DNA from: Kordia antarctica
GTDB taxonomy: Bacteria > Bacteroidota > Bacteroidia > Flavobacteriales > Flavobacteriaceae
Reading direction: 5' to 3'
NCBI RefSeq assembly: GCF_009901525.1
Contig: NZ_CP019288.1
Coordinates: 4,989,501 to 5,053,500, forward strand
Length of the DNA: 64,000 bases
Shown here: positions 1-64,000 of the stretch, piece by piece
How the letters are laid out: every line of letters begins with the position of its first letter
Position numbering within the stretch: the first letter of the stretch is position 1
The notes under the pieces: generated by a model
Databases searched by the model: none
What the model was told of the DNA's origin: nothing
The model's input: the letters and a program-made list of their open reading frames with translations, nothing else
Translations under genes and position numbers: made by a program

Positions 1-56
1 TCTATAACACAAATATTTAGAAATAAGCTATTTACATAAAATTTACACGTTGCATT

Positions 57-470
57 ATGAACATTTTCCACTACGCATTTAAAATAAAAGACATTGAATC
101 GACACGTACATTTAACATTGAAATTTTAGGTTGTGAAGAAGGTAGATCCACTGAAAACTGGATTGATTTCAACTTTTACGGACATCAATTATCGGGACAT
201 GTAAGCGAAAATTTTCCAAAACTTGATTATTGTGGAAAAGTAGATGGCGTCAACGTTCCGATTCCGCATTTTGGTTGCGTATTAACGATTGCTCAGTTTG
301 AAACTTTACAGCAAACTTTTGAGGCTAACAAAATTGAATTCATCGTAAAACCACAAACGCGTTACGCTGGACAAACTGGCGAACAACGCACCATGTTTGT
401 ATTTGATTTTAGTGGAAATCCATTGGAATTTAAAGCATTTTCGGATGAGAATGCGATTTTTTCGAAATAG
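57..470 (+). CDS. VOC (glyoxalase/dioxygenase superfamily) protein
   Basis: A 137-residue protein of the vicinal oxygen chelate fold. It opens with the typical beta strand (FHYAFKIKDIESTRTF) and ends with the late VOC strand FDFSGNPLEFKAF, where the final Glu is a usual metal ligand position; the early His in FHYAF is another. One VOC domain fills the protein, so it would act as a dimer or be half of a pseudo-symmetric site. The substrate cannot be told from sequence; members include glyoxalases, ring-cleaving dioxygenases and antibiotic-binding proteins. No signal peptide, so cytoplasmic. The next gene follows on the same strand 33 bp later and may be co-transcribed. Confidence 0.85.
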   Translation: MNIFHYAFKIKDIESTRTFNIEILGCEEGRSTENWIDFNFYGHQLSGHVSENFPKLDYCGKVDGVNVPIPHFGCVLTIAQFETLQQTFEANKIEFIVKPQTRYAGQTGEQRTMFVFDFSGNPLEFKAFSDENAIFSK

Positions 471-503
471 TAAAATGCCAAAACTTTAAAGTATCTTAAC
501 ACC

Positions 504-1073
504 ATGAATGCACTAAAGTTACCTTTTGAATTTGATCCTGAAATTATAAAAAAAGAAATCAGCCAATTCTCAAAATCAGATTATAGAGATATTTATAATT
601 CTTCTGTAACGCTAGAAACCTTATGGTTAAAACATTTTATAGAACCTATCAATGATGCTTATGGATTTCCTATTTTTTATCCTACGGATGATTTAAAAAA
701 GTGTCCGTATCTACTTTCTGTATTCAACATGTTTAAGTGTCGCGTAGAAACATTTAGAATTCACACTTTAGATGCTGGCGCTAAAATTCAAAAACATAGA
801 GATTCAGGTTACGGTTTTGAGTTTGGAAAAATTAGGCTACACATTCCAGTATACACCAATGATAAAGTTGAAATTTTAGTCAATAACGAAGCTATAAAAA
901 TGAAAGAAGGCGAATGCTGGTATTGCAATTTTCATTTGGAACATGAAGTGAGAAATAACAGTGATGAACCACGAATGCACTTAATTTTAGATTGTATAGT
1001 TAATGATTGGTTAACGGATGTTTTTGTGAAAGGTGATATAAAATTTCCCGTTAGCTTAAACCCAAACCCCTAA
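504..1073 (+). CDS. Aspartyl/asparaginyl beta-hydroxylase-like dioxygenase
   Basis: A 189-residue protein resembling the Asp/Asn beta-hydroxylase family, Fe(II)/2-oxoglutarate-dependent cupin enzymes. The visible iron ligands are HxD in IQKHRDSG near residue 97 and a second His in the LEHEVRN segment near residue 148, followed by the Arg of EPRMHLILD expected to bind the 2-oxoglutarate carboxylate. The family hydroxylates Asp/Asn or free amino acids; the substrate here is unknown. No signal peptide. It directly follows the VOC gene and is followed by simple-sequence DNA rather than a clear terminator. Confidence 0.8.
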   Translation: MNALKLPFEFDPEIIKKEISQFSKSDYRDIYNSSVTLETLWLKHFIEPINDAYGFPIFYPTDDLKKCPYLLSVFNMFKCRVETFRIHTLDAGAKIQKHRDSGYGFEFGKIRLHIPVYTNDKVEILVNNEAIKMKEGECWYCNFHLEHEVRNNSDEPRMHLILDCIVNDWLTDVFVKGDIKFPVSLNPNP

Positions 1074-1160
1074 AAGTGAAAAGTTAAAAGTTAAAAGTTG
1101 AAAGTTGAAAGTTGAAAGTGAAAAGTGAAAAGTGAAAAGTTGAAAGTGAAAAGTGAAAAA
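1074..1160. repeat. Period-7 simple-sequence tract (AAAGTTR/AAAGTGA)
   Basis: Immediately after the Asp-hydroxylase stop codon the DNA becomes a tandem array of seven-base units, AAAGTTA, AAAGTTG and AAAGTGA, for about 87 bp. A second array of the same kind lies at about 46869-46920. It is not coding in a useful frame. Confidence 0.85.
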
Positions 1161-1230
1161 AAGTTTATCGTTAGTTAAGGAAGTTTATTGCAAACATCGA
1201 ATAATCGAATAAACAAACAGATAAACAAGC

Positions 1231-1295
1231 TAATCTAAAAGCGTAGCGCTCTAATATCTAACAGCGCAGCGGTCTAATAGCGTTAGCGATCTAAC
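1231..1295. repeat. Three short palindrome-like AGCG units
   Basis: Three consecutive units follow the pattern TCTAA-N-AGCG-N(1-2)-AGCG-N-TCTAA, just beyond the stop of the minus-strand DUF2723 gene. A single similar unit (TCTAAAAGCGAAGCGATC) sits at 53880-53898. They look like a local expansion of a small intergenic repeat. Confidence 0.6.
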
Positions 1296-4200
1296 TTAGT
1301 ACGGCCAATTCCGCTGTTGCCATTTTAGAAAATCTGCCTCAAAATTCTGAAATGTTTCTTGACTGATTGGCGCATTTTCAATTCCACTTGGAAATTGCGA
1401 CATCATTTGTGCATACATATTTTTCAATCGGAATGCATGTCGTAAGTTTATCACAGCATTTGGCGGATCAAAAGAAGTCATCCACTGCAATTCGCCCCAA
1501 ATATTTTGCATCGCAGTTTTGCAAATCTCGGTTCCTTTTTCAACATTTCCAGCTCTTATATACAGTTTTCCAATAGCAAATGCAAATTGTTTGTACGGAA
1601 CAGTTCTATTAGGAAATAACGAAGTGCAATTGTCCAATACTTCCATCGATTTTTCAACGTTTCCTTCTTCTAATAATGCTTGCGCGAGAAAGTAATAATT
1701 CTGTCTCAAAATATTCTGTGCGTACGATTTGTTTTCATATCTGAGAAATTCATTTTCATCACGGAAACCTTCAAACTGCAATTGATTCATGATGTACGGA
1801 TACATCATTTTTGTGTCTACAATTTTTGGATTTAGTTTTGAGTTTTTTCGCTGAATTGGTGCTAAAATGTTTACCATTCCATGTTGAATTAAATAAGAAT
1901 CTAATCCAATAGTATGTCCTCTTTTGCCATTAATTGCAAAGCAAATTGGACGATTTTGAATGTTGTTGGTTAGTAAATTCATCAAAACGATTTCATTTAA
2001 ACCATAAAAATCTTTCGGATAATTCCACGTAATTGTTGGCGTATACGAACCGTTTAACGTTGTCGGATTGGGTGTTTTCTGAATCGTTAAAGTATCAATC
2101 GGAATTGAAAACGAAGTTGATGGAATATAGTGTCGCAAACGTCCATTCCATTGAATACGTGTTGTTTTATCATTTAAAAAATTAAATAATACAGGAAGGT
2201 TTGCGGCTTTTTTTATTTCTTCCTGCAAAGGAAATAATTTTTCAATTCCACTAATATAAACGTCTCTTTTTAAGGTGATTTTTAACGGCTTGGAATCGTA
2301 CATTTTCCGTTGTAAATTATCAATGTGAGTTTCAATGTTTAGTTGATCAAAATTAATCACACGAACATCTGTCCGATAACCTTCCACTTGTTGCAAATAC
2401 CAAATAGGAAACGTCATATTATCGCCATTTGTAATCAAAACGGCTTGTTGCGGACATGCGTCTAAATATGCTTTTCCGAAGTTATACGCAAAGTTGTCAT
2501 GACTTCGTTGGTGATTGTCCCAGCCTTTGGAAAAAAGTTGTGCAGGCGAAGCTAAAAAAGCAATAATACCAATAATGGCAACACGTATTTTTTGATTCGC
2601 GATGAATTTTGTGAATTGAAAAAGTGCAATTACGGAAAGTCCAACCCAAAGTGAAAATATAACAAATGAACCGATAAAAATATAATCGCGCTCCCGAATT
2701 AAAATACTTGACGGAACAGGATTTACATAAATGGTAATTCCTAAACCAAACGTTAGAAATAGGAGAATAGTTGTCCAAAAATACGCTTTATGTTTTCGCA
2801 AAGCGAAGATTCCTAAAAGTCCTAAAATGAATGGTAAAAAGTAAAACGCATCATTTCCTTTGTGGTTTTTGTAACGTTCAGGAATTACTGATTTATCTCC
2901 AATTCTGCTTTTATCTAGTGCATTAATTCCACTAATCCAATTTCCATCTTTGATAAAACCAACACCTTGATGATCGTTTTGGCGTCCAATAAAATTCCAA
3001 AAAAGATACCGCGCATTCATCCACATCACTTGATAATTCCAGAAAAAACCAAGATTTTCTGCAAATGTTGGCTTCATTATTTTCGTCATTTCGCCCTTTA
3101 CAGGATAGTTGATTGCTTCGCCAGTAATTGTTGTCCAAGCGTTGTATTTATTGCTATCGCCTTTGTCAAACATTCTTGGGAAAAACGTGGTAAACTCAGC
3201 AGCATAATTTACTTCTTTAAATTTTCCGTCATCAACAGTTACATATTTTTTTGTATCAATATCGTATGTAAAAACAGGTTTTCCATCAACAAAACCAACA
3301 TCTTTATCTAACGGCGCACTGTAAACTGGTCCTTTTAATAACGGAATTTCGCCAATACCAAACTGTTCTGCACGCACATATTGGAGCATTTTATTGCTGT
3401 TTCGCATGCTTTCGGTAACCAATGTATGTATTTCAGATCGTTGCATTGGCATGAGAAACGAGCTCATTCCAATTAAAAAGAAAATAAAGCCTAAAATAGT
3501 GTGATGAAGTATTATTTTTTCACGCTTTCGCGAATAGACAAGCAATACGCTGAAGATGATAAAAATGCTAATTAGCAACACACTAATTCCTGTGTTTAGA
3601 GAAGTTTTGAAACTGTTTACTAGCCAAATATCCAAGTTGTTTGCTAGTTTGATAATTCCTTGAACTACGAAACCATAAATGACAAAAAAACTGATACAAC
3701 CAAGTAGAATTGCTATGAAGAAACTTTTAACGGTTAAACCGAATTTTTTATGTGCGATTAAAATTGACATCGGAATCACAATCGCAATATTAATCAAGTG
3801 TGTTCCTGTTGAAAATCCAAGGAGCAATGCGAATAGTAATAACAAAATAATTTCTCTTTTTCGGTCAGAAGTATGTTCCCAAAGTAACATCACATGAATC
3901 ATTGCTGTCATGAGCGCAAATGACAATGTATATACTTCTGCTTCTGTGGAAGCTGTCCAAAAACTATCTGAAAAAGCGAGTGTCAATGCTGAAACAATTC
4001 CAGCAAGTAACGCAATTGTAGTTGCATGATTACTTTTGCTTACCGAAAGCACACGATCGGCTATATTTGTAGTGATTCTAAATAGTAAAGTAATGGTTAC
4101 TGCTCCAAAAAAACTAGAGATTAAGTTTGTAATCCAAGCTGCTTTTGATGCTGAGAAAAAAGAAAGTATGACTTTACACAAAATTGTATAAAAAGGTGCG

Positions 4201-4364
4201 CCAGGCGGATGAGATGCTTGAAGCGTGTGATTACTTGCGATGAACTCAGGACTATCCCAAAAAGTAATTGTTTTTGAAGCAGAAATCGAATACATTAAAA
4301 ACACGAATGCAAAGAGCATCCAACTACTAATTTTTTTAGCTTTTGGCATTACGGTTGGGTTCAT
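1296..4364 (-). CDS. DUF2723 membrane protein, GT-C-type glycosyltransferase with TPR-like tail
   Basis: A 1022-residue protein. The N-terminal ~330 residues contain many hydrophobic segments, and an early loop contains FWDSPEFIASNHTLQASHPPGAPF, typical of DUF2723, a Bacteroidota family related to protein O-mannosyltransferases with the GT-C fold (acidic residue in the first periplasmic loop). More membrane helices follow around residues 510-620. The C-terminal half is soluble, and the last ~140 residues contain TPR-like helices (ALLEEGNVEKSMEVLDNCTSLFPN). Inferred role: transfer of sugar from a polyprenyl-phosphate donor to protein on the periplasmic face. Start chosen at the first Met; a second Met lies five residues later. 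Transcribed alone, divergent from the adhesin gene. Confidence 0.85.
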   Translation of the reverse strand: MNPTVMPKAKKISSWMLFAFVFLMYSISASKTITFWDSPEFIASNHTLQASHPPGAPFYTILCKVILSFFSASKAAWITNLISSFFGAVTITLLFRITTNIADRVLSVSKSNHATTIALLAGIVSALTLAFSDSFWTASTEAEVYTLSFALMTAMIHVMLLWEHTSDRKREIILLLLFALLLGFSTGTHLINIAIVIPMSILIAHKKFGLTVKSFFIAILLGCISFFVIYGFVVQGIIKLANNLDIWLVNSFKTSLNTGISVLLISIFIIFSVLLVYSRKREKIILHHTILGFIFFLIGMSSFLMPMQRSEIHTLVTESMRNSNKMLQYVRAEQFGIGEIPLLKGPVYSAPLDKDVGFVDGKPVFTYDIDTKKYVTVDDGKFKEVNYAAEFTTFFPRMFDKGDSNKYNAWTTITGEAINYPVKGEMTKIMKPTFAENLGFFWNYQVMWMNARYLFWNFIGRQNDHQGVGFIKDGNWISGINALDKSRIGDKSVIPERYKNHKGNDAFYFLPFILGLLGIFALRKHKAYFWTTILLFLTFGLGITIYVNPVPSSILIRERDYIFIGSFVIFSLWVGLSVIALFQFTKFIANQKIRVAIIGIIAFLASPAQLFSKGWDNHQRSHDNFAYNFGKAYLDACPQQAVLITNGDNMTFPIWYLQQVEGYRTDVRVINFDQLNIETHIDNLQRKMYDSKPLKITLKRDVYISGIEKLFPLQEEIKKAANLPVLFNFLNDKTTRIQWNGRLRHYIPSTSFSIPIDTLTIQKTPNPTTLNGSYTPTITWNYPKDFYGLNEIVLMNLLTNNIQNRPICFAINGKRGHTIGLDSYLIQHGMVNILAPIQRKNSKLNPKIVDTKMMYPYIMNQLQFEGFRDENEFLRYENKSYAQNILRQNYYFLAQALLEEGNVEKSMEVLDNCTSLFPNRTVPYKQFAFAIGKLYIRAGNVEKGTEICKTAMQNIWGELQWMTSFDPPNAVINLRHAFRLKNMYAQMMSQFPSGIENAPISQETFQNFEADFLKWQQRNWPY

Positions 4365-4490
4365 TTTTCATGCAATATAAAAGAATTATTCAATCTAAAA
4401 AGCACCAATTACATAATAATAACGCAACTTACAGCACTTACATTTCTAAAAACAGGTGTATTCCCGTATGTGTGTTTACTATTAGTTAAT

Positions 4491-4531
4491 TATATTTGAA
4501 AATTATGTTAAATTAATATTTCTTATATTTG
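4491..4531 (+). promoter_or_regulatory. Two candidate -7 boxes (TATATTTG) upstream of the adhesin gene
   Basis: Two perfect copies of the Bacteroidota -7 consensus TAnnTTTG occur at 4491-4498 and 4524-4531 in front of the gene starting at 4573. No convincing -33 TTG at the usual spacing was found, so this rests on the -7 match only. Confidence 0.4.
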
Positions 4532-4572
4532 ATATAACTGCAAAATTAAAACTAATCAACAATAATTCTATT

Positions 4573-7500
4573 ATGAAAAAACAATTACCCCTCGTAATTG
4601 TGTTTGTATTAAGCCTTTTAGGAGTGACAAGCTTGCAAGCACAAACGCTAAATGAAGTCATGGGAACCGGTTCTGGTGTAAACATTACTACCGGAGATTT
4701 TAATACCATGTATGGAGATAGTACAGGTAGCTTTGTAACCTCAGGTTCAAGAATGGTTCTTCTAGGATATTCCGCTGGTCGTAGTATGACAACTCAAAGT
4801 GAGTTGATAGCAATCGGTTACTTAGCTGGATATTCAAACACTTCAGGTTTTGATAACACATATGTTGGTTATGAAGCTGGTCGTTTAAATACAACTGGTG
4901 GAGATAACACATTCATTGGTGCAGAGTCTGGAGAAATGAACACTACTGGTTATGACAACACGTTCGTTGGAGAAGAATCTGGAGCAAATAACACCACTGG
5001 TTATGAAAACACATTCATTGGAGAAGATGCTGGTTTTAGTAATACTACTGGTTACAAACAAACTTTTGTCGGAAACGAAGTAGGTATTTCATCTGACGTA
5101 GGATATAGAAACACTGCTATTGGTAGTGAAGCAATGAGTGATGTAGATGATGGTCACCACAACACAGGAGTTGGAGATTCTGCTGCAATTGATATTGGAG
5201 ATGGTATTTACAATACTATGATTGGAGCCGCTGCAGGTGTTGCTACAGAATATGCAGATTATAATACATTTGTTGGAGCACAAGCAGGTTGGGATAACAA
5301 CCGTACAAATAATACAACAAACGCAAACCACAATACATATTTAGGTTTCTCTACTGGTTTTACAAACAGAGAAGGACAATATAATGTTGGTATAGGATCG
5401 CTTGCAGATTTTGATAACAACAACAGATCTAATGCTATTTTTATGGGATATGATATCAATGCAAGTAATAACAACGTTATTGGAGTTGGTAACAGAGCTT
5501 TTGCTGATGGACAATTTTCAGTTTCTTTAGGACATGATCATGATGTAAGAGGTCAAAACTCTATTATGATGGGTTATTTAGGAAACATGTCAGCCTTAGC
5601 TGATTATTCAGTTGGTATTGGAGATAGAGTCGATATTGAAGAAAATGACGTAGTTGGTATTGGTCGTTTGGTAGATGTTGACAATCAGCAAGCAGTTGCT
5701 ATTGGTTCTACTACGGTAGCACAAAATGATGGAGCAATTGTAATTGGATACACTGCATCTTCAACTGATCCAGGAGCATTATTACCCACAAACAACATTG
5801 CTATTGGGTATGCCGCAAACGTACAAGGAACAAATTCAGTTGCAATTGGTAATGCTGCAACTGCGGTAAATAATAATACAATGGTTCTTGGTGGTGCAAC
5901 AAATCCATTAAGTGTTGGTATCGGAACTAATACACCAAATGCAAAATCTTCTTTAGACTTAACAGGAGCAACCAAAGGTTTACAACTAAACCGTATGCTT
6001 ACCGCAGAACGCACTGCTTTTGGAACGACTTTAGCTGTTGTTGATGAAGGAATGATTGTATATGATTCAGAATTAGATAACACGTACTATTGGGACGGAA
6101 CGCAATGGAAAGGCATGATGGATACAGATGCACAAGCAATTTCAGTTGCCGCAGATGTTTTAAGCATTACTGGAGACGCAGGAACTGTTGATTTATCAGG
6201 TTATTTAGACAATACAGATGCACAAGCAATTTCAGTTGCCGCAGATGTTTTGAGTATTACTGGAGATGCTGGAACTGTTGATTTATCAGGATATTTAGAC
6301 AATACAGACGAACAAGCAATTTCAGTTGCTGCAAATGTGTTAAGTATTACTGGAGATGCTGGAACTGTTGACTTATCAGGGTATTTGGATAATACAGATG
6401 GACAGGCAATTTCTTTAACTGGAGATGTTTTAAGTATTTCAGGCGACGCTGGAACGGTTGATTTATCAGGATATACAAACACAGACAGTCAAAATTTATC
6501 ATTATCAGGAACAACTTTAAGTATTTCTGGCGGAACTGGAGCTGATTTATCTTCATTGCAAGATGGAACAGGAACTGACAACCAAGAATTATCTATTGCT
6601 GCCAACACCTTAAGTATTTCGGGTGGAGCAACTACCATAGATTTATCAGGATACTTAGATAATACAGATACACAAGCAATTTCAGTTGCTGCAGATGTGT
6701 TAAGTATCACAGGAAGTGCTGGAACGGTTGATTTATCAGGATATTTAGACAATACAGACAATCAAAATTTATCATTAACAGGAACAACGCTAAATATTGC
6801 AGGTGGAACAGGAGCTGATTTATCTTCATTGCAAGATGGAACAGGAACTGACAGTCAAGCAATTTCAGTTGCTGCGGATGTGTTAAGTATCACAGGAAGT
6901 GCTGGAACAGTTGATTTATCAGGATATTTAGACAATACAGACAATCAAAATTTATCATTAACAGGAACAACGCTAAACATTGCAGGTGGAACTGGAGCCG
7001 ACTTATCTTCATTACAAGATGGAACAGGAACAGATAACCAAGAATTATCAGTAGCTGCTAACACATTAAGTATTTCTGGCGGAGCAACTACAATAGACTT
7101 ATCAGGATATTTAGACAATACAGATAATCAAAATTTATCATTAACAGGAACAACCTTAAACATTGCAGGCGGAACTGGAGTTGATTTATCTTCATTACAA
7201 GATGGAACAGGAACAGATAGCCAAGAATTATCGGTTGCTGCAAATGTGTTAAGTATTTCAGGTGGAGCAACTACAATAGACTTATCAGGATATTTAGACA
7301 ATACGGATAATCAAAACTTATCATTATCAGGAACAACCTTAAGTATTTCTGGAGGAACATCAGCTGATTTATCTTCATTAGCAGATGGAACAGGAACTGA
7401 CAATCAAGATTTATCATTATCAGGAACTACCTTAAATATTACTGGTGGAACTGGAGTTGATTTGTCTTCTTTTTCAGATGGAACAGGAACGGATGATCAA

Positions 7501-7983
7501 AACTTAACATCTGCAACATTATCAGGAAACACACTAACGGTAGCTATTGAAGGTGGAACTTCTGTAAACGTAGATTTATCACCAGTTTTAAGTGCATTAG
7601 AAGCTGAAAATACATCACAACAAGCACAAATAGATGATTTACTAGCAAGAGTTACAACTATTGAAGCATGTGCATGTGATGGAACATTATCATTGCCAGG
7701 TGGAGCACCAGCATCAAGAAGCGGCGCTATTTTATACCAAAACATTCCAAACCCTTTCAATGATACTTCATCAATTCGTTACTTTATTCCACAAGATACT
7801 AGTGGAAACGCAGCGATTGTATTTGTAAATACTGCTGGACAAGTGATTTCAACTGTTGATATTACTAACAGAGGAGAAAGTGAATTAGACATAAACACAC
7901 GTTCATTATCTTCTGGTATGTACTACTACACATTATATGTTGGTGGTAAAAAAGTAGCTACTAAGAAAATGATTATCGAATAA
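4573..7983 (+). CDS. Large repeat adhesin: YadA-head-like beta-roll, 30-residue repeats, coiled coil, T9SS type A domain
   Basis: A 1136-residue secreted protein. Residues 1-24 are a signal peptide ending LQAQ. Residues ~30-450 are short turn repeats (GYDNTFVGEESGANNT, GYENTFIGEDAG, then SVAIGNAA-type) resembling the left-handed beta-roll head of YadA/trimeric autotransporter adhesins. Residues ~515-985 hold about fifteen tandem units of 29-31 residues, DxQ-[AE/N]-[IL]SVAADVLSI-GDAGTVDLSGYLDNT alternating with DNQNLSLTGTTLNIAGGTGADLSSLQDGTGT. A short heptad segment (LEAENTSQQAQIDDLLARV) follows, then a type A T9SS sorting domain (IPNPFNDTSSIRYFIP ... GMYYYTLYVGGKKVATKKMIIE). The layout suggests a trimeric surface fibre exported by T9SS rather than by a type V beta barrel. 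Confidence 0.85.
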   Translation: MKKQLPLVIVFVLSLLGVTSLQAQTLNEVMGTGSGVNITTGDFNTMYGDSTGSFVTSGSRMVLLGYSAGRSMTTQSELIAIGYLAGYSNTSGFDNTYVGYEAGRLNTTGGDNTFIGAESGEMNTTGYDNTFVGEESGANNTTGYENTFIGEDAGFSNTTGYKQTFVGNEVGISSDVGYRNTAIGSEAMSDVDDGHHNTGVGDSAAIDIGDGIYNTMIGAAAGVATEYADYNTFVGAQAGWDNNRTNNTTNANHNTYLGFSTGFTNREGQYNVGIGSLADFDNNNRSNAIFMGYDINASNNNVIGVGNRAFADGQFSVSLGHDHDVRGQNSIMMGYLGNMSALADYSVGIGDRVDIEENDVVGIGRLVDVDNQQAVAIGSTTVAQNDGAIVIGYTASSTDPGALLPTNNIAIGYAANVQGTNSVAIGNAATAVNNNTMVLGGATNPLSVGIGTNTPNAKSSLDLTGATKGLQLNRMLTAERTAFGTTLAVVDEGMIVYDSELDNTYYWDGTQWKGMMDTDAQAISVAADVLSITGDAGTVDLSGYLDNTDAQAISVAADVLSITGDAGTVDLSGYLDNTDEQAISVAANVLSITGDAGTVDLSGYLDNTDGQAISLTGDVLSISGDAGTVDLSGYTNTDSQNLSLSGTTLSISGGTGADLSSLQDGTGTDNQELSIAANTLSISGGATTIDLSGYLDNTDTQAISVAADVLSITGSAGTVDLSGYLDNTDNQNLSLTGTTLNIAGGTGADLSSLQDGTGTDSQAISVAADVLSITGSAGTVDLSGYLDNTDNQNLSLTGTTLNIAGGTGADLSSLQDGTGTDNQELSVAANTLSISGGATTIDLSGYLDNTDNQNLSLTGTTLNIAGGTGVDLSSLQDGTGTDSQELSVAANVLSISGGATTIDLSGYLDNTDNQNLSLSGTTLSISGGTSADLSSLADGTGTDNQDLSLSGTTLNITGGTGVDLSSFSDGTGTDDQNLTSATLSGNTLTVAIEGGTSVNVDLSPVLSALEAENTSQQAQIDDLLARVTTIEACACDGTLSLPGGAPASRSGAILYQNIPNPFNDTSSIRYFIPQDTSGNAAIVFVNTAGQVISTVDITNRGESELDINTRSLSSGMYYYTLYVGGKKVATKKMIIE
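6121..7494 (+). repeat. Tandem 87-93-bp coding repeats in the adhesin
   Basis: About fifteen tandem units encode 29-31 residues each and fall into two main types, one ending DLSGYLDNT and one ending DLSSLQDGTGT. Adjacent units are nearly identical at DNA level in places (for example 6128-6217 against 6218-6307), which would favour copy-number change by recombination or slippage. Confidence 0.9.
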
Positions 7984-8017
7984 AACCAAATAAGGGTTCA
8001 ATTCTTAAATTAAAGCA

Positions 8018-8050
8018 AAAAAGCTTCGCAGTCTGCGAAGCTTTTTCTAT
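8018..8050 (+). terminator. Rho-independent terminator after the adhesin gene
   Basis: A perfect 13-bp stem, AAAAAGCTTCGCA (8018-8030) and TGCGAAGCTTTTT (8034-8046), with a 3-nt GTC gap and a T-rich right arm. Confidence 0.9.
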
Positions 8051-8061
8051 TTTTAAAAACT

Positions 8062-9075
8062 ATGAAAACGCTCAATATAGACTTTCTAAACACAGGATTA
8101 ATTATCCTCTCATTCCTATTAGCTTGTTGGTTGCCTTTTGAACTTTTCTTATTGTCATATGCAATCTTAGGTCCGTTGCATTACTTCACAGAAATAAATT
8201 GGATTCGCGATAAAAACTACTTTGTAGTCAATAAACTCTGGATTTACCTCATCATCATAGCAGCCTTTTTAATTTCAATACCTGCCTTATTTCAACTTCC
8301 GTATCTCGATCAATATCAAAACAATACTGCTGTACAATACATAATGCGTAAACTTCCGCTATATTTCAATGCTGGACTCTTTTTGGCAATTGTAGCGGCT
8401 ATTGCATTCACGGTTGTAAAATCGAAAAAGCATCAATATATTGTGTTAAGTGTTGGCGTGCTATTCGCGGTATTATTTCACTTTTTCCCATTCTATCATT
8501 TAATCATTGGAATATTGTTGCCAACAGTTATTCATGTATATCTTTTTACATTGATATTTATGTGGTATGGAAATCTAAAATCAAAAAGTCGCATCGGATA
8601 TTTCAATGTCATCTTACTCGCCGTCATTCCATTCATTATCGTTTTTCTCTCAATTTCAACCTTATCATATAGTATCAAAATTGATACACAAAGAATTTAT
8701 GCAGAAAATAATTTTTATATATTGAACATAAAGCTTGCAGAAGTACTGGGACTTTCAGACGGAAAACCCTTTGCTTTTAATAAATTAGTAGACATCAAAA
8801 TTCAAATATTCATTGCGTTTGCATACACGTATCATTACCTAAACTGGTTTTCAAAAACTACCGTAATTGGCTGGCATAAAAAGCTTTCTAAAAAACGTTC
8901 AATCACTATAATTTTACTATGGATTTTTTCTGTTGGATTATACTTTTACAACTATAAAATTGGTTTAATCGTATTGCTATTCTTGAGTTTTTTACATGTA
9001 TTTATGGAATTTCCGCTGAATATTATTTCCATCAAAGCAGTTGGAAAATCCATCTTCAATCCTAACAAATCATAA
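8062..9075 (+). CDS. Polytopic membrane protein of unknown function with conserved-looking His motifs
   Basis: A 337-residue hydrophobic protein with roughly nine predicted membrane segments. Histidines occur inside or at the ends of helices: LGPLHYFTEINW near residue 38, LLPTVIHVYLF near 158, YTYHYLNWFSKT near 255 and LSFLHVFMEFP near 313. Such buried His clusters are seen in membrane di-iron oxygenases (for example the Brp/Blh carotenoid-cleaving family), but the spacing does not let me assign it to that family. It is followed after 2 bp by the next gene, so the two are probably co-transcribed. Confidence 0.7.
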   Translation: MKTLNIDFLNTGLIILSFLLACWLPFELFLLSYAILGPLHYFTEINWIRDKNYFVVNKLWIYLIIIAAFLISIPALFQLPYLDQYQNNTAVQYIMRKLPLYFNAGLFLAIVAAIAFTVVKSKKHQYIVLSVGVLFAVLFHFFPFYHLIIGILLPTVIHVYLFTLIFMWYGNLKSKSRIGYFNVILLAVIPFIIVFLSISTLSYSIKIDTQRIYAENNFYILNIKLAEVLGLSDGKPFAFNKLVDIKIQIFIAFAYTYHYLNWFSKTTVIGWHKKLSKKRSITIILLWIFSVGLYFYNYKIGLIVLLFLSFLHVFMEFPLNIISIKAVGKSIFNPNKS

Positions 9076-9077
9076 CT

Positions 9078-10145
9078 ATGCGCTCTATAATTTCCGTTTG
9101 TATCCTAACATTATTTTTTTCTTGTTCTGAAAAGAAAAAGGAAGTAGCAAAACAACCTGAAAAAGCAATTGCTGAGGTTTCTATTCAAACTATTTTTAAT
9201 GATTCTATCAGTATCAGAGCAATTGCAATTACACCTGAAAACGATTTGGTATATGGCGGAAACAAAACTACGATTGGACATTACAATACAACTTCAAACC
9301 AACATAAAAATCTATTAAAAGGAAAAGTAGCTGATTCGCTCAATGTGAGTTTTAGAGCTGTCGCTTTCGCGAATGAACACACGTTTGGAATTAGCATTGC
9401 CAATCCTGCATTACTATATAAAATTTCGACTGATGGAACTGTGAAATTAGTCTACGAAGAAACAAACGAAAAAGTATTTTACGATGCAATTGCTTTCTGG
9501 AATGATAAAGAGGGAATTGTCATGGGCGATCCGACAGAAGATTGCATAAGTATCATAATTACGCGTGATGGCGGAAATACATGGAAGAAAATTTCCTGCG
9601 ATAATTTACCAAAAGCAATAGCTGGAGAAGCTGCTTTTGCCGCAAGTAATACAAATATTTCAATTATAGGAAACGAAACTTGGATTGCAACAGGAGGAAA
9701 GGCGAGTAGAATTCTATATTCGGCAGATAAAGGAAACACGTGGGAAGTATTTGAAACGCCAATAATTCAAGGAATAGAAACCACAGGAATGTATTCAGTA
9801 GATTTCTATGATGCTAAAAACGGATTCGCCATTGGTGGCGATTATACAAAAGCGGACGCAAACGAAGCAAACAAAATCAGAACTTCCAATGGCGGAAAAA
9901 CGTGGAAAATCGTTGCTAAAAATCAAAATCCAGGCTATAGAAGCTGTGTGCAATATGTGCCAAATAGTAATGCAAAAGAATTGATTGCTGTTGGTTTCAA
10001 AGGAATTGATTATTCTAACGATGCAGGAAATACTTGGAAACAACTCTCCGACGAAGGATTCTACACAATTCGTTTCCTAAATGATTCTACGGCGTATGCG
10101 GCGGGGAAAAATAGAATTGCTAAATTGTTATTCAATCGAAAGTAA
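9078..10145 (+). CDS. YCF48/BNR-repeat beta-propeller lipoprotein
   Basis: A 355-residue protein with a lipoprotein signal (MRSIISVCILTLFFSC, Cys16 as the lipid site). The body has beta-propeller blades with the Asp-box-like signature GGNTWKKI, KGNTWEVF, GGKTWKIV and AGNTWKQL, as in YCF48/photosystem II assembly factor-like and sialidase-type propellers. Probably an outer-membrane or periplasmic binding scaffold; many such Bacteroidota proteins are labelled oxidoreductase without evidence. Translationally close (2 bp) to the preceding membrane protein. Confidence 0.8.
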   Translation: MRSIISVCILTLFFSCSEKKKEVAKQPEKAIAEVSIQTIFNDSISIRAIAITPENDLVYGGNKTTIGHYNTTSNQHKNLLKGKVADSLNVSFRAVAFANEHTFGISIANPALLYKISTDGTVKLVYEETNEKVFYDAIAFWNDKEGIVMGDPTEDCISIIITRDGGNTWKKISCDNLPKAIAGEAAFAASNTNISIIGNETWIATGGKASRILYSADKGNTWEVFETPIIQGIETTGMYSVDFYDAKNGFAIGGDYTKADANEANKIRTSNGGKTWKIVAKNQNPGYRSCVQYVPNSNAKELIAVGFKGIDYSNDAGNTWKQLSDEGFYTIRFLNDSTAYAAGKNRIAKLLFNRK

Positions 10146-10194
10146 AAATCTACCTGAAAAGGGTTATAACGATTTTAACTTCAACTTCAAAACA

Positions 10195-10231
10195 AAAAGA
10201 GCATTTCTGTTTAAAGGAAATGCTCTTTTCT
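10195..10231. terminator. Bidirectional terminator between convergent genes
   Basis: A perfect 13-bp stem, AAAAGAGCATTTC (10195-10207) and GAAATGCTCTTTT (10217-10229), with A-rich left and T-rich right flanks. It serves the plus-strand lipoprotein gene and the minus-strand Spy-like gene. Confidence 0.9.
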
Positions 10232-10270
10232 AATCAATGCGGTTAAGAATACAAAAGTATTCTAGGTTTT

Positions 10271-10735
10271 TTAGGGCATTGATTTATTTTTATCGTGTTT
10301 ATCTCGAAACTGTTTCATCAGTTTTCTATTAAAATCGCGTTCTGCTTTTTTCAGGCGGATAATCTTTTTTGCAGGAAGAATTCCTCTGAGTTTTTTCATT
10401 AACGCTCTGTTGTTTTCATAAACTTGCATTTCCAGCGCTTCAATTCTATTCAAGATAATTATTGCTTCTGCTTCCGTCATGCTTTCGAAATTGTTTACGT
10501 CTCTCTTTATCTTGTTCATTCCTTTCACACGCAACTCATGATTTTTATCGTCATACGTGTTGTAAACAGGCCAAAATTGTTGTGCTTCCTTTTCAGTTAA
10601 ATCCAAATTTTCCGTAAAAAAAGCAATCTTTAATACCTTAATTTTTTCTTTGTTTTTTTTGCCAAAATTACCGTTTTGCGCCATTCCTGCAAAGAGCCCA
10701 AAACATAAAAAAAAGAGTGTAGTATATAGTTTCAT
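10271..10735 (-). CDS. Spy/CpxP-like periplasmic protein of a sigma-factor operon
   Basis: A 154-residue protein with a signal peptide (cleavage after GMAQ) and a highly charged all-helical body. The segment ENLDLTEKEAQQFWPVYNTYD corresponds to the LTxxQ-type motif of Spy/CpxP-like periplasmic chaperone/sensor proteins. In flavobacteria this family commonly lies beside an ECF sigma factor and is called sensor of ECF-type sigma factor. It is the last gene of a sigma factor - anti-sigma - Spy-like set, 11 bp after the anti-sigma candidate. Confidence 0.75.
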   Translation of the reverse strand: MKLYTTLFFLCFGLFAGMAQNGNFGKKNKEKIKVLKIAFFTENLDLTEKEAQQFWPVYNTYDDKNHELRVKGMNKIKRDVNNFESMTEAEAIIILNRIEALEMQVYENNRALMKKLRGILPAKKIIRLKKAERDFNRKLMKQFRDKHDKNKSMP

Positions 10736-10746
10736 TTTTTTATATT

Positions 10747-11271
10747 TTATTCAATTAATAAATCATAAGGATCTATGGTATTTTCCAAATAATCTATCGT
10801 TTCTGTTTCGTTTAAACTCACTTCAAAAAGGCTAGAAACGTCAATGTTTTCTTCTTCAAAAGCAGTCATTAATTCGTAATTATTCAATGCGATTAAATCA
10901 TTCTCAATAAACGTATTAATTTCACTATTTACAACACTATCAATAGAATTATCGACGGTTTCATCTTGGAAAAAATTGATCGCACCCAAAAATAAAACAC
11001 ACGCTGCAGCAGCATATCCAATATACTTTAGGAAACTTTTCTTAGTATTTAATGGAATTACTTTTGTTTCGTTTTCACTTGAAAATAATTGTGCTGAAAG
11101 TGAATCTTCCAAACCATCAAAATAAGTGTCAGGAACTTTAAATCCTTCTTCTTTTGGAATGATCGTTTCTGTTTTTATGCTATCAAAAAGACGATCTTCA
11201 AACGTCTCAAAATAATCTTTTGGCGTTGTAAATCCTGAATTTTTGTTGATATGTAATTTTTTATTTTTCAC
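10747..11271 (-). CDS. Putative anti-sigma factor, single-pass membrane protein
   Basis: A 174-residue protein with a soluble N-terminal part (two FKVPDTYFDGLED-like motifs: FTTPKDYFETFEDRL and FKVPDTYFDGLEDSL), one membrane helix around residues 86-103 (YIGYAAAACVLFLGAINFF) and an acidic C-terminal domain. The position directly downstream of an ECF sigma gene (30 bp) and this topology fit a membrane anti-sigma factor. No zinc-binding HxxxCxxC motif is present, so assignment rests on context and topology. Confidence 0.65.
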   Translation of the reverse strand: MKNKKLHINKNSGFTTPKDYFETFEDRLFDSIKTETIIPKEEGFKVPDTYFDGLEDSLSAQLFSSENETKVIPLNTKKSFLKYIGYAAAACVLFLGAINFFQDETVDNSIDSVVNSEINTFIENDLIALNNYELMTAFEEENIDVSSLFEVSLNETETIDYLENTIDPYDLLIE

Positions 11272-11301
11272 AATGGTTTGACTCTAAATAGGATAAAAGG
11301 T

Positions 11302-11844
11302 TTAATCCGTTAAATAATTTTCTATTTTTTTCACTGCATGATGATACGAAGCTTTCAATGCGCCAACTGATGTATCTAAAATTTCGCTCATATCTTTGTA
11401 TTTTATATCGTCAAAATAACGCATCGTAAAAACAAGTTGTTGTTTCTGTGGTAAAATTGCAATCGCTTTTTGCAGTTGCAACTGAATTTCGTCGCCTTCA
11501 AAATATACATCGGCTTGTAAATTATTAACCAAATGATCTTTCAATTCTTCCGAAGAAATTCCTGATTTTTTTGCGCGCTGATTAATAAACGTAATCGATT
11601 CATTCGTTGCAATTCGGTACATCCAAGAATATAATTTACTGTCGCCTTTAAACTTATCAATACTTCTAAACACTTTAACAAACGTATTTTGAAGTACATC
11701 ATCGGTGTCTTCATGACTCGTTACCATTCTTCGAATATGCCAATACAAACGCTCTTTATACGTAGACACAAGCTCTCGAAACGCCTTTTCTTGCGTTTTC
11801 GGATTCTTCAAATCATCAATAAGAGTGGTTTCTACGACGTTCAA
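11302..11844 (-). CDS. RNA polymerase ECF sigma factor (sigma-70 family)
   Basis: A 180-residue ECF sigma factor. Region 2 includes DTDDVLQNTFVKVFRSIDKF and LYSWMYRIATNESITFINQ near residues 46-90; region 4 includes LPQKQQLVFTMRYFDDIKYKDMSEILDTSVGALKASYHHAVKKI at the C-terminus, split here by function into the helix-turn-helix that reads the -35 box. It heads a three-gene minus-strand set with the anti-sigma and Spy-like genes, which implies envelope-stress control and probable autoregulation. Confidence 0.9.
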   Translation of the reverse strand: MNVVETTLIDDLKNPKTQEKAFRELVSTYKERLYWHIRRMVTSHEDTDDVLQNTFVKVFRSIDKFKGDSKLYSWMYRIATNESITFINQRAKKSGISSEELKDHLVNNLQADVYFEGDEIQLQLQKAIAILPQKQQLVFTMRYFDDIKYKDMSEILDTSVGALKASYHHAVKKIENYLTD

Positions 11845-11998
11845 TTAATTGCGTTTGATGTTTAGACGTTAAAAAAAAGAAATAGTTTAATCTAAAGGTG
11901 TGAAATGTTAAATGTTGAATTTTAAATGTAAAAAATAATTTTAAAACCTAAAACCTAAAACCAACAAAAAACGAATAGACAAAAAAACAAAAAAACAA

Positions 11999-13816
11999 CT
12001 ATATCGACTGCATCTGCACCAACTTCGTATACACCATATTGTTGCTAATCAACTCTTCATGCGTTCCTTGTTCTACAATTTCGCCTTTTTGCATCACAAC
12101 AATCACATCTGCATTCTGAATCGTAGACAATCTATGTGCAATGACGATGGAAGTTCTATTCTTCATCATATTTTCAAGCGCGACTTGTACCAAACGTTCG
12201 CTTTCGGTATCTAGTGCAGAAGTTGCTTCATCCAAAATCATAATTGGCGGATTCTTTAAAACGGCTCTGGCAATACTCAAACGTTGTTTTTGTCCTCCAG
12301 ATAATTTTCCACCAGAATCTCCCACATTATGATCGAGAACTAGAGGTAAATCCTTTACAAATTCCCACGCATTTGCGATTTTCAATGCAGCAATCACTTC
12401 TTCGTCGGTTGCGTCTTGTTTTCCAAGTTTCACGTTATTACGAATCGTTTCATTAAAAAGGATAGAATCTTGCGTTACGAGTCCCATTAAGCCACGTAAA
12501 GAATGTTTGGTGAGTGTTTTTATATTCTCGCCATCAACTTCAATACTTCCTTCGTTTACATCATAAAAACGCGTTACAAGATTTGCAATCGTACTCTTTC
12601 CACTTCCCGATTGTCCAACTAAGGCAACTGTTTTCCCTTTCGGAACTGTTAGTGTAAAGTCTTTCAATACGTACGTTTCATCATATTTAAAAGAAATATT
12701 TCTTAATGTTATTTCTGAATTAAAACCTTCTTTTACTTTTGCATTTGGTACATCTGCAATAGGACTTTCTGTTTCTAAAATTTCCAATACACGATCAGCA
12801 GCAGCATTTCCTCTTTTCACACTGTAAGATGCTTTTGAAATTGCTTTTGCTGGTGTTAAAATTTGCCATGATAATCCAATATATGCGATAAATGCACTGG
12901 CTTTCAACGTATTTTCGACCAATACCATATTTCCTCCATACCAAAGAAGTACAGCAATAATGACAATTCCTAAAAACTCACTTATTGGAGAAGCTAAATT
13001 TTGTCTGTTTAATAATTTATTTGAAAAACTAAAAAATCGATACGTAGATTCTTTGAAACGGTCACCAAAGTAAGATTCTCCATTAAATCCTTTAATCACG
13101 CGCAATCCTCCTAATGTTTCTTCTAAATGTGATAAAAAGATTCCTTGTTCTTTTTGGGTATTTTCAGAATGTTTCTTTAATTTTTTTCCAACCGCAGAAA
13201 TAATAAAACCAGAAACCGGAATAAAAATAAATACAAAAAGTGTCAGTTTTGGACTGATGAAAAACATAGCGCCAATCGTAAATAAAATTGTCAAAGGTTC
13301 TTTAACTACAAGTTCCAATACGGATAAAAACGAGTTTTGAATTTCTCCTACATCAGCAGAAGTACGCGCAATGACATCACCTTTTCTTTTCTCTGAGTAA
13401 AAAGAAATTGGTAATTCCATGATTTTATCATACAATTCATTTCGAACATCTTTCAAAATTCCGTTTCGTAAAAATGTAATAAAATACATTGCCAAGTAGC
13501 CAAATATGTTTCTAAAGAAAAACAGCACGACAATCAAAATGATCATATACATCAATGTGTTTATTTCTCCTTCAGATTCAGAAGTTGTCGTGATAAAGTA
13601 ATTTAGATAATTTTCTAAATAATCTTTGATATTACCATCAAAAATTGGTTTTTCAGTTAGTTTTTCTCCTTCATCAAAAAGTACGGTAAGCATTGGAATT
13701 AAAGCAACCATTCCTAGTGTGCTAAACAAAGCGTAAAGTACATTAAAGAAAATATTTAAATACGCATATTTTTTATAAGGTATTGCAAAGCGCAATATTT
13801 TTTTGATATAATTCAT
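11999..13816 (-). CDS. MsbA-like ABC exporter (fused permease and ATPase)
   Basis: A 605-residue half-transporter. Six membrane helices lie in residues 1-330, then a nucleotide-binding domain: Walker A GQSGSGKST near residue 395, Q-loop VTQDSILF, signature LSGGQKQR near 505, Walker B IMILDEATS and switch His in IVIAHRLS. It works as a homodimer exporting lipids or hydrophobic compounds. Its ATG overlaps the stop codon of the upstream phosphohexomutase gene by one base (TAATG), so the two are translationally coupled. Exact substrate unknown; in Bacteroidota this type is generally labelled MsbA-like. Confidence 0.9.
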   Translation of the reverse strand: MNYIKKILRFAIPYKKYAYLNIFFNVLYALFSTLGMVALIPMLTVLFDEGEKLTEKPIFDGNIKDYLENYLNYFITTTSESEGEINTLMYMIILIVVLFFFRNIFGYLAMYFITFLRNGILKDVRNELYDKIMELPISFYSEKRKGDVIARTSADVGEIQNSFLSVLELVVKEPLTILFTIGAMFFISPKLTLFVFIFIPVSGFIISAVGKKLKKHSENTQKEQGIFLSHLEETLGGLRVIKGFNGESYFGDRFKESTYRFFSFSNKLLNRQNLASPISEFLGIVIIAVLLWYGGNMVLVENTLKASAFIAYIGLSWQILTPAKAISKASYSVKRGNAAADRVLEILETESPIADVPNAKVKEGFNSEITLRNISFKYDETYVLKDFTLTVPKGKTVALVGQSGSGKSTIANLVTRFYDVNEGSIEVDGENIKTLTKHSLRGLMGLVTQDSILFNETIRNNVKLGKQDATDEEVIAALKIANAWEFVKDLPLVLDHNVGDSGGKLSGGQKQRLSIARAVLKNPPIMILDEATSALDTESERLVQVALENMMKNRTSIVIAHRLSTIQNADVIVVMQKGEIVEQGTHEELISNNMVYTKLVQMQSI

Positions 13817-15540
13817 TAGTTAAGTTTCATTTCTAGTACGATGCGATCAATTTTTGCATCGAGTTGTTTTTCTACAGCTTCAAAATCAGCTTTGTTTGCT
13901 AAAGGCAGATTCACACTAAAGTAGAATTTTATTTTAGGTTCTGTACCACTTGGGCGCGCGGCAATTTGAGTGCCATCAGCCGTGTAATAAATTAATACGT
14001 TTGATTTTGGAATCTGAATTTTAGATGTTTTACCAGTTTCCATGTTGGTTGTAGTTGCAGTTTGATAATCTTCAATTCTGATTACTTTAGAACCATCAAT
14101 AGTTGTTAACGGATTTTCACGTAAATCAATCATTGTTTGCTTGATTTCAGCGGCGCCATCCATTCCTTTTTTTACTAAAGAAACTAATTTCTCTTTGTAA
14201 AATCCGTGAGAAACGTACATGTCAATCAAAGACGCATAAAAAGAACTTCCATCAACTTTTGCTTGTGCGGCAATCTCACATGCCAATAATGTAGCAGTAA
14301 CTGCATCTTTATCACGTACAAAATCACCTGTCATAAATCCGAAACTTTCTTCGCCGCCGCCAATAAATTCAAGTTCTGGAAAATCTTTAATCATTTTGGC
14401 AATCCATTTAAAACCTGTCAAGCCAATTTTACATTCTACCTTATATGCTTCCGCTAATTTTCCCATCATTGGTGTAGACACAATCGTAGAACCAATAAAT
14501 TGTTTTCCGTTTATTTTATTGTTATTTTTCCATTGTTGCAACAAGAAATCGGTCATTACAACCATCGTTTGATTTCCATTTACGATTATCATATTTCCAT
14601 CCAAATCACGGACAGCAACTCCCAAACGATCACCATCTGGATCTGTTCCAATTACGATATCGGCATTTACCTTATCAGCCAATTCCAACGCCATTTTTAA
14701 TGCTTCTGGTTCTTCAGGATTTGGAGAAACTACCGTAGGAAAATCGCCATCAGGTGTTGCTTGTTCTTCAACAATATGAACATTTTTATAGCCAGCTTTT
14801 TTCAAAACTTCTGGAATTAATGTGATCGAAGTTCCGTGCAAAGAGGTAAACACGATATTTAAGTTATCCTTTTCAGGAGATTTAAAATCTGCGTTTGCCA
14901 CACTTGCGTTCGCGAAAGCTTCATCGACTTCGGCATCAATCAAATGAATCAAATCATTTTTTGCTTCAAACTTGATTTGAGCAAAATCTAAGGCATTAAT
15001 TTCTTGAATAATTTCTTCATCTTCTGGTGGAACAATTTGTCCGCCATCTGTCCAATACACTTTATAACCATTGTATTCTGGCGGATTGTGTGATGCTGTC
15101 AACACAATTCCTGCATGACAATTTAAATATTTTACTGCAAACGATAATTCTGGAGTCGGACGTAAATCTGAAAATAAATATACTTGAATATCATTCGCTG
15201 AAAATACAGCTGCAACCGTTTCTGCAAGCGATTTACTATTGTGTCTGCAATCGTATGCAATGGCAACTTTTAATTGTTGATTTGGGTATATTTTTTTGAG
15301 ATAATTACTTAGTCCTTGTGTATTTTTCCCTAACGTGTATTTATTGATTCTATTCGTTCCAGGCCCCATAACGCCGCGCATTCCGCCAGTTCCAAAAGCT
15401 AAGTTTTGGTAAAAACTTTCAGTCAATTCTTTTGGATTGTTATCTATAAGTTGTTGCACTTTTGTTTGCGTATCTGAATCAAAATTTGGAGCTAGCCAAG
15501 CAGTTGCTTTCTCCAAAATTTTAGCGTCAATCTTTGTCAT
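13816..15540 (-). CDS. Phospho-sugar mutase (phosphoglucomutase/phosphomannomutase family)
   Basis: A 574-residue alpha-D-phosphohexomutase. The catalytic phosphoserine loop is TASHNPPEYNGYK near residue 146, the Mg-binding loop DPDGDRLG near 306, the sugar-binding loop GGEESFG near 400 and the phosphate-binding loop RPSGTEPKIKFYF near the C-terminus, so all four active-site loops are intact. Length and motif spelling match the PGM2/PgcA-type branch, interconverting hexose 1- and 6-phosphates (or pentose phosphates). Coupled to the downstream ABC exporter by a 1-base stop/start overlap. Confidence 0.92.
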   Translation of the reverse strand: MTKIDAKILEKATAWLAPNFDSDTQTKVQQLIDNNPKELTESFYQNLAFGTGGMRGVMGPGTNRINKYTLGKNTQGLSNYLKKIYPNQQLKVAIAYDCRHNSKSLAETVAAVFSANDIQVYLFSDLRPTPELSFAVKYLNCHAGIVLTASHNPPEYNGYKVYWTDGGQIVPPEDEEIIQEINALDFAQIKFEAKNDLIHLIDAEVDEAFANASVANADFKSPEKDNLNIVFTSLHGTSITLIPEVLKKAGYKNVHIVEEQATPDGDFPTVVSPNPEEPEALKMALELADKVNADIVIGTDPDGDRLGVAVRDLDGNMIIVNGNQTMVVMTDFLLQQWKNNNKINGKQFIGSTIVSTPMMGKLAEAYKVECKIGLTGFKWIAKMIKDFPELEFIGGGEESFGFMTGDFVRDKDAVTATLLACEIAAQAKVDGSSFYASLIDMYVSHGFYKEKLVSLVKKGMDGAAEIKQTMIDLRENPLTTIDGSKVIRIEDYQTATTTNMETGKTSKIQIPKSNVLIYYTADGTQIAARPSGTEPKIKFYFSVNLPLANKADFEAVEKQLDAKIDRIVLEMKLN

Positions 15541-15628
15541 GTATAGGTATTTAAGTTGCTAAAATAATGAATTCATTTGGTTTCTATTTTGATACATTAG
15601 ATATTTTAGATAACTTTAATGTATTGCT

Positions 15629-18286
15629 ATGATTGATATGAAAGAAAATTCTCTAAAACTCTTTTGCATACTTCTCTTTTTTTGTATCTCAGTAAGCGCG
15701 CAACGAGAAACTGCTCATTGGTTTTTTGGTGTAAATGCTGGACTAAATTTTAATACGGGAACACCAATCGTATTAGATGCTGGTCAGGTAAATACGCTTG
15801 AAGGTTGCTCAACGATTTCTGACGCAAATGGAGCACTGTTATTCTACACAGATGGAGTTACAGTATGGAACAGAATGCACGAAATAATGCCAAACGGAAC
15901 GGACTTAATTGGAAGTTTGTCCAGTACACAATCGTGTATCATAATTCCAAACCCTGCGAATTCAAATATATATTACATTTTTACAACTGATGTTGTGGAT
16001 TCGTATGATATAATTTCGGGTCAAAGTAATGGATTTAATTATTCCATTGTCGATATGACTTTAAGTGGCGGAATGGGCGCAGTAACCATGAAAAACATAA
16101 ATTTATTACCAAATACATCCGAAAAGGTAAGTGCAGCGCTGAGTTCTGACGGAAATTTTTGGGTAATTACACATCGTAACAATCAGTTTTTTTCGTTCAA
16201 AGTAACTTCGGCTGGCGTCAATACAATTCCTGTGGTTTCTAACACAGCACATTCTGTTCCTGATTATAAAAATATTAGAGGAAATATGAAAATTTCTCCT
16301 AACGGAACAAAATTAGCTATTGTACATACATTATTTGAGCCAGATCAAGCTGGTTCGTTGTATTTGTATGATTTTGATAGTACAACGGGATTTGTCACTA
16401 ACGAAGATTTTTTAGGAGATGATTTGATGTTTTATGGTGTTGAATTTTCTTCGAATTCTACAAAACTATACGCTTCTGGAAAATTATTTTCTGGAGGAAA
16501 TTCGTTCGCAAACATGCAATTGCAACAATATGATGTAACTTCAACGGATGTTCCGAATACAAAATACATTGTGTATGATTATGTGCAAGGTCTAGTAATA
16601 TCGTCTTTGGCTGGAAGTTTACAATTAGGAATGGACAAACGAATTTATCATTCCTTACCAGGAAATAGAATCTCAACGGTAAATACGCCAAATTTACTTG
16701 GTGCTGCCTGTGATTTTGACTTTGAAAGTGTGGATTTAGGATTGCATTTTGCACGTTTTGGATTGCCTGCCGCTGTACAATCGTATTATGAAAGTATTGC
16801 AACAATTGAAAATTTCTGTTTTGGAGATGAAACTACGTTTGCAATAGCTTCTGAAAATGATATTACTGGAATCGATTGGAATTTTGGCGATCCAGCATCT
16901 GGAAATAACAGCATGTCTTCTGTAATTTCGCCAACACATACGTTTTCTAATGCTGGATCGTTTACAGTAACCGCGAATGTGACGTTTTCAAATGTGCCAA
17001 ATCAGCAATTTACTGAAATCGTAGTCATTCAAGAAACACCAACTATAAATTCGTTATTTACAATTGAACAATGCGACGCTGATGACAATGATAGCGATGG
17101 TTTATCAATATTTAATCTGCAACAAGCAGTTGCTATTATAGAAGAAGATAATGGTAATTCTAATATAGATGTTTTATTTTTTGAAAACATAACGGATGCG
17201 CAAATGAACGAAAATACGTTGACAAATGATTTCTATGCAAATAGTGTAAACGAGCAAATATTATATGCACGCGTTTTTTCGTATGTAGACTGTTTTGCGA
17301 TCACGCAAGTGCGACTAAAAGTAAACTCAAATACCAACTTAGGACTACATACTACGATTGATGTGTGCGAACTAAATGGCACCAGTATTTCCGTTACACA
17401 AATAGAAGATACGTTAGAAAATGATTTCCCTGGCGCAACAATCGGAATTTACAATACAAGAAACGACGCGTTATTACAAAACAATCAACTCACAAATTTC
17501 TCTCCTGTAAATGTCAACACAAACGGAGAACTGTTTTTCAGAGTTTCGTACGGAACCGAATGCGGATTTATTGGAAGTATTGAGATTAATATCGTTGGTC
17601 AGCCAATAATTGGCGATCAGGAAGCATTTTTATGTACTGGTAATGGCACTTCCGTAGAATTGTCTTTTGAGGAAAATTTTGCCAGTTATGTATGGTCTAC
17701 AAACGAAATTACGCCCGCAATTACGGTAACGGAAACTGGTGTGTATACCGTTACAGTTTCAAATAGTGCAGGTTGCGAAAAGCAAATTTCGTATGTTGTT
17801 ACTGAAGAACCTCCATTAACTATTGATCGTATAGAAGTAGCAGACTTTCAAGCTGTAAACACCATAAAAATAGTAGTTGCAGACGAGAATGATCCAGAAA
17901 ATATTACGTATTCTATCAATGGAGGAAATTCGTTTTCAGAAAATAACGAATTTGTGAATATATATCCTGGCATTTATGACATTGTAGTGCGTCGTGGCGA
18001 ATGTAATGCAGCTTCAGAAACCATTTTAGTTGGAGGATTTCCGAAATTCTTCACACCAAATGGCGATAGCTTTAATGATACGTGGCAATTACTTCAGAAA
18101 GAATATTATCCGAATGCAACTATTGAATTGTATGATAGATATGGAAAAAATTTAAACTACATCAAAGCAGACACAGAATGGGACGGAACTTACAAAGGTG
18201 CTCGGTTGCCTTCTGGCGATTATTGGTATAAGTTAACTCTTGAAAACGGAAGAATCATTAAAGGAAATGTAACCTTGAAACGTTAA
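15629..18286 (+). CDS. T9SS type B sorting-domain protein with PKD domain
   Basis: An 885-residue secreted protein. The signal peptide ends ISVSAQ; the Met at 15638 (MKENSLKLF) is as likely a start as the one given. Residues ~25-390 look like a beta-propeller (LLFYTDGVTVWNR type blades). A PKD domain follows near 415-460 (IDWNFGDPASG ... HTFSNAGSFTV), then further Ig-like regions, and a gliding-motility-associated type B C-terminal domain (FPKFFTPNGDSFNDTWQL ... YDRYGKNL ... WDGTYKGARLPSGDYWYKL). Type B CTD proteins are exported by T9SS and are usually surface-attached. Monocistronic by context; a dispersed repeat follows. Confidence 0.9.
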   Translation: MIDMKENSLKLFCILLFFCISVSAQRETAHWFFGVNAGLNFNTGTPIVLDAGQVNTLEGCSTISDANGALLFYTDGVTVWNRMHEIMPNGTDLIGSLSSTQSCIIIPNPANSNIYYIFTTDVVDSYDIISGQSNGFNYSIVDMTLSGGMGAVTMKNINLLPNTSEKVSAALSSDGNFWVITHRNNQFFSFKVTSAGVNTIPVVSNTAHSVPDYKNIRGNMKISPNGTKLAIVHTLFEPDQAGSLYLYDFDSTTGFVTNEDFLGDDLMFYGVEFSSNSTKLYASGKLFSGGNSFANMQLQQYDVTSTDVPNTKYIVYDYVQGLVISSLAGSLQLGMDKRIYHSLPGNRISTVNTPNLLGAACDFDFESVDLGLHFARFGLPAAVQSYYESIATIENFCFGDETTFAIASENDITGIDWNFGDPASGNNSMSSVISPTHTFSNAGSFTVTANVTFSNVPNQQFTEIVVIQETPTINSLFTIEQCDADDNDSDGLSIFNLQQAVAIIEEDNGNSNIDVLFFENITDAQMNENTLTNDFYANSVNEQILYARVFSYVDCFAITQVRLKVNSNTNLGLHTTIDVCELNGTSISVTQIEDTLENDFPGATIGIYNTRNDALLQNNQLTNFSPVNVNTNGELFFRVSYGTECGFIGSIEINIVGQPIIGDQEAFLCTGNGTSVELSFEENFASYVWSTNEITPAITVTETGVYTVTVSNSAGCEKQISYVVTEEPPLTIDRIEVADFQAVNTIKIVVADENDPENITYSINGGNSFSENNEFVNIYPGIYDIVVRRGECNAASETILVGGFPKFFTPNGDSFNDTWQLLQKEYYPNATIELYDRYGKNLNYIKADTEWDGTYKGARLPSGDYWYKLTLENGRIIKGNVTLKR

Positions 18287-18300
18287 TTTTGCACGAAATA

Positions 18301-18464
18301 TTCTTTTCCGCAGTGTAGAAATCATTTTTCGTTAAGAATTTTTGAAGCCTTGGAAAAAATTTAGAAAAATGAATTCGGTTTTAGCCTTTTCGGCTAAAAA
18401 CACCTCTGGAAAAGCGCACTTTCTTTTGTTTCTTTTCTTTGTGCGAACAAAGAGAAAGAAAAGA
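18301..18464 (+). repeat. Dispersed hairpin repeat, copy 1
   Basis: Intergenic element starting TTCTTTTCCGCAGTGTAGAA and ending near CTTTGTGCGAACAAAGAGAAAG. It contains the hairpin GTTTTAGCC-TTTTC-GGCTAAAAAC and a second short stem CTTTGT-GCGA-ACAAAG. Related copies lie at 26446-26646, 29932-30160 and, in part, 37990-38045. Nothing else is recognisable in the 268-bp gap between the flanking convergent genes. Confidence 0.85.
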
Positions 18465-18554
18465 ATAAACAAGAAATGATGTTTTTAATTAAGAATTTTG
18501 CTTGAAAAATCAGAAAAGTTTTCTAATCTCTATTGAATTAAGACTAATTAAATA

Positions 18555-19511
18555 TTAAAAATTCTCTGTTTCACTAATCTTATAACGTTCCTTATCGCGT
18601 TTACTTCGCAATACAATTTCGCCTAAAAATCCAGCTAAGAAAAACTGAGTTCCAATAATCATGGTTGCTAAAGAAATATAAAACCAAGGATTATCAGTTA
18701 CTAAAATTGCTGGTAAATCATACGCAAGTTTGTATAATTTTGTAATTCCGATATATCCGGCAGAAGCCAATCCAATCATAAACATTAATACGCCTAATGC
18801 GCCAAATAAGTGCATCGGACGTTTTCCGAATTTAGACAAAAACCAAATCGTGATTAAATCTAAAAAACCATTAATAAAACGGTCATAACCAAATTTAGTT
18901 TTTCCATACTTCCGTGCTTGATGTATGACAACTTTTTCGCCAATATTGTGAAAACCTGCGTTTTTAGCCAATACAGGAATATATCTGTGCATTTCGCCAT
19001 AAACGTCAACATTCTTAATCACACTATTTTTATATGCTTTTAAACCGCAGTTAAAATCGTGTAATTTTAATCCAGAAGTTCTTCTCGCTGCCCAATTGAA
19101 TAATTTTGATGGAATATTCTTCGCAATGACAGAATCATACCGTTTCTTTTTCCAACCAGAAACTAGGTCGAGTTTTTTCTCTGTAATCATATTGAACAAT
19201 TCAGGAATTTCGTCAGGACTGTCTTGTAAATCCGCATCCATTGTAATGACAACATCGCCTAAAGCTTTATTAAAACCTGCATGCAACGCTTGCGACTTTC
19301 CATAGTTCTGCAAAAAACGAATTCCTTTTACTTCGGAATGTTTTTCAGCCAACTCTTGAATAATTTCCCAAGAACGATCCGTACTTCCATCATCAATAAA
19401 AAGTACTTCATACGTATACTTATTTGCATGCATTACGCGCGCAATCCAAGTATACAGTTCTTTTAAAGACTCATCTTCGTTAAGTAGTGGAATAACTACG
19501 GATATATTCAT
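18555..19511 (-). CDS. Family 2 glycosyltransferase, polyprenyl-phosphate type
   Basis: A 318-residue GT2 enzyme of the DPM1/ArnC/GtrB-like class. The N-terminus SVVIPLLNEDESLKELY, the nucleotide-binding FIDDGSTDRSW and the DXD-like MDADLQDSPDEIP are present, with a later GLKAYKNSV and QARKYGKTKFGYDRF motifs. Two C-terminal membrane helices (residues ~235-260 and ~272-297) anchor it. It should load a sugar onto undecaprenyl/polyprenyl phosphate at the inner membrane, supplying a lipid-linked donor. Nine bp downstream of a DUF4199 gene, so probably one transcript. Confidence 0.9.
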   Translation of the reverse strand: MNISVVIPLLNEDESLKELYTWIARVMHANKYTYEVLFIDDGSTDRSWEIIQELAEKHSEVKGIRFLQNYGKSQALHAGFNKALGDVVITMDADLQDSPDEIPELFNMITEKKLDLVSGWKKKRYDSVIAKNIPSKLFNWAARRTSGLKLHDFNCGLKAYKNSVIKNVDVYGEMHRYIPVLAKNAGFHNIGEKVVIHQARKYGKTKFGYDRFINGFLDLITIWFLSKFGKRPMHLFGALGVLMFMIGLASAGYIGITKLYKLAYDLPAILVTDNPWFYISLATMIIGTQFFLAGFLGEIVLRSKRDKERYKISETENF

Positions 19512-19520
19512 AAAACGGTT

Positions 19521-20024
19521 TTATCGTTGTTTGTAAAAGGCATTGATGACCAATGAGGTAATCAAAGAAACAAAAAATCCAGTAAATAGACTCTTCAATA
19601 CAATATCAATAAATAGACTAAACTTATAATTGGCTTTAAAAAAGGCTATTTTCTCAGCAACTTGATCTGGTGTAAATTGCTCATCAAGTTTTAAATCTTC
19701 TTGCGCAACGGCTGCTAATCTATTAATAAATTCAGGTTCTATAAAATTTGCGTGTATAATTTGATATACCCAAAGGATGAGTCCACCAACTAAAATAACG
19801 CCAATTCCTGTTTGCAATCCTTTTCGAATGCTGAACAATTCTCCTTCCCAATCTTTATTTGCTTTTAAAATAGCAAGTATTATAAATACGACTGTAATCG
19901 GCAACATTAAAATTGCATAGATATTTTTAGAGTCGGTATGAATATTTTGCTGATATTGCAGGATGAAAAATAAAATATTTAGAATTCCTAGCGCAATTCC
20001 GAAATGTGATGTTTTTGAAAACAT
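19521..20024 (-). CDS. DUF4199 membrane protein
   Basis: A 167-residue protein with four predicted membrane helices (about residues 8-24, 36-52, 72-92 and 140-160) and a periplasmic loop between the third and fourth. The layout and motifs (KANKDWEGELFSIRKGLQTGIGVILVGG) match DUF4199, a Bacteroidota family regularly found next to DPM-like glycosyltransferases, as here. Function unknown; a helper for the glycosyltransferase is an inference from neighbourhood. Confidence 0.8.
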   Translation of the reverse strand: MFSKTSHFGIALGILNILFFILQYQQNIHTDSKNIYAILMLPITVVFIILAILKANKDWEGELFSIRKGLQTGIGVILVGGLILWVYQIIHANFIEPEFINRLAAVAQEDLKLDEQFTPDQVAEKIAFFKANYKFSLFIDIVLKSLFTGFFVSLITSLVINAFYKQR

Positions 20025-20099
20025 GGATACAGTTTTTTAAGCAGGAGACAAATATAGAAATTCAGTTGCAGAAAATATCAAAATATTTTTATTAAAATG

Positions 20100-20129
20100 T
20101 TGCAAATTCAGAAATAATAATTAAATTTG
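20100..20129 (+). promoter_or_regulatory. Bacteroidota-type promoter of rpmE2
   Basis: TTG at 20100-20102 and TAAATTTG at 20122-20129, a perfect TAnnTTTG -7 box with a 19-bp spacer. The ATG of L31 lies 41 bp downstream. Confidence 0.65.
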
Positions 20130-20170
20130 CACCTCGAAAATTGAGAAAGTTATAATAAAGAATCACGAAA

Positions 20171-20422
20171 ATGAGACAAGGTATACATCCAGAAAATTAC
20201 AGAGTAGTAGCATTTAAAGATATGTCTAACGAAGATGTATTTCTTACAAAATCTACAGTGGAAACAAAAGAAACTATCGAACACGAAGGTACTGAGTATC
20301 CATTATACAAATTAGAAATTTCAAGAACTTCACATCCATTTTACACTGGTAAATCTAAGTTAGTAGATACAGCAGGACGTATTGACAAGTTCAAAAACAA
20401 ATACTCGAAATTCAAGAAATAA
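20171..20422 (+). CDS. rpmE2: 50S ribosomal protein L31 type B
   Basis: An 83-residue protein starting [19 protein letters not shown], with the L31 signature [21 protein letters not shown] near residues 57-77. It has no cysteines, so it is the zinc-independent type B (C-minus) form, which binds at the interface of the large and small subunits. Single gene with its own promoter and terminator. Confidence 0.97.
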
Positions 20423-20444
20423 GAATTTTGAACACAACATATTA

Positions 20445-20479
20445 AATGTCTTTCAGGAAACTGAGAGACATTTTTTTTT
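20445..20479 (+). terminator. Terminator of rpmE2
   Basis: Stem AATGTCTTTCAG (20445-20456) with CTGAGAGACATT (20461-20472), a GAAA tetraloop, one U-G wobble and a T9 tract. Confidence 0.92.
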
Positions 20480-20546
20480 GAAAAATACTTATATTGCTAT
20501 TTACAAACGCAACCCTTTTTTTACATTTACAAAAACTAAGTACATA

Positions 20547-21722
20547 ATGAACTATATTCTCTTTGATGGAACCGTAAGAAACGCACTCTTACCATTTACC
20601 TACACGCGACCAGTTGCCGATATTAGAGTCGGAATATTAACGATTAGAGAAAAGTGGGAAACGTATCTTGGCGGAACAACCACAACGATTACAGAAGATT
20701 ATTTGTCTGAAAAATATCCAATGGTAGAATTGGAAGAAAATGTAATGATTAATGCTTCTTTTTTGCCAAATGCAGAATTGACAGCTATGATTCAAGATTT
20801 ATCAGCGAAACAAGCTATTTTTTGTGGCGATGAAATTATTGCATTTCACGCAACAGACGAACAAGATGAGGTTGATTTTGAGACGTATGAAGTTATTTCA
20901 TATGAAGCAACATGTTTGCGAATTGAAAATACGTGGGATATTTTTTCAAAGAATGCAGAAGCCATTCAAGCTGATTTTAATTTAATTACTAGAGATAGAA
21001 CTTCACAACCAATTCCGGCAACGGTAAACGTAATTGCTCCTGAAAACATATTCATAGAAGAAGGCGCAACTTTGAATTTCTGTACGTTAAACGCAAGTTC
21101 TGGACCAATTTACATTGGAAAAAATGCTGAAATTATGGAAGGAAGTGTTGTTCGTGGTGCGTTGGCAATGTGTGAAAACTCAGTTTTAAAACTCGCAACT
21201 AAAATTTACGGCGCAACAACGTTAGGACCTTTTTGTAAAGTTGGAGGAGAAGTGAACAATTCCGTATTAATGGGTTATTCTAACAAAGGACATGATGGAT
21301 TTTTAGGAAACTCAGTCTTGGGCGAATGGTGTAATATTGGTGCAGATAGTAACAATTCAAACCTTAAAAATAATTACGCGCCTGTGCGTTTGTGGAGTTA
21401 TGAAACAGAAAATTTTGCCAAAACAGGATTACAATTTTGCGGACTTATGATGGGCGACCACAGCAAATGCGGAATCAACACCATGTTTAACACAGGAACT
21501 GTAGTTGGTGTCAACGCAAACATATTTGGCTCAGGATTTCCAAGAAACTTTGTGCCAAGTTATAGTTGGGGCGGCGCAAGCGGATTTACAACATATTTGA
21601 CAAAAAAAGCTTTTGAAGTTTGCAAAGTTGTGATGTCGCGACGAAAAATAGAATTCACCGAACAAGACGAAGCTATTTTGACACATGTTTTTGAAGAAAC
21701 AAAAAAGTGGCGTAAAGATTAA
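20547..21722 (+). CDS. GlmU-family sugar nucleotidyltransferase/acetyltransferase-like protein
   Basis: A 391-residue protein from the ATG at 20547 (an upstream in-frame Met would need an unlikely extra 55 residues that run through the rpmE2 terminator). The N-terminus MNYILFDGTVRNALLPFTYTRPVADIRVG and the C-terminal left-handed beta-helix (IYIGKNAEIMEGSVVRGALAMCENS ... GYSNKGHDGFLGNSVLGEWCNIG) match the Bacteroidota alternative GlmU family, proposed to make UDP-N-acetylglucosamine or a related nucleotide sugar. The classical LAAGxGTRM nucleotidyltransferase loop is replaced, so the exact reaction is uncertain. Likely co-transcribed with the small membrane protein 10 bp downstream. Confidence 0.85.
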   Translation: MNYILFDGTVRNALLPFTYTRPVADIRVGILTIREKWETYLGGTTTTITEDYLSEKYPMVELEENVMINASFLPNAELTAMIQDLSAKQAIFCGDEIIAFHATDEQDEVDFETYEVISYEATCLRIENTWDIFSKNAEAIQADFNLITRDRTSQPIPATVNVIAPENIFIEEGATLNFCTLNASSGPIYIGKNAEIMEGSVVRGALAMCENSVLKLATKIYGATTLGPFCKVGGEVNNSVLMGYSNKGHDGFLGNSVLGEWCNIGADSNNSNLKNNYAPVRLWSYETENFAKTGLQFCGLMMGDHSKCGINTMFNTGTVVGVNANIFGSGFPRNFVPSYSWGGASGFTTYLTKKAFEVCKVVMSRRKIEFTEQDEAILTHVFEETKKWRKD

Positions 21723-21732
21723 AAAGTAACAA

Positions 21733-22113
21733 ATGATAGAGATTGTCATCATCATTTTAATTGGAAAACAATTCTTTCAATTAGCTAAAAAATACAATCA
21801 AAAACTTGCTTGGATTTATGGTGTTTTGGGCGTGTTTTCCTATTATGGAGGCGCTTTCATAGCTGGAATCATTCTTGGAATCTATATAGAATTTACTGGA
21901 GAAGATCCTTTTGCGGGAGTTAGTGATTTAATATTAGGACTCATATTTATACCAATTGGCGCATTTTTTTGTTGGGGAACATATCAACTCTTCAAAAAGA
22001 AATGGCACAAAGAATATGCAGAAGAAGAACGCAAAAAGCCTAAAATTTCAGACATTGGAAAACCTGGTCAAGATTTCACACAAACTAAAAATGATGGAGA
22101 TTGGCGTATATAA
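21733..22113 (+). CDS. Small membrane protein of unknown function
   Basis: A 126-residue protein with hydrophobic segments at about residues 2-12, 27-51 and 66-87 and a charged C-terminal tail ending FTQTKNDGDWRI. No family recognised. It starts 10 bp after the GlmU-like gene and ends 13 bp from the convergent TlpA-like gene. Confidence 0.65.
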   Translation: MIEIVIIILIGKQFFQLAKKYNQKLAWIYGVLGVFSYYGGAFIAGIILGIYIEFTGEDPFAGVSDLILGLIFIPIGAFFCWGTYQLFKKKWHKEYAEEERKKPKISDIGKPGQDFTQTKNDGDWRI

Positions 22114-22126
22114 TAATTCTGTTAGT

Positions 22127-23581
22127 TTACTTAGCTAAATACGAATCAATCAACGCTCTAATTTCTGTTCCTTTTGGACTCGGAGCATCTTTATGAATCA
22201 TGTTTCCTTCTTTATCATACATAATATATCTAGGAATCGTTTTGAGTTGTAACTGTCTGTAAAACGAAGCAGACGGATAATTAACGGCGACAAAACTATT
22301 TCTAAAATAGATTAAATTTTCTTCTTTTGATGCAACTTGCCATTTAGAAAAATCTTGATCTATGGAAATGTATATATATACAAAATCCTTATTTTCATAT
22401 GCTCGTTGTAATTTCTTAGCAGGTTCAATAGCAACTCTGCACGGAGCGCACCAACTTGCCCAAAAATCTACATAAACAACTTTACCTTTATATTGATCAA
22501 TCACTTCTTTCAGGGTTGTTTTTTCTTTTGTAGCATTTACTAAATAGACTTCATCTATTTTTCCTTTAAAGGAAATAAAATCAGTTAAATACGTATCATT
22601 TATCAAATTTAAAAGCGTGGTATCTTTTACTGTTTCTGTAAACTTTTTATGATATGTTTTAAAATCATCTAGCGAGTAATTATTGGCAATTTCTTTAAGT
22701 GAATAATACAATAGGTAATTCTGTATTTTTTTAGAAAACAAATTACTTTTTTGAACAGAATCAAAAGCAATTAAATAATCATACATTGGTGTATTTCTCT
22801 TCTTGATAATTGGTATTTCAAATTCTTTAAAAACATATCTTGGCAAAAAGTGTTTGTAAATTTTATTCGCTAATAAGGTGTCATTCTTAAGTTCTATTTC
22901 ATCTTTTTTAATATCTGAAAAATCTAATTGACTTATTGCGTATTTGAGTTTCGTTTTGAATAAATCATAATAATCTGCATCAAAATTTCCTATGTTATGT
23001 AAAGAATCTAAAGAAGTTAATTGTTTGACTCTATTAGCTTTTAAAATATCATAATAATCATCATATTCTTTATCTGTTCGATGTCTCCTATGTTTACCCC
23101 AAAATTGAGAATCACTTATGTAAATATCATTTTTCATATTATAAGAGACTTCAAAATTTAATTCTTTTGTCAATTCTTTCTTATTTAAAATAGTAGCATA
23201 GGGTGCATCATTTTTATACTCAAATTGAATGGTATCGCCCGCTTTTACAAGATACGTTGAAGAATAAAAATAATGATACCGATGTTCTAATAAAATCTGA
23301 TTAGTTGTATTAATAATAACCGTATCATTTTCTACTAAATTATCCGATTTTAATTCTTTCATTTCGTACGGATAACTATCGAAATAATAGAGAATAGGGT
23401 CTCCCTTTAAGGAATATGATTTTCCATTTTTATGATACATTGTGTCTTTTTCAAACGTGCGTTTTCCAAAAATAAGGACAACATTTTCATTTTTTTTTAA
23501 TGATTGTTGAATAGTTGAAGTCTTTTTTTTTGAACAACCGATAAGGCAAATAAAAATAATTAATAGAGAAATATATTTCAT
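22127..23581 (-). CDS. TlpA-like thiol-disulfide oxidoreductase lipoprotein
   Basis: A 484-residue protein with a lipoprotein signal (IIFICLIGC, lipid Cys near residue 16). Residues ~20-340 are a helical/charged domain of unknown function; the C-terminal ~140 residues are a thioredoxin fold with the redox motif WCAPC at residues 377-381 and the cis-Pro region LKTIPRYIMYDKEG. Members act in the periplasm on protein disulfides, often in cytochrome or secreted-protein maturation. It lies 67 bp downstream of a six-cysteine GG-leader peptide on the same strand, which suggests the peptide as a possible client. Confidence 0.88.
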   Translation of the reverse strand: MKYISLLIIFICLIGCSKKKTSTIQQSLKKNENVVLIFGKRTFEKDTMYHKNGKSYSLKGDPILYYFDSYPYEMKELKSDNLVENDTVIINTTNQILLEHRYHYFYSSTYLVKAGDTIQFEYKNDAPYATILNKKELTKELNFEVSYNMKNDIYISDSQFWGKHRRHRTDKEYDDYYDILKANRVKQLTSLDSLHNIGNFDADYYDLFKTKLKYAISQLDFSDIKKDEIELKNDTLLANKIYKHFLPRYVFKEFEIPIIKKRNTPMYDYLIAFDSVQKSNLFSKKIQNYLLYYSLKEIANNYSLDDFKTYHKKFTETVKDTTLLNLINDTYLTDFISFKGKIDEVYLVNATKEKTTLKEVIDQYKGKVVYVDFWASWCAPCRVAIEPAKKLQRAYENKDFVYIYISIDQDFSKWQVASKEENLIYFRNSFVAVNYPSASFYRQLQLKTIPRYIMYDKEGNMIHKDAPSPKGTEIRALIDSYLAK

Positions 23582-23648
23582 AAGTATAAAAATAAGGAAA
23601 CATACTGAGTATGTTTCTTATTAAGTTTGAAAATTGTTTTTGAATATA

Positions 23649-23915
23649 CTAGTAATACCAAGAAGCACCACCACAACCTTCACAGCACCAACGTCCACCA
23701 CTTGCTACAAATGCTTTTGCTTCGTCTTTACTAACGTTTCTAACAATATCACCACCTTCACATGTATCGTCGTGATCCCCTGGAATTGTACAAGGTCTAA
23801 AAGCAGCACAGCTACCAGTTCCAGGAGATAATTCATCTACATTTCCACCAAGAATAGTACGCTGTTCAGCTTTTGTTATCGTTTTTCCTAATGTTGAAAT
23901 TTTCTTAAGATTCAT
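23649..23915 (-). CDS. GG-leader Cys-rich peptide (bacteriocin/RiPP-precursor-like)
   Basis: An 88-residue protein whose leader MNLKKISTLGKTITKAEQ and double glycine at residues 23-24 (TILGG) match the flavobacterial natural-product-precursor GG-leader family. The part after GG has six Cys, including GRWCCEGCGG near the C-terminus, and an aromatic tail ASWYY. It is expected to be cleaved after GG by a C39-type peptidase transporter; none is present in this window. Its partner on the same strand is the TlpA-like lipoprotein. Confidence 0.75.
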   Translation of the reverse strand: MNLKKISTLGKTITKAEQRTILGGNVDELSPGTGSCAAFRPCTIPGDHDDTCEGGDIVRNVSKDEAKAFVASGGRWCCEGCGGASWYY

Positions 23916-24105
23916 AATTTTTAAAATTAGTTTGACGTATTTTGAAAGTCAAAATTAAATTAAAATTTATAAAAATCCTACAATTATTGTAGCTTTAATC
24001 AATTTAATAATGTTTAATAAGCTACACTTTAAGAATTTGTTCTATGAAATATCGATTTAAATCTATAATTGATTTGAAATCCTTACAAAGATTTTTCTTA
24101 ACATT

Positions 24106-24142
24106 AAAAGCCATTACTCATAAAAAAGTAACGGCTTTTGCT
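24106..24142 (-). terminator. Terminator of the small membrane-protein cluster
   Basis: Stem AAAAGCCATTAC (24106-24117) and GTAACGGCTTTT (24128-24139), one A/C mismatch, 10-nt loop, and a T-rich run on the minus-strand exit side. It lies 27 bp beyond the stop of the gene at 24166. Confidence 0.75.
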
Positions 24143-24165
24143 ATATAAAATTTCTATCGTATCAA

Positions 24166-24465
24166 TTAAAATTGAAAAATTAAGGGTACTTCATTCGGAA
24201 ATTCGTGTATGAACAAAAAGTAACTCATTACCGAAATCAAAATAACACCAACTACTGAAAATATAATGATTGTTTTACGTCGTGATTGTTTTTGTTCTTC
24301 TTGCATCCGATTTCGGATTTTATGTAGCATGTATTCCGAAGTCTCATTATATTCAGCTACAGAAGATTCTGTGCCAATGTAACGTTCTACGCGTTCAAGC
24401 TTATCCAAACGCTTGCGCCTGTTATTTCTAATAATGCTGTTCGCTAATGATGCAAATCCTGACAT
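24166..24465 (-). CDS. Small single-pass membrane protein, paralogue 3 of 3
   Basis: A 99-residue protein: basic N-terminus (NNRRKRLDKLERVERY), an amphipathic helix (YMLHKIRNRMQEEQKQSRRK) and one membrane helix at about residues 67-87. It shares the layout and key motif (LL/MLHKIRxRxQEQ, then RR, then the helix) with the genes at 24493-24798 and the IS-split copy ending at 26333. Function unknown; no signal peptide, so N-terminus probably cytoplasmic. Confidence 0.7.
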   Translation of the reverse strand: MSGFASLANSIIRNNRRKRLDKLERVERYIGTESSVAEYNETSEYMLHKIRNRMQEEQKQSRRKTIIIFSVVGVILISVMSYFLFIHEFPNEVPLIFQF

Positions 24466-24492
24466 AAGTGTTAAATTTTAATAAATATTTTT

Positions 24493-24798
24493 TTAGTTAA
24501 AAATCGAGATTGAAAATATATCTGAATCAAATGATTTAAAAAACATAAAATAGCAAAAAACTATCGTGACTAGTATACTAAAAATGATTCCTATCTTAAT
24601 ATTCCTTTGTCTGCGCAATCTTTCTTGTTCTTGTATTCTATGTCTAATATCTTTTAACAGACTATCTGAAGCTTCTTCATATACAGCTTTTTCTGTATCA
24701 TTTTTCAGATACAATTTTCGCTGATTTTGTCTGTGCTCTAACCTACGTTTACTATTATTAAACGCAACTGTAGAAGCTGATCTTACAATAACTGGCAT
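24493..24798 (-). CDS. Small single-pass membrane protein, paralogue 2 of 3
   Basis: A 101-residue protein with a basic N-terminal half (NNSKRRLEHRQNQRKLYLK), an amphipathic helix (SLLKDIRHRIQEQERLRRQ) and one membrane helix around residues 66-87. Clearly related to its neighbour at 24166-24465 in length, order of elements and the RxRxQEQ/EEQ motif. Family unknown. The three paralogues form one minus-strand run. Confidence 0.7.
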   Translation of the reverse strand: MPVIVRSASTVAFNNSKRRLEHRQNQRKLYLKNDTEKAVYEEASDSLLKDIRHRIQEQERLRRQRNIKIGIIFSILVTIVFCYFMFFKSFDSDIFSISIFN

Positions 24799-24866
24799 AG
24801 TTTTGAGGTTTTAAATGTTAATATACGACCAAAATTTTATAATTCCAATTACAAGAAAAATCGAAA

Positions 24867-24886
24867 CAGGGCAGAATCATACTTTT
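24867..24886. repeat. IS terminal inverted repeat, left
   Basis: CAGGGCAGAATCATACTTTT, perfect match to the right end; preceded by the target duplication AAAATCGAAA at 24857-24866. Confidence 0.95.
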
Positions 24887-25989
24887 AAATTTAATATTCT
24901 GAGTAAATAGTCTTCATTCCATCCAGCTTCAAGTCTTTTGCTTTTCATAGATAGCTTTTTAGAGGTTTCATTTTTCAATAGATTTAAAGCAATTTTAAGC
25001 AGAATAGAATAATTTTGAGCAGCATTTCCTGCTCTTTTTCTAGAAGCATCTTCAGAGAAAGCTACATCTAAAGTCCAATGTAATTTATTTTCTACCGCCC
25101 AATGCGAGCGTATTTTAGATTGAAATTCACTAGCATCATTTCGTAAACTTGAAATATAATATCGTGTCGCTTTTTCTGTCGCTTTATCACTATTTTTAAA
25201 TTCACGAATGCTATCTATTTTTATAATACTTTGTAAATTTTTCCATTGATTGTCCTGTTCAATAAACTTAAAATCAGTAATTACGCTACATGTTCTAGTT
25301 TCAATACGCCCATGATCTAAATCATGTTTAGTGTATGTTTCTAGTTGTTTGGAAAACCGAAACTCATCTTCAATATGTTCTAATAACTGCGGTTGATTTG
25401 CTTTAACTGCTAAAATATAATCAGCATCTAGTTCAATTATTTTTTTTGCAATTTCTTTTTGAGTTCCCATAGCATCTATTGTAATAGTATTTCCTGCAAT
25501 ACTAAGGATGTTCAGTAATTCTGGGATCGCAGTAATTTCGTTTGACTTTTCAGCTGTTTTAACTTGACCTAGAACAAGATTGTTTTCGCAAGCCCAAGCA
25601 CTAACCATGTGAATTGGCGATTTTTTACCATGAGACTTTGCGCCACGTATCGTTTTACCATCAATCGCAATTATTTGACCTTTACTTAAATTTGCAATTG
25701 AATTGACCCAATCAATAAAACAAGATTCAAATTGTTCACTATCAATAGCTGAAAAGACTCTATTGATAGTTACTTTCGAAGGAATACCGTTAGGTAATTC
25801 TAAGAATTTCTTTAAAAAAGGTTCTTTTGATTTGGCAAACCCAGCCATTTGTTCCCAAGTTTCTGCCCCAGAAATCACTGCAATTATACCAATAAGAAGG
25901 ATATCTACTAAATTATGAAGCTTGTTTATATGGCTTCTGTGGTCTTGTATTTGCCCAAAAATGTCTTTTAAGTTATCAGATGGTTTCAT
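24877..25989 (-). CDS. ISAs1-family DDE transposase
   Basis: A 370-residue transposase. The N-terminal DDE_Tnp_1-associated domain (FGQIQDHRSHINKLHNLVDI, residues 11-30, and GAETWEQMAGF) is typical of ISAs1/H-repeat proteins. Catalytic residues are visible as Asp110 in AIDGKTIRG, Asp172 in ITIDAMGTQ and Glu300 in HWAVENKLHW. The length matches the family, with no frameshift or stop. The stop codon lies inside the left terminal repeat region, leaving only about 10 bp to the IS end. Confidence 0.96.
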   Translation of the reverse strand: MKPSDNLKDIFGQIQDHRSHINKLHNLVDILLIGIIAVISGAETWEQMAGFAKSKEPFLKKFLELPNGIPSKVTINRVFSAIDSEQFESCFIDWVNSIANLSKGQIIAIDGKTIRGAKSHGKKSPIHMVSAWACENNLVLGQVKTAEKSNEITAIPELLNILSIAGNTITIDAMGTQKEIAKKIIELDADYILAVKANQPQLLEHIEDEFRFSKQLETYTKHDLDHGRIETRTCSVITDFKFIEQDNQWKNLQSIIKIDSIREFKNSDKATEKATRYYISSLRNDASEFQSKIRSHWAVENKLHWTLDVAFSEDASRKRAGNAAQNYSILLKIALNLLKNETSKKLSMKSKRLEAGWNEDYLLRILNLKV

Positions 25990-26080
25990 TGAGTTAAGTA
26001 ATTGATTATCAGTATAATATACGAATAATTGATAACTTAAACAATTAATAATCAGGCAAATAAATGATTATATTGTCTTA

Positions 26081-26100
26081 AAAAGTATGATTCTGCCCTG
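26081..26100. repeat. IS terminal inverted repeat, right
   Basis: AAAAGTATGATTCTGCCCTG, followed by the second target-site copy AAAATCGAAA at 26101-26110. Confidence 0.95.
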
Positions 26101-26445
26101 AAAATCGAAATAGGAATTGCTACTATAAATGAAATGATAGTTTTAATCCTATCGGAGCGTTGTTGTTTTTGGAGTTTTTCGCGGACAGCTTTTAATTGCG
26201 CTTCCGTAGCTTTTGGAAATGTAAATGTATTTCCTTCATCTTTATAATAATGTTGGTTTTTATCAAAAGGAGTTCTTCTACTTCGTCTTCTTTTAGTTCT
26301 GTCTAAATCTTCATATACTGCAAATCCTGTCATAATCTCTTTCTTTAAATGAATCGTATACAATATCTGTATCGAAAAAGATAAAAATGTTACAGCGAAA
26401 ATTTATTATTGAACCTAAACTTGATGTGAAAATAACACGTAATAG

Positions 26446-26646
26446 ATTCTTTTTCCGCAGTGTAGTATTCATTTTTCGTTAAAAATTTTTGAAGCCTTGG
26501 AAAAAATTTAGAAAAATGAATACGGTTTTAGTTTTTCAGAGAAAAAACTAAAAACACCTCTGGAAAAACGCACTTTCTTTTGTTGACGCCTGTGCTGAAC
26601 TTGATTCAGTATTCTTTGTGCGAGCAAAGAGAAAGAAAGTGAAAAG
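26446..26646 (+). repeat. Dispersed hairpin repeat, copy 2 (with an inserted palindrome)
   Basis: Same order as copy 1: TTTTTCCGCAGTGTAG, TTTTTGAAGCCTTGGAAAAA, a hairpin (GTTTTAGTTTTT-CAGAG-AAAAAACTAAAAAC), ACACCTCTGGAAAA, CACTTTCTTTTGTT and CTTTGTGCGAGCAAAG. A 19-bp palindrome at 26593-26611, also found inverted at 45441-45459, interrupts the distal stem. The element is the main content of the 381-bp gap between the IS-split gene and the peptide-binding lipoprotein gene. Confidence 0.85.
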
Positions 26647-26714
26647 CTAATTAAGCTAGTTTTTAACATAAATATTCTCTAAGATACTTGGAAGGTTTAT
26701 TTATCGAGCTTACA

Positions 26715-28346
26715 TTATTTAGCTTTCTTTACACGCTTTAACTCTAACAAATTCAATGCATTCATGCCCAAACCAGAAACGTTTTTTTGTGTAAATCGAA
26801 CTACTTGATCGTAATACAAAGGAATTAATGGCGCTTCCGAAATTAACAAAGAATCCATTTTTGTGTACAATTTGGCACGTTTGCTTGCTTCGGTTTCGCG
26901 CAAAGCAGTTTCATACCATTCATCAAACTGTGGATGTTTAAAATGTGTATAATTTGGACCGTTTGGTGTGAAATTCTTACTATAAAATAATGATAAATAA
27001 TTCTCAGCATCAGGATAATCGGCAATCCAGCTCGCTCTAAAAATTGGCAATTCTCCTTTGGAACGTAATTCTCGCAATGTAGAAGCAGGAATTACATTAA
27101 TAGAAGCTTTTATTCCTATTTTTTCTAGCTCTCGCTGAATGTACTCACAGAAATTCAAATACTGTCCGTTGGTTGTGATAGAAACTTCAGGCGATGTATT
27201 TCCTGTTTCTTTTATATATTGAGTTACTAAATTTTTAGCGAGTTCAGGTTCGTAATCAAATCCTTTAATATTGGCAAAACCTGGCAAACCTTTCGGGATA
27301 AAACCATGAATGGCTGGCGTTCCGATTCCGCTTCGTAAATACGTGATCATTTTCTGCCGATCAAAACTATAATTCATCGCTTTGCGTAATAAGTGATGAC
27401 TTGAAACATAAGTGCTATCGCCAATAAAAATCCCTAAATATTCAGTGTTTAAATACGGTCCAGAAATCATGTTGATCCTAGAAGTGTAGGTTTCTCGTAA
27501 TTTTCCAGAAGCATCTAAAATTTCATCTTGATAGGAAGCATCAAGCGAATTCAAAAAATCTAAATTTCCTTGTGCAAACTGTAAAAATTCACTCTGTTTA
27601 TCGGGTAAAAAAGTAATCGCGACAGCTTCTAAATACGGCAACGAATTTCCTTGCGCGTCTTCTTCAAAATAATTCGGATTCTTGCGTAAAACTAATTTTG
27701 TGTTTTCTTCCCAAATCTTAAACTGAAAAGGTCCAGTTCCGATTGGATTCGCTCTAAAATCATTTCCATAATGCTCCACAATTTCTTTCGGAACCACCGA
27801 ACAATATTTCATCGTTAATAAACTCAAAAAAGCAGGAAAAGGTTGTTTCAGGGTAATTTCAAAAGTTTGATTGTCAATTGCTTTGAAACTTTCTACACTT
27901 TTAAAAATCCAGCGTCCGCTAGAAGCTAATTTATCATCTAAAATTCGACCAAAACTATATTCAAAATCGTACGCATTTACGGTTCGCGTATTATCTTTTC
28001 CAAACAATTGGTGTTTGTGAAACTGTATATCATCGCGCAAAGCAAACGTATAAATTAAAGCATCTTCAGAAATACTCCAAGATTTTGAAATAGAAGGAAT
28101 TACGTTTAATTCTGAATCCATTTCAACCAAACCATTAAACAGTTGATGAACTGCCCAAATATTTCGTTGATCTTTCGCGAAAGCAGGATCTAACGACGTA
28201 ATATTTGCATGCTCATTGTAGCGAAAAACTAAATGATCTCTGTTGTCTGAATTACTCTGTTCGCACGAAAAAGAAATCAACAAAAAGCAAAGAATTGATA
28301 GATAACTGATTGCGATTTTAAAATGTTGCATTGTTAATTTTATCAT
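26715..28346 (-). CDS. ABC transporter substrate-binding lipoprotein, family 5 (peptide type)
   Basis: A 543-residue OppA/DppA-like protein. The lipoprotein signal ends LLISFSC (lipid Cys near residue 28 from the start given; the Met five codons later, MQHFK, is an equally good start). SBP_bac_5 hallmarks are ANITSLDPAFAKD, VHQLFNGLVEMDSEL, PSISKSWSISED, NPIGTGPFQFKIWEEN and the late ASWIADYPDAENYLSLFYSKN. It should capture oligopeptides or similar solutes in the periplasm. No permease or ATPase gene is adjacent, so the partner transporter is elsewhere. Confidence 0.92.
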   Translation of the reverse strand: MIKLTMQHFKIAISYLSILCFLLISFSCEQSNSDNRDHLVFRYNEHANITSLDPAFAKDQRNIWAVHQLFNGLVEMDSELNVIPSISKSWSISEDALIYTFALRDDIQFHKHQLFGKDNTRTVNAYDFEYSFGRILDDKLASSGRWIFKSVESFKAIDNQTFEITLKQPFPAFLSLLTMKYCSVVPKEIVEHYGNDFRANPIGTGPFQFKIWEENTKLVLRKNPNYFEEDAQGNSLPYLEAVAITFLPDKQSEFLQFAQGNLDFLNSLDASYQDEILDASGKLRETYTSRINMISGPYLNTEYLGIFIGDSTYVSSHHLLRKAMNYSFDRQKMITYLRSGIGTPAIHGFIPKGLPGFANIKGFDYEPELAKNLVTQYIKETGNTSPEVSITTNGQYLNFCEYIQRELEKIGIKASINVIPASTLRELRSKGELPIFRASWIADYPDAENYLSLFYSKNFTPNGPNYTHFKHPQFDEWYETALRETEASKRAKLYTKMDSLLISEAPLIPLYYDQVVRFTQKNVSGLGMNALNLLELKRVKKAK

Positions 28347-28361
28347 ATTCTGAATTAATTG

Positions 28362-28369
28362 TAAATTTG
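28362..28369 (+). promoter_or_regulatory. Candidate -7 box (TAAATTTG) for mtaB
   Basis: A perfect TAnnTTTG match in the divergent region. No TTG at normal spacing was found. If used, the mtaB mRNA would have a leader of about 150 nt containing the hairpin at 28437-28486. Confidence 0.35.
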
Positions 28370-28436
28370 CAGGCTTATACCGAAAGAATTACGCTTTTTT
28401 TGAGTGAATTTGTAAGGTTTAAAAGTACATAAATAA

Positions 28437-28486
28437 TACCATTTATCAAGTGCATTTTATTCAGTAATTACACTTGACAAATGGTA
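28437..28486 (+). promoter_or_regulatory. Strong hairpin in the mtaB leader region
   Basis: Arms TACCATTTATCAAGTG (28437-28452) and CACTTGACAAATGGTA (28471-28486) pair over 16 positions with one mismatch around an 18-nt loop. No T tract follows, so it is not an ordinary terminator. A small TACC-GCTTT-GGTA stem follows at 28503-28515. Confidence 0.5.
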
Positions 28487-28528
28487 AACTAACACAAATC
28501 GCTACCGCTTTGGTAGAAAAGTACCGAA

Positions 28529-29866
28529 ATGAACGATAGAAAAAAAGTCGCTTTTTACACGTTAGGTTGCAAACTGAATTTCTCAGAAACGTCTACAATT
28601 GCTAGAAATTTTCAAGAGGAAGGTTTTGAAAAAGTAGATTTTTCAGAACACGCAGATATGTATGTTATTAACACATGTAGCGTGACGGAAAACGCGGATA
28701 AACGTTTTAAAACTATTGTAAAACAGGCGCAAAAAATAAATCCTGATGCGTTTGTGGCGGCAGTTGGTTGTTATGCGCAACTGAAACCTGAAGAATTGGC
28801 GGCGGTTGATGGCGTGGATTTGGTGCTTGGCGCGACAGAAAAATTTAAGATTACCGATTATATTAATGACTTAACCAAAAACGACTTCGGCGAAGTGCAT
28901 TCTTGCGAAATAGAAGAAGCAGATTTTTATGTTGGAAGTTACTCCATTGGCGATCGGACACGTGCGTTTTTAAAAGTGCAAGATGGTTGCGATTACAAAT
29001 GTACGTATTGCACAATTCCGTTGGCGAGAGGAATTTCAAGAAGTGATACATTGGAAAATGTATTGAAAAATGCTAAAGAGATTTCTGAGCAAAATATCAA
29101 AGAAATTGTGTTAACTGGCGTAAATATTGGCGATTACGGAAAAGGGGAATTTGGCAACAAAAAACACGAACATACGTTTTTGGAATTAGTCCAAGAATTA
29201 GACAAAATAGAAGGAATTGAACGCTTGCGAATTTCTTCCATTGAGCCAAATTTATTAAAAAATGAAACGATTGATTTCGTATCAAAAAGCAACACATTTG
29301 TTCCACATTTTCACATTCCATTGCAAAGTGGAAGCAATACTTTATTGCGTTTAATGCGTCGTCGTTATATGCGTGAATTGTATGTTGATCGTGTGACGAG
29401 AATAAAAGAAGTCATGCCAAATGCGTGTATTGGCGTGGATGTGATTGTTGGATTTCCTGGCGAAACGGATGAATTATTTTTAGAAACCTATAATTTCTTA
29501 ACCGAATTAGATATTTCATATTTACACGTATTTACATATTCAGAGCGTGAAAACACAGTTGCAGCCGAAATGGAAGCTGTTGTTCCTTTAAACGTTCGTA
29601 AAAAGCGAAGTAAAATGTTACGTGGATTATCTGTCAAACTTCGAAGATCGTTCTACGAAAGTCAACTCGGGAAAACAAAAACGGTTTTATTCGAAGGTGA
29701 AAACAAAGAAGGTTACATTCACGGATTTACTGAAAACTACGTAAAAGTAAAAGCACCTTGGAATCCTGAATTGGTAAATACGTTACAAGAAGTTACACTC
29801 ACAAAAATCGATGACGACGGAATCGTGCGTTTTGATTTCGTTACTGAAATGATTGCTTCGAGCTAA
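28529..29866 (+). CDS. mtaB: tRNA ct6A/t6A37 C2-methylthiotransferase
   Basis: A 445-residue methylthiotransferase, adding a methylthio group to N6-threonylcarbamoyladenosine at tRNA position 37. The UPF0004 domain carries the three auxiliary-cluster cysteines (TLGCKLNFSE, NTCSVTENADKR, AVGCYAQLKPEE), and the radical SAM domain has CDYKCTYC with the following TIPLARG. HIPLQSGS, VGFPGETDE and a C-terminal TRAM-like region are present. Motif spelling (TLGCKLN) favours MtaB over MiaB or RimO. Full-length. Confidence 0.95.
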   Translation: MNDRKKVAFYTLGCKLNFSETSTIARNFQEEGFEKVDFSEHADMYVINTCSVTENADKRFKTIVKQAQKINPDAFVAAVGCYAQLKPEELAAVDGVDLVLGATEKFKITDYINDLTKNDFGEVHSCEIEEADFYVGSYSIGDRTRAFLKVQDGCDYKCTYCTIPLARGISRSDTLENVLKNAKEISEQNIKEIVLTGVNIGDYGKGEFGNKKHEHTFLELVQELDKIEGIERLRISSIEPNLLKNETIDFVSKSNTFVPHFHIPLQSGSNTLLRLMRRRYMRELYVDRVTRIKEVMPNACIGVDVIVGFPGETDELFLETYNFLTELDISYLHVFTYSERENTVAAEMEAVVPLNVRKKRSKMLRGLSVKLRRSFYESQLGKTKTVLFEGENKEGYIHGFTENYVKVKAPWNPELVNTLQEVTLTKIDDDGIVRFDFVTEMIASS

Positions 29867-29931
29867 AATCTTTAAAAATTATTGTAAAGACAGTTGAATA
29901 AGTTTAAATAGGTCATAATTAGCACAATTTT

Positions 29932-30160
29932 TTTCTTTTTCCGCAGTATAGCAGACATGTTTTCGTTCAGAATTCTTTATGTTTCTTGGGATTTATAATA
30001 CTGTTTTTCCACCTAATAGAGCTTAGAAAACTATAATTCAGAAAAATGGTTGCGGTTTTAGTTTTCGATAGAAAAACTAAAAATACCTCTGGAAAAAGTG
30101 CACTTTCTTTTGTTTCTGTTTTCTTTGTGCGAGCAAAGAAAATGAAAATTGAAAGCTGAA
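29932..30160 (+). repeat. Dispersed hairpin repeat, copy 3
   Basis: The most diverged copy, with about 60 bp of extra sequence in the first half. It keeps CCGCAGTATAG, the hairpin GTTTTAGTTTTC-GATA-GAAAAACTAAAAAT, ACCTCTGGAAAAAG, CACTTTCTTTTGTT and CTTTGTGCGAGCAAAG. It sits in the 568-bp gap between mtaB and pyrG. Confidence 0.8.
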
Positions 30161-32069
<1,909 letters not shown>

Positions 32070-32108
32070 AAGCATAATTTGGGTGCTTTTTTGAGTAACA
32101 AAAAAAGA

Positions 32109-32142
32109 AAAAAGGTGTCTACCAGTGTAGATGCCTTTTTGT
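32109..32142 (+). terminator. Terminator between pyrG and yidC
   Basis: Stem AAAAAGGTGTCTAC (32109-32122) and GTAGATGCCTTTTT (32127-32140) with two wobble pairs and a 4-nt loop. It lies only 26 bp before the yidC ATG, so read-through may supply part of yidC expression. Confidence 0.85.
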
Positions 32143-32167
32143 AAGATTAGCATAAATAAACGATTAG

Positions 32168-34090
32168 ATGGAAGAAAACAAGTTTGACTACAAACAATTT
32201 ATAGGATTTGCTCTAATAGCCTTAATTGGAGTTATTTGGTACAATAGTACATTACCTTCGGAAGAAGAACTTGCTGCAGCAAAAGCTGAAAAAGCAAAAA
32301 CGGAACAAGTAATTACGCAAACTACAGATGCTACCAAAGCCGCAGTTATAGAAGAAACTACATTAGATCTTAACGATTCTACGCAATTAGCCAAATATAA
32401 AAGTACTTCTGGTGCGTTTGGTTTCAATGCCGGAAAAGTGTCAATGGATGATGTAACAACGATTGAAAATGAAGTGTTAGCATTGAAAGTTAGTAACAAA
32501 GGTGGGCAAATCGTTGAAGTACATGTAAAAGGGCAAATGGTCAAAGGTCAATTTGAAAAATTAGTAACCTACGATTCACTTCCTGTTTATCTTGTGAAAG
32601 ATGGAAATTCATCATTCGGATTAAACTTTACAACGGCGGAAAATCGTGTTATAAACACAAAAGATCGAGCATTTGAGCCAACATATACTGAAAATGATAG
32701 TACCAAAGTACTTTCGATGAAGCTGAAAGTGGCTGCAGACAAATATTTAGAATACCGTTACGAGATTAAGGATGATTACATGATTGACTTCACCGTACGT
32801 TCGCAAGGACTAAATGGAGTTGTCAATGTAAGTCAGCCAATAAACATGGAATGGAAACTGAAGAGTTTTAGACATGCAAAAAGTGTAACCTACGAAAATC
32901 GGTACACAGATTTACACTACGAATTTGACGAAGGAAATGATAGTTACTTAGGACAAGCAACAGATGAAGAAACCATCAATGATGTTACTTGGTTGGGCTA
33001 CAAACAACACTTTTTCTCATCAATTTTACTAACAGATACGACTTTCAAAAAAGCAACACTTTCTACGGATAACATTGTAGATAGTGAAATGCCAGAGAAA
33101 GATGTAAAATTCTTAAAGCAATTTGGCGCGTCTATTCCGTTAGAATTAAATGGTGGCGAATTAAATTACAATATGAATATGTATCACGGTCCAACGGATT
33201 ACGATACGTTATCAGCTTATGACAGAAACCTTGACGAAATTGTGCCATTAGGTTGGGGAATTTTTGGTTGGATTAACCGTTTCTTCCTAATTCCGTTATT
33301 TGGATTCTTAGGTACATTCTTACCAGCTGGAATCGCAATTGTTGTTATGACAATCTTAGTTCGTTTATTACTTTCGCCAGTTACGTACAAGTCGTATTTA
33401 TCGCAGGCGAAGATGAAAGTAATTCGTCCAGAAATTACTGAAATCAACGAAAAGTACAAGGATGATGCAATGAAAAAGCAGCAAGAAACCATGAAATTAT
33501 ATGGAAAAGCTGGCGTCAGTCCAATGGCAGGTTGTATTCCTGCATTAATGCAAATTCCTGTATTCTACGCGTTATTTATGTTTTTCCCATCGGCGTTTGA
33601 ATTAAGACAAAAAAGTTTCTTGTGGGCAGAAGATTTATCTTCTTATGATACCATTTATCAGTTCCCAGATGGATTCAGTATTCCATTATATGGAGATCAC
33701 ATCAGTTTATTCCCAATCTTAGCTTCGGTTGCTATTTTCTTTTACATGAGAATGACCACAGGACAACAGATGAGTTCTATGCAACAACCTACACAAGAAG
33801 GAATGCCTGACATGAGCAAAATGATGAAATATATGATGTATTTCTCTCCATTAATGATGTTATTCTTCTTCAATAACTACGCAAGTGGATTGAGTTTATA
33901 CTACTTTGTATCGAATTTAATTACAATCGGAATCATGTTAGTCATCAAAAACTACATCATTGATAACGATAAAATTCATGCAAAAATAGAAGAGAACAAA
34001 AAGAAGCCTAAAAAGCAAAACAGGTTCCAAAAGAAAATGCAAACCATGATGGAACAAGCAGAAGCACAGAAAAAAAAGAACGGTAAATAG
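32168..34090 (+). CDS. yidC: Membrane protein insertase YidC
   Basis: A 640-residue Gram-negative YidC. One N-terminal membrane helix (FIGFALIALIGVIWYNSTLP) is followed by a large periplasmic beta domain to about residue 350, then the Oxa1 core with five helices: GWGIFGWINRFFLIPLF, FLPAGIAIVVMTILVRLLL with the conserved Arg, MAGCIPALMQIPVFYALFMFF, SLFPILASVAIFFYM and MMYFSPLMMLFFFNNYASG. The C-terminus is Lys-rich, suited to ribosome contact. It inserts membrane proteins with or without SecYEG. Confidence 0.97.
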   Translation: MEENKFDYKQFIGFALIALIGVIWYNSTLPSEEELAAAKAEKAKTEQVITQTTDATKAAVIEETTLDLNDSTQLAKYKSTSGAFGFNAGKVSMDDVTTIENEVLALKVSNKGGQIVEVHVKGQMVKGQFEKLVTYDSLPVYLVKDGNSSFGLNFTTAENRVINTKDRAFEPTYTENDSTKVLSMKLKVAADKYLEYRYEIKDDYMIDFTVRSQGLNGVVNVSQPINMEWKLKSFRHAKSVTYENRYTDLHYEFDEGNDSYLGQATDEETINDVTWLGYKQHFFSSILLTDTTFKKATLSTDNIVDSEMPEKDVKFLKQFGASIPLELNGGELNYNMNMYHGPTDYDTLSAYDRNLDEIVPLGWGIFGWINRFFLIPLFGFLGTFLPAGIAIVVMTILVRLLLSPVTYKSYLSQAKMKVIRPEITEINEKYKDDAMKKQQETMKLYGKAGVSPMAGCIPALMQIPVFYALFMFFPSAFELRQKSFLWAEDLSSYDTIYQFPDGFSIPLYGDHISLFPILASVAIFFYMRMTTGQQMSSMQQPTQEGMPDMSKMMKYMMYFSPLMMLFFFNNYASGLSLYYFVSNLITIGIMLVIKNYIIDNDKIHAKIEENKKKPKKQNRFQKKMQTMMEQAEAQKKKNGK

Positions 34091-34113
34091 GAATCCGTAG
34101 ATCAAATTATAAT

Positions 34114-34150
34114 AAAAAGCTTCTCAATTTGAGCAGCTTTTTTTTGTTTT
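34114..34150 (+). terminator. Terminator of yidC
   Basis: Stem AAAAAGCTTCTCAA with TTGAGCAGCTTTTT (34114-34146), one internal mismatch, followed by a T tract. Confidence 0.85.
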
Positions 34151-34334
34151 GATGAAAAATAAATAGTATAAAGTAGAAAAAATATTACATAAAACTATGA
34201 TTTAAAGTAAGATTCTTGTAATTTCAACAATAAATATGCTTTAAGTATACAAAAAGGTTTGTATGTGAAAGAAATTCTTGTTGTGCGTAATATTAATAAA
34301 CATCAGAAAATGTATAATTTATTTAAATTGAGCT

Positions 34335-34829
34335 ATGAAACATAAGAATAGAAATTTATTGTTGCTTTTTACATTCCTTTTTCTCGCGGGATGTTTTGCA
34401 GGAAGTAGTGCAGGTCTGAGTAAAATAGATTTGTATCATCATGCAATGATGCGAAGCAATCTTAGAGATAATCCTAAATCGGTACAGTACTTGAAAGAAA
34501 ACAATCTAGATCTATATCATCATGCAATGATGCGAAGCAATCGTAAGGATAATCCTAAATCAGTGCAGTATTTAAAAGAAAACAATCTAGATCTATATCA
34601 TCATGCAATGATGCGTGGCAATCGCAAGGATAATCCTAAATCGGTACAGTATTTAAAAGAAAACAATCTAGATCTATATCATCATGCAATGATGCGTGGC
34701 AATCGAAAGGATAATCCTAAATCGGTGCAATATTTAAAAGAAAACGATCTAGATCTATATCATCACGCAATGATGCGTGGTAATCTTAAAGACAATCCTA
34801 AATCGGTAAGATATTTAAAGGGTAAGTGA
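34335..34829 (+). CDS. Lipoprotein made of five 27-residue DLYHHAMMRGNRKDNPKSV repeats
   Basis: A 164-residue protein with a lipoprotein signal (FTFLFLAGC, lipid Cys20). From residue 32 to the end it consists of five tandem 27-residue units of the form DLYHHAMMR-[SG]N-[LR]-[RK]-DNPKSVQYLKENN-L, the last cut at 25 residues. Each unit carries a His-His pair, a Met-Met pair and several basic residues. No family is recognised. The unit length is near that of helical repeats such as Sel1 or TPR but lacks their consensus. Metal binding through the HHxMM groups is only a possibility. Confidence 0.85.
   Translation: MKHKNRNLLLLFTFLFLAGCFAGSSAGLSKIDLYHHAMMRSNLRDNPKSVQYLKENNLDLYHHAMMRSNRKDNPKSVQYLKENNLDLYHHAMMRGNRKDNPKSVQYLKENNLDLYHHAMMRGNRKDNPKSVQYLKENDLDLYHHAMMRGNLKDNPKSVRYLKGK
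34428..34826 (+). repeat. Five tandem 81-bp coding repeats
   Basis: Units begin at 34428, 34509, 34590, 34671 and 34752. They are near-identical (for example CTATATCATCATGCAATGATG recurs with only third-base changes), which implies recent amplification. Confidence 0.95.
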
Positions 34830-35044
34830 AAAATTATCAAAATGATATCACTAAGTTACTACTTTGTTTCTTGTAAAAAGTAGTATTAAATCGTTTTATA
34901 CCATTTTTAATTTCATTGTTATAAACTTGAGTGCTACTTTTAATAATAGGAAATAGCAGCTAAGTATATTACTTTTTTCTCTGGTAGTATTTTGATAATC
35001 ACCTTGTGAATACCTTAGGCTTGTTTAATAAATGAGAGAAAATT
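34830..35044. other. Intergenic stretch with a weak stem-loop
   Basis: A stem ACTACTTT/AAAAGTAGT at about 34855-34882 follows the repeat lipoprotein gene and could end its transcript, although there is no T tract. Nothing else seen. Confidence 0.4.
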
Positions 35045-35155
35045 ATGAAGTTTCAAGATTTAGAATACGCTTATTCCTCTCACATATTTAAAAATCAACA
35101 TTGGATTACCGATTTCTATGATTCTTTTTCTGAAAAAACAGAAGTAGTTCATTAA
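35045..35155 (+). CDS. Possible 36-residue small protein
   Basis: A short frame MKFQDLEYAYSSHIF... ending SEKTEVVH, preceded by a purine-rich GAGAGAAAATT. Composition is protein-like (aromatic and acidic residues). It could also be the decayed N-terminus of a larger gene; no family is recognised. Confidence 0.3.
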   Translation: MKFQDLEYAYSSHIFKNQHWITDFYDSFSEKTEVVH

Positions 35156-35307
35156 GGAGTATTGACAAAAATCAACAAAAACCTAAGATAAAACTCCTCA
35201 AACCCAAACCATTAAATCATCACAAAAACGTTAAAATATTACTATAAACTCTTTTCGAAACAAAATAATACCTATATTGGTGTTGAAAATAGTTAAAACG
35301 AATACAT

Positions 35308-35547
35308 ATGAAAGCTAATAAAAAAATGAAAGTCTTAAAAGTTCACCAAAAAGAATCATTACTTGGAGGATTTAAAGGTGGTTTAAACCTAAACCACAGA
35401 GTTTCAGATTGTAACGATCCGACATGTAGCTGTTGTGATCACGCAACGCCAGTAGCACCATCTGAGCCATACCAACCACACCAGCCATCTGAACCGTATC
35501 AATCATCTGATCCATATCAGTCGTCTGATCCAACTGGAAGACTTTAA
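35308..35547 (+). CDS. GG-leader peptide with Cys cluster and SEPYQ/SDPYQ repeats
   Basis: A 79-residue peptide. The leader KMKVLKVHQKESLLGG with GG at residues 20-21 (and again at 24-25) resembles Bacteroidota GG-leader precursor peptides. The mature part has four Cys (35, 40, 42, 43; SDCNDPTCSCCDH) and a Pro/Tyr/Ser-rich tail of short repeats (SEPYQPHQP, SEPYQSSDP, YQSSDP). Convergent with, and 94 bp from, the biosynthetic operon on the other strand, so co-transcription with it is excluded. Function unknown; could be a secreted or modified peptide. Confidence 0.6.
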   Translation: MKANKKMKVLKVHQKESLLGGFKGGLNLNHRVSDCNDPTCSCCDHATPVAPSEPYQPHQPSEPYQSSDPYQSSDPTGRL

Positions 35548-35568
35548 GAAAATAAGTATTTTATAACA

Positions 35569-35613
35569 TATATTGACTTCATATAATTCAAATAATTTTA
35601 TGAAGTCAATATA
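35569..35613. terminator. Perfect 15-bp stem between convergent genes
   Basis: TATATTGACTTCATA (35569-35583) and TATGAAGTCAATATA (35599-35613) pair perfectly around a 15-nt loop. It lies between the GG peptide gene and the end of the minus-strand biosynthetic operon; probable bidirectional terminator, though without a long T run. Confidence 0.7.
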
Positions 35614-35641
35614 TCCATGTTTTATTGTGAACGATTTTTTA

Positions 35642-36640
35642 CTACAAACGTAACTTCGTAATTACAGTATCTATTTCCAACATTTCATTAAAACCAGTCT
35701 TTGGTATTTCAATGATGATACTTTCAATTTTGTTGTCAATATACTGTTGCACATAATTTGCAATATCAGTATAACTGCCTACTAAGTACGGAACATCTGA
35801 ATAGCCTTTTACAAAAGGAGTCAAATTATAAATTGAATCTTCTGCCGAATTTTTATAACTTTCATATACTTTTTGTTTCCAAACCGAATTGGATTGTTTG
35901 ATAGAAATCTGCTGTAAAATAGTTCGCTTTCTATCCACTTTACAAAAAGAAGCTAAGACTTCTTGCGCTTCCTCAGAAGTTTCTCGTGCAATAATTCCAA
36001 TATGGTAACTCAGTTTTTTTTCTTTGTTTAAAGAAACATTCGCCAAGCATTCGCCCATTTTAAGTTGCGTCATATTTTTTTTCTCAATCAAACTTTGTGC
36101 AAATTCAGAACTTCCTGCAATATGAAAAACAGGTTGTAATTCTTTAGGCAAAGAACCTTTAAAAACGATATTTTCTAAAGTGTAATATGTTCCTTTAAAC
36201 GAATAGGTTTCATTCTCGTTGGCTGTGAGCAACTCTTGTACAATTGTGATAAATTCATCCAAACGATTGTATTTTTCTTCCTTAGAAAGTGAATCGTTAA
36301 TCTTCAAAGAATCAACGGCTGATCCGCCAGTAATAAAGTTGAGGTAAATTGGTCGTTGGTAAAATGTAGATAAATTATACAAATTTCGAACTACGTACAA
36401 AGGATGCACAAAGCACGGATTTATTGCGATAAACGGAAGCTTAGAAGATTTTGATAATAACTCTTGCGCAAAAAACCACGGATTTATCGGACCTTCAATA
36501 GATTCTGGTAACAAAGTTCCTGAGAAATCTGACGCGTCTGTTTGCTTGATAAAGTCTGTCAAATAATCTGCAAACGATGTTTTTTCTTCAAAAACTGAAT
36601 CGCGCGAAATTCCTAAAAGATTAAATAATTGTACGCTCAT
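35642..36640 (-). CDS. Luciferase-like (LLM) flavin monooxygenase, SsuD type
   Basis: A 332-residue TIM-barrel protein similar to alkanesulfonate monooxygenase-type LLM enzymes: NFITGGSAVDSLKIN near residue 102, the KYNRLDEFITIVQELLT helix near 125, the FKGTYYTLEN strand near 150, and the late YLVGSYTDIANYVQQYID. FMNH2 from a separate reductase would be its cofactor. It begins 1 bp after the adenylating ligase and is the last gene of the minus-strand operon. LLM enzymes of this type occur in assembly-line clusters as tailoring oxygenases; the substrate here is unknown. Confidence 0.85.
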   Translation of the reverse strand: MSVQLFNLLGISRDSVFEEKTSFADYLTDFIKQTDASDFSGTLLPESIEGPINPWFFAQELLSKSSKLPFIAINPCFVHPLYVVRNLYNLSTFYQRPIYLNFITGGSAVDSLKINDSLSKEEKYNRLDEFITIVQELLTANENETYSFKGTYYTLENIVFKGSLPKELQPVFHIAGSSEFAQSLIEKKNMTQLKMGECLANVSLNKEKKLSYHIGIIARETSEEAQEVLASFCKVDRKRTILQQISIKQSNSVWKQKVYESYKNSAEDSIYNLTPFVKGYSDVPYLVGSYTDIANYVQQYIDNKIESIIIEIPKTGFNEMLEIDTVITKLRL

Positions 36641-36641
36641 A

Positions 36642-37955
36642 TCAATGTCTACTAATTTTTCCTGTGGCAGTTCTTACCAACGATTTTACTTCGTTTATAA
36701 AATCTGGCAAGGAATAGTTGGGTAAATTCTGTTGTAAAAAATTGATCAATTCTGTTTTCTTGTAATTTGATAACGGAATAATATTCGCAATCAATGTATC
36801 ATTCTTAGCCAAAACCTGTACTTCCTGAATCATCTCAGAATCCAAGATAACTTTTTCAATATAACTCGGCGAAATCTTATAACCTTTCACTTTCAAAAAA
36901 GATGCTTTCCGATCTATAATTTTAAGTTTTTCGTTTACTAAAACTCCAATGTCTCCAGTTGCAATTTTAGTAGAATCATCAATAGAATTCACTAAAATTT
37001 CATCAGTAATATTGATTGAATACACAGGAAGAATACTATATGTATTTGTGTTTTTGTCTAAACTTTCAAACCTGTTTAAACCAATCACAGAAGGAATTTC
37101 TGAAATTCCATAGCGAATAGAAAATGAAACAGTATTATAAATTTCATGAAGCGATTTCAATACGGTTTCATGTACAAAATCGCCTCCAAAACCAATATGT
37201 TTCAAGTTACTAAAATGAACTTTCTTTTTAAAAACGAGCAACTGTTTATAAAAATACGGAACGCCTTCAATGGCAGTAACTATAGTTTTAATTTTCTTAT
37301 TCGTAATCAAACGAAATATGCTACTAAAAGTTGCTTCACTCGGAATAACTAGCGTGCTATTTTGGTGTGTATATTCTAGCAACGCACTAAAACCATACGA
37401 ATGCGTCAAAAACGGACTAATCATAACCTGTTGATTTTCACAATACGGCATAAAATCATGTTTTCGAATTGCTTCTAAACTTTTTTCAAATTGCAAAAAA
37501 GTATTCCAAATCAACTTTGGTTTTCCTGTCGTTCCGCTAGAAATAAATCCGATTGATGGAACTTTTTTTGTTTTAGTTTGATGATTCTCTGACTGATTTT
37601 TTAGTTGACTTAAAGTCAGATCATTCACAGAAAACTTTGAACTCACTTTTTCTTCTTTAGTTGAAATCACAAAACTGCAAGAAGCATCTATTAGTAAACT
37701 TTTTTCAAGTGTTGTATCTATCTGAAACGGAAGCAATACAAACGATTTTTGATGTTTAATACACGCCCAAATACAAAAAACCAATAACGCTTGATTTTTA
37801 ATTTTCAGCGCAATAACTTCATCATTTTTAGCAAGAAATTGTTTTTCAAAATCTTTTACAAACACAAACAATTCCGCAAATGTATATGACGCACTTTCTG
37901 TCTGAAGATACGTTTCCGTTGGTTTTCTATTTGCTAAAAGTTTATACAGATTCAT
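36642..37955 (-). CDS. Stand-alone adenylating (ANL/AMP-binding) ligase
   Basis: A 437-residue enzyme, shorter than the usual ~500. Core motifs: P-loop SSGTTGKPK near residue 140, the aromatic-substrate-loop RYGISEIPS near 280, TGDIG near 330, IDRKASFLKVKGYKISPSYIE at the hinge and the catalytic Lys in the C-terminal ATGKISRH. It should activate a carboxylic acid as acyl-AMP and pass it to a thiol, most simply the phosphopantetheine arm of the carrier protein encoded at 40364-40603. Substrate specificity is not readable from sequence. Separated by 138 bp from the upstream radical SAM gene. Confidence 0.88.
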   Translation of the reverse strand: MNLYKLLANRKPTETYLQTESASYTFAELFVFVKDFEKQFLAKNDEVIALKIKNQALLVFCIWACIKHQKSFVLLPFQIDTTLEKSLLIDASCSFVISTKEEKVSSKFSVNDLTLSQLKNQSENHQTKTKKVPSIGFISSGTTGKPKLIWNTFLQFEKSLEAIRKHDFMPYCENQQVMISPFLTHSYGFSALLEYTHQNSTLVIPSEATFSSIFRLITNKKIKTIVTAIEGVPYFYKQLLVFKKKVHFSNLKHIGFGGDFVHETVLKSLHEIYNTVSFSIRYGISEIPSVIGLNRFESLDKNTNTYSILPVYSINITDEILVNSIDDSTKIATGDIGVLVNEKLKIIDRKASFLKVKGYKISPSYIEKVILDSEMIQEVQVLAKNDTLIANIIPLSNYKKTELINFLQQNLPNYSLPDFINEVKSLVRTATGKISRH

Positions 37956-37989
37956 GTTTCTTAAAATCTCTGTTGTTTATTATCCTGTT

Positions 37990-38092
37990 TTCTTTTTTCT
38001 GAAGTACAGAAAAGTTTTTGCATTAAAAATTTTTGAAGCTAAGATCAAAATATTTTTTTCATCCGAAACGTAGGTGATTGAGCGGAGTCGAA
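37990..38092. repeat. Fragment of the dispersed hairpin repeat plus a 14-bp repeat
   Basis: Between the ligase and radical SAM genes, 37990-38045 resembles the first 50 bp of the dispersed repeat (TTTTCTGAAGTACAG, then TTAAAAATTTTTGAAGC). TGAGCGGAGTCGAA at 38079-38092 is the exact reverse complement of TTCGACTCCGCTCA at 59375-59388. The insertions break the otherwise few-bp gene spacing of the operon. Confidence 0.6.
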
Positions 38093-38093
38093 A

Positions 38094-39269
38094 TCACATT
38101 CCATTAGAAAACAAAATCTCACACTTTGAGCAAATCGGCATCAATTCGTTATTATGTGTTTCTCTAAATTTGGTAAACGTTTCTCCGTGCCAAACGTCCT
38201 TCATTTCGTTTTCATGCAAATTCCCCATGTTGAATTCCGTGAACTTTTTACACGAAACCACATTTCCAGAAGGCATTACGTCCATACGATTCGAAATTCC
38301 CAAACACGTTGCTTTACAAGATGGCGCTTGTGATTTTCCTCTCAAATATGCTTCAATTTCATGCAACTCCAAATTTGGTTGAAAACGAATGCGAATGTTC
38401 CAAGTTTTCTCCATAATTCGATGAATTTGCGCCAACAAATCATCAAACAATTTCATATCAATATGAAAATCAAACGATTCCCATGTTTTGCGTTTAATAC
38501 GAGATTTTTCAAGCCAAGAAAACTTTTCATCATAAAAATCATTCATCTTAGCAGCTTCATCTTCAGGAATATACCAAGGAAAATTAAAATACAAGGTGTC
38601 AATTCCTTTAGATTCAAAATACTCACAACATTCATACAAATGCGGAATTACATCTTCGCTAAAAACGGCAGCAATTGAAATATGACCTTTGTAAATTCCT
38701 TGGTTTTGTAAATCAATCAAATGATCTACATTGTCCATAATTTTCTTAAAAGTTCCTTTTCCTCTCAGTTTATCGTGTTGCGCTTCCAAACCTTCTACGC
38801 TTACCAACATTGTCAATTTATCAGAAATTTTAATCAACGAATCGATCTTTCGTTTAATTGATAAACCATTTGTGCAAACCACCGTATCGCGCGGATCATT
38901 TGCCAACAATTCAACCAATTCATTCCAATACGTATAAATCATCGGTTCGCCGCCCCATAAATACAAATGCGACTTTTTATGTCGTGTTTCGTCCAGCAAT
39001 TTCTTGATAATATCAATGTCCAAATCTCCTTGAACTTTCACTTCTTTTTTATCTAAATGTCTATGAAAACCAACATCATTCCATTGAAAACAATGTGTGC
39101 AACGCAAATCGCATCTATTGGTGAGTTTCAAGCCAATTTCATGCGGAACTTCCGAAGCAAACGTTGGATCTTTTTGGCGTTCTGTATAACATTTTCGCGT
39201 GAAATCAATTTTCTTTTTCAATCGCTGTAATGCTTCTTTTTTATAAGGTTTGTTACTTTTTGGTTGCAT
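38094..39269 (-). CDS. Radical SAM/SPASM-domain enzyme
   Basis: A 391-residue radical SAM protein. The cluster motif is CDLRCTHC (Cys53, Cys57, Cys60), with YLWGGEPMIY and VVCTNGLSI as SAM-binding strands. The C-terminal region has a SPASM/twitch-like set of cysteines (CKATCLGISN, VVSCKKF, ICSKCEILF) for auxiliary clusters. SPASM enzymes usually modify peptides but also act on other substrates. It sits 5 bp after the MurG-like gene and within a carrier-protein operon, so a carrier-bound or sugar substrate is as likely as a peptide. Confidence 0.9.
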   Translation of the reverse strand: MQPKSNKPYKKEALQRLKKKIDFTRKCYTERQKDPTFASEVPHEIGLKLTNRCDLRCTHCFQWNDVGFHRHLDKKEVKVQGDLDIDIIKKLLDETRHKKSHLYLWGGEPMIYTYWNELVELLANDPRDTVVCTNGLSIKRKIDSLIKISDKLTMLVSVEGLEAQHDKLRGKGTFKKIMDNVDHLIDLQNQGIYKGHISIAAVFSEDVIPHLYECCEYFESKGIDTLYFNFPWYIPEDEAAKMNDFYDEKFSWLEKSRIKRKTWESFDFHIDMKLFDDLLAQIHRIMEKTWNIRIRFQPNLELHEIEAYLRGKSQAPSCKATCLGISNRMDVMPSGNVVSCKKFTEFNMGNLHENEMKDVWHGETFTKFRETHNNELMPICSKCEILFSNGM

Positions 39270-39274
39270 GTGAG

Positions 39275-40360
39275 TTATGAGTTAGCGAGTAAATTTATAT
39301 ACGTTTTTAGAAAGCAAGGTGTTTCTTTTTTGATGGAAATAATTCGTTCGTGTATTTCATTTAAAAGTGTAGCTTGTTTGTCACTTTTTTGCCAAGTTTC
39401 TATGGAAATTCCTAGTTGTAAAGTTTCCCACAATTTTTGGTTACTATTTTCATTTTTTCCAACAGTTTTTAGAAAAATTAATGGCGTTTCTGTAATCAAA
39501 GAATCCATTAAAGTCATTCCGCCAGGTTTGCTGACAATTGCGTTGCTTTTTGCAAGCACATTCAAAATTCCTGGATGTTTTTGATTTGTTTCAAAGGCAA
39601 TAGTTCTATCTGAGTCAATTCTCCCGAAAGGAGGAAAACCATTTTCATACAACGGATTCCAATTCGGTTTATTCGCGTACAACGTACTATTTTCAATTTT
39701 TGAAGCGATTTTTAAATCGTTTACAATCAAGTTAACATGATAGTTTTGCGTGAATTGTTCCGTTGTCGTTGCAAAATTTCCCAAATCCCAACCGCCGCCG
39801 TGAATTGTAACAGTATTTTTTCTTTCAGAATAGGGAAGTGGCTGGATTTCTGGAATATTCAACACATAATTAATTTTATTTTCAGAAGCGTTGAAAAATG
39901 ATAAATCGTTTGTGATAAGTTCGTTCAGTTCAGCGAATTTTCCCCAAGTAGACGAAACTGCCGAATCTACGCGGCAACAATCAATCGTGCAATTTGGTTG
40001 TTGTTTTTTATACGATTGAAGCGTTTCTAACCACAATCCTGAAAAGCATAAAAAATGAGTAGAATTATTCGTTTTCCATTCATAGAAAAGCGTTTCTAAT
40101 TTTTCGTCGCTCAATTTTTTAGTATATTTCACAGGAATCCGAGAAGCGATTTGAACCAAACGTACATCTTTTTTAAAAGCTGCTTTTGTACGTTCAAATT
40201 CGGTCATTGCATTTTCATCAAAAAAACGCTCAATAATATAAATATTTACTTCATAACCAAGCGTTTTCAACTGTTCATAAATCATCAATGCGGGAAAATA
40301 AACTCCGTAACCAATGATGGAGGAAACAATATTTATAGTATGTACTTCTTTGTTTTTCAT
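39275..40360 (-). CDS. MurG/GT28-like glycosyltransferase
   Basis: A 361-residue protein with a two-domain GT-B look. The N-terminus INIVSSIIGYGVYFPALMIYEQL resembles the acceptor-domain glycine loop; VTIHGGGWDLG near residue 187 starts the second domain; the donor-site motif AIVSKPGGMTLMDSLITETPLIFLK near 290 matches the GT28 C-terminal signature (S-x-P-G-G-x-T-x-x-E/D-A/S-L). It should transfer a sugar from an NDP donor to an unknown acceptor. Three bp downstream of the carrier protein gene. Confidence 0.75.
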   Translation of the reverse strand: MKNKEVHTINIVSSIIGYGVYFPALMIYEQLKTLGYEVNIYIIERFFDENAMTEFERTKAAFKKDVRLVQIASRIPVKYTKKLSDEKLETLFYEWKTNNSTHFLCFSGLWLETLQSYKKQQPNCTIDCCRVDSAVSSTWGKFAELNELITNDLSFFNASENKINYVLNIPEIQPLPYSERKNTVTIHGGGWDLGNFATTTEQFTQNYHVNLIVNDLKIASKIENSTLYANKPNWNPLYENGFPPFGRIDSDRTIAFETNQKHPGILNVLAKSNAIVSKPGGMTLMDSLITETPLIFLKTVGKNENSNQKLWETLQLGISIETWQKSDKQATLLNEIHERIISIKKETPCFLKTYINLLANS

Positions 40361-40363
40361 CTG

Positions 40364-40603
40364 TTAAGCTTGCTCGCGCTCAATAAATTCTTTGACAGAT
40401 TTGTATACAAAGAACGTATCTAAATCAATTTCTTCCAAGTCAACTTCCACGCCAAAAACATTTTCAAGTTCCAAAATAAAGTACATCATATTCAACGATG
40501 TCATTCCTAAATCGGTTGTGAAATTGGTTTCTTCTTGAATATCATTTGGCGTAATCGTATTGTCTAAAATCTCCGTGAGAATCAGTGCTAATTTTTCTTT
40601 CAT
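40364..40603 (-). CDS. Acyl/peptidyl carrier protein
   Basis: A 79-residue four-helix carrier protein starting MKEKLALILTEILDN; the ATG at 40603 is chosen because a longer in-frame Met would overlap the upstream gene and add a non-ACP segment. The 4'-phosphopantetheine site is Ser36 in TDLGMTSLNMMYF. The acidic helix-II/III region ELENVFGVEVDLEEIDLDTFF is typical. Not the housekeeping AcpP (which has DSLDTVEL). It ties the adenylating ligase to the rest of the operon. Confidence 0.92.
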   Translation of the reverse strand: MKEKLALILTEILDNTITPNDIQEETNFTTDLGMTSLNMMYFILELENVFGVEVDLEEIDLDTFFVYKSVKEFIEREQA

Positions 40604-40607
40604 TTGT

Positions 40608-41279
40608 TTACGTATATAATTTTTCTGCGGTATGTAATTGTTGTTCTGTATTGATAGAAAACCACGTTTTTGTATAGGCTTCAGACGCAAATAATAGATT
40701 TTGTTTCATGAGTTGTTGCCAAACGTCATAAAAATTTTCTGCTTTTTCCGTGGAATCGTTTATTTTTTTAGGATTTAAAACTTGTATTCCAGAACCATAA
40801 ATTGGTGTTTCTTCAGTTCTGCTCAACGTTGTAATTTGATTGTTTTCTGTTTGAATAAAATCGCCTTCAATACCTTTTATCGGTTTCACAGGAATTAACA
40901 TGCACGTTGGCGAGTTCAATTTTGCGTATTGTTCTGAAATCCATTCGAGATCAATCTCAACAATATTATCACACGTTAACACTAATAACGGTTCGTCTAA
41001 TTGCTGTAAAAGTGTATTGTATAACCACCAGGAATTTCCTTTTTCGTTGGTATTGAAAACGTTGTGAACGCCTTCTTTTATAGCGTATTCCGCCAATTCG
41101 GCACCTTTATAACCAACTGTAATACTGATTGATTCGAAATCGAGTTTCTTCAATTGTTTCAGAGAATTTCCGATCAACATGGCATTGTTAAACTGAATCA
41201 TTGCTTTTGAGGTATTGGTTGTGAGCGGCATCATCCGCAATCCTCGTCCAGCAGCCAATATCAACGCATGTTTTATCAA
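40608..41279 (-). CDS. NTP-transferase family nucleotidyltransferase (sugar/choline-phosphate type)
   Basis: A 223-residue GT-A-like nucleotidyltransferase. The N-terminal loop LAAGRGLRMMPLT and later LVLTCDNIVEIDLEW (metal-binding Asp) place it with the LicC/HddC/RmlA-like group, which couple a phosphorylated sugar or alcohol to CMP, GMP or TMP. The product is probably an activated NDP-sugar or CDP-alcohol for the neighbouring glycosyltransferase. Its start overlaps the end of the epimerase gene by 4 bp. Confidence 0.88.
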   Translation of the reverse strand: MIKHALILAAGRGLRMMPLTTNTSKAMIQFNNAMLIGNSLKQLKKLDFESISITVGYKGAELAEYAIKEGVHNVFNTNEKGNSWWLYNTLLQQLDEPLLVLTCDNIVEIDLEWISEQYAKLNSPTCMLIPVKPIKGIEGDFIQTENNQITTLSRTEETPIYGSGIQVLNPKKINDSTEKAENFYDVWQQLMKQNLLFASEAYTKTWFSINTEQQLHTAEKLYT

Positions 41280-42226
41280 AATATGTTGTCGGTTTCAAAA
41301 GTTAATAATTTTTTTAATGACGATGAATCTAGGTTTTCTTGATTTTTGGTAGAAACAAATTCTGCAATCGGATTCTCAACCGTATGATTATGAACCAAGA
41401 AAAACGATTCGCCACCAAGTTCAATTTTTGAAGTCGATTTTACTTCATATGAATCAATCATAACTTCATCAATACTTTCGCCGGCTCTCGCCGGAATCTT
41501 TTTGTAATTTCCGCCGTTTAGTTCAATAAAACAATCCAATGCGTCTTGCATGTGAACCGTTTTCATTTCTGGACAGAGAATTTTTCCTTTTGTATGTTCA
41601 ATGTGAATCAGGCAATTTTCAACCAATTTTGCGGCATCATCTAAGCTAAAAATAAAACGTCGCATGTGCGCGCCTGTGGTTTCTATTAAATTGTTGTTTT
41701 CTTTGAGCATTTTTTCCCAAATCGGAAATACAGAACCTGTGGACCACGCAATATTTCCAAAACGAACGCAGGCAAATTTTGTCTTTGTATCGTCGTTCAT
41801 CAATAGAAATAATTTTTCCATAACACGTTTGGACAACCCGTAAAATGAATTGGTTTGCGCGCTTGCTTTATCGGTAGAAATTCCAATAACAGTTTCCACA
41901 TTTTGCTCAATGGCGGCTCGTGCAATATTTTGTGAACCTTTGATATTTATGTCCAAACATTCGTTGGGAAATTGTTCTGCTAAATGCACATATTTTGTCG
42001 CTGCCGCGTGAATTATCACATCAGGTTTTGTTAACGAAAGTGTTTCTCGTACAGCGTCCATATTGGTAATATCCATTGGAATTACTTCACAATTAAGTAC
42101 TTTCCGAACACGTTCATTTAAATAATTATTCCGTCCACAAAGTATCACATGATGTTGTTCTTTCAGTTTTCGCGCCAACGCACGACCTAAAAAACCTGTT
42201 CCGCCTGTGATTAGTATTTTTTTCAT
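41276..42226 (-). CDS. Polysaccharide-biosynthesis SDR, nucleotide-sugar 4,6-dehydratase/epimerase (PseB/CapD-like)
   Basis: A 316-residue extended SDR. The NAD site is GGTGFLGRALA at residues 8-18; IHAAATKYVHLAEQFP and GISTDKASAQTNSFYGLSKRVME carry the Ser/Thr, Asp, Lys and Tyr-x-x-x-Lys residues of the UDP-GlcNAc 4,6-dehydratase (PseB/FlaA1/CapD) branch. IPARAGESIDEVMI matches the C-terminal family motif. It would modify an NDP-activated amino sugar. Overlaps the nucleotidyltransferase gene by 4 bp (translational coupling). Confidence 0.88.
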   Translation of the reverse strand: MKKILITGGTGFLGRALARKLKEQHHVILCGRNNYLNERVRKVLNCEVIPMDITNMDAVRETLSLTKPDVIIHAAATKYVHLAEQFPNECLDINIKGSQNIARAAIEQNVETVIGISTDKASAQTNSFYGLSKRVMEKLFLLMNDDTKTKFACVRFGNIAWSTGSVFPIWEKMLKENNNLIETTGAHMRRFIFSLDDAAKLVENCLIHIEHTKGKILCPEMKTVHMQDALDCFIELNGGNYKKIPARAGESIDEVMIDSYEVKSTSKIELGGESFFLVHNHTVENPIAEFVSTKNQENLDSSSLKKLLTFETDNIF

Positions 42227-42233
42227 GAATGGA

Positions 42234-43334
42234 TTATAAGTTCTCTTTAAATTTCAAAATACGTTGATACGATTCATCAATACGTTCTTCTGTAATTTCG
42301 CCGTCTGCAATCATTTTTTTGACAATATCAATAATGTCTTTTGGAAGAATCATATCGCGACCTTTCATCGGAATATGGTTTGAAAACATCAACACATCAA
42401 CGCCCGCATGAATCGCCATTTGAATCGATTTTTCAAAACCGAATTGATCGGCAATTGCTTTCATTTGCATATCGTCTGAAAAAATAACACCATCAAACCC
42501 AAGATCGCCACGTAAATAATCGGTCATAATCTTTTTAGAAAGTGTGGCTGGTAATTTAGAATCGTCTAATTTTTCATTTACAATATGTGCCGTCATAATC
42601 GCGTCTACATTTCCTTCATATAATAATTTTATATATGGAAAAATTTCTTGTTGTTGCCAATATTTACTAACATCTGTGACATTATAATGTGAATCTTCTT
42701 TCGAATTTCCATGTCCTGGAAAATGTTTTACCACCGTTTTTACATTAAAATAGCGATGACTCAAAATCACTTGCCGTGCATGTTTTATAATGTCTTTCGG
42801 GTTTTCAGAAAACGCACGTTCATTTTTTCCAATTGGCGGATTATCATCATTATGAACATCTAAAACTGGCGTGTAATTTACGTTGATTCCTAAATCTAAT
42901 AAGTTGTGCGCAATGATATCGCTGTAATATTTTGTAGTATCAACATTATCAATTTCGCCTAAATATTTTGCCGAAACCGTTTTTGGAAAACCGTATTTTT
43001 GCTTCAATCGATTTACTTTTCCACCTTCTTCATCAATACTAACCAAAAGAGGTAATTTTTCATCTTTACGCAAAGTAGAAATCAATTTCTTTAAGTTTTC
43101 AACCGAATTCAGCTTTGTAATATTCTTTTCATAGATCAAAACGCCACCGAGTTTCTGTGCTTTAATATCTGCTAAAATTTTATTATCGGATCGTATTTCA
43201 GTATCACTTCCAATACCTAACATTAGCATTTGACCAATTTTTATATCGATACTATCTGTTTTTACTTCCTGCGAAAAGCCTGTTTGGCTTGCAAAAAGAA
43301 AAGATATTGCGATACTTACTATTTTCAATTTCAT
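42234..43334 (-). CDS. Exported glycoside hydrolase family 3 (beta-N-acetylhexosaminidase-like)
   Basis: A 366-residue GH3 N-terminal-domain protein with a signal peptide (cleavage after GFSQ). NagZ-like motifs: VSIDEEGGKVNRLK, TPVLDVHNDDNPPIG, VVKHFPGHGNSKEDSH (the His-Asp-type acid/base loop) and the nucleophile Asp in IFSDDMQMKAI. It would remove terminal beta-GlcNAc-type sugars in the periplasm or outside. Seven bp upstream of the epimerase gene, so probably part of the same transcript, though it may simply be a neighbour. Confidence 0.9.
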   Translation of the reverse strand: MKLKIVSIAISFLFASQTGFSQEVKTDSIDIKIGQMLMLGIGSDTEIRSDNKILADIKAQKLGGVLIYEKNITKLNSVENLKKLISTLRKDEKLPLLVSIDEEGGKVNRLKQKYGFPKTVSAKYLGEIDNVDTTKYYSDIIAHNLLDLGINVNYTPVLDVHNDDNPPIGKNERAFSENPKDIIKHARQVILSHRYFNVKTVVKHFPGHGNSKEDSHYNVTDVSKYWQQQEIFPYIKLLYEGNVDAIMTAHIVNEKLDDSKLPATLSKKIMTDYLRGDLGFDGVIFSDDMQMKAIADQFGFEKSIQMAIHAGVDVLMFSNHIPMKGRDMILPKDIIDIVKKMIADGEITEERIDESYQRILKFKENL

Positions 43335-43340
43335 GTATTC

Positions 43341-43670
43341 TTATTTTTTAATTGCTTCAATGGTTTTGTCTCCGTCTTGATCGAATTTATGATATTGCTC
43401 TACTACAAAATTGTCATAGAAAAAGCAATATGCCAATTCTCCATTTTTGTGGAAAAATAAAATAATCCGATCACTAAAGCATTGTTCGTCACCAACTTTA
43501 TAATTTATTCTATACTTCACATAAAATATGCCACCAGTTTTAAAATACTCACGTTCTACTTCTTCATTACTTTGGTAGACCGCATTTTCATGAGGAACAC
43601 GCAGTTTGAACACTTTTTCAAATTGTGCTTTTAATTTCTCTTTACAAGAATCTATTTGGACGATTTTCAT
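43341..43670 (-). CDS. Small protein of unknown function, first gene of the operon
   Basis: About 109 residues from the ATG at 43670 (MKIVQIDSC); an in-frame Met 13 codons upstream is possible. Mixed alpha/beta composition (FKTGGIFYVKYRINYKVG, RIILFFHKNGELAYCFF). No signal peptide or family recognised. It ends 6 bp before the GH3 start. Confidence 0.6.
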   Translation of the reverse strand: MKIVQIDSCKEKLKAQFEKVFKLRVPHENAVYQSNEEVEREYFKTGGIFYVKYRINYKVGDEQCFSDRIILFFHKNGELAYCFFYDNFVVEQYHKFDQDGDKTIEAIKK

Positions 43671-44010
43671 TTTGCGTGACGGAATGTTTAGTATAACAAA
43701 AACAAGCACGAATCTTATGTTTATGAGGAGATTTTATACTTGTTAATATCGAATATACGGTAAAAAAGATGAAATAAAAAGGACACCAATTAATGTCTAA
43801 CAAAGTATTAACATTTACATGAACTATCGCGAAAGCAAAGAATCATAGGTTTTGCAAAATATCAATAGGGGAATTTTTACATTATAATTGTTTTAATATT
43901 GACAGCGTTGATTTAATAGCTTGAAAAATAAACTATTAAAACCTTTTATAACAACGCAACCAAAAGATGTTTTACACATCTATCATAAAACCAATCAAAT
44001 CAAAACCAAC
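43671..44010. other. Divergent intergenic region (promoters expected)
   Basis: It must hold the promoters of the minus-strand biosynthetic operon and of the plus-strand lipoprotein gene. I found no perfect TAnnTTTG box on either strand and no repeat. Confidence 0.4.
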
Positions 44011-45159
44011 ATGAAAATTCAAAAATTACTACTTTTAGTTCTTTCGGTTTCTTTTTTAATTTCTTGTGAAAAAGATAGCGAATCAGCTCCATTAGCAGAA
44101 AGCAGCATTTCAGGAAAATTTTTAGCACCAAACGATATTGACCCAATTGTCAACGGAATTATCACTGCAAGTAAAGACGGAACTATTGTTTCAGAAACAA
44201 TTTCTGCAACTGACGGAAGCTTTACATTAACAAACTTATCCGCTGGAGAATATGAAATTTCATTAAAAAAAGGATTATTCAGTTCAACTCGTGCAGTTGA
44301 AGTTGCCGAAGATGATGATCTTGACATTCCAAACATTCCTATTGAAAGCTTCCCGCGAATTGGCGTAGTTACTGGAAATTATGACAATATTGAATCTGTA
44401 TTATATGATATTGGTTTGGTAAATCCGTTTACGCAAGAACCTTTATTCGACATTATTCAAGGAACAGGCATTGGAAGACCAGCTGCAAATACAGGTCATC
44501 ACGGACATAATCACGGAAACGATGTTGGAATCTTTTTACCAGAAAACAACAATAATCTACAACCAAATGTAACTCATACATTCTCGGATTTAGTTGCTTC
44601 TCCAAATTTATTAGGAACATATGACATTATCTTTTTAAACTGTGGATTGAGTGAGAGTTTCACTGGATTTAATGACAATATTTTACAATATGTAAGCAAT
44701 GGCGGAATTTTATACGCAACAGATTGGGCATATAAATATGTAGAAGGAATTACGGGCGATGGACAACAATATATCGATTTCTTAGATAATGATAAAAGTG
44801 GAAATTCGCTGTCTACCGAAGCAACCATTTTTGATCAAGATTTAATCGATTGGTTACAAGTAAACTTCAATATTACACTAAACAATAACGACACTATATT
44901 ACTTGACGAATTTTTACCAGGATGGCAAGTAGTTGATAGCGCAAATGATGCAACTGTAATCAGTTGGTTTAACGGACCAGTTACATATCGCGACAATGTT
45001 GGCGCAACAGTTACACAAAATAAAGACTTGGCGTTTACATTTCAAGTTGGAAACGGCGGCGTGTTTTACTCTTCATTTCATACGGAAAATCACGACGACG
45101 GATTCAGTACCGTAGACAGACTTTTAGAATACTTAGTATTTGAATTGTCTTCGCTATAA
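44011..45159 (+). CDS. Lipoprotein with carboxypeptidase-regulatory-like and amidotransferase-like domains
   Basis: A 382-residue lipoprotein from the ATG at 44011 (MKIQKLLLLVLSVSFLISC, lipid Cys19); a Met 30 codons upstream would bury the signal. Residues ~30-105 form a CarboxypepD_reg-like Ig fold (ISGKFLAPNDIDPIV, GSFTLTNLSAGEYEISL). The rest resembles class I glutamine-amidotransferase-like folds used by DUF4350/ThuA-type proteins (FPRIGVVTGNYDNIESVL, YDIIFLNCGLSESF, YVSNGGILYATDWAYKYV). An inserted His-rich loop (TGHHGHNHGND) may bind metal. Terminated by its own stem-loop. Confidence 0.7.
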   Translation: MKIQKLLLLVLSVSFLISCEKDSESAPLAESSISGKFLAPNDIDPIVNGIITASKDGTIVSETISATDGSFTLTNLSAGEYEISLKKGLFSSTRAVEVAEDDDLDIPNIPIESFPRIGVVTGNYDNIESVLYDIGLVNPFTQEPLFDIIQGTGIGRPAANTGHHGHNHGNDVGIFLPENNNNLQPNVTHTFSDLVASPNLLGTYDIIFLNCGLSESFTGFNDNILQYVSNGGILYATDWAYKYVEGITGDGQQYIDFLDNDKSGNSLSTEATIFDQDLIDWLQVNFNITLNNNDTILLDEFLPGWQVVDSANDATVISWFNGPVTYRDNVGATVTQNKDLAFTFQVGNGGVFYSSFHTENHDDGFSTVDRLLEYLVFELSSL

Positions 45160-45178
45160 CTAAAATGTAAACTATTAG

Positions 45179-45214
45179 AAAAGCCTGAATGTTCTTTCCA
45201 TTCAGGCTTTTTTG
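45179..45214 (+). terminator. Terminator of the 44011 lipoprotein gene
   Basis: Perfect 12-bp stem AAAAGCCTGAAT (45179-45190) and ATTCAGGCTTTT (45200-45211), followed by more T. Confidence 0.92.
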
Positions 45215-45597
45215 TTAATGAAACTCCATTTGGAGAAGCCTGAAAGGCGAACTCAAAATGGTACGTTGAATTAATCCCGCTGTAGAGCGGGATCTTAAAC
45301 TCGTAAAAATTTAATATCGAAAATATGCTTGGCGCGAAACAACTCGTAAAAAAGCGAAAAAGGTAGTATCTTTGTCAGCATTATATATTTAGTACGACTC
45401 AAAAGTATATTTGTATACTAATACTGAGTTTGGCGTGTGATGCTGAATCAAGTTCAGCATGACGAAATGAATTCACAAAGCGTCAATTCGAGTGATTTTT
45501 TGCAAAAAAAATGTACTTCGATAAACTCAGTAGAACTATCGAGAATAACTTTGAAATCAATTCATAAATGATATAGTAAAAACTAGCGAAAGAAAAA
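45215..45597. repeat. Intergenic region rich in small palindromes upstream of mnmA
   Basis: It contains ATCCCGCT-GTAG-AGCGGGAT (45274-45293), ATGCTGAA-TCAAG-TTCAGCAT (45440-45460), and TACTTCGATAAACTCAGTA (45512-45530), which resembles a widespread intergenic repeat type. A TATCTTTG box at 45367-45374 could be a -7 element for mnmA, leaving a leader of about 220 nt. No coding frame supported. Confidence 0.6.
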
Positions 45598-46785
45598 ATG
45601 AAACGAGTAATAGTAGGACTTTCTGGTGGTGTAGATTCAAGTGTAACCGCATATCTTTTGAAAGAACAAGGATACGAAGTCATTGGTTTATTCATGAAAA
45701 ACTGGCACGATGATTCTGTGACCATTTCTGATGAATGTCCGTGGTTAGAAGATAGCAACGATGCCTTAATTGTTGCTGATAAATTAGGAATTCCATTTCA
45801 AACAGTAGATTTAAGCGAAGAATACAAAGAACGTATTGTTGACTATATGTTCAACGAATACAAAAAAGGGCGTACGCCAAATCCGGATGTATTATGCAAT
45901 CGGGAAATAAAATTTGATGTATTCATGAAAATTGCCTTAGACTTAGGCGCAGATTATGTTGCAACAGGTCACTACTGTAGAAAGGAAACGATTGAAAAAG
46001 ATGGTAAGCAAATTTATAAGCTCTTAGCAGGAAAAGATGATAACAAAGATCAATCGTATTTTTTATGTCAACTTTCGCAAGAACAATTAGAAAAATCATT
46101 ATTTCCTATTGGCGAATTGACAAAACCAGAAGTACGTGAAATTGCTGCAAAAGCAGATTTAATTACTGCCGATAAAAAAGATTCGCAAGGATTATGTTTT
46201 ATCGGAAAAGTGAAATTGCCAGACTTTTTACAACAGCAATTGCAACCAAAAGAAGGTGTCATTGTAGAAGTTCCGCAAGAAAAAGAAAGTTATCACAAGG
46301 AATTACCAACGTTTGCAAATAAAGGAGAAGAATTGGCGTATTACGCTCAAAAATATACCTACCAACAAACCGATGGAAAAGTAGTAGGAAAACATCAAGG
46401 CGCACATTATTTTACCAAAGGACAACGCAAAGGTTTGGCAGTTGGCGGAACAATAGAACCTTTATTTGTGATTGAAACCGATGTAAAAGAAAACGTAATT
46501 TACACAGGACAAGGAAAATCGCATCCAGGATTATACCGACGCACATTATTTGTAAAAGACGACGAATTGCATTGGGTTCGTGAAGATTTGGCGTTACAAC
46601 CAGACGAATCTATGGAAGTTATGGCGCGTATTCGTTACAGACAACCGTTGGAAAAAGCGTTTGTTCATAAAATAGATGGTGGCGCATATGTAGATTTTCA
46701 AAATCCGCAAAGTGCTATCATGGAAGGACAATTTGTAGCTTGGTATATAGAAGATGAATTGATCGGTTCTGGAGTGATTTCTTAG
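45598..46785 (+). CDS. mnmA: tRNA-specific 2-thiouridylase
   Basis: A 395-residue enzyme that thiolates U34 of Lys, Glu and Gln tRNAs. PP-loop [14 protein letters not shown] is at residues 9-22; the catalytic Cys is in [13 protein letters not shown] near 101, and the persulfide-carrying Cys is in SQGLCFIGK near 201. GHYCR and [12 protein letters not shown] are also conserved. Full-length and apparently monocistronic. Confidence 0.97.
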
Positions 46786-47002
46786 GGAAGTTGAAGCTGA
46801 AAATGAAATTGAAGTTGAAGTTGAAGTTGAAAAAATATCGAATATTGAACAAGGATTATTGAATAACGAAAAGTTAAAAGTTAAAAGTTAAAAGTTAAAA
46901 GTTAAAAGTGAAAAGTGAAAACAAATTAACAAATAGACAAACACACAAATCAACAAATCAACAAAAAAGGAGCAAAGCGACTAAAACCCAATACCTAAAC
47001 AA
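46786..47002. repeat. Low-complexity tract with AAAGTTA heptads
   Basis: After mnmA come GAAGTTGAAGTTGAAGTTG hexads (about 46811-46830), AAAGTTA/AAAGTGA heptads (about 46869-46920), and then AACAAATnnACAAA-like runs up to 46965. The heptads match those at 1074-1160. Confidence 0.8.
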
Positions 47003-48622
47003 ATGAAAAAGCTAATCGTATTGCTAATCATATTCTTTATACAATCCAATTTTGCACAAACCGAACACGCTTGGGTATATTTTACAGACAAACCTGATGT
47101 GGCTAATTCAATAGCGAATCCGACAACTATATTAACTCAAAAAGCAGTTGATCGAAAGATGAATCATGGTGTTGCGATTGATGAACGTGATGTTCCAGTG
47201 AACGAATCGTATATCACGCAAGTGAAAGCACAAATGGGAATTACCGTTAAAGCGAAATCAAAATGGTTCAATTGTGTCCATGTTTTGGGAACGCAAATAG
47301 ATATTGATGCTTTAATAAATTTATCGTTTGTAAACCAAATTTTATATGCAGATCGCTCGCTGAATTCTTCCAGTAGGCCTTCTGCGGAAGCGAATACAGA
47401 AAGAACGGTAGAAAAGTTTGAAACCTTAGTATTTTATAACTATGGAAATGGTTCGAATCAAGCGGGAATGATCAAAATTGACAAACTTCATGAACTCGAT
47501 TACACAGGCGAAGGCGTTACAGTTGCTGTGATTGATGGCGGATTTGTCAATGTAAATACAATGGCAGCTTTCCAGCGATTGCGCGATAATGGCGATTTAT
47601 TAAATGGCTATGATTTTGTAGATCGGACTTCGGATGTGTATTTATATACAGGAAACAGTCACGGAACAAACGTTTTGTCAGATATGGCAGGTTATATTGA
47701 TGGACAATTTGTTGGAACTGCGCCAGATGCAAGCTATTATTTGTTCAGAACAGAAGATGCTGCGACTGAAACGCCCGTGGAAGAATCGTATTGGGTTGAA
47801 GCTACGGAACGCGCAGATAGTTTAGGTGTTGATGTTGTAAATACTTCATTAGGATACAATCGGTTTGACGAAAGTAAATACGATTATACAACGGCTGATA
47901 TGGACGGAAATACAACGTTTATTACAAAAGGTTCTAATATTGCTGTTGAGAAAGGATTGCTCATTGTAAACTCAGCAGGAAATTCTGGAAATGATGGAAC
48001 TTGGGGAATCATTACTGCGCCAGCCGATGGAAATGGTTTCACAATTGGAGCAGTTAATTCAAGCGGAAATTATGCGTCGTTTAGTTCTCGTGGAAGAACG
48101 CCAAATACGCCTGTAAAACCAGATGTTGTAGCGCAAGGAGCAAGTGTGTATGTAATAAGTTCGGCAGGAAATGTAGTTACATCAAATGGAACTTCTTTTT
48201 CTTCACCAATAATTGCAGGTTCAATGGCATGTTTGGTACAAGCGTTTCCAAACAAAACAAATTTAGAATTGATGCAACTCGTTCGCGAATCATCTTCTAT
48301 ATATTCAAATCCTACAATACAATTAGGATACGGAATTCCAAATTTTGAATCTGTATTTCAGACCTTATTAACTTCTGAAAGTAATTTGACTACAATTCAA
48401 GTCTTTCCAAATCCCGCGAAAGCGATTGTGCAAATCAATTTCCCAGAAGGAACTCAAAATGCAACAATTACGTTGGGGAATTTGGTAGGAAAAACGATCA
48501 AAACATATACGACAAATACAACGTATAAAAATATAGATGTGAGTCAATTGGCGGCAGGAATGTACTTGTTGCGCATTGAAACAAACGGAGAACAATTTAC
48601 CCGAAAAATTATAAAACAATAA
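47003..48622 (+). CDS. Secreted subtilisin-like (S8) serine protease with T9SS type A domain
   Basis: A 539-residue protease. Signal peptide to NFAQ; an inhibitor-like propeptide precedes the S8 domain. Catalytic triad: Asp in VTVAVIDGGFVN near residue 178, His in NSHGTNVLSDMAG near 217, Ser in SNGTSFSSPIIAG near 397; oxyanion Asn in NSAGNSGNDG. C-terminal type A sorting domain: IQVFPNPAKAIVQINFP ... GMYLLRIETNGEQFTRKIIKQ. Exported by T9SS for extracellular proteolysis. Ends 5 bp before the next gene. Confidence 0.95.
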   Translation: MKKLIVLLIIFFIQSNFAQTEHAWVYFTDKPDVANSIANPTTILTQKAVDRKMNHGVAIDERDVPVNESYITQVKAQMGITVKAKSKWFNCVHVLGTQIDIDALINLSFVNQILYADRSLNSSSRPSAEANTERTVEKFETLVFYNYGNGSNQAGMIKIDKLHELDYTGEGVTVAVIDGGFVNVNTMAAFQRLRDNGDLLNGYDFVDRTSDVYLYTGNSHGTNVLSDMAGYIDGQFVGTAPDASYYLFRTEDAATETPVEESYWVEATERADSLGVDVVNTSLGYNRFDESKYDYTTADMDGNTTFITKGSNIAVEKGLLIVNSAGNSGNDGTWGIITAPADGNGFTIGAVNSSGNYASFSSRGRTPNTPVKPDVVAQGASVYVISSAGNVVTSNGTSFSSPIIAGSMACLVQAFPNKTNLELMQLVRESSSIYSNPTIQLGYGIPNFESVFQTLLTSESNLTTIQVFPNPAKAIVQINFPEGTQNATITLGNLVGKTIKTYTTNTTYKNIDVSQLAAGMYLLRIETNGEQFTRKIIKQ

Positions 48623-48627
48623 CACGA

Positions 48628-49584
48628 ATGACGTTGTTCGCACAGAATAGAATTACACAATTATACAATATAGAATATCCAATAATTCAAGGTGGAATGA
48701 TTTGGGCAAGTGGTTGGCGGTTGGCTTCTGCAGTAAGTAATGCTGGTGGATTGGGCTTAATTGGCGCAGGATCGATGTATCCAGATGTGTTGCGTGAACA
48801 TATTCAAAAGTGTAAAAAAGCAACGGATAAACCATTTGGTGTCAACGTTCCGATGTTGTATCCGAATATTGAAGAAATTATGAATATTATTGTGGAAGAA
48901 GGCGTGAAAATCGTTTTTACTTCTGCGGGAAATCCTAAAACGTGGACACCTTTTTTAAAGGAAAACGGAATTATAGTAACACATGTTGTCAGTAGTTCTA
49001 AGTTTGCATTAAAATCTCAAGAAGCTGGCGTACATGCTGTCGTTGCAGAAGGTTTTGAAGCTGGCGGACATAACGGAAGAGAAGAAACTACAACTTTGAC
49101 ATTGATTCCAACCGTAAAAGAAAAATTAGAAATTCCATTGATTGCCGCTGGCGGAATTGGAAGTGGAAAAGCGATGTTAGCTGCGATGGTTTTAGGCGCA
49201 GATGGCGTACAAGTTGGAAGTAGATTTGTTGCCACAGAAGAAGCATCATCACATATAGAATTTAAGAAAAAAGTAGTAGAAGCCAAAGAAGGAAGTACTA
49301 AATTGATGTTGAAGGAATTGGCGCCAGTTCGGTTGTTGAAAAATAAATTTTACGAAGATATTGAAGAATTATACACAAAATCTCCAAGCGTGGACGAACT
49401 CAAAACTTTACTTGGTAGAGCGCGCGCAAAACGTGGAATGTTTGAAGGCGATTTGGTAGAAGGTGAATTGGAAATTGGGCAAGTTTCTGCGTTGATTCAC
49501 GATATAAAACCTGCGGCAACTGTTGTCAGTGATATGATTTTAGAGTTTCAAGAAAGTGTAAATTTGATCAAAAATAAATTTTAA
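48628..49584 (+). CDS. Nitronate monooxygenase/FabK-like flavin oxidoreductase
   Basis: A 318-residue FMN TIM-barrel protein. Family hallmarks: YPIIQGGMIWASGWRLASAVSNAGGLGLIGAG at the N-terminus, EGFEAGGHNGREETTTL (His of the active site) and PLIAAGGIGSGKAMLAAMVLGADGVQVGSRF binding FMN phosphate. Members oxidise nitronates or reduce enoyl-ACP; which applies is open. The gene is tightly spaced after the protease (5 bp) and before the VOC gene (4 bp), implying one transcript. Confidence 0.88.
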   Translation: MTLFAQNRITQLYNIEYPIIQGGMIWASGWRLASAVSNAGGLGLIGAGSMYPDVLREHIQKCKKATDKPFGVNVPMLYPNIEEIMNIIVEEGVKIVFTSAGNPKTWTPFLKENGIIVTHVVSSSKFALKSQEAGVHAVVAEGFEAGGHNGREETTTLTLIPTVKEKLEIPLIAAGGIGSGKAMLAAMVLGADGVQVGSRFVATEEASSHIEFKKKVVEAKEGSTKLMLKELAPVRLLKNKFYEDIEELYTKSPSVDELKTLLGRARAKRGMFEGDLVEGELEIGQVSALIHDIKPAATVVSDMILEFQESVNLIKNKF

Positions 49585-49588
49585 AAAT

Positions 49589-49978
49589 ATGAAAGCAAAA
49601 GCAAAAGTAAAATTTATAAGTGTCCATCCAGTATTGGCTGTGAAAAACGTGATACAATCGTTAGGTTTTTATGTGAATAAACTCGGCTTTAAAGTTGCTT
49701 TTGCCGATCACAAAACGAATCCGAAATATGTAGGAATCAAGCGTGGACTTGTGGAAATTCATTTGCAACAACACCACGATGCTTCAGAATGGGAACACAC
49801 TATTGAGCGTCCGATGTTGCGTTTTTTAGTGTTGAGCACCGAAAATTTATTTGAAGAATATAAAGCAAAAGGAATATTTCATGCGCAAACTTCTATTAAA
49901 AAAACCACTTGGAACACAAAAGAATTCGCTTTTTACGACTTAGATAAAAACGGTTTGACGTTTTATGAGAATTTGTAG
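49589..49978 (+). CDS. Bleomycin-resistance-like VOC protein
   Basis: A 129-residue single-domain VOC protein: SVHPVLAVKNVIQSLGFYVNKLGFKVAFAD, then VEIHLQQHHDASEWE and FAFYDLDKNGLTFYENL. The pattern (short, dimeric, final strand FYDLDxNxLTFYE) matches bleomycin-resistance/dioxygenase-like proteins. Ligand unknown. Last gene of a three-gene set, ending 7 bp from the convergent response regulator. Confidence 0.85.
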   Translation: MKAKAKVKFISVHPVLAVKNVIQSLGFYVNKLGFKVAFADHKTNPKYVGIKRGLVEIHLQQHHDASEWEHTIERPMLRFLVLSTENLFEEYKAKGIFHAQTSIKKTTWNTKEFAFYDLDKNGLTFYENL

Positions 49979-49985
49979 TTAAAGA

Positions 49986-50759
49986 TTATCTTTTCGGACT
50001 AAAGAAAGATGCTATTTTAGAAATAAAACTAGACTTTTCTTTTATACTAATTTCGAATTTCTGTTCGCAATGATGAAGTGAAATTTCAGTACTGATTCTC
50101 GATTTTACGTGCGATAGATTGATAATTGTTCTTTGTGTAATTTTCTCAAAATTGTACGGCTTCAACTCCTCGGATAAATTACTAATTGTCATACGAATGT
50201 TTTCTATGAGAACTTCGTCATTCTTTCCATAAATAGACACGTAATTCTTTTTTGCTTGACATCCTTCACGGTTTTTAGTGGTAATAATTTTCGCAGTCGT
50301 AATATAATAAGCATCTTCAGCTTTAAACATATAATTACTATCACCTACTGAAAGATTTATTTTGCCTGTTTCAACTCTGCCTTTAGTTTGAATTTTTCCA
50401 ATAATTTTATTCTTCAGAATTGTTTCAAAATCTTCTAAATCAAAAGGTTTACTCATGTAGCCAGAAATGTCTAAATTATTAATAATCTCACCATGTTTTC
50501 CAGTAGTAGAAGTTAAAAATACTACTTTTTTTGAAGAAGCAATTTTTTCGGAAAGTTGTATTCCATTAAGACCTGGCATATCAAAATCTACAATTAATAA
50601 GTCGTATGAATCATTGTTAATTTTATTGTAAGCATTTATAGAACTGTGATAACTTGAAACATGTTCTAAATTGTATGTCTTTGCAATTGTGTCAATTTTT
50701 TCCTTAACGTAAGAAAGCATTTTTGGATCGTCATCCACAAGAATGTATCGAATTTTCAT
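49986..50759 (-). CDS. LytTR-family response regulator
   Basis: A 257-residue regulator. Receiver domain: acidic pocket VDDDPKML, phospho-acceptor Asp in LLIVDFDMPGLNG near residue 57, Lys in MSKPFDLEDF near 105. C-terminal LytTR DNA-binding domain (YYITTAKIITTKN ... FEKITQRTIINLSHVK). It overlaps the histidine kinase gene by 4 bp, so they form a cognate pair. Confidence 0.92.
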   Translation of the reverse strand: MKIRYILVDDDPKMLSYVKEKIDTIAKTYNLEHVSSYHSSINAYNKINNDSYDLLIVDFDMPGLNGIQLSEKIASSKKVVFLTSTTGKHGEIINNLDISGYMSKPFDLEDFETILKNKIIGKIQTKGRVETGKINLSVGDSNYMFKAEDAYYITTAKIITTKNREGCQAKKNYVSIYGKNDEVLIENIRMTISNLSEELKPYNFEKITQRTIINLSHVKSRISTEISLHHCEQKFEISIKEKSSFISKIASFFSPKR

Positions 50760-51778
50760 GAGGCAATAGCTAAAGTTAATCGTGATATGTATTGTTTGTT
50801 TGGTAATGCTTCGTGCGATAATTTACTACCAGGATAATAGGTGTTTATCAATTGTTCAAGCGCATTAAGTCCAAAACCACTTTCAGTATCGGTAATTTTC
50901 ACAGGATGTTCTAGTTGAACTTCAGCGCTATTTATTAAGCTGTAATTTAGCTTGTTATGTTCATTTTGTTCCAGCTTGATAGTGATAAAGGAATTTTCAT
51001 CGTTCAGACTTCCGTGTTTTAAAGCATTTTCAACAAAAGGAAAAAACAATGTGGGTTTTATTTCAAGCGTGCTACGTTGTTCGTCATTTAACAAGTCTTC
51101 CAACTCAATTTTAGCATTTGGTTTTAAATAGCGAATCAATTCTAAAAACATTTCTACATATTTCAATTCTTCTGTAATTGAAATAGCAGTTTTATTCAAG
51201 GCTGCAACATTATAATCCAATAGGTTAAAAATATTCTTTAGTGCATCAATAGGAGGAATGCCCATTTCAGATTTTCCAATTTTATAATGAACTCCCCATA
51301 TTGTCTTATAATTAGCGCGCGCGCTTTCCAAGTCCATATATACTTGATTGATTACGTTTTTGATAAAATGTGCGCCAAGTCGCGTATTATTTGCTTCTAC
51401 ACTTTTATAATCTGCATATTTTTCAAAAGCTCTTTGTTGATGATTTATTTCTTGACCAAGTGTGGAAATCTTCTTCTCGCTATTTCGTTTTATGGTTTTT
51501 AATTCCTTTTCTAGAAACATACTTTTTTCATGCCTTAGCAACAACTCTTTTTCAAGTTTTTCTATATCTCGCAATTGTTTACTATAACCAGTCACAGCTT
51601 TTTCATTGGCTACAACGTATTCCTTTAAAGCATTATTTTCTTTTTTGTACGCTCGTTTTTTGTAAACGTTGAATATGTTTCTACTAAAAGCTATTACAAA
51701 AGCTATAAAGAGAACGATACTTATGATTAGTAGTAAATCATCTTCAGTTAACAAATCGTCAAATAATCCTTGTTCCAT
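50756..51778 (-). CDS. LytS/YehU-type sensor histidine kinase
   Basis: A 340-residue kinase. One membrane helix (residues ~12-30) is followed by a coiled-coil (KAVTGYSKQLRDIEKLEKELLLRHEK) and the His_kinase domain. The phospho-acceptor box reads LGAHFIKNVINQVYM instead of the common LNPHFLFNxLN, but His is kept. N box FVENALKHG and G box TESGFGLNALEQL are intact. No periplasmic sensor domain is present, so the signal is probably sensed through the membrane or cytoplasm. Confidence 0.9.
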   Translation of the reverse strand: MEQGLFDDLLTEDDLLLIISIVLFIAFVIAFSRNIFNVYKKRAYKKENNALKEYVVANEKAVTGYSKQLRDIEKLEKELLLRHEKSMFLEKELKTIKRNSEKKISTLGQEINHQQRAFEKYADYKSVEANNTRLGAHFIKNVINQVYMDLESARANYKTIWGVHYKIGKSEMGIPPIDALKNIFNLLDYNVAALNKTAISITEELKYVEMFLELIRYLKPNAKIELEDLLNDEQRSTLEIKPTLFFPFVENALKHGSLNDENSFITIKLEQNEHNKLNYSLINSAEVQLEHPVKITDTESGFGLNALEQLINTYYPGSKLSHEALPNKQYISRLTLAIAS

Positions 51779-51980
51779 CTATTCTTAGTTGTCTATGCGT
51801 GTTTCTTACTTTTTACTTATCACAAAAAGAACCACTTCTATCCCAAATATAGCTTGTCTGTCCCAAATAGGAAAATAAAATGTCAAAGAGTAGCATATTT
51901 GGTGCAAGAATAAGCGCTATTCGAAAGTAAAAGGTTTCTGTAGGAGAAACGTATTACAAATCTTTAAAAAAGTAAAAACG

Positions 51981-52115
51981 ATGAAAGATGTAAACAAAAT
52001 GACCAAAGAAGATTTGAAACGCATTGAAGAAGCTCATGGGCAAAAATCAAATCCAACACAAGAAGAAATAGATTTTCTTGAACGCGCAAAAAAGGCTGTT
52101 GCGCAAAATAAATAA
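51981..52115 (+). CDS. Small charged protein (44 aa) at the head of the viperin operon
   Basis: A 44-residue frame, MKDVNKMTKEDLKRIEEA, ending FLERAKKAVAQNK. It is helical and strongly charged, with Pro-centred QKSNPTQEE between two helices. It is on the same strand 34 bp before the next small ORF. No family recognised; coding is supported by protein-like composition and context only. Confidence 0.55.
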   Translation: MKDVNKMTKEDLKRIEEAHGQKSNPTQEEIDFLERAKKAVAQNK

Positions 52116-52149
52116 CAGCAATTAATAAATACTTTTAAATTTTAACATT

Positions 52150-52266
52150 ATGAATACACAAGACAAAGAAAATCAACCAATCAATCATCCTGATGATGTG
52201 AATCACGGAAATCAGATGAATCCAGATCATGAGGAATATCATCATTCAAGAGAAGAAAATGATTGA
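52150..52266 (+). CDS. Small His/Asn/Asp-rich protein (38 aa) overlapping the kinase gene
   Basis: A 38-residue frame starting MNTQDKENQPINHPDDVNH and ending HHSREEND. Its TGA lies inside the start region of the kinase gene (8-bp overlap), the arrangement of translational coupling. Hydrophilic, no cysteines. No family recognised. Confidence 0.5.
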   Translation: MNTQDKENQPINHPDDVNHGNQMNPDHEEYHHSREEND

Positions 52267-52792
52267 TAAGATCACTTTAAGTGGATTTGCTGGAAGCGGT
52301 AAATCCACTATTGGAAAAAATCTTCAAGAAGCACTCAATTTTGAGTTTATCTCCGTTGGGAATTTTTCAAGAAAGTTGGCTAATGAAGAATATAAAATGA
52401 CCATTAATGCATTTCAACAGAAGTGTACAAAAAATCCAAAATTAGATGCAGAGATCGACAAAAAGTTTCAAATAGAATGTAATTCGAAAGACAACTTAGT
52501 TATTGATTATCGACTCGGATTCAAGTTTATACAGAATGCTTTTCATGTATTGCTCAAAGTTTCAGACCAAGAAGCAGTAAGTAGAATTAAAGCCGCAAAC
52601 CGAACTGATGAGACAATTTCAGCGAAAGCGATAGACACTAGAAATGAAAACATGCGAACACGTTTTTTATCAAGTTATAACGTGGATTTTACCAACGAAA
52701 AAAACTATCATCTCTTGATTGATACAGATTCGTTAACACCGAAAGAAATCACGAATTTAATTATAGAAGAATTTAAAAAAATAACCATTTAA
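52259..52792 (+). CDS. CMP-kinase-like P-loop nucleotide kinase
   Basis: A 177-residue kinase from the ATG at 52259 (MIDKITLSGFAGSGKSTIG). The Walker A loop GFAGSGKST is at residues 9-17. SVGNFSRKLANEEYKMTINAFQQK, then NLVIDYRLGFKF and RIKAANRTDE, match the archaeal-type cytidylate kinase family (Cytidylate_kin2). It would phosphorylate CMP/dCMP or a related NMP. Ten bp ahead of the viperin gene, it recalls the vertebrate CMPK2-RSAD2 pair, in which the kinase supplies the nucleotide triphosphate that viperin consumes. Confidence 0.85.
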   Translation: MIDKITLSGFAGSGKSTIGKNLQEALNFEFISVGNFSRKLANEEYKMTINAFQQKCTKNPKLDAEIDKKFQIECNSKDNLVIDYRLGFKFIQNAFHVLLKVSDQEAVSRIKAANRTDETISAKAIDTRNENMRTRFLSSYNVDFTNEKNYHLLIDTDSLTPKEITNLIIEEFKKITI

Positions 52793-52802
52793 AATATAAA
52801 CC

Positions 52803-53714
52803 ATGAACACAGAAATTAAACAATTAAAAAGAAAAAATAGAATTGGAAGCACAGAAAAAGAGTCTAGAATGGCAATACCAAGCGTCAATTTTCACTTGTG
52901 GCAACCTTGTAATATGCGATGCAAGTTTTGTTTTGCTACATTTTTAGATGTGAAACAAACCATTTTACCAAAAGGACATTTACCAGAAGCAGAAGCTGTA
53001 GAAGTTGTAAAATCGTTAGCCAATTACGGATTCAAAAAAATTACATTTGTTGGTGGCGAACCTTTATTATGTAAATGGTTACCTAAATTAATTCGTACCG
53101 CAAAAGAATTAGGATTAAACACAACAGTAGTTACCAATGGAAGTAAATTAACAGACGAATTTTTACAACAAAACAAACCATATTTAGATTGGATTGCGTT
53201 GAGTATTGATAGTTTGAATAAAGAAACAAACATAAAAACTGGAAGAACAGAACGAAAAATTCCATTGACGGAAGCATTTTATAAAGACAGGATTAATGCT
53301 ATAAAAGCACATGGTTATAAATTGAAAATCAACACAGTTGTGAATGCTCATAATTATAAAGAATTAATGGTAGATTTTATTAAAGAAGCAAATCCGAAAC
53401 GATGGAAAATTTTTCAAGTATTACCAATTACTGGGCAAAATGATGGGAAAATAGAAGATTTAAAAATCACAACTGCACAATACGAAAGCTTTTTACAAAG
53501 ACATGAAGAGTTAGCCGTTTGTGTTCCAGAATCAAACGATGCAATTAAAGGAAGTTACGTAATGGTTGATCCGGCAGGACGTTTTTTTGACAATGCCGAA
53601 GGAACGCACAATTATAGCAAACCAATATTAGAAGCTGGTGTTTTTGAAGCCATTAAAGCTGTCAATTATGATATTGTAAAGTTTATTGATAGAAAAGGAT
53701 TTTACAATTGGTAA
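52803..53714 (+). CDS. Prokaryotic viperin (pVip), antiviral radical SAM enzyme
   Basis: A 303-residue radical SAM protein of the viperin family. Cluster motif CNMRCKFC (Cys36, Cys40, Cys43), preceded by SVNFHLWQP as in vertebrate viperin (SVNFHFTRQ). Further collinear matches to human viperin: ITFVGGEPLL, WIALSIDSLNKETNIKTGR, NPKRWKIFQVLPITGQN, SFLQRHEELAVCVPESN, GSYVMVDPAGRFFDN. It lacks the eukaryotic N-terminal amphipathic helix. Known pVips convert NTPs to 3'-deoxy-3',4'-didehydro-NTPs, chain terminators of viral RNA polymerases. C-terminal FYNW matches the end of the family. The base used here cannot be read from sequence. Confidence 0.95.
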   Translation: MNTEIKQLKRKNRIGSTEKESRMAIPSVNFHLWQPCNMRCKFCFATFLDVKQTILPKGHLPEAEAVEVVKSLANYGFKKITFVGGEPLLCKWLPKLIRTAKELGLNTTVVTNGSKLTDEFLQQNKPYLDWIALSIDSLNKETNIKTGRTERKIPLTEAFYKDRINAIKAHGYKLKINTVVNAHNYKELMVDFIKEANPKRWKIFQVLPITGQNDGKIEDLKITTAQYESFLQRHEELAVCVPESNDAIKGSYVMVDPAGRFFDNAEGTHNYSKPILEAGVFEAIKAVNYDIVKFIDRKGFYNW

Positions 53715-53938
53715 TTTAGAAAATCAATAAAATTAGATGGTTTCTTTTGGAATTATTCGTTAAATAAACCCACAGAAGAAAGAAACCTTTTTTAAATGAA
53801 AAATTAAAGATTGAGTGATTAAAAACTTCTATAATTCCAAATTTCTAACTAAGTCTTAGTTGCGCAAGCAAGTCTAAAAGTCTAAAAGCGAAGCGATCCA
53901 AGAGATTTCCGCCTACGCGGGAACGAGTTTAACCAAGT
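53715..53938. other. Intergenic region with small repeats between pVip and lysA
   Basis: It contains AAGTCTAAAAGTCTAAAAGCG direct repeats (53870-53890, with an AGCG unit as at 1231-1295) and TTCCGCCTACGCGGGAA (53907-53923), an imperfect palindrome of a type repeated in many flavobacterial genomes. No clear terminator or ORF. Confidence 0.5.
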
Positions 53939-55144
53939 CTAAATATCAATTTCCACTTGATTTTTTACAATATCATCAAAAGTTTCACGCTTTCTAACTA
54001 AATGCGCTTCTTCGTTATACCACAAAACTTCGGCAGGACGATAGCGTGAATTGTAATTACTCGCCATAGAAAAGCAGTACGCGCCAGCGTTGTTAAATTT
54101 TAAAATATCGCCTTCGCGGATTTCACTAATTCTGCGGTTATTTCCAAACGTATCTGTTTCACAAATGTAACCGACCACAGAATAATAGCGTTCGCGACCT
54201 TCAGGATTTGAAATGTTTTCAATGTGATGATACGAACTGTACAACATCGGACGAATGAAGTGATTGAAACCACTATCAATTCCTGCAAAAACGGTAGAAG
54301 TGGTTTGTTTTACGACATTTACTTCTGCGAGAAAATAACCAGATTCGCTCACGAGAAACTTTCCAGGTTCAAATATTAATGATAAATCTTTCCCGTATTC
54401 TTGGCAAAATTGATTGAAACGTGTGGTTAATTTTTCGCCTAATTCTTCAACATTGGTTTGAATGTCATCTTTTTTATAAGGAACTTTGAAACCGCTTCCA
54501 AAGTCGATAAAATCTAGGTTTTTAAAATTAGTTGCTGCTTTAAACAGAATTTCTGAAGCATATAAAAACACATCAATATCTAAAATATCACTTCCTGTGT
54601 GCATGTGAATTCCGTTGATATTCATATTTGTCAATTCTACAATTCGCAATACATGCGGAATTTGATGAATAGAAATTCCAAATTTTGAATCAATATGTCC
54701 AACTGAAATGTTATGATTTCCGCCAGCCATTACATGCGGATTGATTCTGATACAGACAGGAATCGTTGGATGTTTGCTTCCAAATTGCTCTAAAATTGAA
54801 AGATTGTCAATATTGATTTTTACGCCCAATTCCGCCGCTTGTTCAATTTCTTCAAGCGAAACTCCATTTGGTGTGTACATAATTTCGTGTACGTCAAATC
54901 CTGCGGCAAGTCCTAATTGCACTTCTTGAATGGAAACTGTGTCCAATCCCGCGCCAAGCGATTTCATCAACTTTAAAATACTCAAATTTGACAATGCTTT
55001 TACGGCATAATGTAGTTTTAACTTTGGCACATTTTTAAATGCTTTCGTCAAACGTTCGTATTGTGAAGTTATTTTGTTGGCGTCATAAACGTACGTTGGA
55101 CTTCCAAATGTTTGTGCAATATTGAGTAAATCGGATTCTTTCAT
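53939..55144 (-). CDS. lysA: Diaminopimelate decarboxylase
   Basis: A 401-residue fold-III PLP enzyme making L-lysine from meso-DAP. PLP Lys is in LHYAVKALSNLSIL near residue 49; GIHMHTGSDILD, DFGSGFKVPY, IFEPGKFLVSE (Gly-rich phosphate site) and CETDTFG (active-site Cys) are present, then GAYCFSMASNYNSRYRPAEV. Motifs match LysA rather than ornithine or arginine decarboxylase. Single gene; it precedes nothing on its strand. Confidence 0.95.
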   Translation of the reverse strand: MKESDLLNIAQTFGSPTYVYDANKITSQYERLTKAFKNVPKLKLHYAVKALSNLSILKLMKSLGAGLDTVSIQEVQLGLAAGFDVHEIMYTPNGVSLEEIEQAAELGVKINIDNLSILEQFGSKHPTIPVCIRINPHVMAGGNHNISVGHIDSKFGISIHQIPHVLRIVELTNMNINGIHMHTGSDILDIDVFLYASEILFKAATNFKNLDFIDFGSGFKVPYKKDDIQTNVEELGEKLTTRFNQFCQEYGKDLSLIFEPGKFLVSESGYFLAEVNVVKQTTSTVFAGIDSGFNHFIRPMLYSSYHHIENISNPEGRERYYSVVGYICETDTFGNNRRISEIREGDILKFNNAGAYCFSMASNYNSRYRPAEVLWYNEEAHLVRKRETFDDIVKNQVEIDI

Positions 55145-55360
55145 GTTCTAATTTTAACAATTCAAAACTATGTAAAATTCAAAAAATGATAAAGAAAAAC
55201 AGTTAAAAAATATAAAAATAACACAAAAAGTTATATTTATAACAATTTAAAAATTCATCCTAAATAGTAGTTCCCGAAATTTATAAAACTCGAGTTGCTA
55301 TACTTCACTTTTTGGATTTGTTGTTTTATCTTTCAAATATAAACATCAAATTTTTAAATT

Positions 55361-55537
55361 ATGAAAAAAAGAAGCATTCAATCATTAGTATTAAACAAAA
55401 CAAAAATTAGTGAATTACAAGGGAATATTGGCGGACGTAAAGATACAGATGCTTGTCCAACAGCAAGTACATGCAGTTGTGTGAGTTGTAGACCAGCATG
55501 TAATTTGCAGCAAGCATCACAAGGTTGTCAAAGATAA
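55361..55537 (+). CDS. Lanthipeptide-like GG precursor peptide (58 aa)
   Basis: A 58-residue peptide not flanked by any modification gene. The leader MKKRSIQSLVLNKTKISELQ and GNIGG (GG at residues 24-25) match the class I lanthipeptide-type leader of Flavobacteriia. The core after GG has six Cys and several Thr/Ser (DACPTASTCSCVSC, RPACN, QGCQ), ideal for lanthionine or disulfide cross-links. No LanB, LanC or C39 transporter gene is in the window, so it must be processed in trans or be an orphan. Confidence 0.75.
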   Translation: MKKRSIQSLVLNKTKISELQGNIGGRKDTDACPTASTCSCVSCRPACNLQQASQGCQR

Positions 55538-55647
55538 TTTGCAGCTATTATGATTGTACAATTACACACGTTTTTTACCGTATTTGCAAGAGTAAATTGA
55601 AAGATTGACTCTTTTTCTTTTTTAAATTTATCAAAAACCAAAATTAA

Positions 55648-55679
55648 TTGGGTTTAATGCATTCGATTTTTTACATTTG
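55648..55679 (+). promoter_or_regulatory. Bacteroidota-type promoter of sucC
   Basis: TTG at 55648-55650 and TACATTTG at 55672-55679 (perfect TAnnTTTG), spacer 21 bp; the ATG is 23 bp downstream. An in-frame upstream Met would lie within the -7 region, which supports the start at 55703. Confidence 0.7.
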
Positions 55680-55702
55680 TGCTCTATAAAAAATTTCGTA
55701 AA

Positions 55703-56896
55703 ATGAACTTACACGAATATCAAGGTAAAGAAATATTAGCAAGTTTTGGCGTGCGCATTCAAAGAGGAAAAGTCGCTTCTACACCTGCGGAAGCTGTGGA
55801 GGCTGCAAAGCAACTAACAGAAGAAACAGGAACAGGATGGCATGTGATTAAAGCACAAGTTCATGCTGGTGGACGCGGAAAAGGTGGCGGAGTAAAGCTT
55901 GCCAAAAGCCTTCAAGAAGTAGAAGAAATCGCAGGACAGATCATCGGAATGGATTTGGTAACACCACAAACTTCTGCCGAAGGAAAACGTGTACACCAAG
56001 TATTAGTCACAGAAGATGTATACTATCCTGGTGAGAGCGAAACCAACGAATTTTATATGTCTGTATTATTAAATAGAGTAACCGGACGCAACATGATTAT
56101 GTATTCTACCGAAGGCGGAATGGATATTGAAACCGTTGCCGAAGAAACACCACATTTAATTTTTACAGAAGAAGTTGATCCTGCAATGGGATTATTAGGT
56201 TTTCAAGCAAGAAGAGTTGCTTTTAACTTAGGATTAAGCGGATTAGCATTTAAAGAAATGACAAAGTTTGTTTCTTCATTATATACAGCATACGTTTCGG
56301 CAGATGCATCATTATTTGAAATCAATCCTGTATTGAAAACTTCAGATAATAAAATTATGGCAGTTGATGCGAAAGTAAGTTTAGACGAAAATGCATTATT
56401 CCGTCACAAAGATTACTTGGCAATGCGCGATTTACGTGAGGAAAATCCAATTGAAGTTGAAGCGAAAGAAGTAGGACTAAACTATGTGGATCTTGACGGA
56501 AACGTTGGTTGTATGGTAAATGGTGCTGGTTTAGCAATGGCAACAATGGATTTAATTAAAATGGCTGGTGGAGAACCTGCTAACTTTTTAGATGTTGGTG
56601 GAACTGCAGATGCAAAACGTGTGGAAGAAGCTTTCAGAATCATCTTAAAAGACCCAAATGTAAAAGCAATTTTAATCAATATTTTTGGTGGAATCGTCCG
56701 TTGTGATCGTGTTGCGCAAGGAGTTGTAGATGCGTATAAGAACATGGGAGACGCTATTAAAGTGCCAATCATTGTTCGTCTGCAAGGAACAAATGCAGAC
56801 ATCGCTAAGGAATTAATTGACAATTCTGGATTGGATGTACAATCTGCTGTTGAATTCCAAGAAGCTGCTGATAAAGTACAAGCGGTTTTAGCTTAA
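55703..56896 (+). CDS. sucC: Succinate-CoA ligase, beta subunit
   Basis: A 397-residue ATP-grasp subunit, the usual length. MNLHEYQGKEILASFGV start; ATP-binding HAGGRGKGGGVK near residue 52; FEINPVLKT and DVGGTADAKRVEEAF; IFGGIVRCDRVAQGV near 320. It forms succinyl-CoA synthetase with SucD in the TCA cycle. No sucD is adjacent, so the alpha subunit is elsewhere. Its terminator is displaced by an inserted 164-bp element. Confidence 0.97.
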   Translation: MNLHEYQGKEILASFGVRIQRGKVASTPAEAVEAAKQLTEETGTGWHVIKAQVHAGGRGKGGGVKLAKSLQEVEEIAGQIIGMDLVTPQTSAEGKRVHQVLVTEDVYYPGESETNEFYMSVLLNRVTGRNMIMYSTEGGMDIETVAEETPHLIFTEEVDPAMGLLGFQARRVAFNLGLSGLAFKEMTKFVSSLYTAYVSADASLFEINPVLKTSDNKIMAVDAKVSLDENALFRHKDYLAMRDLREENPIEVEAKEVGLNYVDLDGNVGCMVNGAGLAMATMDLIKMAGGEPANFLDVGGTADAKRVEEAFRIILKDPNVKAILINIFGGIVRCDRVAQGVVDAYKNMGDAIKVPIIVRLQGTNADIAKELIDNSGLDVQSAVEFQEAADKVQAVLA

Positions 56897-56914
56897 GAGA
56901 ATTAGATTTAATTT

Positions 56915-57078
56915 ATTGAGTTATACACTTAAGTAATTGTATAAAGTTATAATTATCAGACACTTAATTTTGCTTAATGCCATTTAAAGGATAATCTTTA
57001 TAAGAGTTTAGCTTTTTAAGCATGGAATATGCAGTTAACCATTTGATTATCAATAAAGAACTAAGTGTATAACTCAAT
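56915..57078. mobile_element. MITE-like element between sucC and its terminator
   Basis: A 164-bp stretch bounded by perfect 17-bp inverted repeats, ATTGAGTTATACACTTA (56915-56931) and TAAGTGTATAACTCAAT (57062-57078). Each side is flanked by TAATTT (56909-56914 and 57079-57084), a possible 6-bp target duplication. No coding frame inside. The size and ends fit a non-autonomous transposable element; a structured RNA is an alternative. Confidence 0.6.
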
Positions 57079-57092
57079 TAATTTATATGTAG

Positions 57093-57125
57093 AAAGCCTT
57101 TCCAGTTTGGAGAGGCTTTTTTTTT
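57093..57125 (+). terminator. Terminator of sucC
   Basis: Stem AAAGCCTTTCC (57093-57103) and GGAGAGGCTTT (57109-57119), one wobble, followed by T9. It lies about 200 bp after the sucC stop because the MITE-like element is in between. Confidence 0.88.
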
Positions 57126-57166
57126 GTTGATAATGTCTCGTCTTGAAATTAGAGTAACTACTAATT

Positions 57167-57724
57167 TTAAATGGAATTAACACTTGTAATTTTTATTTCT
57201 TTAACCTTTTCATTTTCAATATATATGTTCAGTTTTTTCCTCGAGCGAAAATGACTAAAATCATAAAACATGTGTTTTGAATCTTGTTTTGTTGGTTTTC
57301 CAAAGAATTGAATAAAATTACTTACACTTGAACCAATTTCTAAATTAAATTTCAAGGGTAATTTTTTTGAATCACATTTGAATGAATTCATGAACCAACC
57401 ACTATGACCAAATATCCAAGTAGAATCGATTTTATGTTGAAAACCTTTCATTTCTCCAACCATGTTATTCTCATAATAGTAAGTATAACTAACATTGTCT
57501 CCTTTAATAAAATAAGGTGTTGGTTTGGACTCAGTTCTAACAATTGCGATTTGAACCGTATCTATTCTTTTATAATCTATCGGTTCGTTTAAGTACCAAT
57601 TTATTCTAAATGTATCTAATTCAATAGTATTAAATTCAGTTACATTTTTAAAATTATTTTTTTTCTCTTTCGAGAATTGAAAAATAAATAGACTAGATAT
57701 TAAAAGAAAAATTATTGTTTTCAT
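57167..57724 (-). CDS. Exported protein of unknown function
   Basis: A 185-residue protein with a hydrophobic N-terminus (IIFLLISSLFIFQFS) lacking a lipobox. The body is polar with beta-rich segments (NFIQFFGKPTKQDSKHMFYDF). No family recognised. Probably periplasmic. Own stop near the sucC terminator on the other strand. Confidence 0.6.
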   Translation of the reverse strand: MKTIIFLLISSLFIFQFSKEKKNNFKNVTEFNTIELDTFRINWYLNEPIDYKRIDTVQIAIVRTESKPTPYFIKGDNVSYTYYYENNMVGEMKGFQHKIDSTWIFGHSGWFMNSFKCDSKKLPLKFNLEIGSSVSNFIQFFGKPTKQDSKHMFYDFSHFRSRKKLNIYIENEKVKEIKITSVNSI

Positions 57725-57862
57725 CTTAGTATTGAAAGGATGACTCTGTGTCTGATGAGCCTAAATTAGTAAAAAGAAAATGAATTAGATTACAGAAATA
57801 ATGAAAAGTTAAGTATAGATGTCATCTCTAATTTTTTAGAAGAATAGGATGTAAACTATTTC

Positions 57863-58465
57863 TTAATTCACTCTCCGCTCAAAAGAAACTGTTCCGCAAT
57901 CCGATATAATCCGCTCATAATCATATGATTTTTGATGTAATGCAGTTTTGAATGTTATATCTATTTGTTTGATGCTTTTTGCTTCGTTTTCGCAAGAATT
58001 TACTAAATACACACATAATTGTCTGTCTAATTCAAACGTAATTGCTCCTTTTTTATAAAAAACTTCTGCGACTTTATGATAATCATTCCATTCAAATTGT
58101 AGTAGATTGAGTCGATTTTTAGCCAAACGTTGCTTGTTGAAATAGATAATAAGCAATGAATTTTCAGGAATTTTTTTAGCTTGAATTAGCTTCTTATTAA
58201 ATGTTCCATAGATCTCAATTGAATCAATTTCTTCTATTGGAAACAAATCTCTAATAAAGAGGAAATCACCAATCACATTCTTTTCATAGAATTTAACAGA
58301 ATCACTCTTTTTAGGAAGATTCATTTTGTCAATAGTAGATTTTAGTGCGTTTAAACCATTCGTATGTAAGCGATCAATTTTTGCAGGTAATTTTTCTGTC
58401 TGATCAATCTTCTTGCAACTAAAACCTAAAAATAAAATGAGAATTATTAAAATCAGTTTGTTCAT
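57863..58465 (-). CDS. Lipoprotein of unknown function
   Basis: A 200-residue protein with a lipoprotein signal (LIILILFLGFSC, lipid Cys17). The mature part is charged with alternating strands and helices, and ends RIISDCGTVSFERRVN. No family recognised. Spaced 138 bp from the next minus-strand gene. Confidence 0.65.
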   Translation of the reverse strand: MNKLILIILILFLGFSCKKIDQTEKLPAKIDRLHTNGLNALKSTIDKMNLPKKSDSVKFYEKNVIGDFLFIRDLFPIEEIDSIEIYGTFNKKLIQAKKIPENSLLIIYFNKQRLAKNRLNLLQFEWNDYHKVAEVFYKKGAITFELDRQLCVYLVNSCENEAKSIKQIDITFKTALHQKSYDYERIISDCGTVSFERRVN

Positions 58466-58800
58466 TTTTAGCTTGTGTATAAAGTGTGTGTAAAAGCGAT
58501 TTTAGTCATTTATAATATTACTAAAATTTAGTTTTAGTTAAAGTTATACGAATCTCCATTAAAATCAAATTTATCTTTTGGATTCTACTCAAATCACATA
58601 TAAAATCATACAACAACTTCTAATCTTTACAGCAAAATTCCGTCAAGCTGTCGTATCAATCCATACTAAAAATGTCATTTTGTCATTATTTAAATGTGCA
58701 AAACTGTCAAAATGGCGTATTTATTCAATTGGAATGCTGTTTGCCATACACAACTCGTATTAAAATTACAAAAACATTTAATCACTTAAAACATAAAATT
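58466..58800. other. Regulatory region upstream of the Hsp20 gene
   Basis: Besides the sigma-54-like site at 58729-58745, it contains TGTCATTTTGTCA (58673-58685) and TGTCAAAATGGC (58705-58716), similar motifs in opposite orientation that could be activator sites. No separate gene is supported. Confidence 0.45.
58729..58745 (+). promoter_or_regulatory. Sigma-54-like -24/-12 promoter for the Hsp20 gene
   Basis: TTGGAATGCTGTTTGCC gives GG at 58731-58732 and GC at 58743-58744 with exactly 10 bp between, the spacing required by sigma-54. The match to TGGCACG-N4-TTGCW is partial (TGGAATG, TTGCC). The predicted start would be about 45 bp before the ATG at 58801. Confidence 0.5.
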
Positions 58801-59250
58801 ATGAACTTAGTAAAAAGAAAAAACGCAGACTTTCCTTCAATTTTTGACGAATTATTTCAAACAGATTGGTTTGGCGGAATTGCAAATCAAGTAGCAAGTA
58901 CTACAAATATTCCTGCTACAAATATCAAAGAAACCGCAGACAATTTTATACTTGAAGTTGCAGCACCAGGAAAGACAAAAGAAGATTTTAAGCTGGCATT
59001 AGATCACGATGTATTGACAATTAGTACGGAAGCAAAAAAAGAAGTTGATACTGAAACGAGTTCAGCGGAAGCGGAAAAATATACACGTAAAGAATTTAGT
59101 TTCGAAGCGTTTAAACGATCTTTTAAATTACCGCAAACGGTGAATAAAGAAGAAATCAAAGCAACGTATACAAACGGAATTTTGAATGTTGCTTTGCCAA
59201 AAAGAGAAGAAGACAAAGTAAAACCACAACGCACAATAGAGATTTCATAA
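58801..59250 (+). CDS. Small heat shock protein, Hsp20/alpha-crystallin family
   Basis: A 149-residue chaperone from the ATG at 58801 (MNLVKRKNADFPSIFDELF); in-frame codons upstream overlap the promoter region. The alpha-crystallin domain spans about residues 40-145 (IPATNIKETADNFILEVAAPG, ending with GILNVALPKRE and RTIEIS). It holds unfolding proteins under stress as an oligomer. Followed by a terminator. Confidence 0.95.
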   Translation: MNLVKRKNADFPSIFDELFQTDWFGGIANQVASTTNIPATNIKETADNFILEVAAPGKTKEDFKLALDHDVLTISTEAKKEVDTETSSAEAEKYTRKEFSFEAFKRSFKLPQTVNKEEIKATYTNGILNVALPKREEDKVKPQRTIEIS

Positions 59251-59276
59251 TTATTTAGGATTGGTTAGTTAATGTA

Positions 59277-59312
59277 AAAGGGTTCGTCGAGAAATTGGCG
59301 AGCCTTTTTTTG
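59277..59312 (+). terminator. Terminator of the Hsp20 gene
   Basis: Stem AAAGGGTTCGTC with GGCGAGCCTTTT (about 59277-59308) including three G-T wobbles, 8-nt loop, then a T tract. Confidence 0.8.
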
Positions 59313-59590
59313 CTTCGCTCAATTTAAGGATTCAAAAATTTAAAGATTCAAGGTTTTGGATCGTTTCACTTCACTTCGACTCCGCTCAGTGTAAACACTT
59401 TTGGATCGTTTAGATGTTTGGTTATTTGACTTTTACACTTAGCATCAAGCTGTACTTTTACGTTGAGCATGTCGAAATGTGATTCAGCTTTTCACAAGAA
59501 TTGCAAGACTAAAATATTCGTGAATTCGTGGCTAAATGAAATAGCATATTATTGTACATTTATACTTTAGATAGACTAATAATTTATTTT
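59313..59590. repeat. Intergenic stretch with short dispersed repeats
   Basis: GGATCGTTT occurs twice (59358 and 59403). TTCGACTCCGCTCA at 59375-59388 is the exact reverse complement of 38079-38092. GTTGAGCATGTCGAAATG (about 59463-59480) is a related variant. No coding frame supported. Confidence 0.6.
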
Positions 59591-60256
59591 GTGAAAAAAG
59601 AACCAAAAAAAAAGAAACCTTGGGCAACGAAAGCTGCAATGGAACAAGTGTACGAACTAAAACTTTGGGGCGATAACAAATCTGTTTTTTATTCAGGAAC
59701 TGGTTCGCATGAACCTGAAATAGTGAATCCATATGTAGAAGCTGTAACTTCATTTTTGACTTCTTTTGAGAATCCACTAGTTGTGTGCGATTTAGGTTGT
59801 GGCGATTTTAATATTGGAAAGAAACTCGTAAAACATACCAAGAAATATTTTGCAATTGATATTGTTTCAGATCTTATAGAACATAATAAATCAACGTTTA
59901 AATCTACAAATTTAGAATTCCATTGTTTGGATATTGCTGTAGCTGATTTACCTTCTGGAGATTGTGCTTTGGTGCGACAAGTATTGCAACATTTATCGAA
60001 TACAGAAGTGCAAAATATCATAAATAAGTTAGCTGTTTTTAAATATGTTATTCTAACAGAACATCTACCAAAAGGAGATTTTATACCAAATATAGATATC
60101 ATTTCAGGACAAGGAATTCGGTTGAAGAAACATAGTGGAATTGACTTGATTGCTTCGCCATTTAATTTAAAAGTAAAAAACGAAAAGCAATTAGTATCTT
60201 TTGTTTTAGATGATGGAAAAGGAGTTATTGTAACGACACTTTATACGGTTTTTTGA
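59591..60256 (+). CDS. Class I SAM-dependent methyltransferase
   Basis: A 221-residue methyltransferase if translated from GTG at 59591 (VKKEPKKKKPWATKAAMEQVYE); an ATG 13 codons upstream (59552) is also possible. Motif I is VVCDLGCGDFNIG near residue 75, then YFAIDIVSDLIEHNK and VRQVLQHLSNTE. A Rossmann MTase without an added domain; substrate unknown. It ends 6 bp from the convergent radical SAM remnant. Confidence 0.78.
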   Translation: MKKEPKKKKPWATKAAMEQVYELKLWGDNKSVFYSGTGSHEPEIVNPYVEAVTSFLTSFENPLVVCDLGCGDFNIGKKLVKHTKKYFAIDIVSDLIEHNKSTFKSTNLEFHCLDIAVADLPSGDCALVRQVLQHLSNTEVQNIINKLAVFKYVILTEHLPKGDFIPNIDIISGQGIRLKKHSGIDLIASPFNLKVKNEKQLVSFVLDDGKGVIVTTLYTVF

Positions 60257-60262
60257 ACGATA

Positions 60263-60361
60263 TTAACTTTGATACGGATTGAACGTATAATCGTCCAAAA
60301 ACCAAGCATCTCTTTTCTTGGCTTTGTTTAAAACTGATTTGACTTCAATTTCCTTAATCAT
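60263..60361 (-). pseudogene. Truncated SPL-family radical SAM remnant (32 aa)
   Basis: Reading MIKEIEVKSVLNKAKKRD, then WFLDDYTFNPYQS and stop. This is the typical N-terminus of SplB-like (COG1533) radical SAM proteins, which continue with NPYxGCxxxCxYCY; here a stop replaces the residue just before the first cluster Cys. The ATG overlaps the stop of the upstream FAD/NAD(P) gene (ATGA). The rest of the gene is absent; the convergent methyltransferase gene occupies the place. Confidence 0.65.
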
Positions 60362-62130
60362 TTCTCTGTCGAAAGATAATTTATATGACGATTTACAGCT
60401 TCTTTTGCCCATTTTACAGGACGTGAGCCATAACATTCTAAAATTGCATCTACACCAATAATAGTTCCTTTTGCCAACCTTCCAAGCAACGCAATTGGTG
60501 TTTTAGTATCTTTATTTTTAGAAACAACATAGCCATTTTCATCAGTGATAATACCTAAATCATCATGAACTGCTTCAATCAAATTATTAGCAAGCATTTT
60601 CTTTATAACGGGCGAATTTACAGATTTAATTTCTGGCGAATCCAACACAGAATTTATCATAATATTCGCAGTTTCTGACTTTCCATCAGCATGAAAACAC
60701 CAACCTTTTTCGGTTAATTCAATTTCAGGTTTAGTTAGCATTTCTAAATTCAACACATTTGCTTTAACCAATGCTAAAAGTTGCTGAATGCTTTCAACTG
60801 GCGGACCATAGGAATATCGTTTGGTAGACTCGTCCAAAGCAATAATGTCTGCAAATACCTCTTCGGAACATTTGTTAAAAGATAATTGCTCATAAATGGA
60901 TGGTTGACAATGTCGCCACACTTGACCAATGCAATAATCTAAGCTAATAGCTTTGTTTCCTGTCGCCATATCTATAAAATATTGCATGGTTTTTTCAACG
61001 GATTGTTCTGTCGGGACGATTGTTTTGTGTGTATATTTAGGATCTTCTAACCATTTCAAAATGATCTTTTCGATTGCTTCCGCAGAATTTTCTCTTTGAC
61101 AGAAATGTTTTTCAAGTGCTACATAAATAGTTGCTGCGATCGGTGCAAATGCTTGCATCAAAAATTGAGGACTTGTCGCTTCTTTTTGAGTTTTTGAATT
61201 TCCAATGTTAGCTTCAAAAGCTGAGCGTTGTTTGGCTGTCGGAGTAAATTGTTCATCAATTAGCGCATTTAATGGTTTTGGAACTGGCGGCAATCCGTCA
61301 AGGGAAAAAGGAATAAGTTTCCCGTTAAAGTCAGCATCAGCTATATATTCGCATGCTTTCGTGTCAGCGTCTTTTATAATAAAATTACCATGTGTTGTTG
61401 CAATTGCTCTCGTAATATCGATCATTGCCAGTCCAAATCCTCTAATTCCAACAACACTATCGGATAATAGGTTTTGGGGTTTTAAAAAATTCTCAATCGG
61501 ATATGGTGATGTAAAAAGATGAATATTTTCTTGGTTCGCAGCAAACTCTTTCCACTTAGAAATTTGCTCCGATAATTCAGTTGGCTGATGTCCAATTGTT
61601 AACAGAATTTCATCTATTTCTTTGTACGTTTTTATATTCGTTTTTATGGAAATCTTATGGTGCGCTTCTACAATTACTTCTGTTACTTGTTCAGAATACA
61701 GTGTAACAACTTTATTTTCTAAAAGAGGAGTTATAAAAGATTGAAATCGTTCTTGTAAGTATGTTCCAATTTCCGCTCGTGGCGGATACGTATCGATGTA
61801 ATTTTTGGATATTTTTTCAAAATCTTTCCCTGTCCATTCATGATAGGATGGAAACGATGGAATTTGTATTTCGGGTAAATCAATGGCAATTCGTTTCTCT
61901 AACAGTAAAATTCTTTCGGTAATATTTACCCAATTACTTTCAATTTGATTCGTGTTATAGACACTTCCATTACCAAAATTTCCAGTTTCTTCAAAGAGTA
62001 AAAAATGAATTTGAGAAAGATTGGTTTTATTTGTTAATGCTACGATAAATTTTTCGAAAGCATATCCACCTCTCGGACCAATTCCTATAATCCCTATTTT
62101 TCTAATATTTGCTATTGTTGATTTTTTCAA
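60358..62130 (-). CDS. FAD/NAD(P)-binding protein (NAD_binding_9 type)
   Basis: A 590-residue protein with an N-terminal dinucleotide fold GIIGIGPRGGYAFEKF near residues 12-27, then FEETGNFGNGSVYNTNQIESNWVNITE. The middle part has GIRGFGLAMIDITRAI, and the C-terminus TPIALLGRLAKGTIIGVDAILEC. This matches the FAD/NAD(P)-binding domain family (PF13454-like), mostly uncharacterised. The reaction is unknown. Its stop codon overlaps the start of the radical SAM fragment by 4 bp. Confidence 0.8.
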   Translation of the reverse strand: MKKSTIANIRKIGIIGIGPRGGYAFEKFIVALTNKTNLSQIHFLLFEETGNFGNGSVYNTNQIESNWVNITERILLLEKRIAIDLPEIQIPSFPSYHEWTGKDFEKISKNYIDTYPPRAEIGTYLQERFQSFITPLLENKVVTLYSEQVTEVIVEAHHKISIKTNIKTYKEIDEILLTIGHQPTELSEQISKWKEFAANQENIHLFTSPYPIENFLKPQNLLSDSVVGIRGFGLAMIDITRAIATTHGNFIIKDADTKACEYIADADFNGKLIPFSLDGLPPVPKPLNALIDEQFTPTAKQRSAFEANIGNSKTQKEATSPQFLMQAFAPIAATIYVALEKHFCQRENSAEAIEKIILKWLEDPKYTHKTIVPTEQSVEKTMQYFIDMATGNKAISLDYCIGQVWRHCQPSIYEQLSFNKCSEEVFADIIALDESTKRYSYGPPVESIQQLLALVKANVLNLEMLTKPEIELTEKGWCFHADGKSETANIMINSVLDSPEIKSVNSPVIKKMLANNLIEAVHDDLGIITDENGYVVSKNKDTKTPIALLGRLAKGTIIGVDAILECYGSRPVKWAKEAVNRHINYLSTEK

Positions 62131-62186
62131 TGTTGATTTATTCTTTAATTTATTGACACATAATTTGTAGTCTTAAAGATATAAAA

Positions 62187-62222
62187 AAAACGACGTATTC
62201 TGAAAAGAGTACGTCGTTTTGT
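62187..62222. terminator. Terminator downstream of the PhnA-domain gene
   Basis: Perfect 11-bp stem AAAACGACGTA (62187-62197) and TACGTCGTTTT (62210-62220), A/T-rich on both sides; it acts on the minus-strand gene ending at 62245. Confidence 0.85.
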
Positions 62223-62244
62223 AATTTTTTATGTTGTAGAATGC

Positions 62245-62823
62245 TTATGTCTTCTTCACATATTTTGTAATAATTACAATATGTTGCCCGTTTAAGCGAC
62301 CTTCAATATGTTCGGCATTATCATGTGTTAGTGAAATGTTACGAACTGCCGATCCGCGTTTTGCAACAAAACCTGCGCCTTTTACGTTTAAATCTTTAAT
62401 TAAAACTACGCTATCGCCAGCTTGTAATTGTACGCCATTTACATCTAAATGTTTGATTGCGTTTTCTTTATCGTCCGCTTCTCCAGTTGCTTTTGCCCAA
62501 GCTATATCGTCTTCATCCAAATACATCATATCGAGCAAATCTTGTGGCCAACCTTCTTTTTTCAGTCTGTGTAGCATTCGCCAAGAAACAATTTGAACCG
62601 CTTTCACTTCGCTCCACATGCAATCATTTAAACAACGCCAATGATTGGAATCCATTAGTTCAGGATCTTCAATTTGAGAAATACACGTATTGCAAGCGTA
62701 TATAGATTTCTCTAATTGATTTTCGTGATTTGGTGGTATATTATAAACGGATAATTTTTCCGTCGCGCTACATAATTCACATGTAGAATTGCTTCGTTTT
62801 TGTAGTTCTCTTTCAATGCTCAT
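62245..62823 (-). CDS. PhnA-domain protein
   Basis: A 192-residue protein. N-terminal zinc-ribbon-like part with Cys pairs (STCELCSAT, YACNTCISQ). The C-terminal PhnA domain is VQLQAGDSVVLIKDLNVKGAGFVAKRGSAVRNISL. PhnA-named proteins are common beside housekeeping genes and are not reliably phosphonate enzymes. Monocistronic by context. Confidence 0.85.
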   Translation of the reverse strand: MSIERELQKRSNSTCELCSATEKLSVYNIPPNHENQLEKSIYACNTCISQIEDPELMDSNHWRCLNDCMWSEVKAVQIVSWRMLHRLKKEGWPQDLLDMMYLDEDDIAWAKATGEADDKENAIKHLDVNGVQLQAGDSVVLIKDLNVKGAGFVAKRGSAVRNISLTHDNAEHIEGRLNGQHIVIITKYVKKT

Positions 62824-62898
62824 TCTAGAAATTCTTTAATTCGAGACAAAAGTATAGGTTTCGCTCAGATATAAAAGTAGATTGTCTTCTTATTTGGA

Positions 62899-63768
62899 TT
62901 ATTCTACAGTAAGATCAAAAGAAGTTTCAAAGCTTTTATCAGATTTTTTATCTCTTATTTTAAAAAGACACGTTACAGGATTGTCAATACTACCTTCTGT
63001 AATGGAAAGTGAAGCGTATAATTGATCTTTTAAATCTTTAGCACTCACAGGTTCCGGGAATAATTCGCCTACTTCATTGATAACTTTTCCTTTTGCATCC
63101 GTTAAACTGATAGAAGCGCTCAAATCTACTTTTCCATTTTCGTCAACATCATAACCTTCTAAATTTTCTAATAGAATGTATACACTTTCGTTTGGACTAA
63201 TTTTATCATCAATGATGGCAAGGTCCCGCGTTTGTGAGTATAAATACAATACATCATACGTTAAGCCAACTGTTTTTGTTTTTAGTAACGGATTGTCAAC
63301 AATTGAAAAATCTTTCTTTACATTATAATATCCGTCGCCATTTTTATCACTTATATTGATATGCATTTGATACGAATTTTTCGGCATCATTGGTGTCGCA
63401 AATGTAAGTTTGCTTCGTAAATTCAGATCCTTTTCCGTATACGCTTCTTTGGTGTTTTTAAATAAATTCTTTTGAGAAAGTACGGTGTCACCTTTTTTAT
63501 TAGTTACAAAAATGTCCATATCTGGATACGCCAAGCTGTCTTGTAGCACGAATCCTGTCATATTTTCATAAAACAGCGTGATTTTTTCTCCATACGAAAA
63601 CTCATCTTTGTTGATTTTCCCTGTGTGATTTTCCATCGTAATTTTGTCACAAGACAATTTGCTGTTATCAATTGTAGCTGTAACGTGATCTTGATTTTGC
63701 GAAGTTCCATTTCCGCATGAAAAACATATGGAAATAAGTAGTAGGAGATAGGTGTAGTTTAGTTTCAT
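62899..63768 (-). CDS. Lipoprotein of unknown function
   Basis: A 289-residue protein from the ATG at 63768 (MKLNYTYLLLLISICFSC, lipid Cys18); an in-frame upstream Met would place a charged stretch before the signal. The mature part contains two similar beta-rich halves: FSYGEKITLFYENMTGFVL and ISPNESVYILLENLEGYDV, each followed by VTN/LTDAKGK strands. This internal duplication suggests two Ig-like domains. No family recognised. Confidence 0.7.
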   Translation of the reverse strand: MKLNYTYLLLLISICFSCGNGTSQNQDHVTATIDNSKLSCDKITMENHTGKINKDEFSYGEKITLFYENMTGFVLQDSLAYPDMDIFVTNKKGDTVLSQKNLFKNTKEAYTEKDLNLRSKLTFATPMMPKNSYQMHINISDKNGDGYYNVKKDFSIVDNPLLKTKTVGLTYDVLYLYSQTRDLAIIDDKISPNESVYILLENLEGYDVDENGKVDLSASISLTDAKGKVINEVGELFPEPVSAKDLKDQLYASLSITEGSIDNPVTCLFKIRDKKSDKSFETSFDLTVE

Positions 63769-63775
63769 AATATAA

Positions 63776-64000
63776 TTATTTATTCTCCTTCCGTTTAGAG
63801 GTCGAAGGTGTTGATTTTGGTTTGTCTTCTTTCTTCGGCATCGGACCACGTAAGTGAATCACCAAAGCATTTAGGAAGTTACGTAAAATTTGATCGCCAC
63901 AGTTTTTATATTTTGGATGATCTTCCGTACGGAAAAATGCGCCCAATTCACTTTTAGTGATTCTAAAATCTACGAGTTCTAATATTTTTACAATATCGTC
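63776..64000 (-). CDS. C-terminal part of a DUF1456 (YehS-like) protein
   Basis: Runs off the right edge; the last 74 codons are visible, stop at 63776-63778. Residues KSELGAFFRTEDHPKYKNCGDQILRNFLNAL are the second DUF1456 repeat, in which SxAELSAxFRKxxHxNYRxCGDQxLRNFL is typical. A Lys-rich tail follows. Function unknown; start not in window. Confidence 0.8.
   Translation of the reverse strand, partial: DDIVKILELVDFRITKSELGAFFRTEDHPKYKNCGDQILRNFLNALVIHLRGPMPKKEDKPKSTPSTSKRKENK

Follow-up and report, generated by a model that had tools for sequence, protein, structure and literature searches.

Sequence comparison makes it quite probable that the prokaryotic viperin of Kordia antarctica, together with a helper (d)CMP/NMP kinase, forms an inducible module under a dedicated, divergently transcribed two-component switch of the LytS/LytTR type. 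In the window, by which we mean the whole analysed stretch of 64,000 nucleotides from a one-contig genome of 5.5 Mb, genes for a response regulator (RR) and a sensor histidine kinase (HK) lie on the minus strand and diverge from a plus-strand unit consisting of two tiny ORFs (T1 and T2), the kinase and viperin, with direct repeats between the two units (Table 1). The position of the viperin pair beside its own regulator genes and behind matching repeats, in the window and in many relatives, suggests signal-induced expression, rather as for viperin in animals.

Viperin alters the nucleotide pool of the very cell that makes it, and the literature that we searched does not address how bacteria turn the enzyme on. 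That search, which did not extend to the paper that defined pVips (Bernheim 2021) and its neighbourhood tables, gave no report of two-component control of viperin, and the viperin passages of a review (PMC12926258) make no link to two-component systems. The pairing of kinase and viperin is already catalogued in PADLOC; of the dedicated regulator pair with its repeats we found no description in the literature searched.

Table 1 Features of the viperin locus, with positions in the window
Feature	Position	Strand	Evidence
LytTR-type response regulator (RR), 257 aa	49986..50759	-	Receiver and LytTR DNA-binding domain (Pfam)
LytS-like sensor histidine kinase (HK), 340 aa	50756..51778	-	Conserved residues, hydropathy, alignment; Pfam His_kinase below cut-off
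Three direct repeats, candidate RR-binding site	51820..51869	+	Spacing kept in 8/8 divergent loci; shuffles
T1, tiny ORF, 44 aa, opens the rightward unit	51981..52115	+	ORF call; weak relatives in L041 and L011
T2, tiny ORF, 38 aa, motif NQMNP	52150..52266	+	ORF call, relatives, substitution rates
CMP-kinase-like viperin-associated kinase (VakA type), 177 aa	52259..52792	+	Pfam, NCBIfam, PADLOC, AlphaFold2, Foldseek
Prokaryotic viperin, radical SAM enzyme, 303 aa	52803..53714	+	Pfam, NCBIfam, PADLOC, solved-structure match, tree

Viperin and its associated kinase

The protein encoded at 52803-53714 scored 320.9 bits against the prokaryotic viperin (pVip) model NF038283 of NCBIfam (cut-off 180) and 80.1 bits against the MoaA model (cut-off 284.05). 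These scores rule out a MoaA-like radical SAM identity, which an earlier note on this DNA had named as the alternative. The best match among solved structures was 5vsl (RSAD2, E 5.3e-46), aligning query residues 21-303 with residues 25-309. As the earlier note had recognised, the protein carries the radical SAM motif CxxxCxxC in the form CNMRCKFC and is collinear with vertebrate viperin, here to the C-terminus, and it matches the pVip models of NCBIfam and PADLOC over its full length. Judged by these matches, the gene is certainly a true prokaryotic viperin. Viperin was found in 8 of 397 genomes of the family, in 2 of 11 of the genus and, in the phylum draw, in 2 of 395 (the K. antarctica genome itself and G700); the viperin of Kordia sp. 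2-867 (L010) is 73% identical to that of the window. In the viperin tree, separate groups are formed by the window with L010 (support 100/99), by L013-L015 (100/100) and by L048-L049 (100/100), while L011, L012, L045, L046 and L047 fall with L044 into one less supported group (88/91); the tree leaves the joining of the groups unsettled. No viperin relative was found in the phage collection or, by a close-relative scan, in IMG/VR, nor was the HK found in IMG/VR, and 12 plasmid records carry viperins with at most 43% identity.

The kinase gene ends 10 bases before viperin, in agreement with the earlier note. The mechanical ORF call placed its start at 52229; the likelier start is the ATG at 52259, which gives an 8-bp overlap with T2, and a comparable overlap between T2 and the kinase start is present in L010. 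The kinase matched the PADLOC models VakA (E 1.9e-39) and pVip-kinase (E 1.4e-79), the latter in the kinase half of the fusion, and Pfam Cytidylate_kin2 (E 3.7e-14). Against TIGR02173, the (d)CMP kinase equivalog model, it scored 79.5 bits, under the cut-off of 102.1, and it is therefore named CMP-kinase-like rather than CMP kinase. A Foldseek search with the AlphaFold2 model of the protein (mean pLDDT 91) returned 3hdt, a putative kinase, first and 2h92, a CMP kinase, second, followed by many NMP and shikimate kinases. The protein is a P-loop NMP kinase, by profile nearest to CMP kinases, with CMP as its likely substrate.

An NMP-kinase-like protein that lies beside or is fused with viperin and matches the PADLOC models corresponds to the VakA and pVip-kinase types, and the window kinase has these properties. 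By tblastn, homologues of the window kinase were found at 7 of 14 other Bacteroidota viperin loci (L026 and L059 being left out of this count), consistent with the conserved association that the earlier note had asked for in relatives. Four of the seven are N-terminal fusions to viperin, in L011 (476 aa), L012 (475 aa), L045 (483 aa) and L046 (471 aa), which join the same two proteins that the window and L010 encode separately; in L013, L026 and L043 the kinase comes last in the fusion. Downstream in L048 lies a different gene, thymidylate-kinase-like, which likewise matches VakA, and in L047 (G109) viperin and a divergent regulator pair are present with no kinase detected. The earlier note's reading of a viperin with a kinase partner is borne out, but the pairing itself is not new, because PADLOC already describes it in its 'Viperin-kinase fusion' models and VakA. 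The viperin-related PADLOC models matched across the loci comprise kinases and a NERD protein.

Recurrence of the regulator pair beside viperin

The regulator pair and the repeats lie just beyond the segment covered by the earlier note (51981-53714) and are absent from it. The window RR matched Pfam Response_reg (E 1e-14) and LytTR (E 1.7e-6), each above cut-off, and all 13 such regulators keep residues D10, D58 and K104, D58 being the phospho-acceptor Asp of a receiver joined to a LytTR domain. In a Pfam check for LytTR on six of these regulators, those of the window, L045, L048 and L049 passed the cut-off, that of L015 fell under it, and the domain was not reported in L014. The regulator of L047 is truncated at the contig end. 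The window HK scored 17.9 bits against Pfam His_kinase, under the cut-off of 25.2; its H-box, N-box and G-box residues are supported by conservation, since all 13 cognate kinases keep H137, E250, N251, K254, H255, G256 and G303. From these residues, both proteins look active. Hydropathy shows just one N-terminal hydrophobic region in each of the 13 kinases, which suggests that the signal is probably sensed in or under the membrane; in the window this segment is followed by a long linker, coiled-coil-looking by eye, and the kinase core. The key residues of both proteins and the receiver-LytTR architecture are shared with LytS/LytTR systems, whereas the window HK differs by its lone hydrophobic segment at the N-terminus and its lack of a recognised sensor domain. 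The HK had no match in PADLOC, and the RR matched weakly and through its receiver only (PDC-M60C, E 1.8e-5; PDC-M60B, E 9.5e-5).

Sixteen Bacteroidota viperin loci with upstream sequence were compared. They form an uneven sample, gathered by a close-relative scan and from two genome draws; L026, whose contig begins inside viperin, L042, which by length and position appears to be the same contig as L010, and the shorter copies of counted loci (L001-L009, L050, L051 and L058) were left out. An HK and an RR lie beside the operon in 12 of the 16 (the window, L010-L015 and L045-L049), one locus (L016) has a hybrid protein that combines a receiver with a weak match to HATPase, and three (L043, L044 and L059) have neither. 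Two layouts were observed. The divergent arrangement beside kinase-viperin occurs in the window, L010, L011 (Lacinutrix mariniflava), L012 (a Saprospiraceae MAG), L045 (G168) and L046 (G294); in L048 (G390), L049 (G033) and L013-L015 the pair is co-directional and directly upstream of viperin. The upstream slot in L044 is filled by a PADLOC 'Viperin-associated NERD' protein (E 1.2e-6), which does not occur in the window, and the upstream protein of L059 had no match in PADLOC. L044 falls inside a viperin-tree group in which the other members have the divergent pair. As the pair is spread over several viperin groups whose joining is unsettled, either it is old and has been lost in places, or it was gained on more than one occasion.

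The association was also approached from the kinase side, with up to five candidates scored per genome. The HK subfamily of the window proved rare: at E<=1e-30 it was found in 4 of 397 family genomes, in all four beside viperin. A draw of 375 class genomes, which overlaps the first, gave one match, the K. antarctica genome itself. With the query genome removed, all three HK genomes are among the seven viperin genomes of 396, for which the chance probability, calculated by hand as C(7,3)/C(396,3) without counting adjacency, is ~3e-6. Within the genus, the HK is present in 3 of 11 genomes and viperin in two, the exception being G398. Its locus (L041) contains the RR, the HK, the boxes and a T1'/T2' pair and has no kinase or viperin, which indicates that the regulator can serve other genes. 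A profile scan of 28 loci gave 12 RR and 12 HK matches, all beside viperin or, in L041, beside T1'/T2'. The profiles gave no match in nine non-Bacteroidota loci (L017-L025), a result to be read with the Bacteroidota origin of the profiles, which may miss distant forms.

These counts bear on the reading that an ordinary kinase-viperin pair lies beside an unrelated two-component system by chance or as part of an island neighbourhood, the regulator controlling something else. Some cassettes do lie, by eye, amid restriction-type genes, and G398 has kept the regulator without viperin. Against this stand the invariable adjacency of the HK to viperin in the four HK-bearing family genomes and the recurrence of the pair, in two layouts, across separately supported viperin groups. 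The position of the repeats in the co-directional loci, described below, points the same way, and we regard an unrelated two-component neighbour as quite improbable.

Direct repeats before the operon

The intergenic region of the window contains three boxes, at 51820 (TCACAAAAA), 51841 (TCCCAAATA) and 51861 (TCCCAAATA), spaced 21 and then 20 bp apart; none of 1000 shuffles matched their three-box score. Direct repeats about 21 bp apart precede the operon at all 13 regulator loci, 12 with viperin and one without. In the eight divergent intergenic regions (the window, L010, L011, L012, L045, L046, L047 and L041), three boxes of the type TC[AC]CAAA occur at exactly 21 and 20 bp, the third box of L047 being GCACAAA, and much of the other sequence varies.

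To assess the spacing, the self-similarity of three boxes at 21/20 bp was compared with dinucleotide shuffles. In 11 of the 13 loci, namely the eight divergent ones and L013-L015, at most 6 of 1000 shuffles scored as high. The 11 controls, taken upstream of the five co-directional HKs, at four loci without the pair and from two other stretches of the window, behaved differently, with at least 269 of 1000 shuffles equalling the observed three-box score in every case. The 21/20 three-box score was not significant in L048 and L049; a pair of boxes 21 bp apart in L048 was equalled by none of 2000 shuffles, and three boxes at 21/21 in L049, the best of four spacings tried, by 1 of 1000. A scan of spacings from 15 to 27 bp over the 13 loci gave 21/20 as the clear optimum, with a mean of 21.6 against 16.8 for the next. 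Because it was the divergent loci that first revealed the spacing, L013-L015 provide an independent check, which the optimum over all 13 loci does not. The letters of the boxes vary between viperin groups, and those of L013-L015 are quite unlike those of the divergent loci. In all five co-directional loci the repeats lie between the RR and viperin, and the three-box test found none in the 200 bp before those HKs.

LytTR sites are described in a passage of PMC4847170 as two repeats of 9-11 nt, 11-13 nt apart, with no common consensus, and part of PMC6193735 gives a similar description. The 9-nt boxes of the window, as direct repeats with 12- and 11-nt spacers, fit these published sites; the locus differs in having three boxes rather than two, and in that the proposed target is an antiviral operon. 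We propose the three repeats as a candidate RR-binding site. Elsewhere in the K. antarctica genome, a wider regulon was rejected: the two-box pattern occurs at five places (one in the reversed control), and the four besides this locus all lie inside ORFs and are probably due to chance.

Proposed mechanism, tiny ORFs and a nucleotidase neighbour

From the enzyme identities, gene order, recurrence of the pair, catalytic residues, repeats and their spacing, all of them read from sequence, we infer a phosphorelay, DNA binding, induction, a substrate and an antiphage outcome, the last having been published for other pVips. In this scheme, the membrane-anchored HK would become active on receiving a signal at or within the membrane, autophosphorylate and then phosphorylate the RR. 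The RR would bind the three direct repeats before the operon and, once bound, turn on transcription of T1-T2-kinase-viperin. The kinase would raise the nucleotide pool for viperin, most likely that of CTP, and viperin would convert the nucleotide to its 3'-deoxy-3',4'-didehydro form, with which phage RNA synthesis would stop. The enzymatic and antiviral steps follow from published viperin work. Viperin products named in the viperin passages of a review are ddhCTP, ddhGTP and ddhUTP (PMC12926258), and the human CMPK2 and viperin genes are adjacent according to a passage of PMC10058120.

More broadly, and with somewhat less than even confidence, Bacteroidota viperin may be an infection-inducible effector. 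A small family of membrane-anchored HKs without a classical sensor domain would detect phage from inside, through disturbance of the membrane or the nucleotide pool, and would switch on kinase-viperin by way of a LytTR regulator and its multi-box site, as a counterpart of the interferon-induced CMPK2-viperin pair. Regulator and site would have changed in step in at least three viperin groups. If this is true, there would be a parallel to the inducible animal pair at the regulatory level. With a sensor-regulator pair of its own and a defined site, the control of viperin becomes directly testable, and finding the signal would tell how infection is detected before the cell produces a chain-terminating nucleotide. 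The combination of a regulator pair beside a defence gene with boxes about 21 bp apart may also be a handle for other inducible defence operons.

The two ORFs of 44 and 38 aa, one of them across the kinase start, were confirmed as the earlier note had located them. T2 is 71% identical over 38 aa to its relative in L010, with pN 0.16 and pS 0.39 (dN/dS ~0.32, from few sites), and on this evidence is a real gene. Among the 11 genus genomes its matches coincide with the three that carry the HK, and it follows the regulator more than viperin, even where viperin is missing (G398). The case for T1 as a gene is weaker and uncertain: its relatives are weak (38% identity, E 5e-4, in L041; also L011), it is not present in L010, and its phmmer match to a 47-aa ORF before kinase-viperin in L045 has E 0.006 in a search of three targets only. 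Neither ORF had a match in Pfam, NCBIfam or PADLOC.

In G398, T1'-T2' follow the boxes, as a natural near-empty site, and are themselves followed by a 241-aa gene closely resembling that after the L010 viperin. This arrangement, together with the genus distribution of T2, fits a two-component system that mainly serves T1 and T2 as an older stress or membrane module, with kinase-viperin as later cargo on the same promoter. We consider this somewhat unlikely: in L012 kinase-viperin comes after the boxes and no T1, T2 or S46-type ORF was detected, in L013-L015 and L048 the regulator, repeats and viperin have no convincing tiny-ORF relative between them, and of the six genomes found with the HK subfamily only G398 is without viperin. 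It would also be compatible with control of viperin by the dedicated switch, because viperin would still be under that switch. The earlier view of the tiny ORFs as a special addition to viperin does not hold, given the G398 pair and the S46-type peptides that occur without viperin in G045 and G091, where they adjoin a gene of 213-221 aa. S46-type peptides were matched in 5 of 189 family genomes, one of these, in the K. antarctica genome, being weak and interrupted by a stop. As the hydrophilic T1, T2 and S46 peptides occur without viperin, they look like members of the promoter unit or leaders rather than defining viperin parts.

The role given above to the kinase, supply of substrate, has its own alternative, in which the kinase acts on the product or an analogue and a 5'-nucleotidase of related cassettes trims the pool. 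A 5'(3')-deoxyribonucleotidase-like gene (NT5) lies downstream of viperin in L011, L012, L045, L046 and L048, and in a search of 199 family genomes the single copy linked to viperin reached 241 bits, whereas no other exceeded 115. Yet the K. antarctica genome has no NT5 match at 1e-20, so that the window works without it, and the CMPK2-viperin pair of animals argues for substrate supply; we regard action of the kinase on product or analogue as quite improbable. NT5 was likewise rejected as a fixed viperin partner, being absent from the window and mostly located away from viperin: relatives at E<=1e-20 occur in 9 of the 199 family genomes, and only the copy of G168 is by viperin. The L011 nucleotidase matched Pfam NT5C (E 4.7e-15), and the other four copies are 60-84% identical to it. 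In the Lacinutrix locus (L011), an S46-type peptide precedes the fusion, and T1/T2-like ORFs follow the nucleotidase gene.

Nucleotidase-like gene and 97-aa ORF downstream of viperin

A gene resembling 5'(3')-deoxyribonucleotidases (NT5) lies downstream of viperin in several related cassettes. The copy in Lacinutrix mariniflava (L011) matches Pfam NT5C, and the copies in the Saprospiraceae MAG (L012) and in L045, L046 and L048 share 60-84% identity with it. Four of these loci (L011, L012, L045 and L046) have the same order, kinase-viperin followed by a conserved-looking 97-aa protein and then NT5. The 97-aa protein found no match in Pfam for the L011 copy, or in NCBIfam for the L011 and L012 copies. 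Outside Kordia, the nucleotidase-like gene is possibly a further part of the cassette. In L026, another Bacteroidota viperin locus, a 96-aa ORF resembling the 97-aa ORF in look lies 3' of a viperin-kinase fusion.

Features in the window and in related loci
Feature	Location	Strand	Basis
Inverted repeat GGTTTCTTT..AAAGAAACC, 3' of viperin stop	window 53739-53787; similar stretch L010 5930-5977		by eye
58-aa ORF, class I lanthipeptide-like leader and Cys-rich core	window 55361-55537	+	NCBIfam NF038153
MoxR/RavA-like AAA genes, close 3' of viperin	L013 6403-8148; L016 5655-7229; L026 1393-2991		by eye
5'(3')-deoxyribonucleotidase-like gene, downstream of viperin	L011 6182-6592; L012 4781-5167; also L045, L046, L048		
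97-aa ORF between viperin and nucleotidase	L011 5884-6177; L012 4458-4751; also L045, L046		
S46-type peptide and 213-221 aa gene	L071 4981-5825; L072 4367-5163		
Remnant-like S46 relative, own genome	L077 2514-2636		match with one stop

Other flanking features of viperin loci

By eye, the inverted repeat that follows viperin's stop codon in the window, which has a similar stretch as its counterpart in Kordia sp. 2-867 (L010), is a candidate terminator or hairpin. Further downstream in the window, the lanthipeptide-like ORF scored 17.2 bits against its NCBIfam model, below the cut-off of 22. In three Bacteroidota loci a gene that by eye resembles MoxR/RavA-type AAA genes lies a short way 3' of viperin, followed in L026 by a further 639-aa gene.

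On the 5' side, three Bacteroidota viperin loci in which the histidine kinase and response regulator are absent carry large proteins of 634-827 aa in that slot. The L044 protein matches PADLOC Viperin-associated NERD, the L043 protein contains TPR repeats, and the L059 protein had no match in PADLOC.

S46-type peptides away from viperin

Small peptides of the S46 type, similar to the tiny ORFs T1 and T2, were also found in two viperin-less genomes (L071 and L072), in each case immediately 5' of a 213-221 aa gene, the two genes being alike in look. Such peptides may represent a recurring ORF of the leader type. The remnant-like relative in the K. antarctica genome lies near genes that by eye resemble an IS66-type element.
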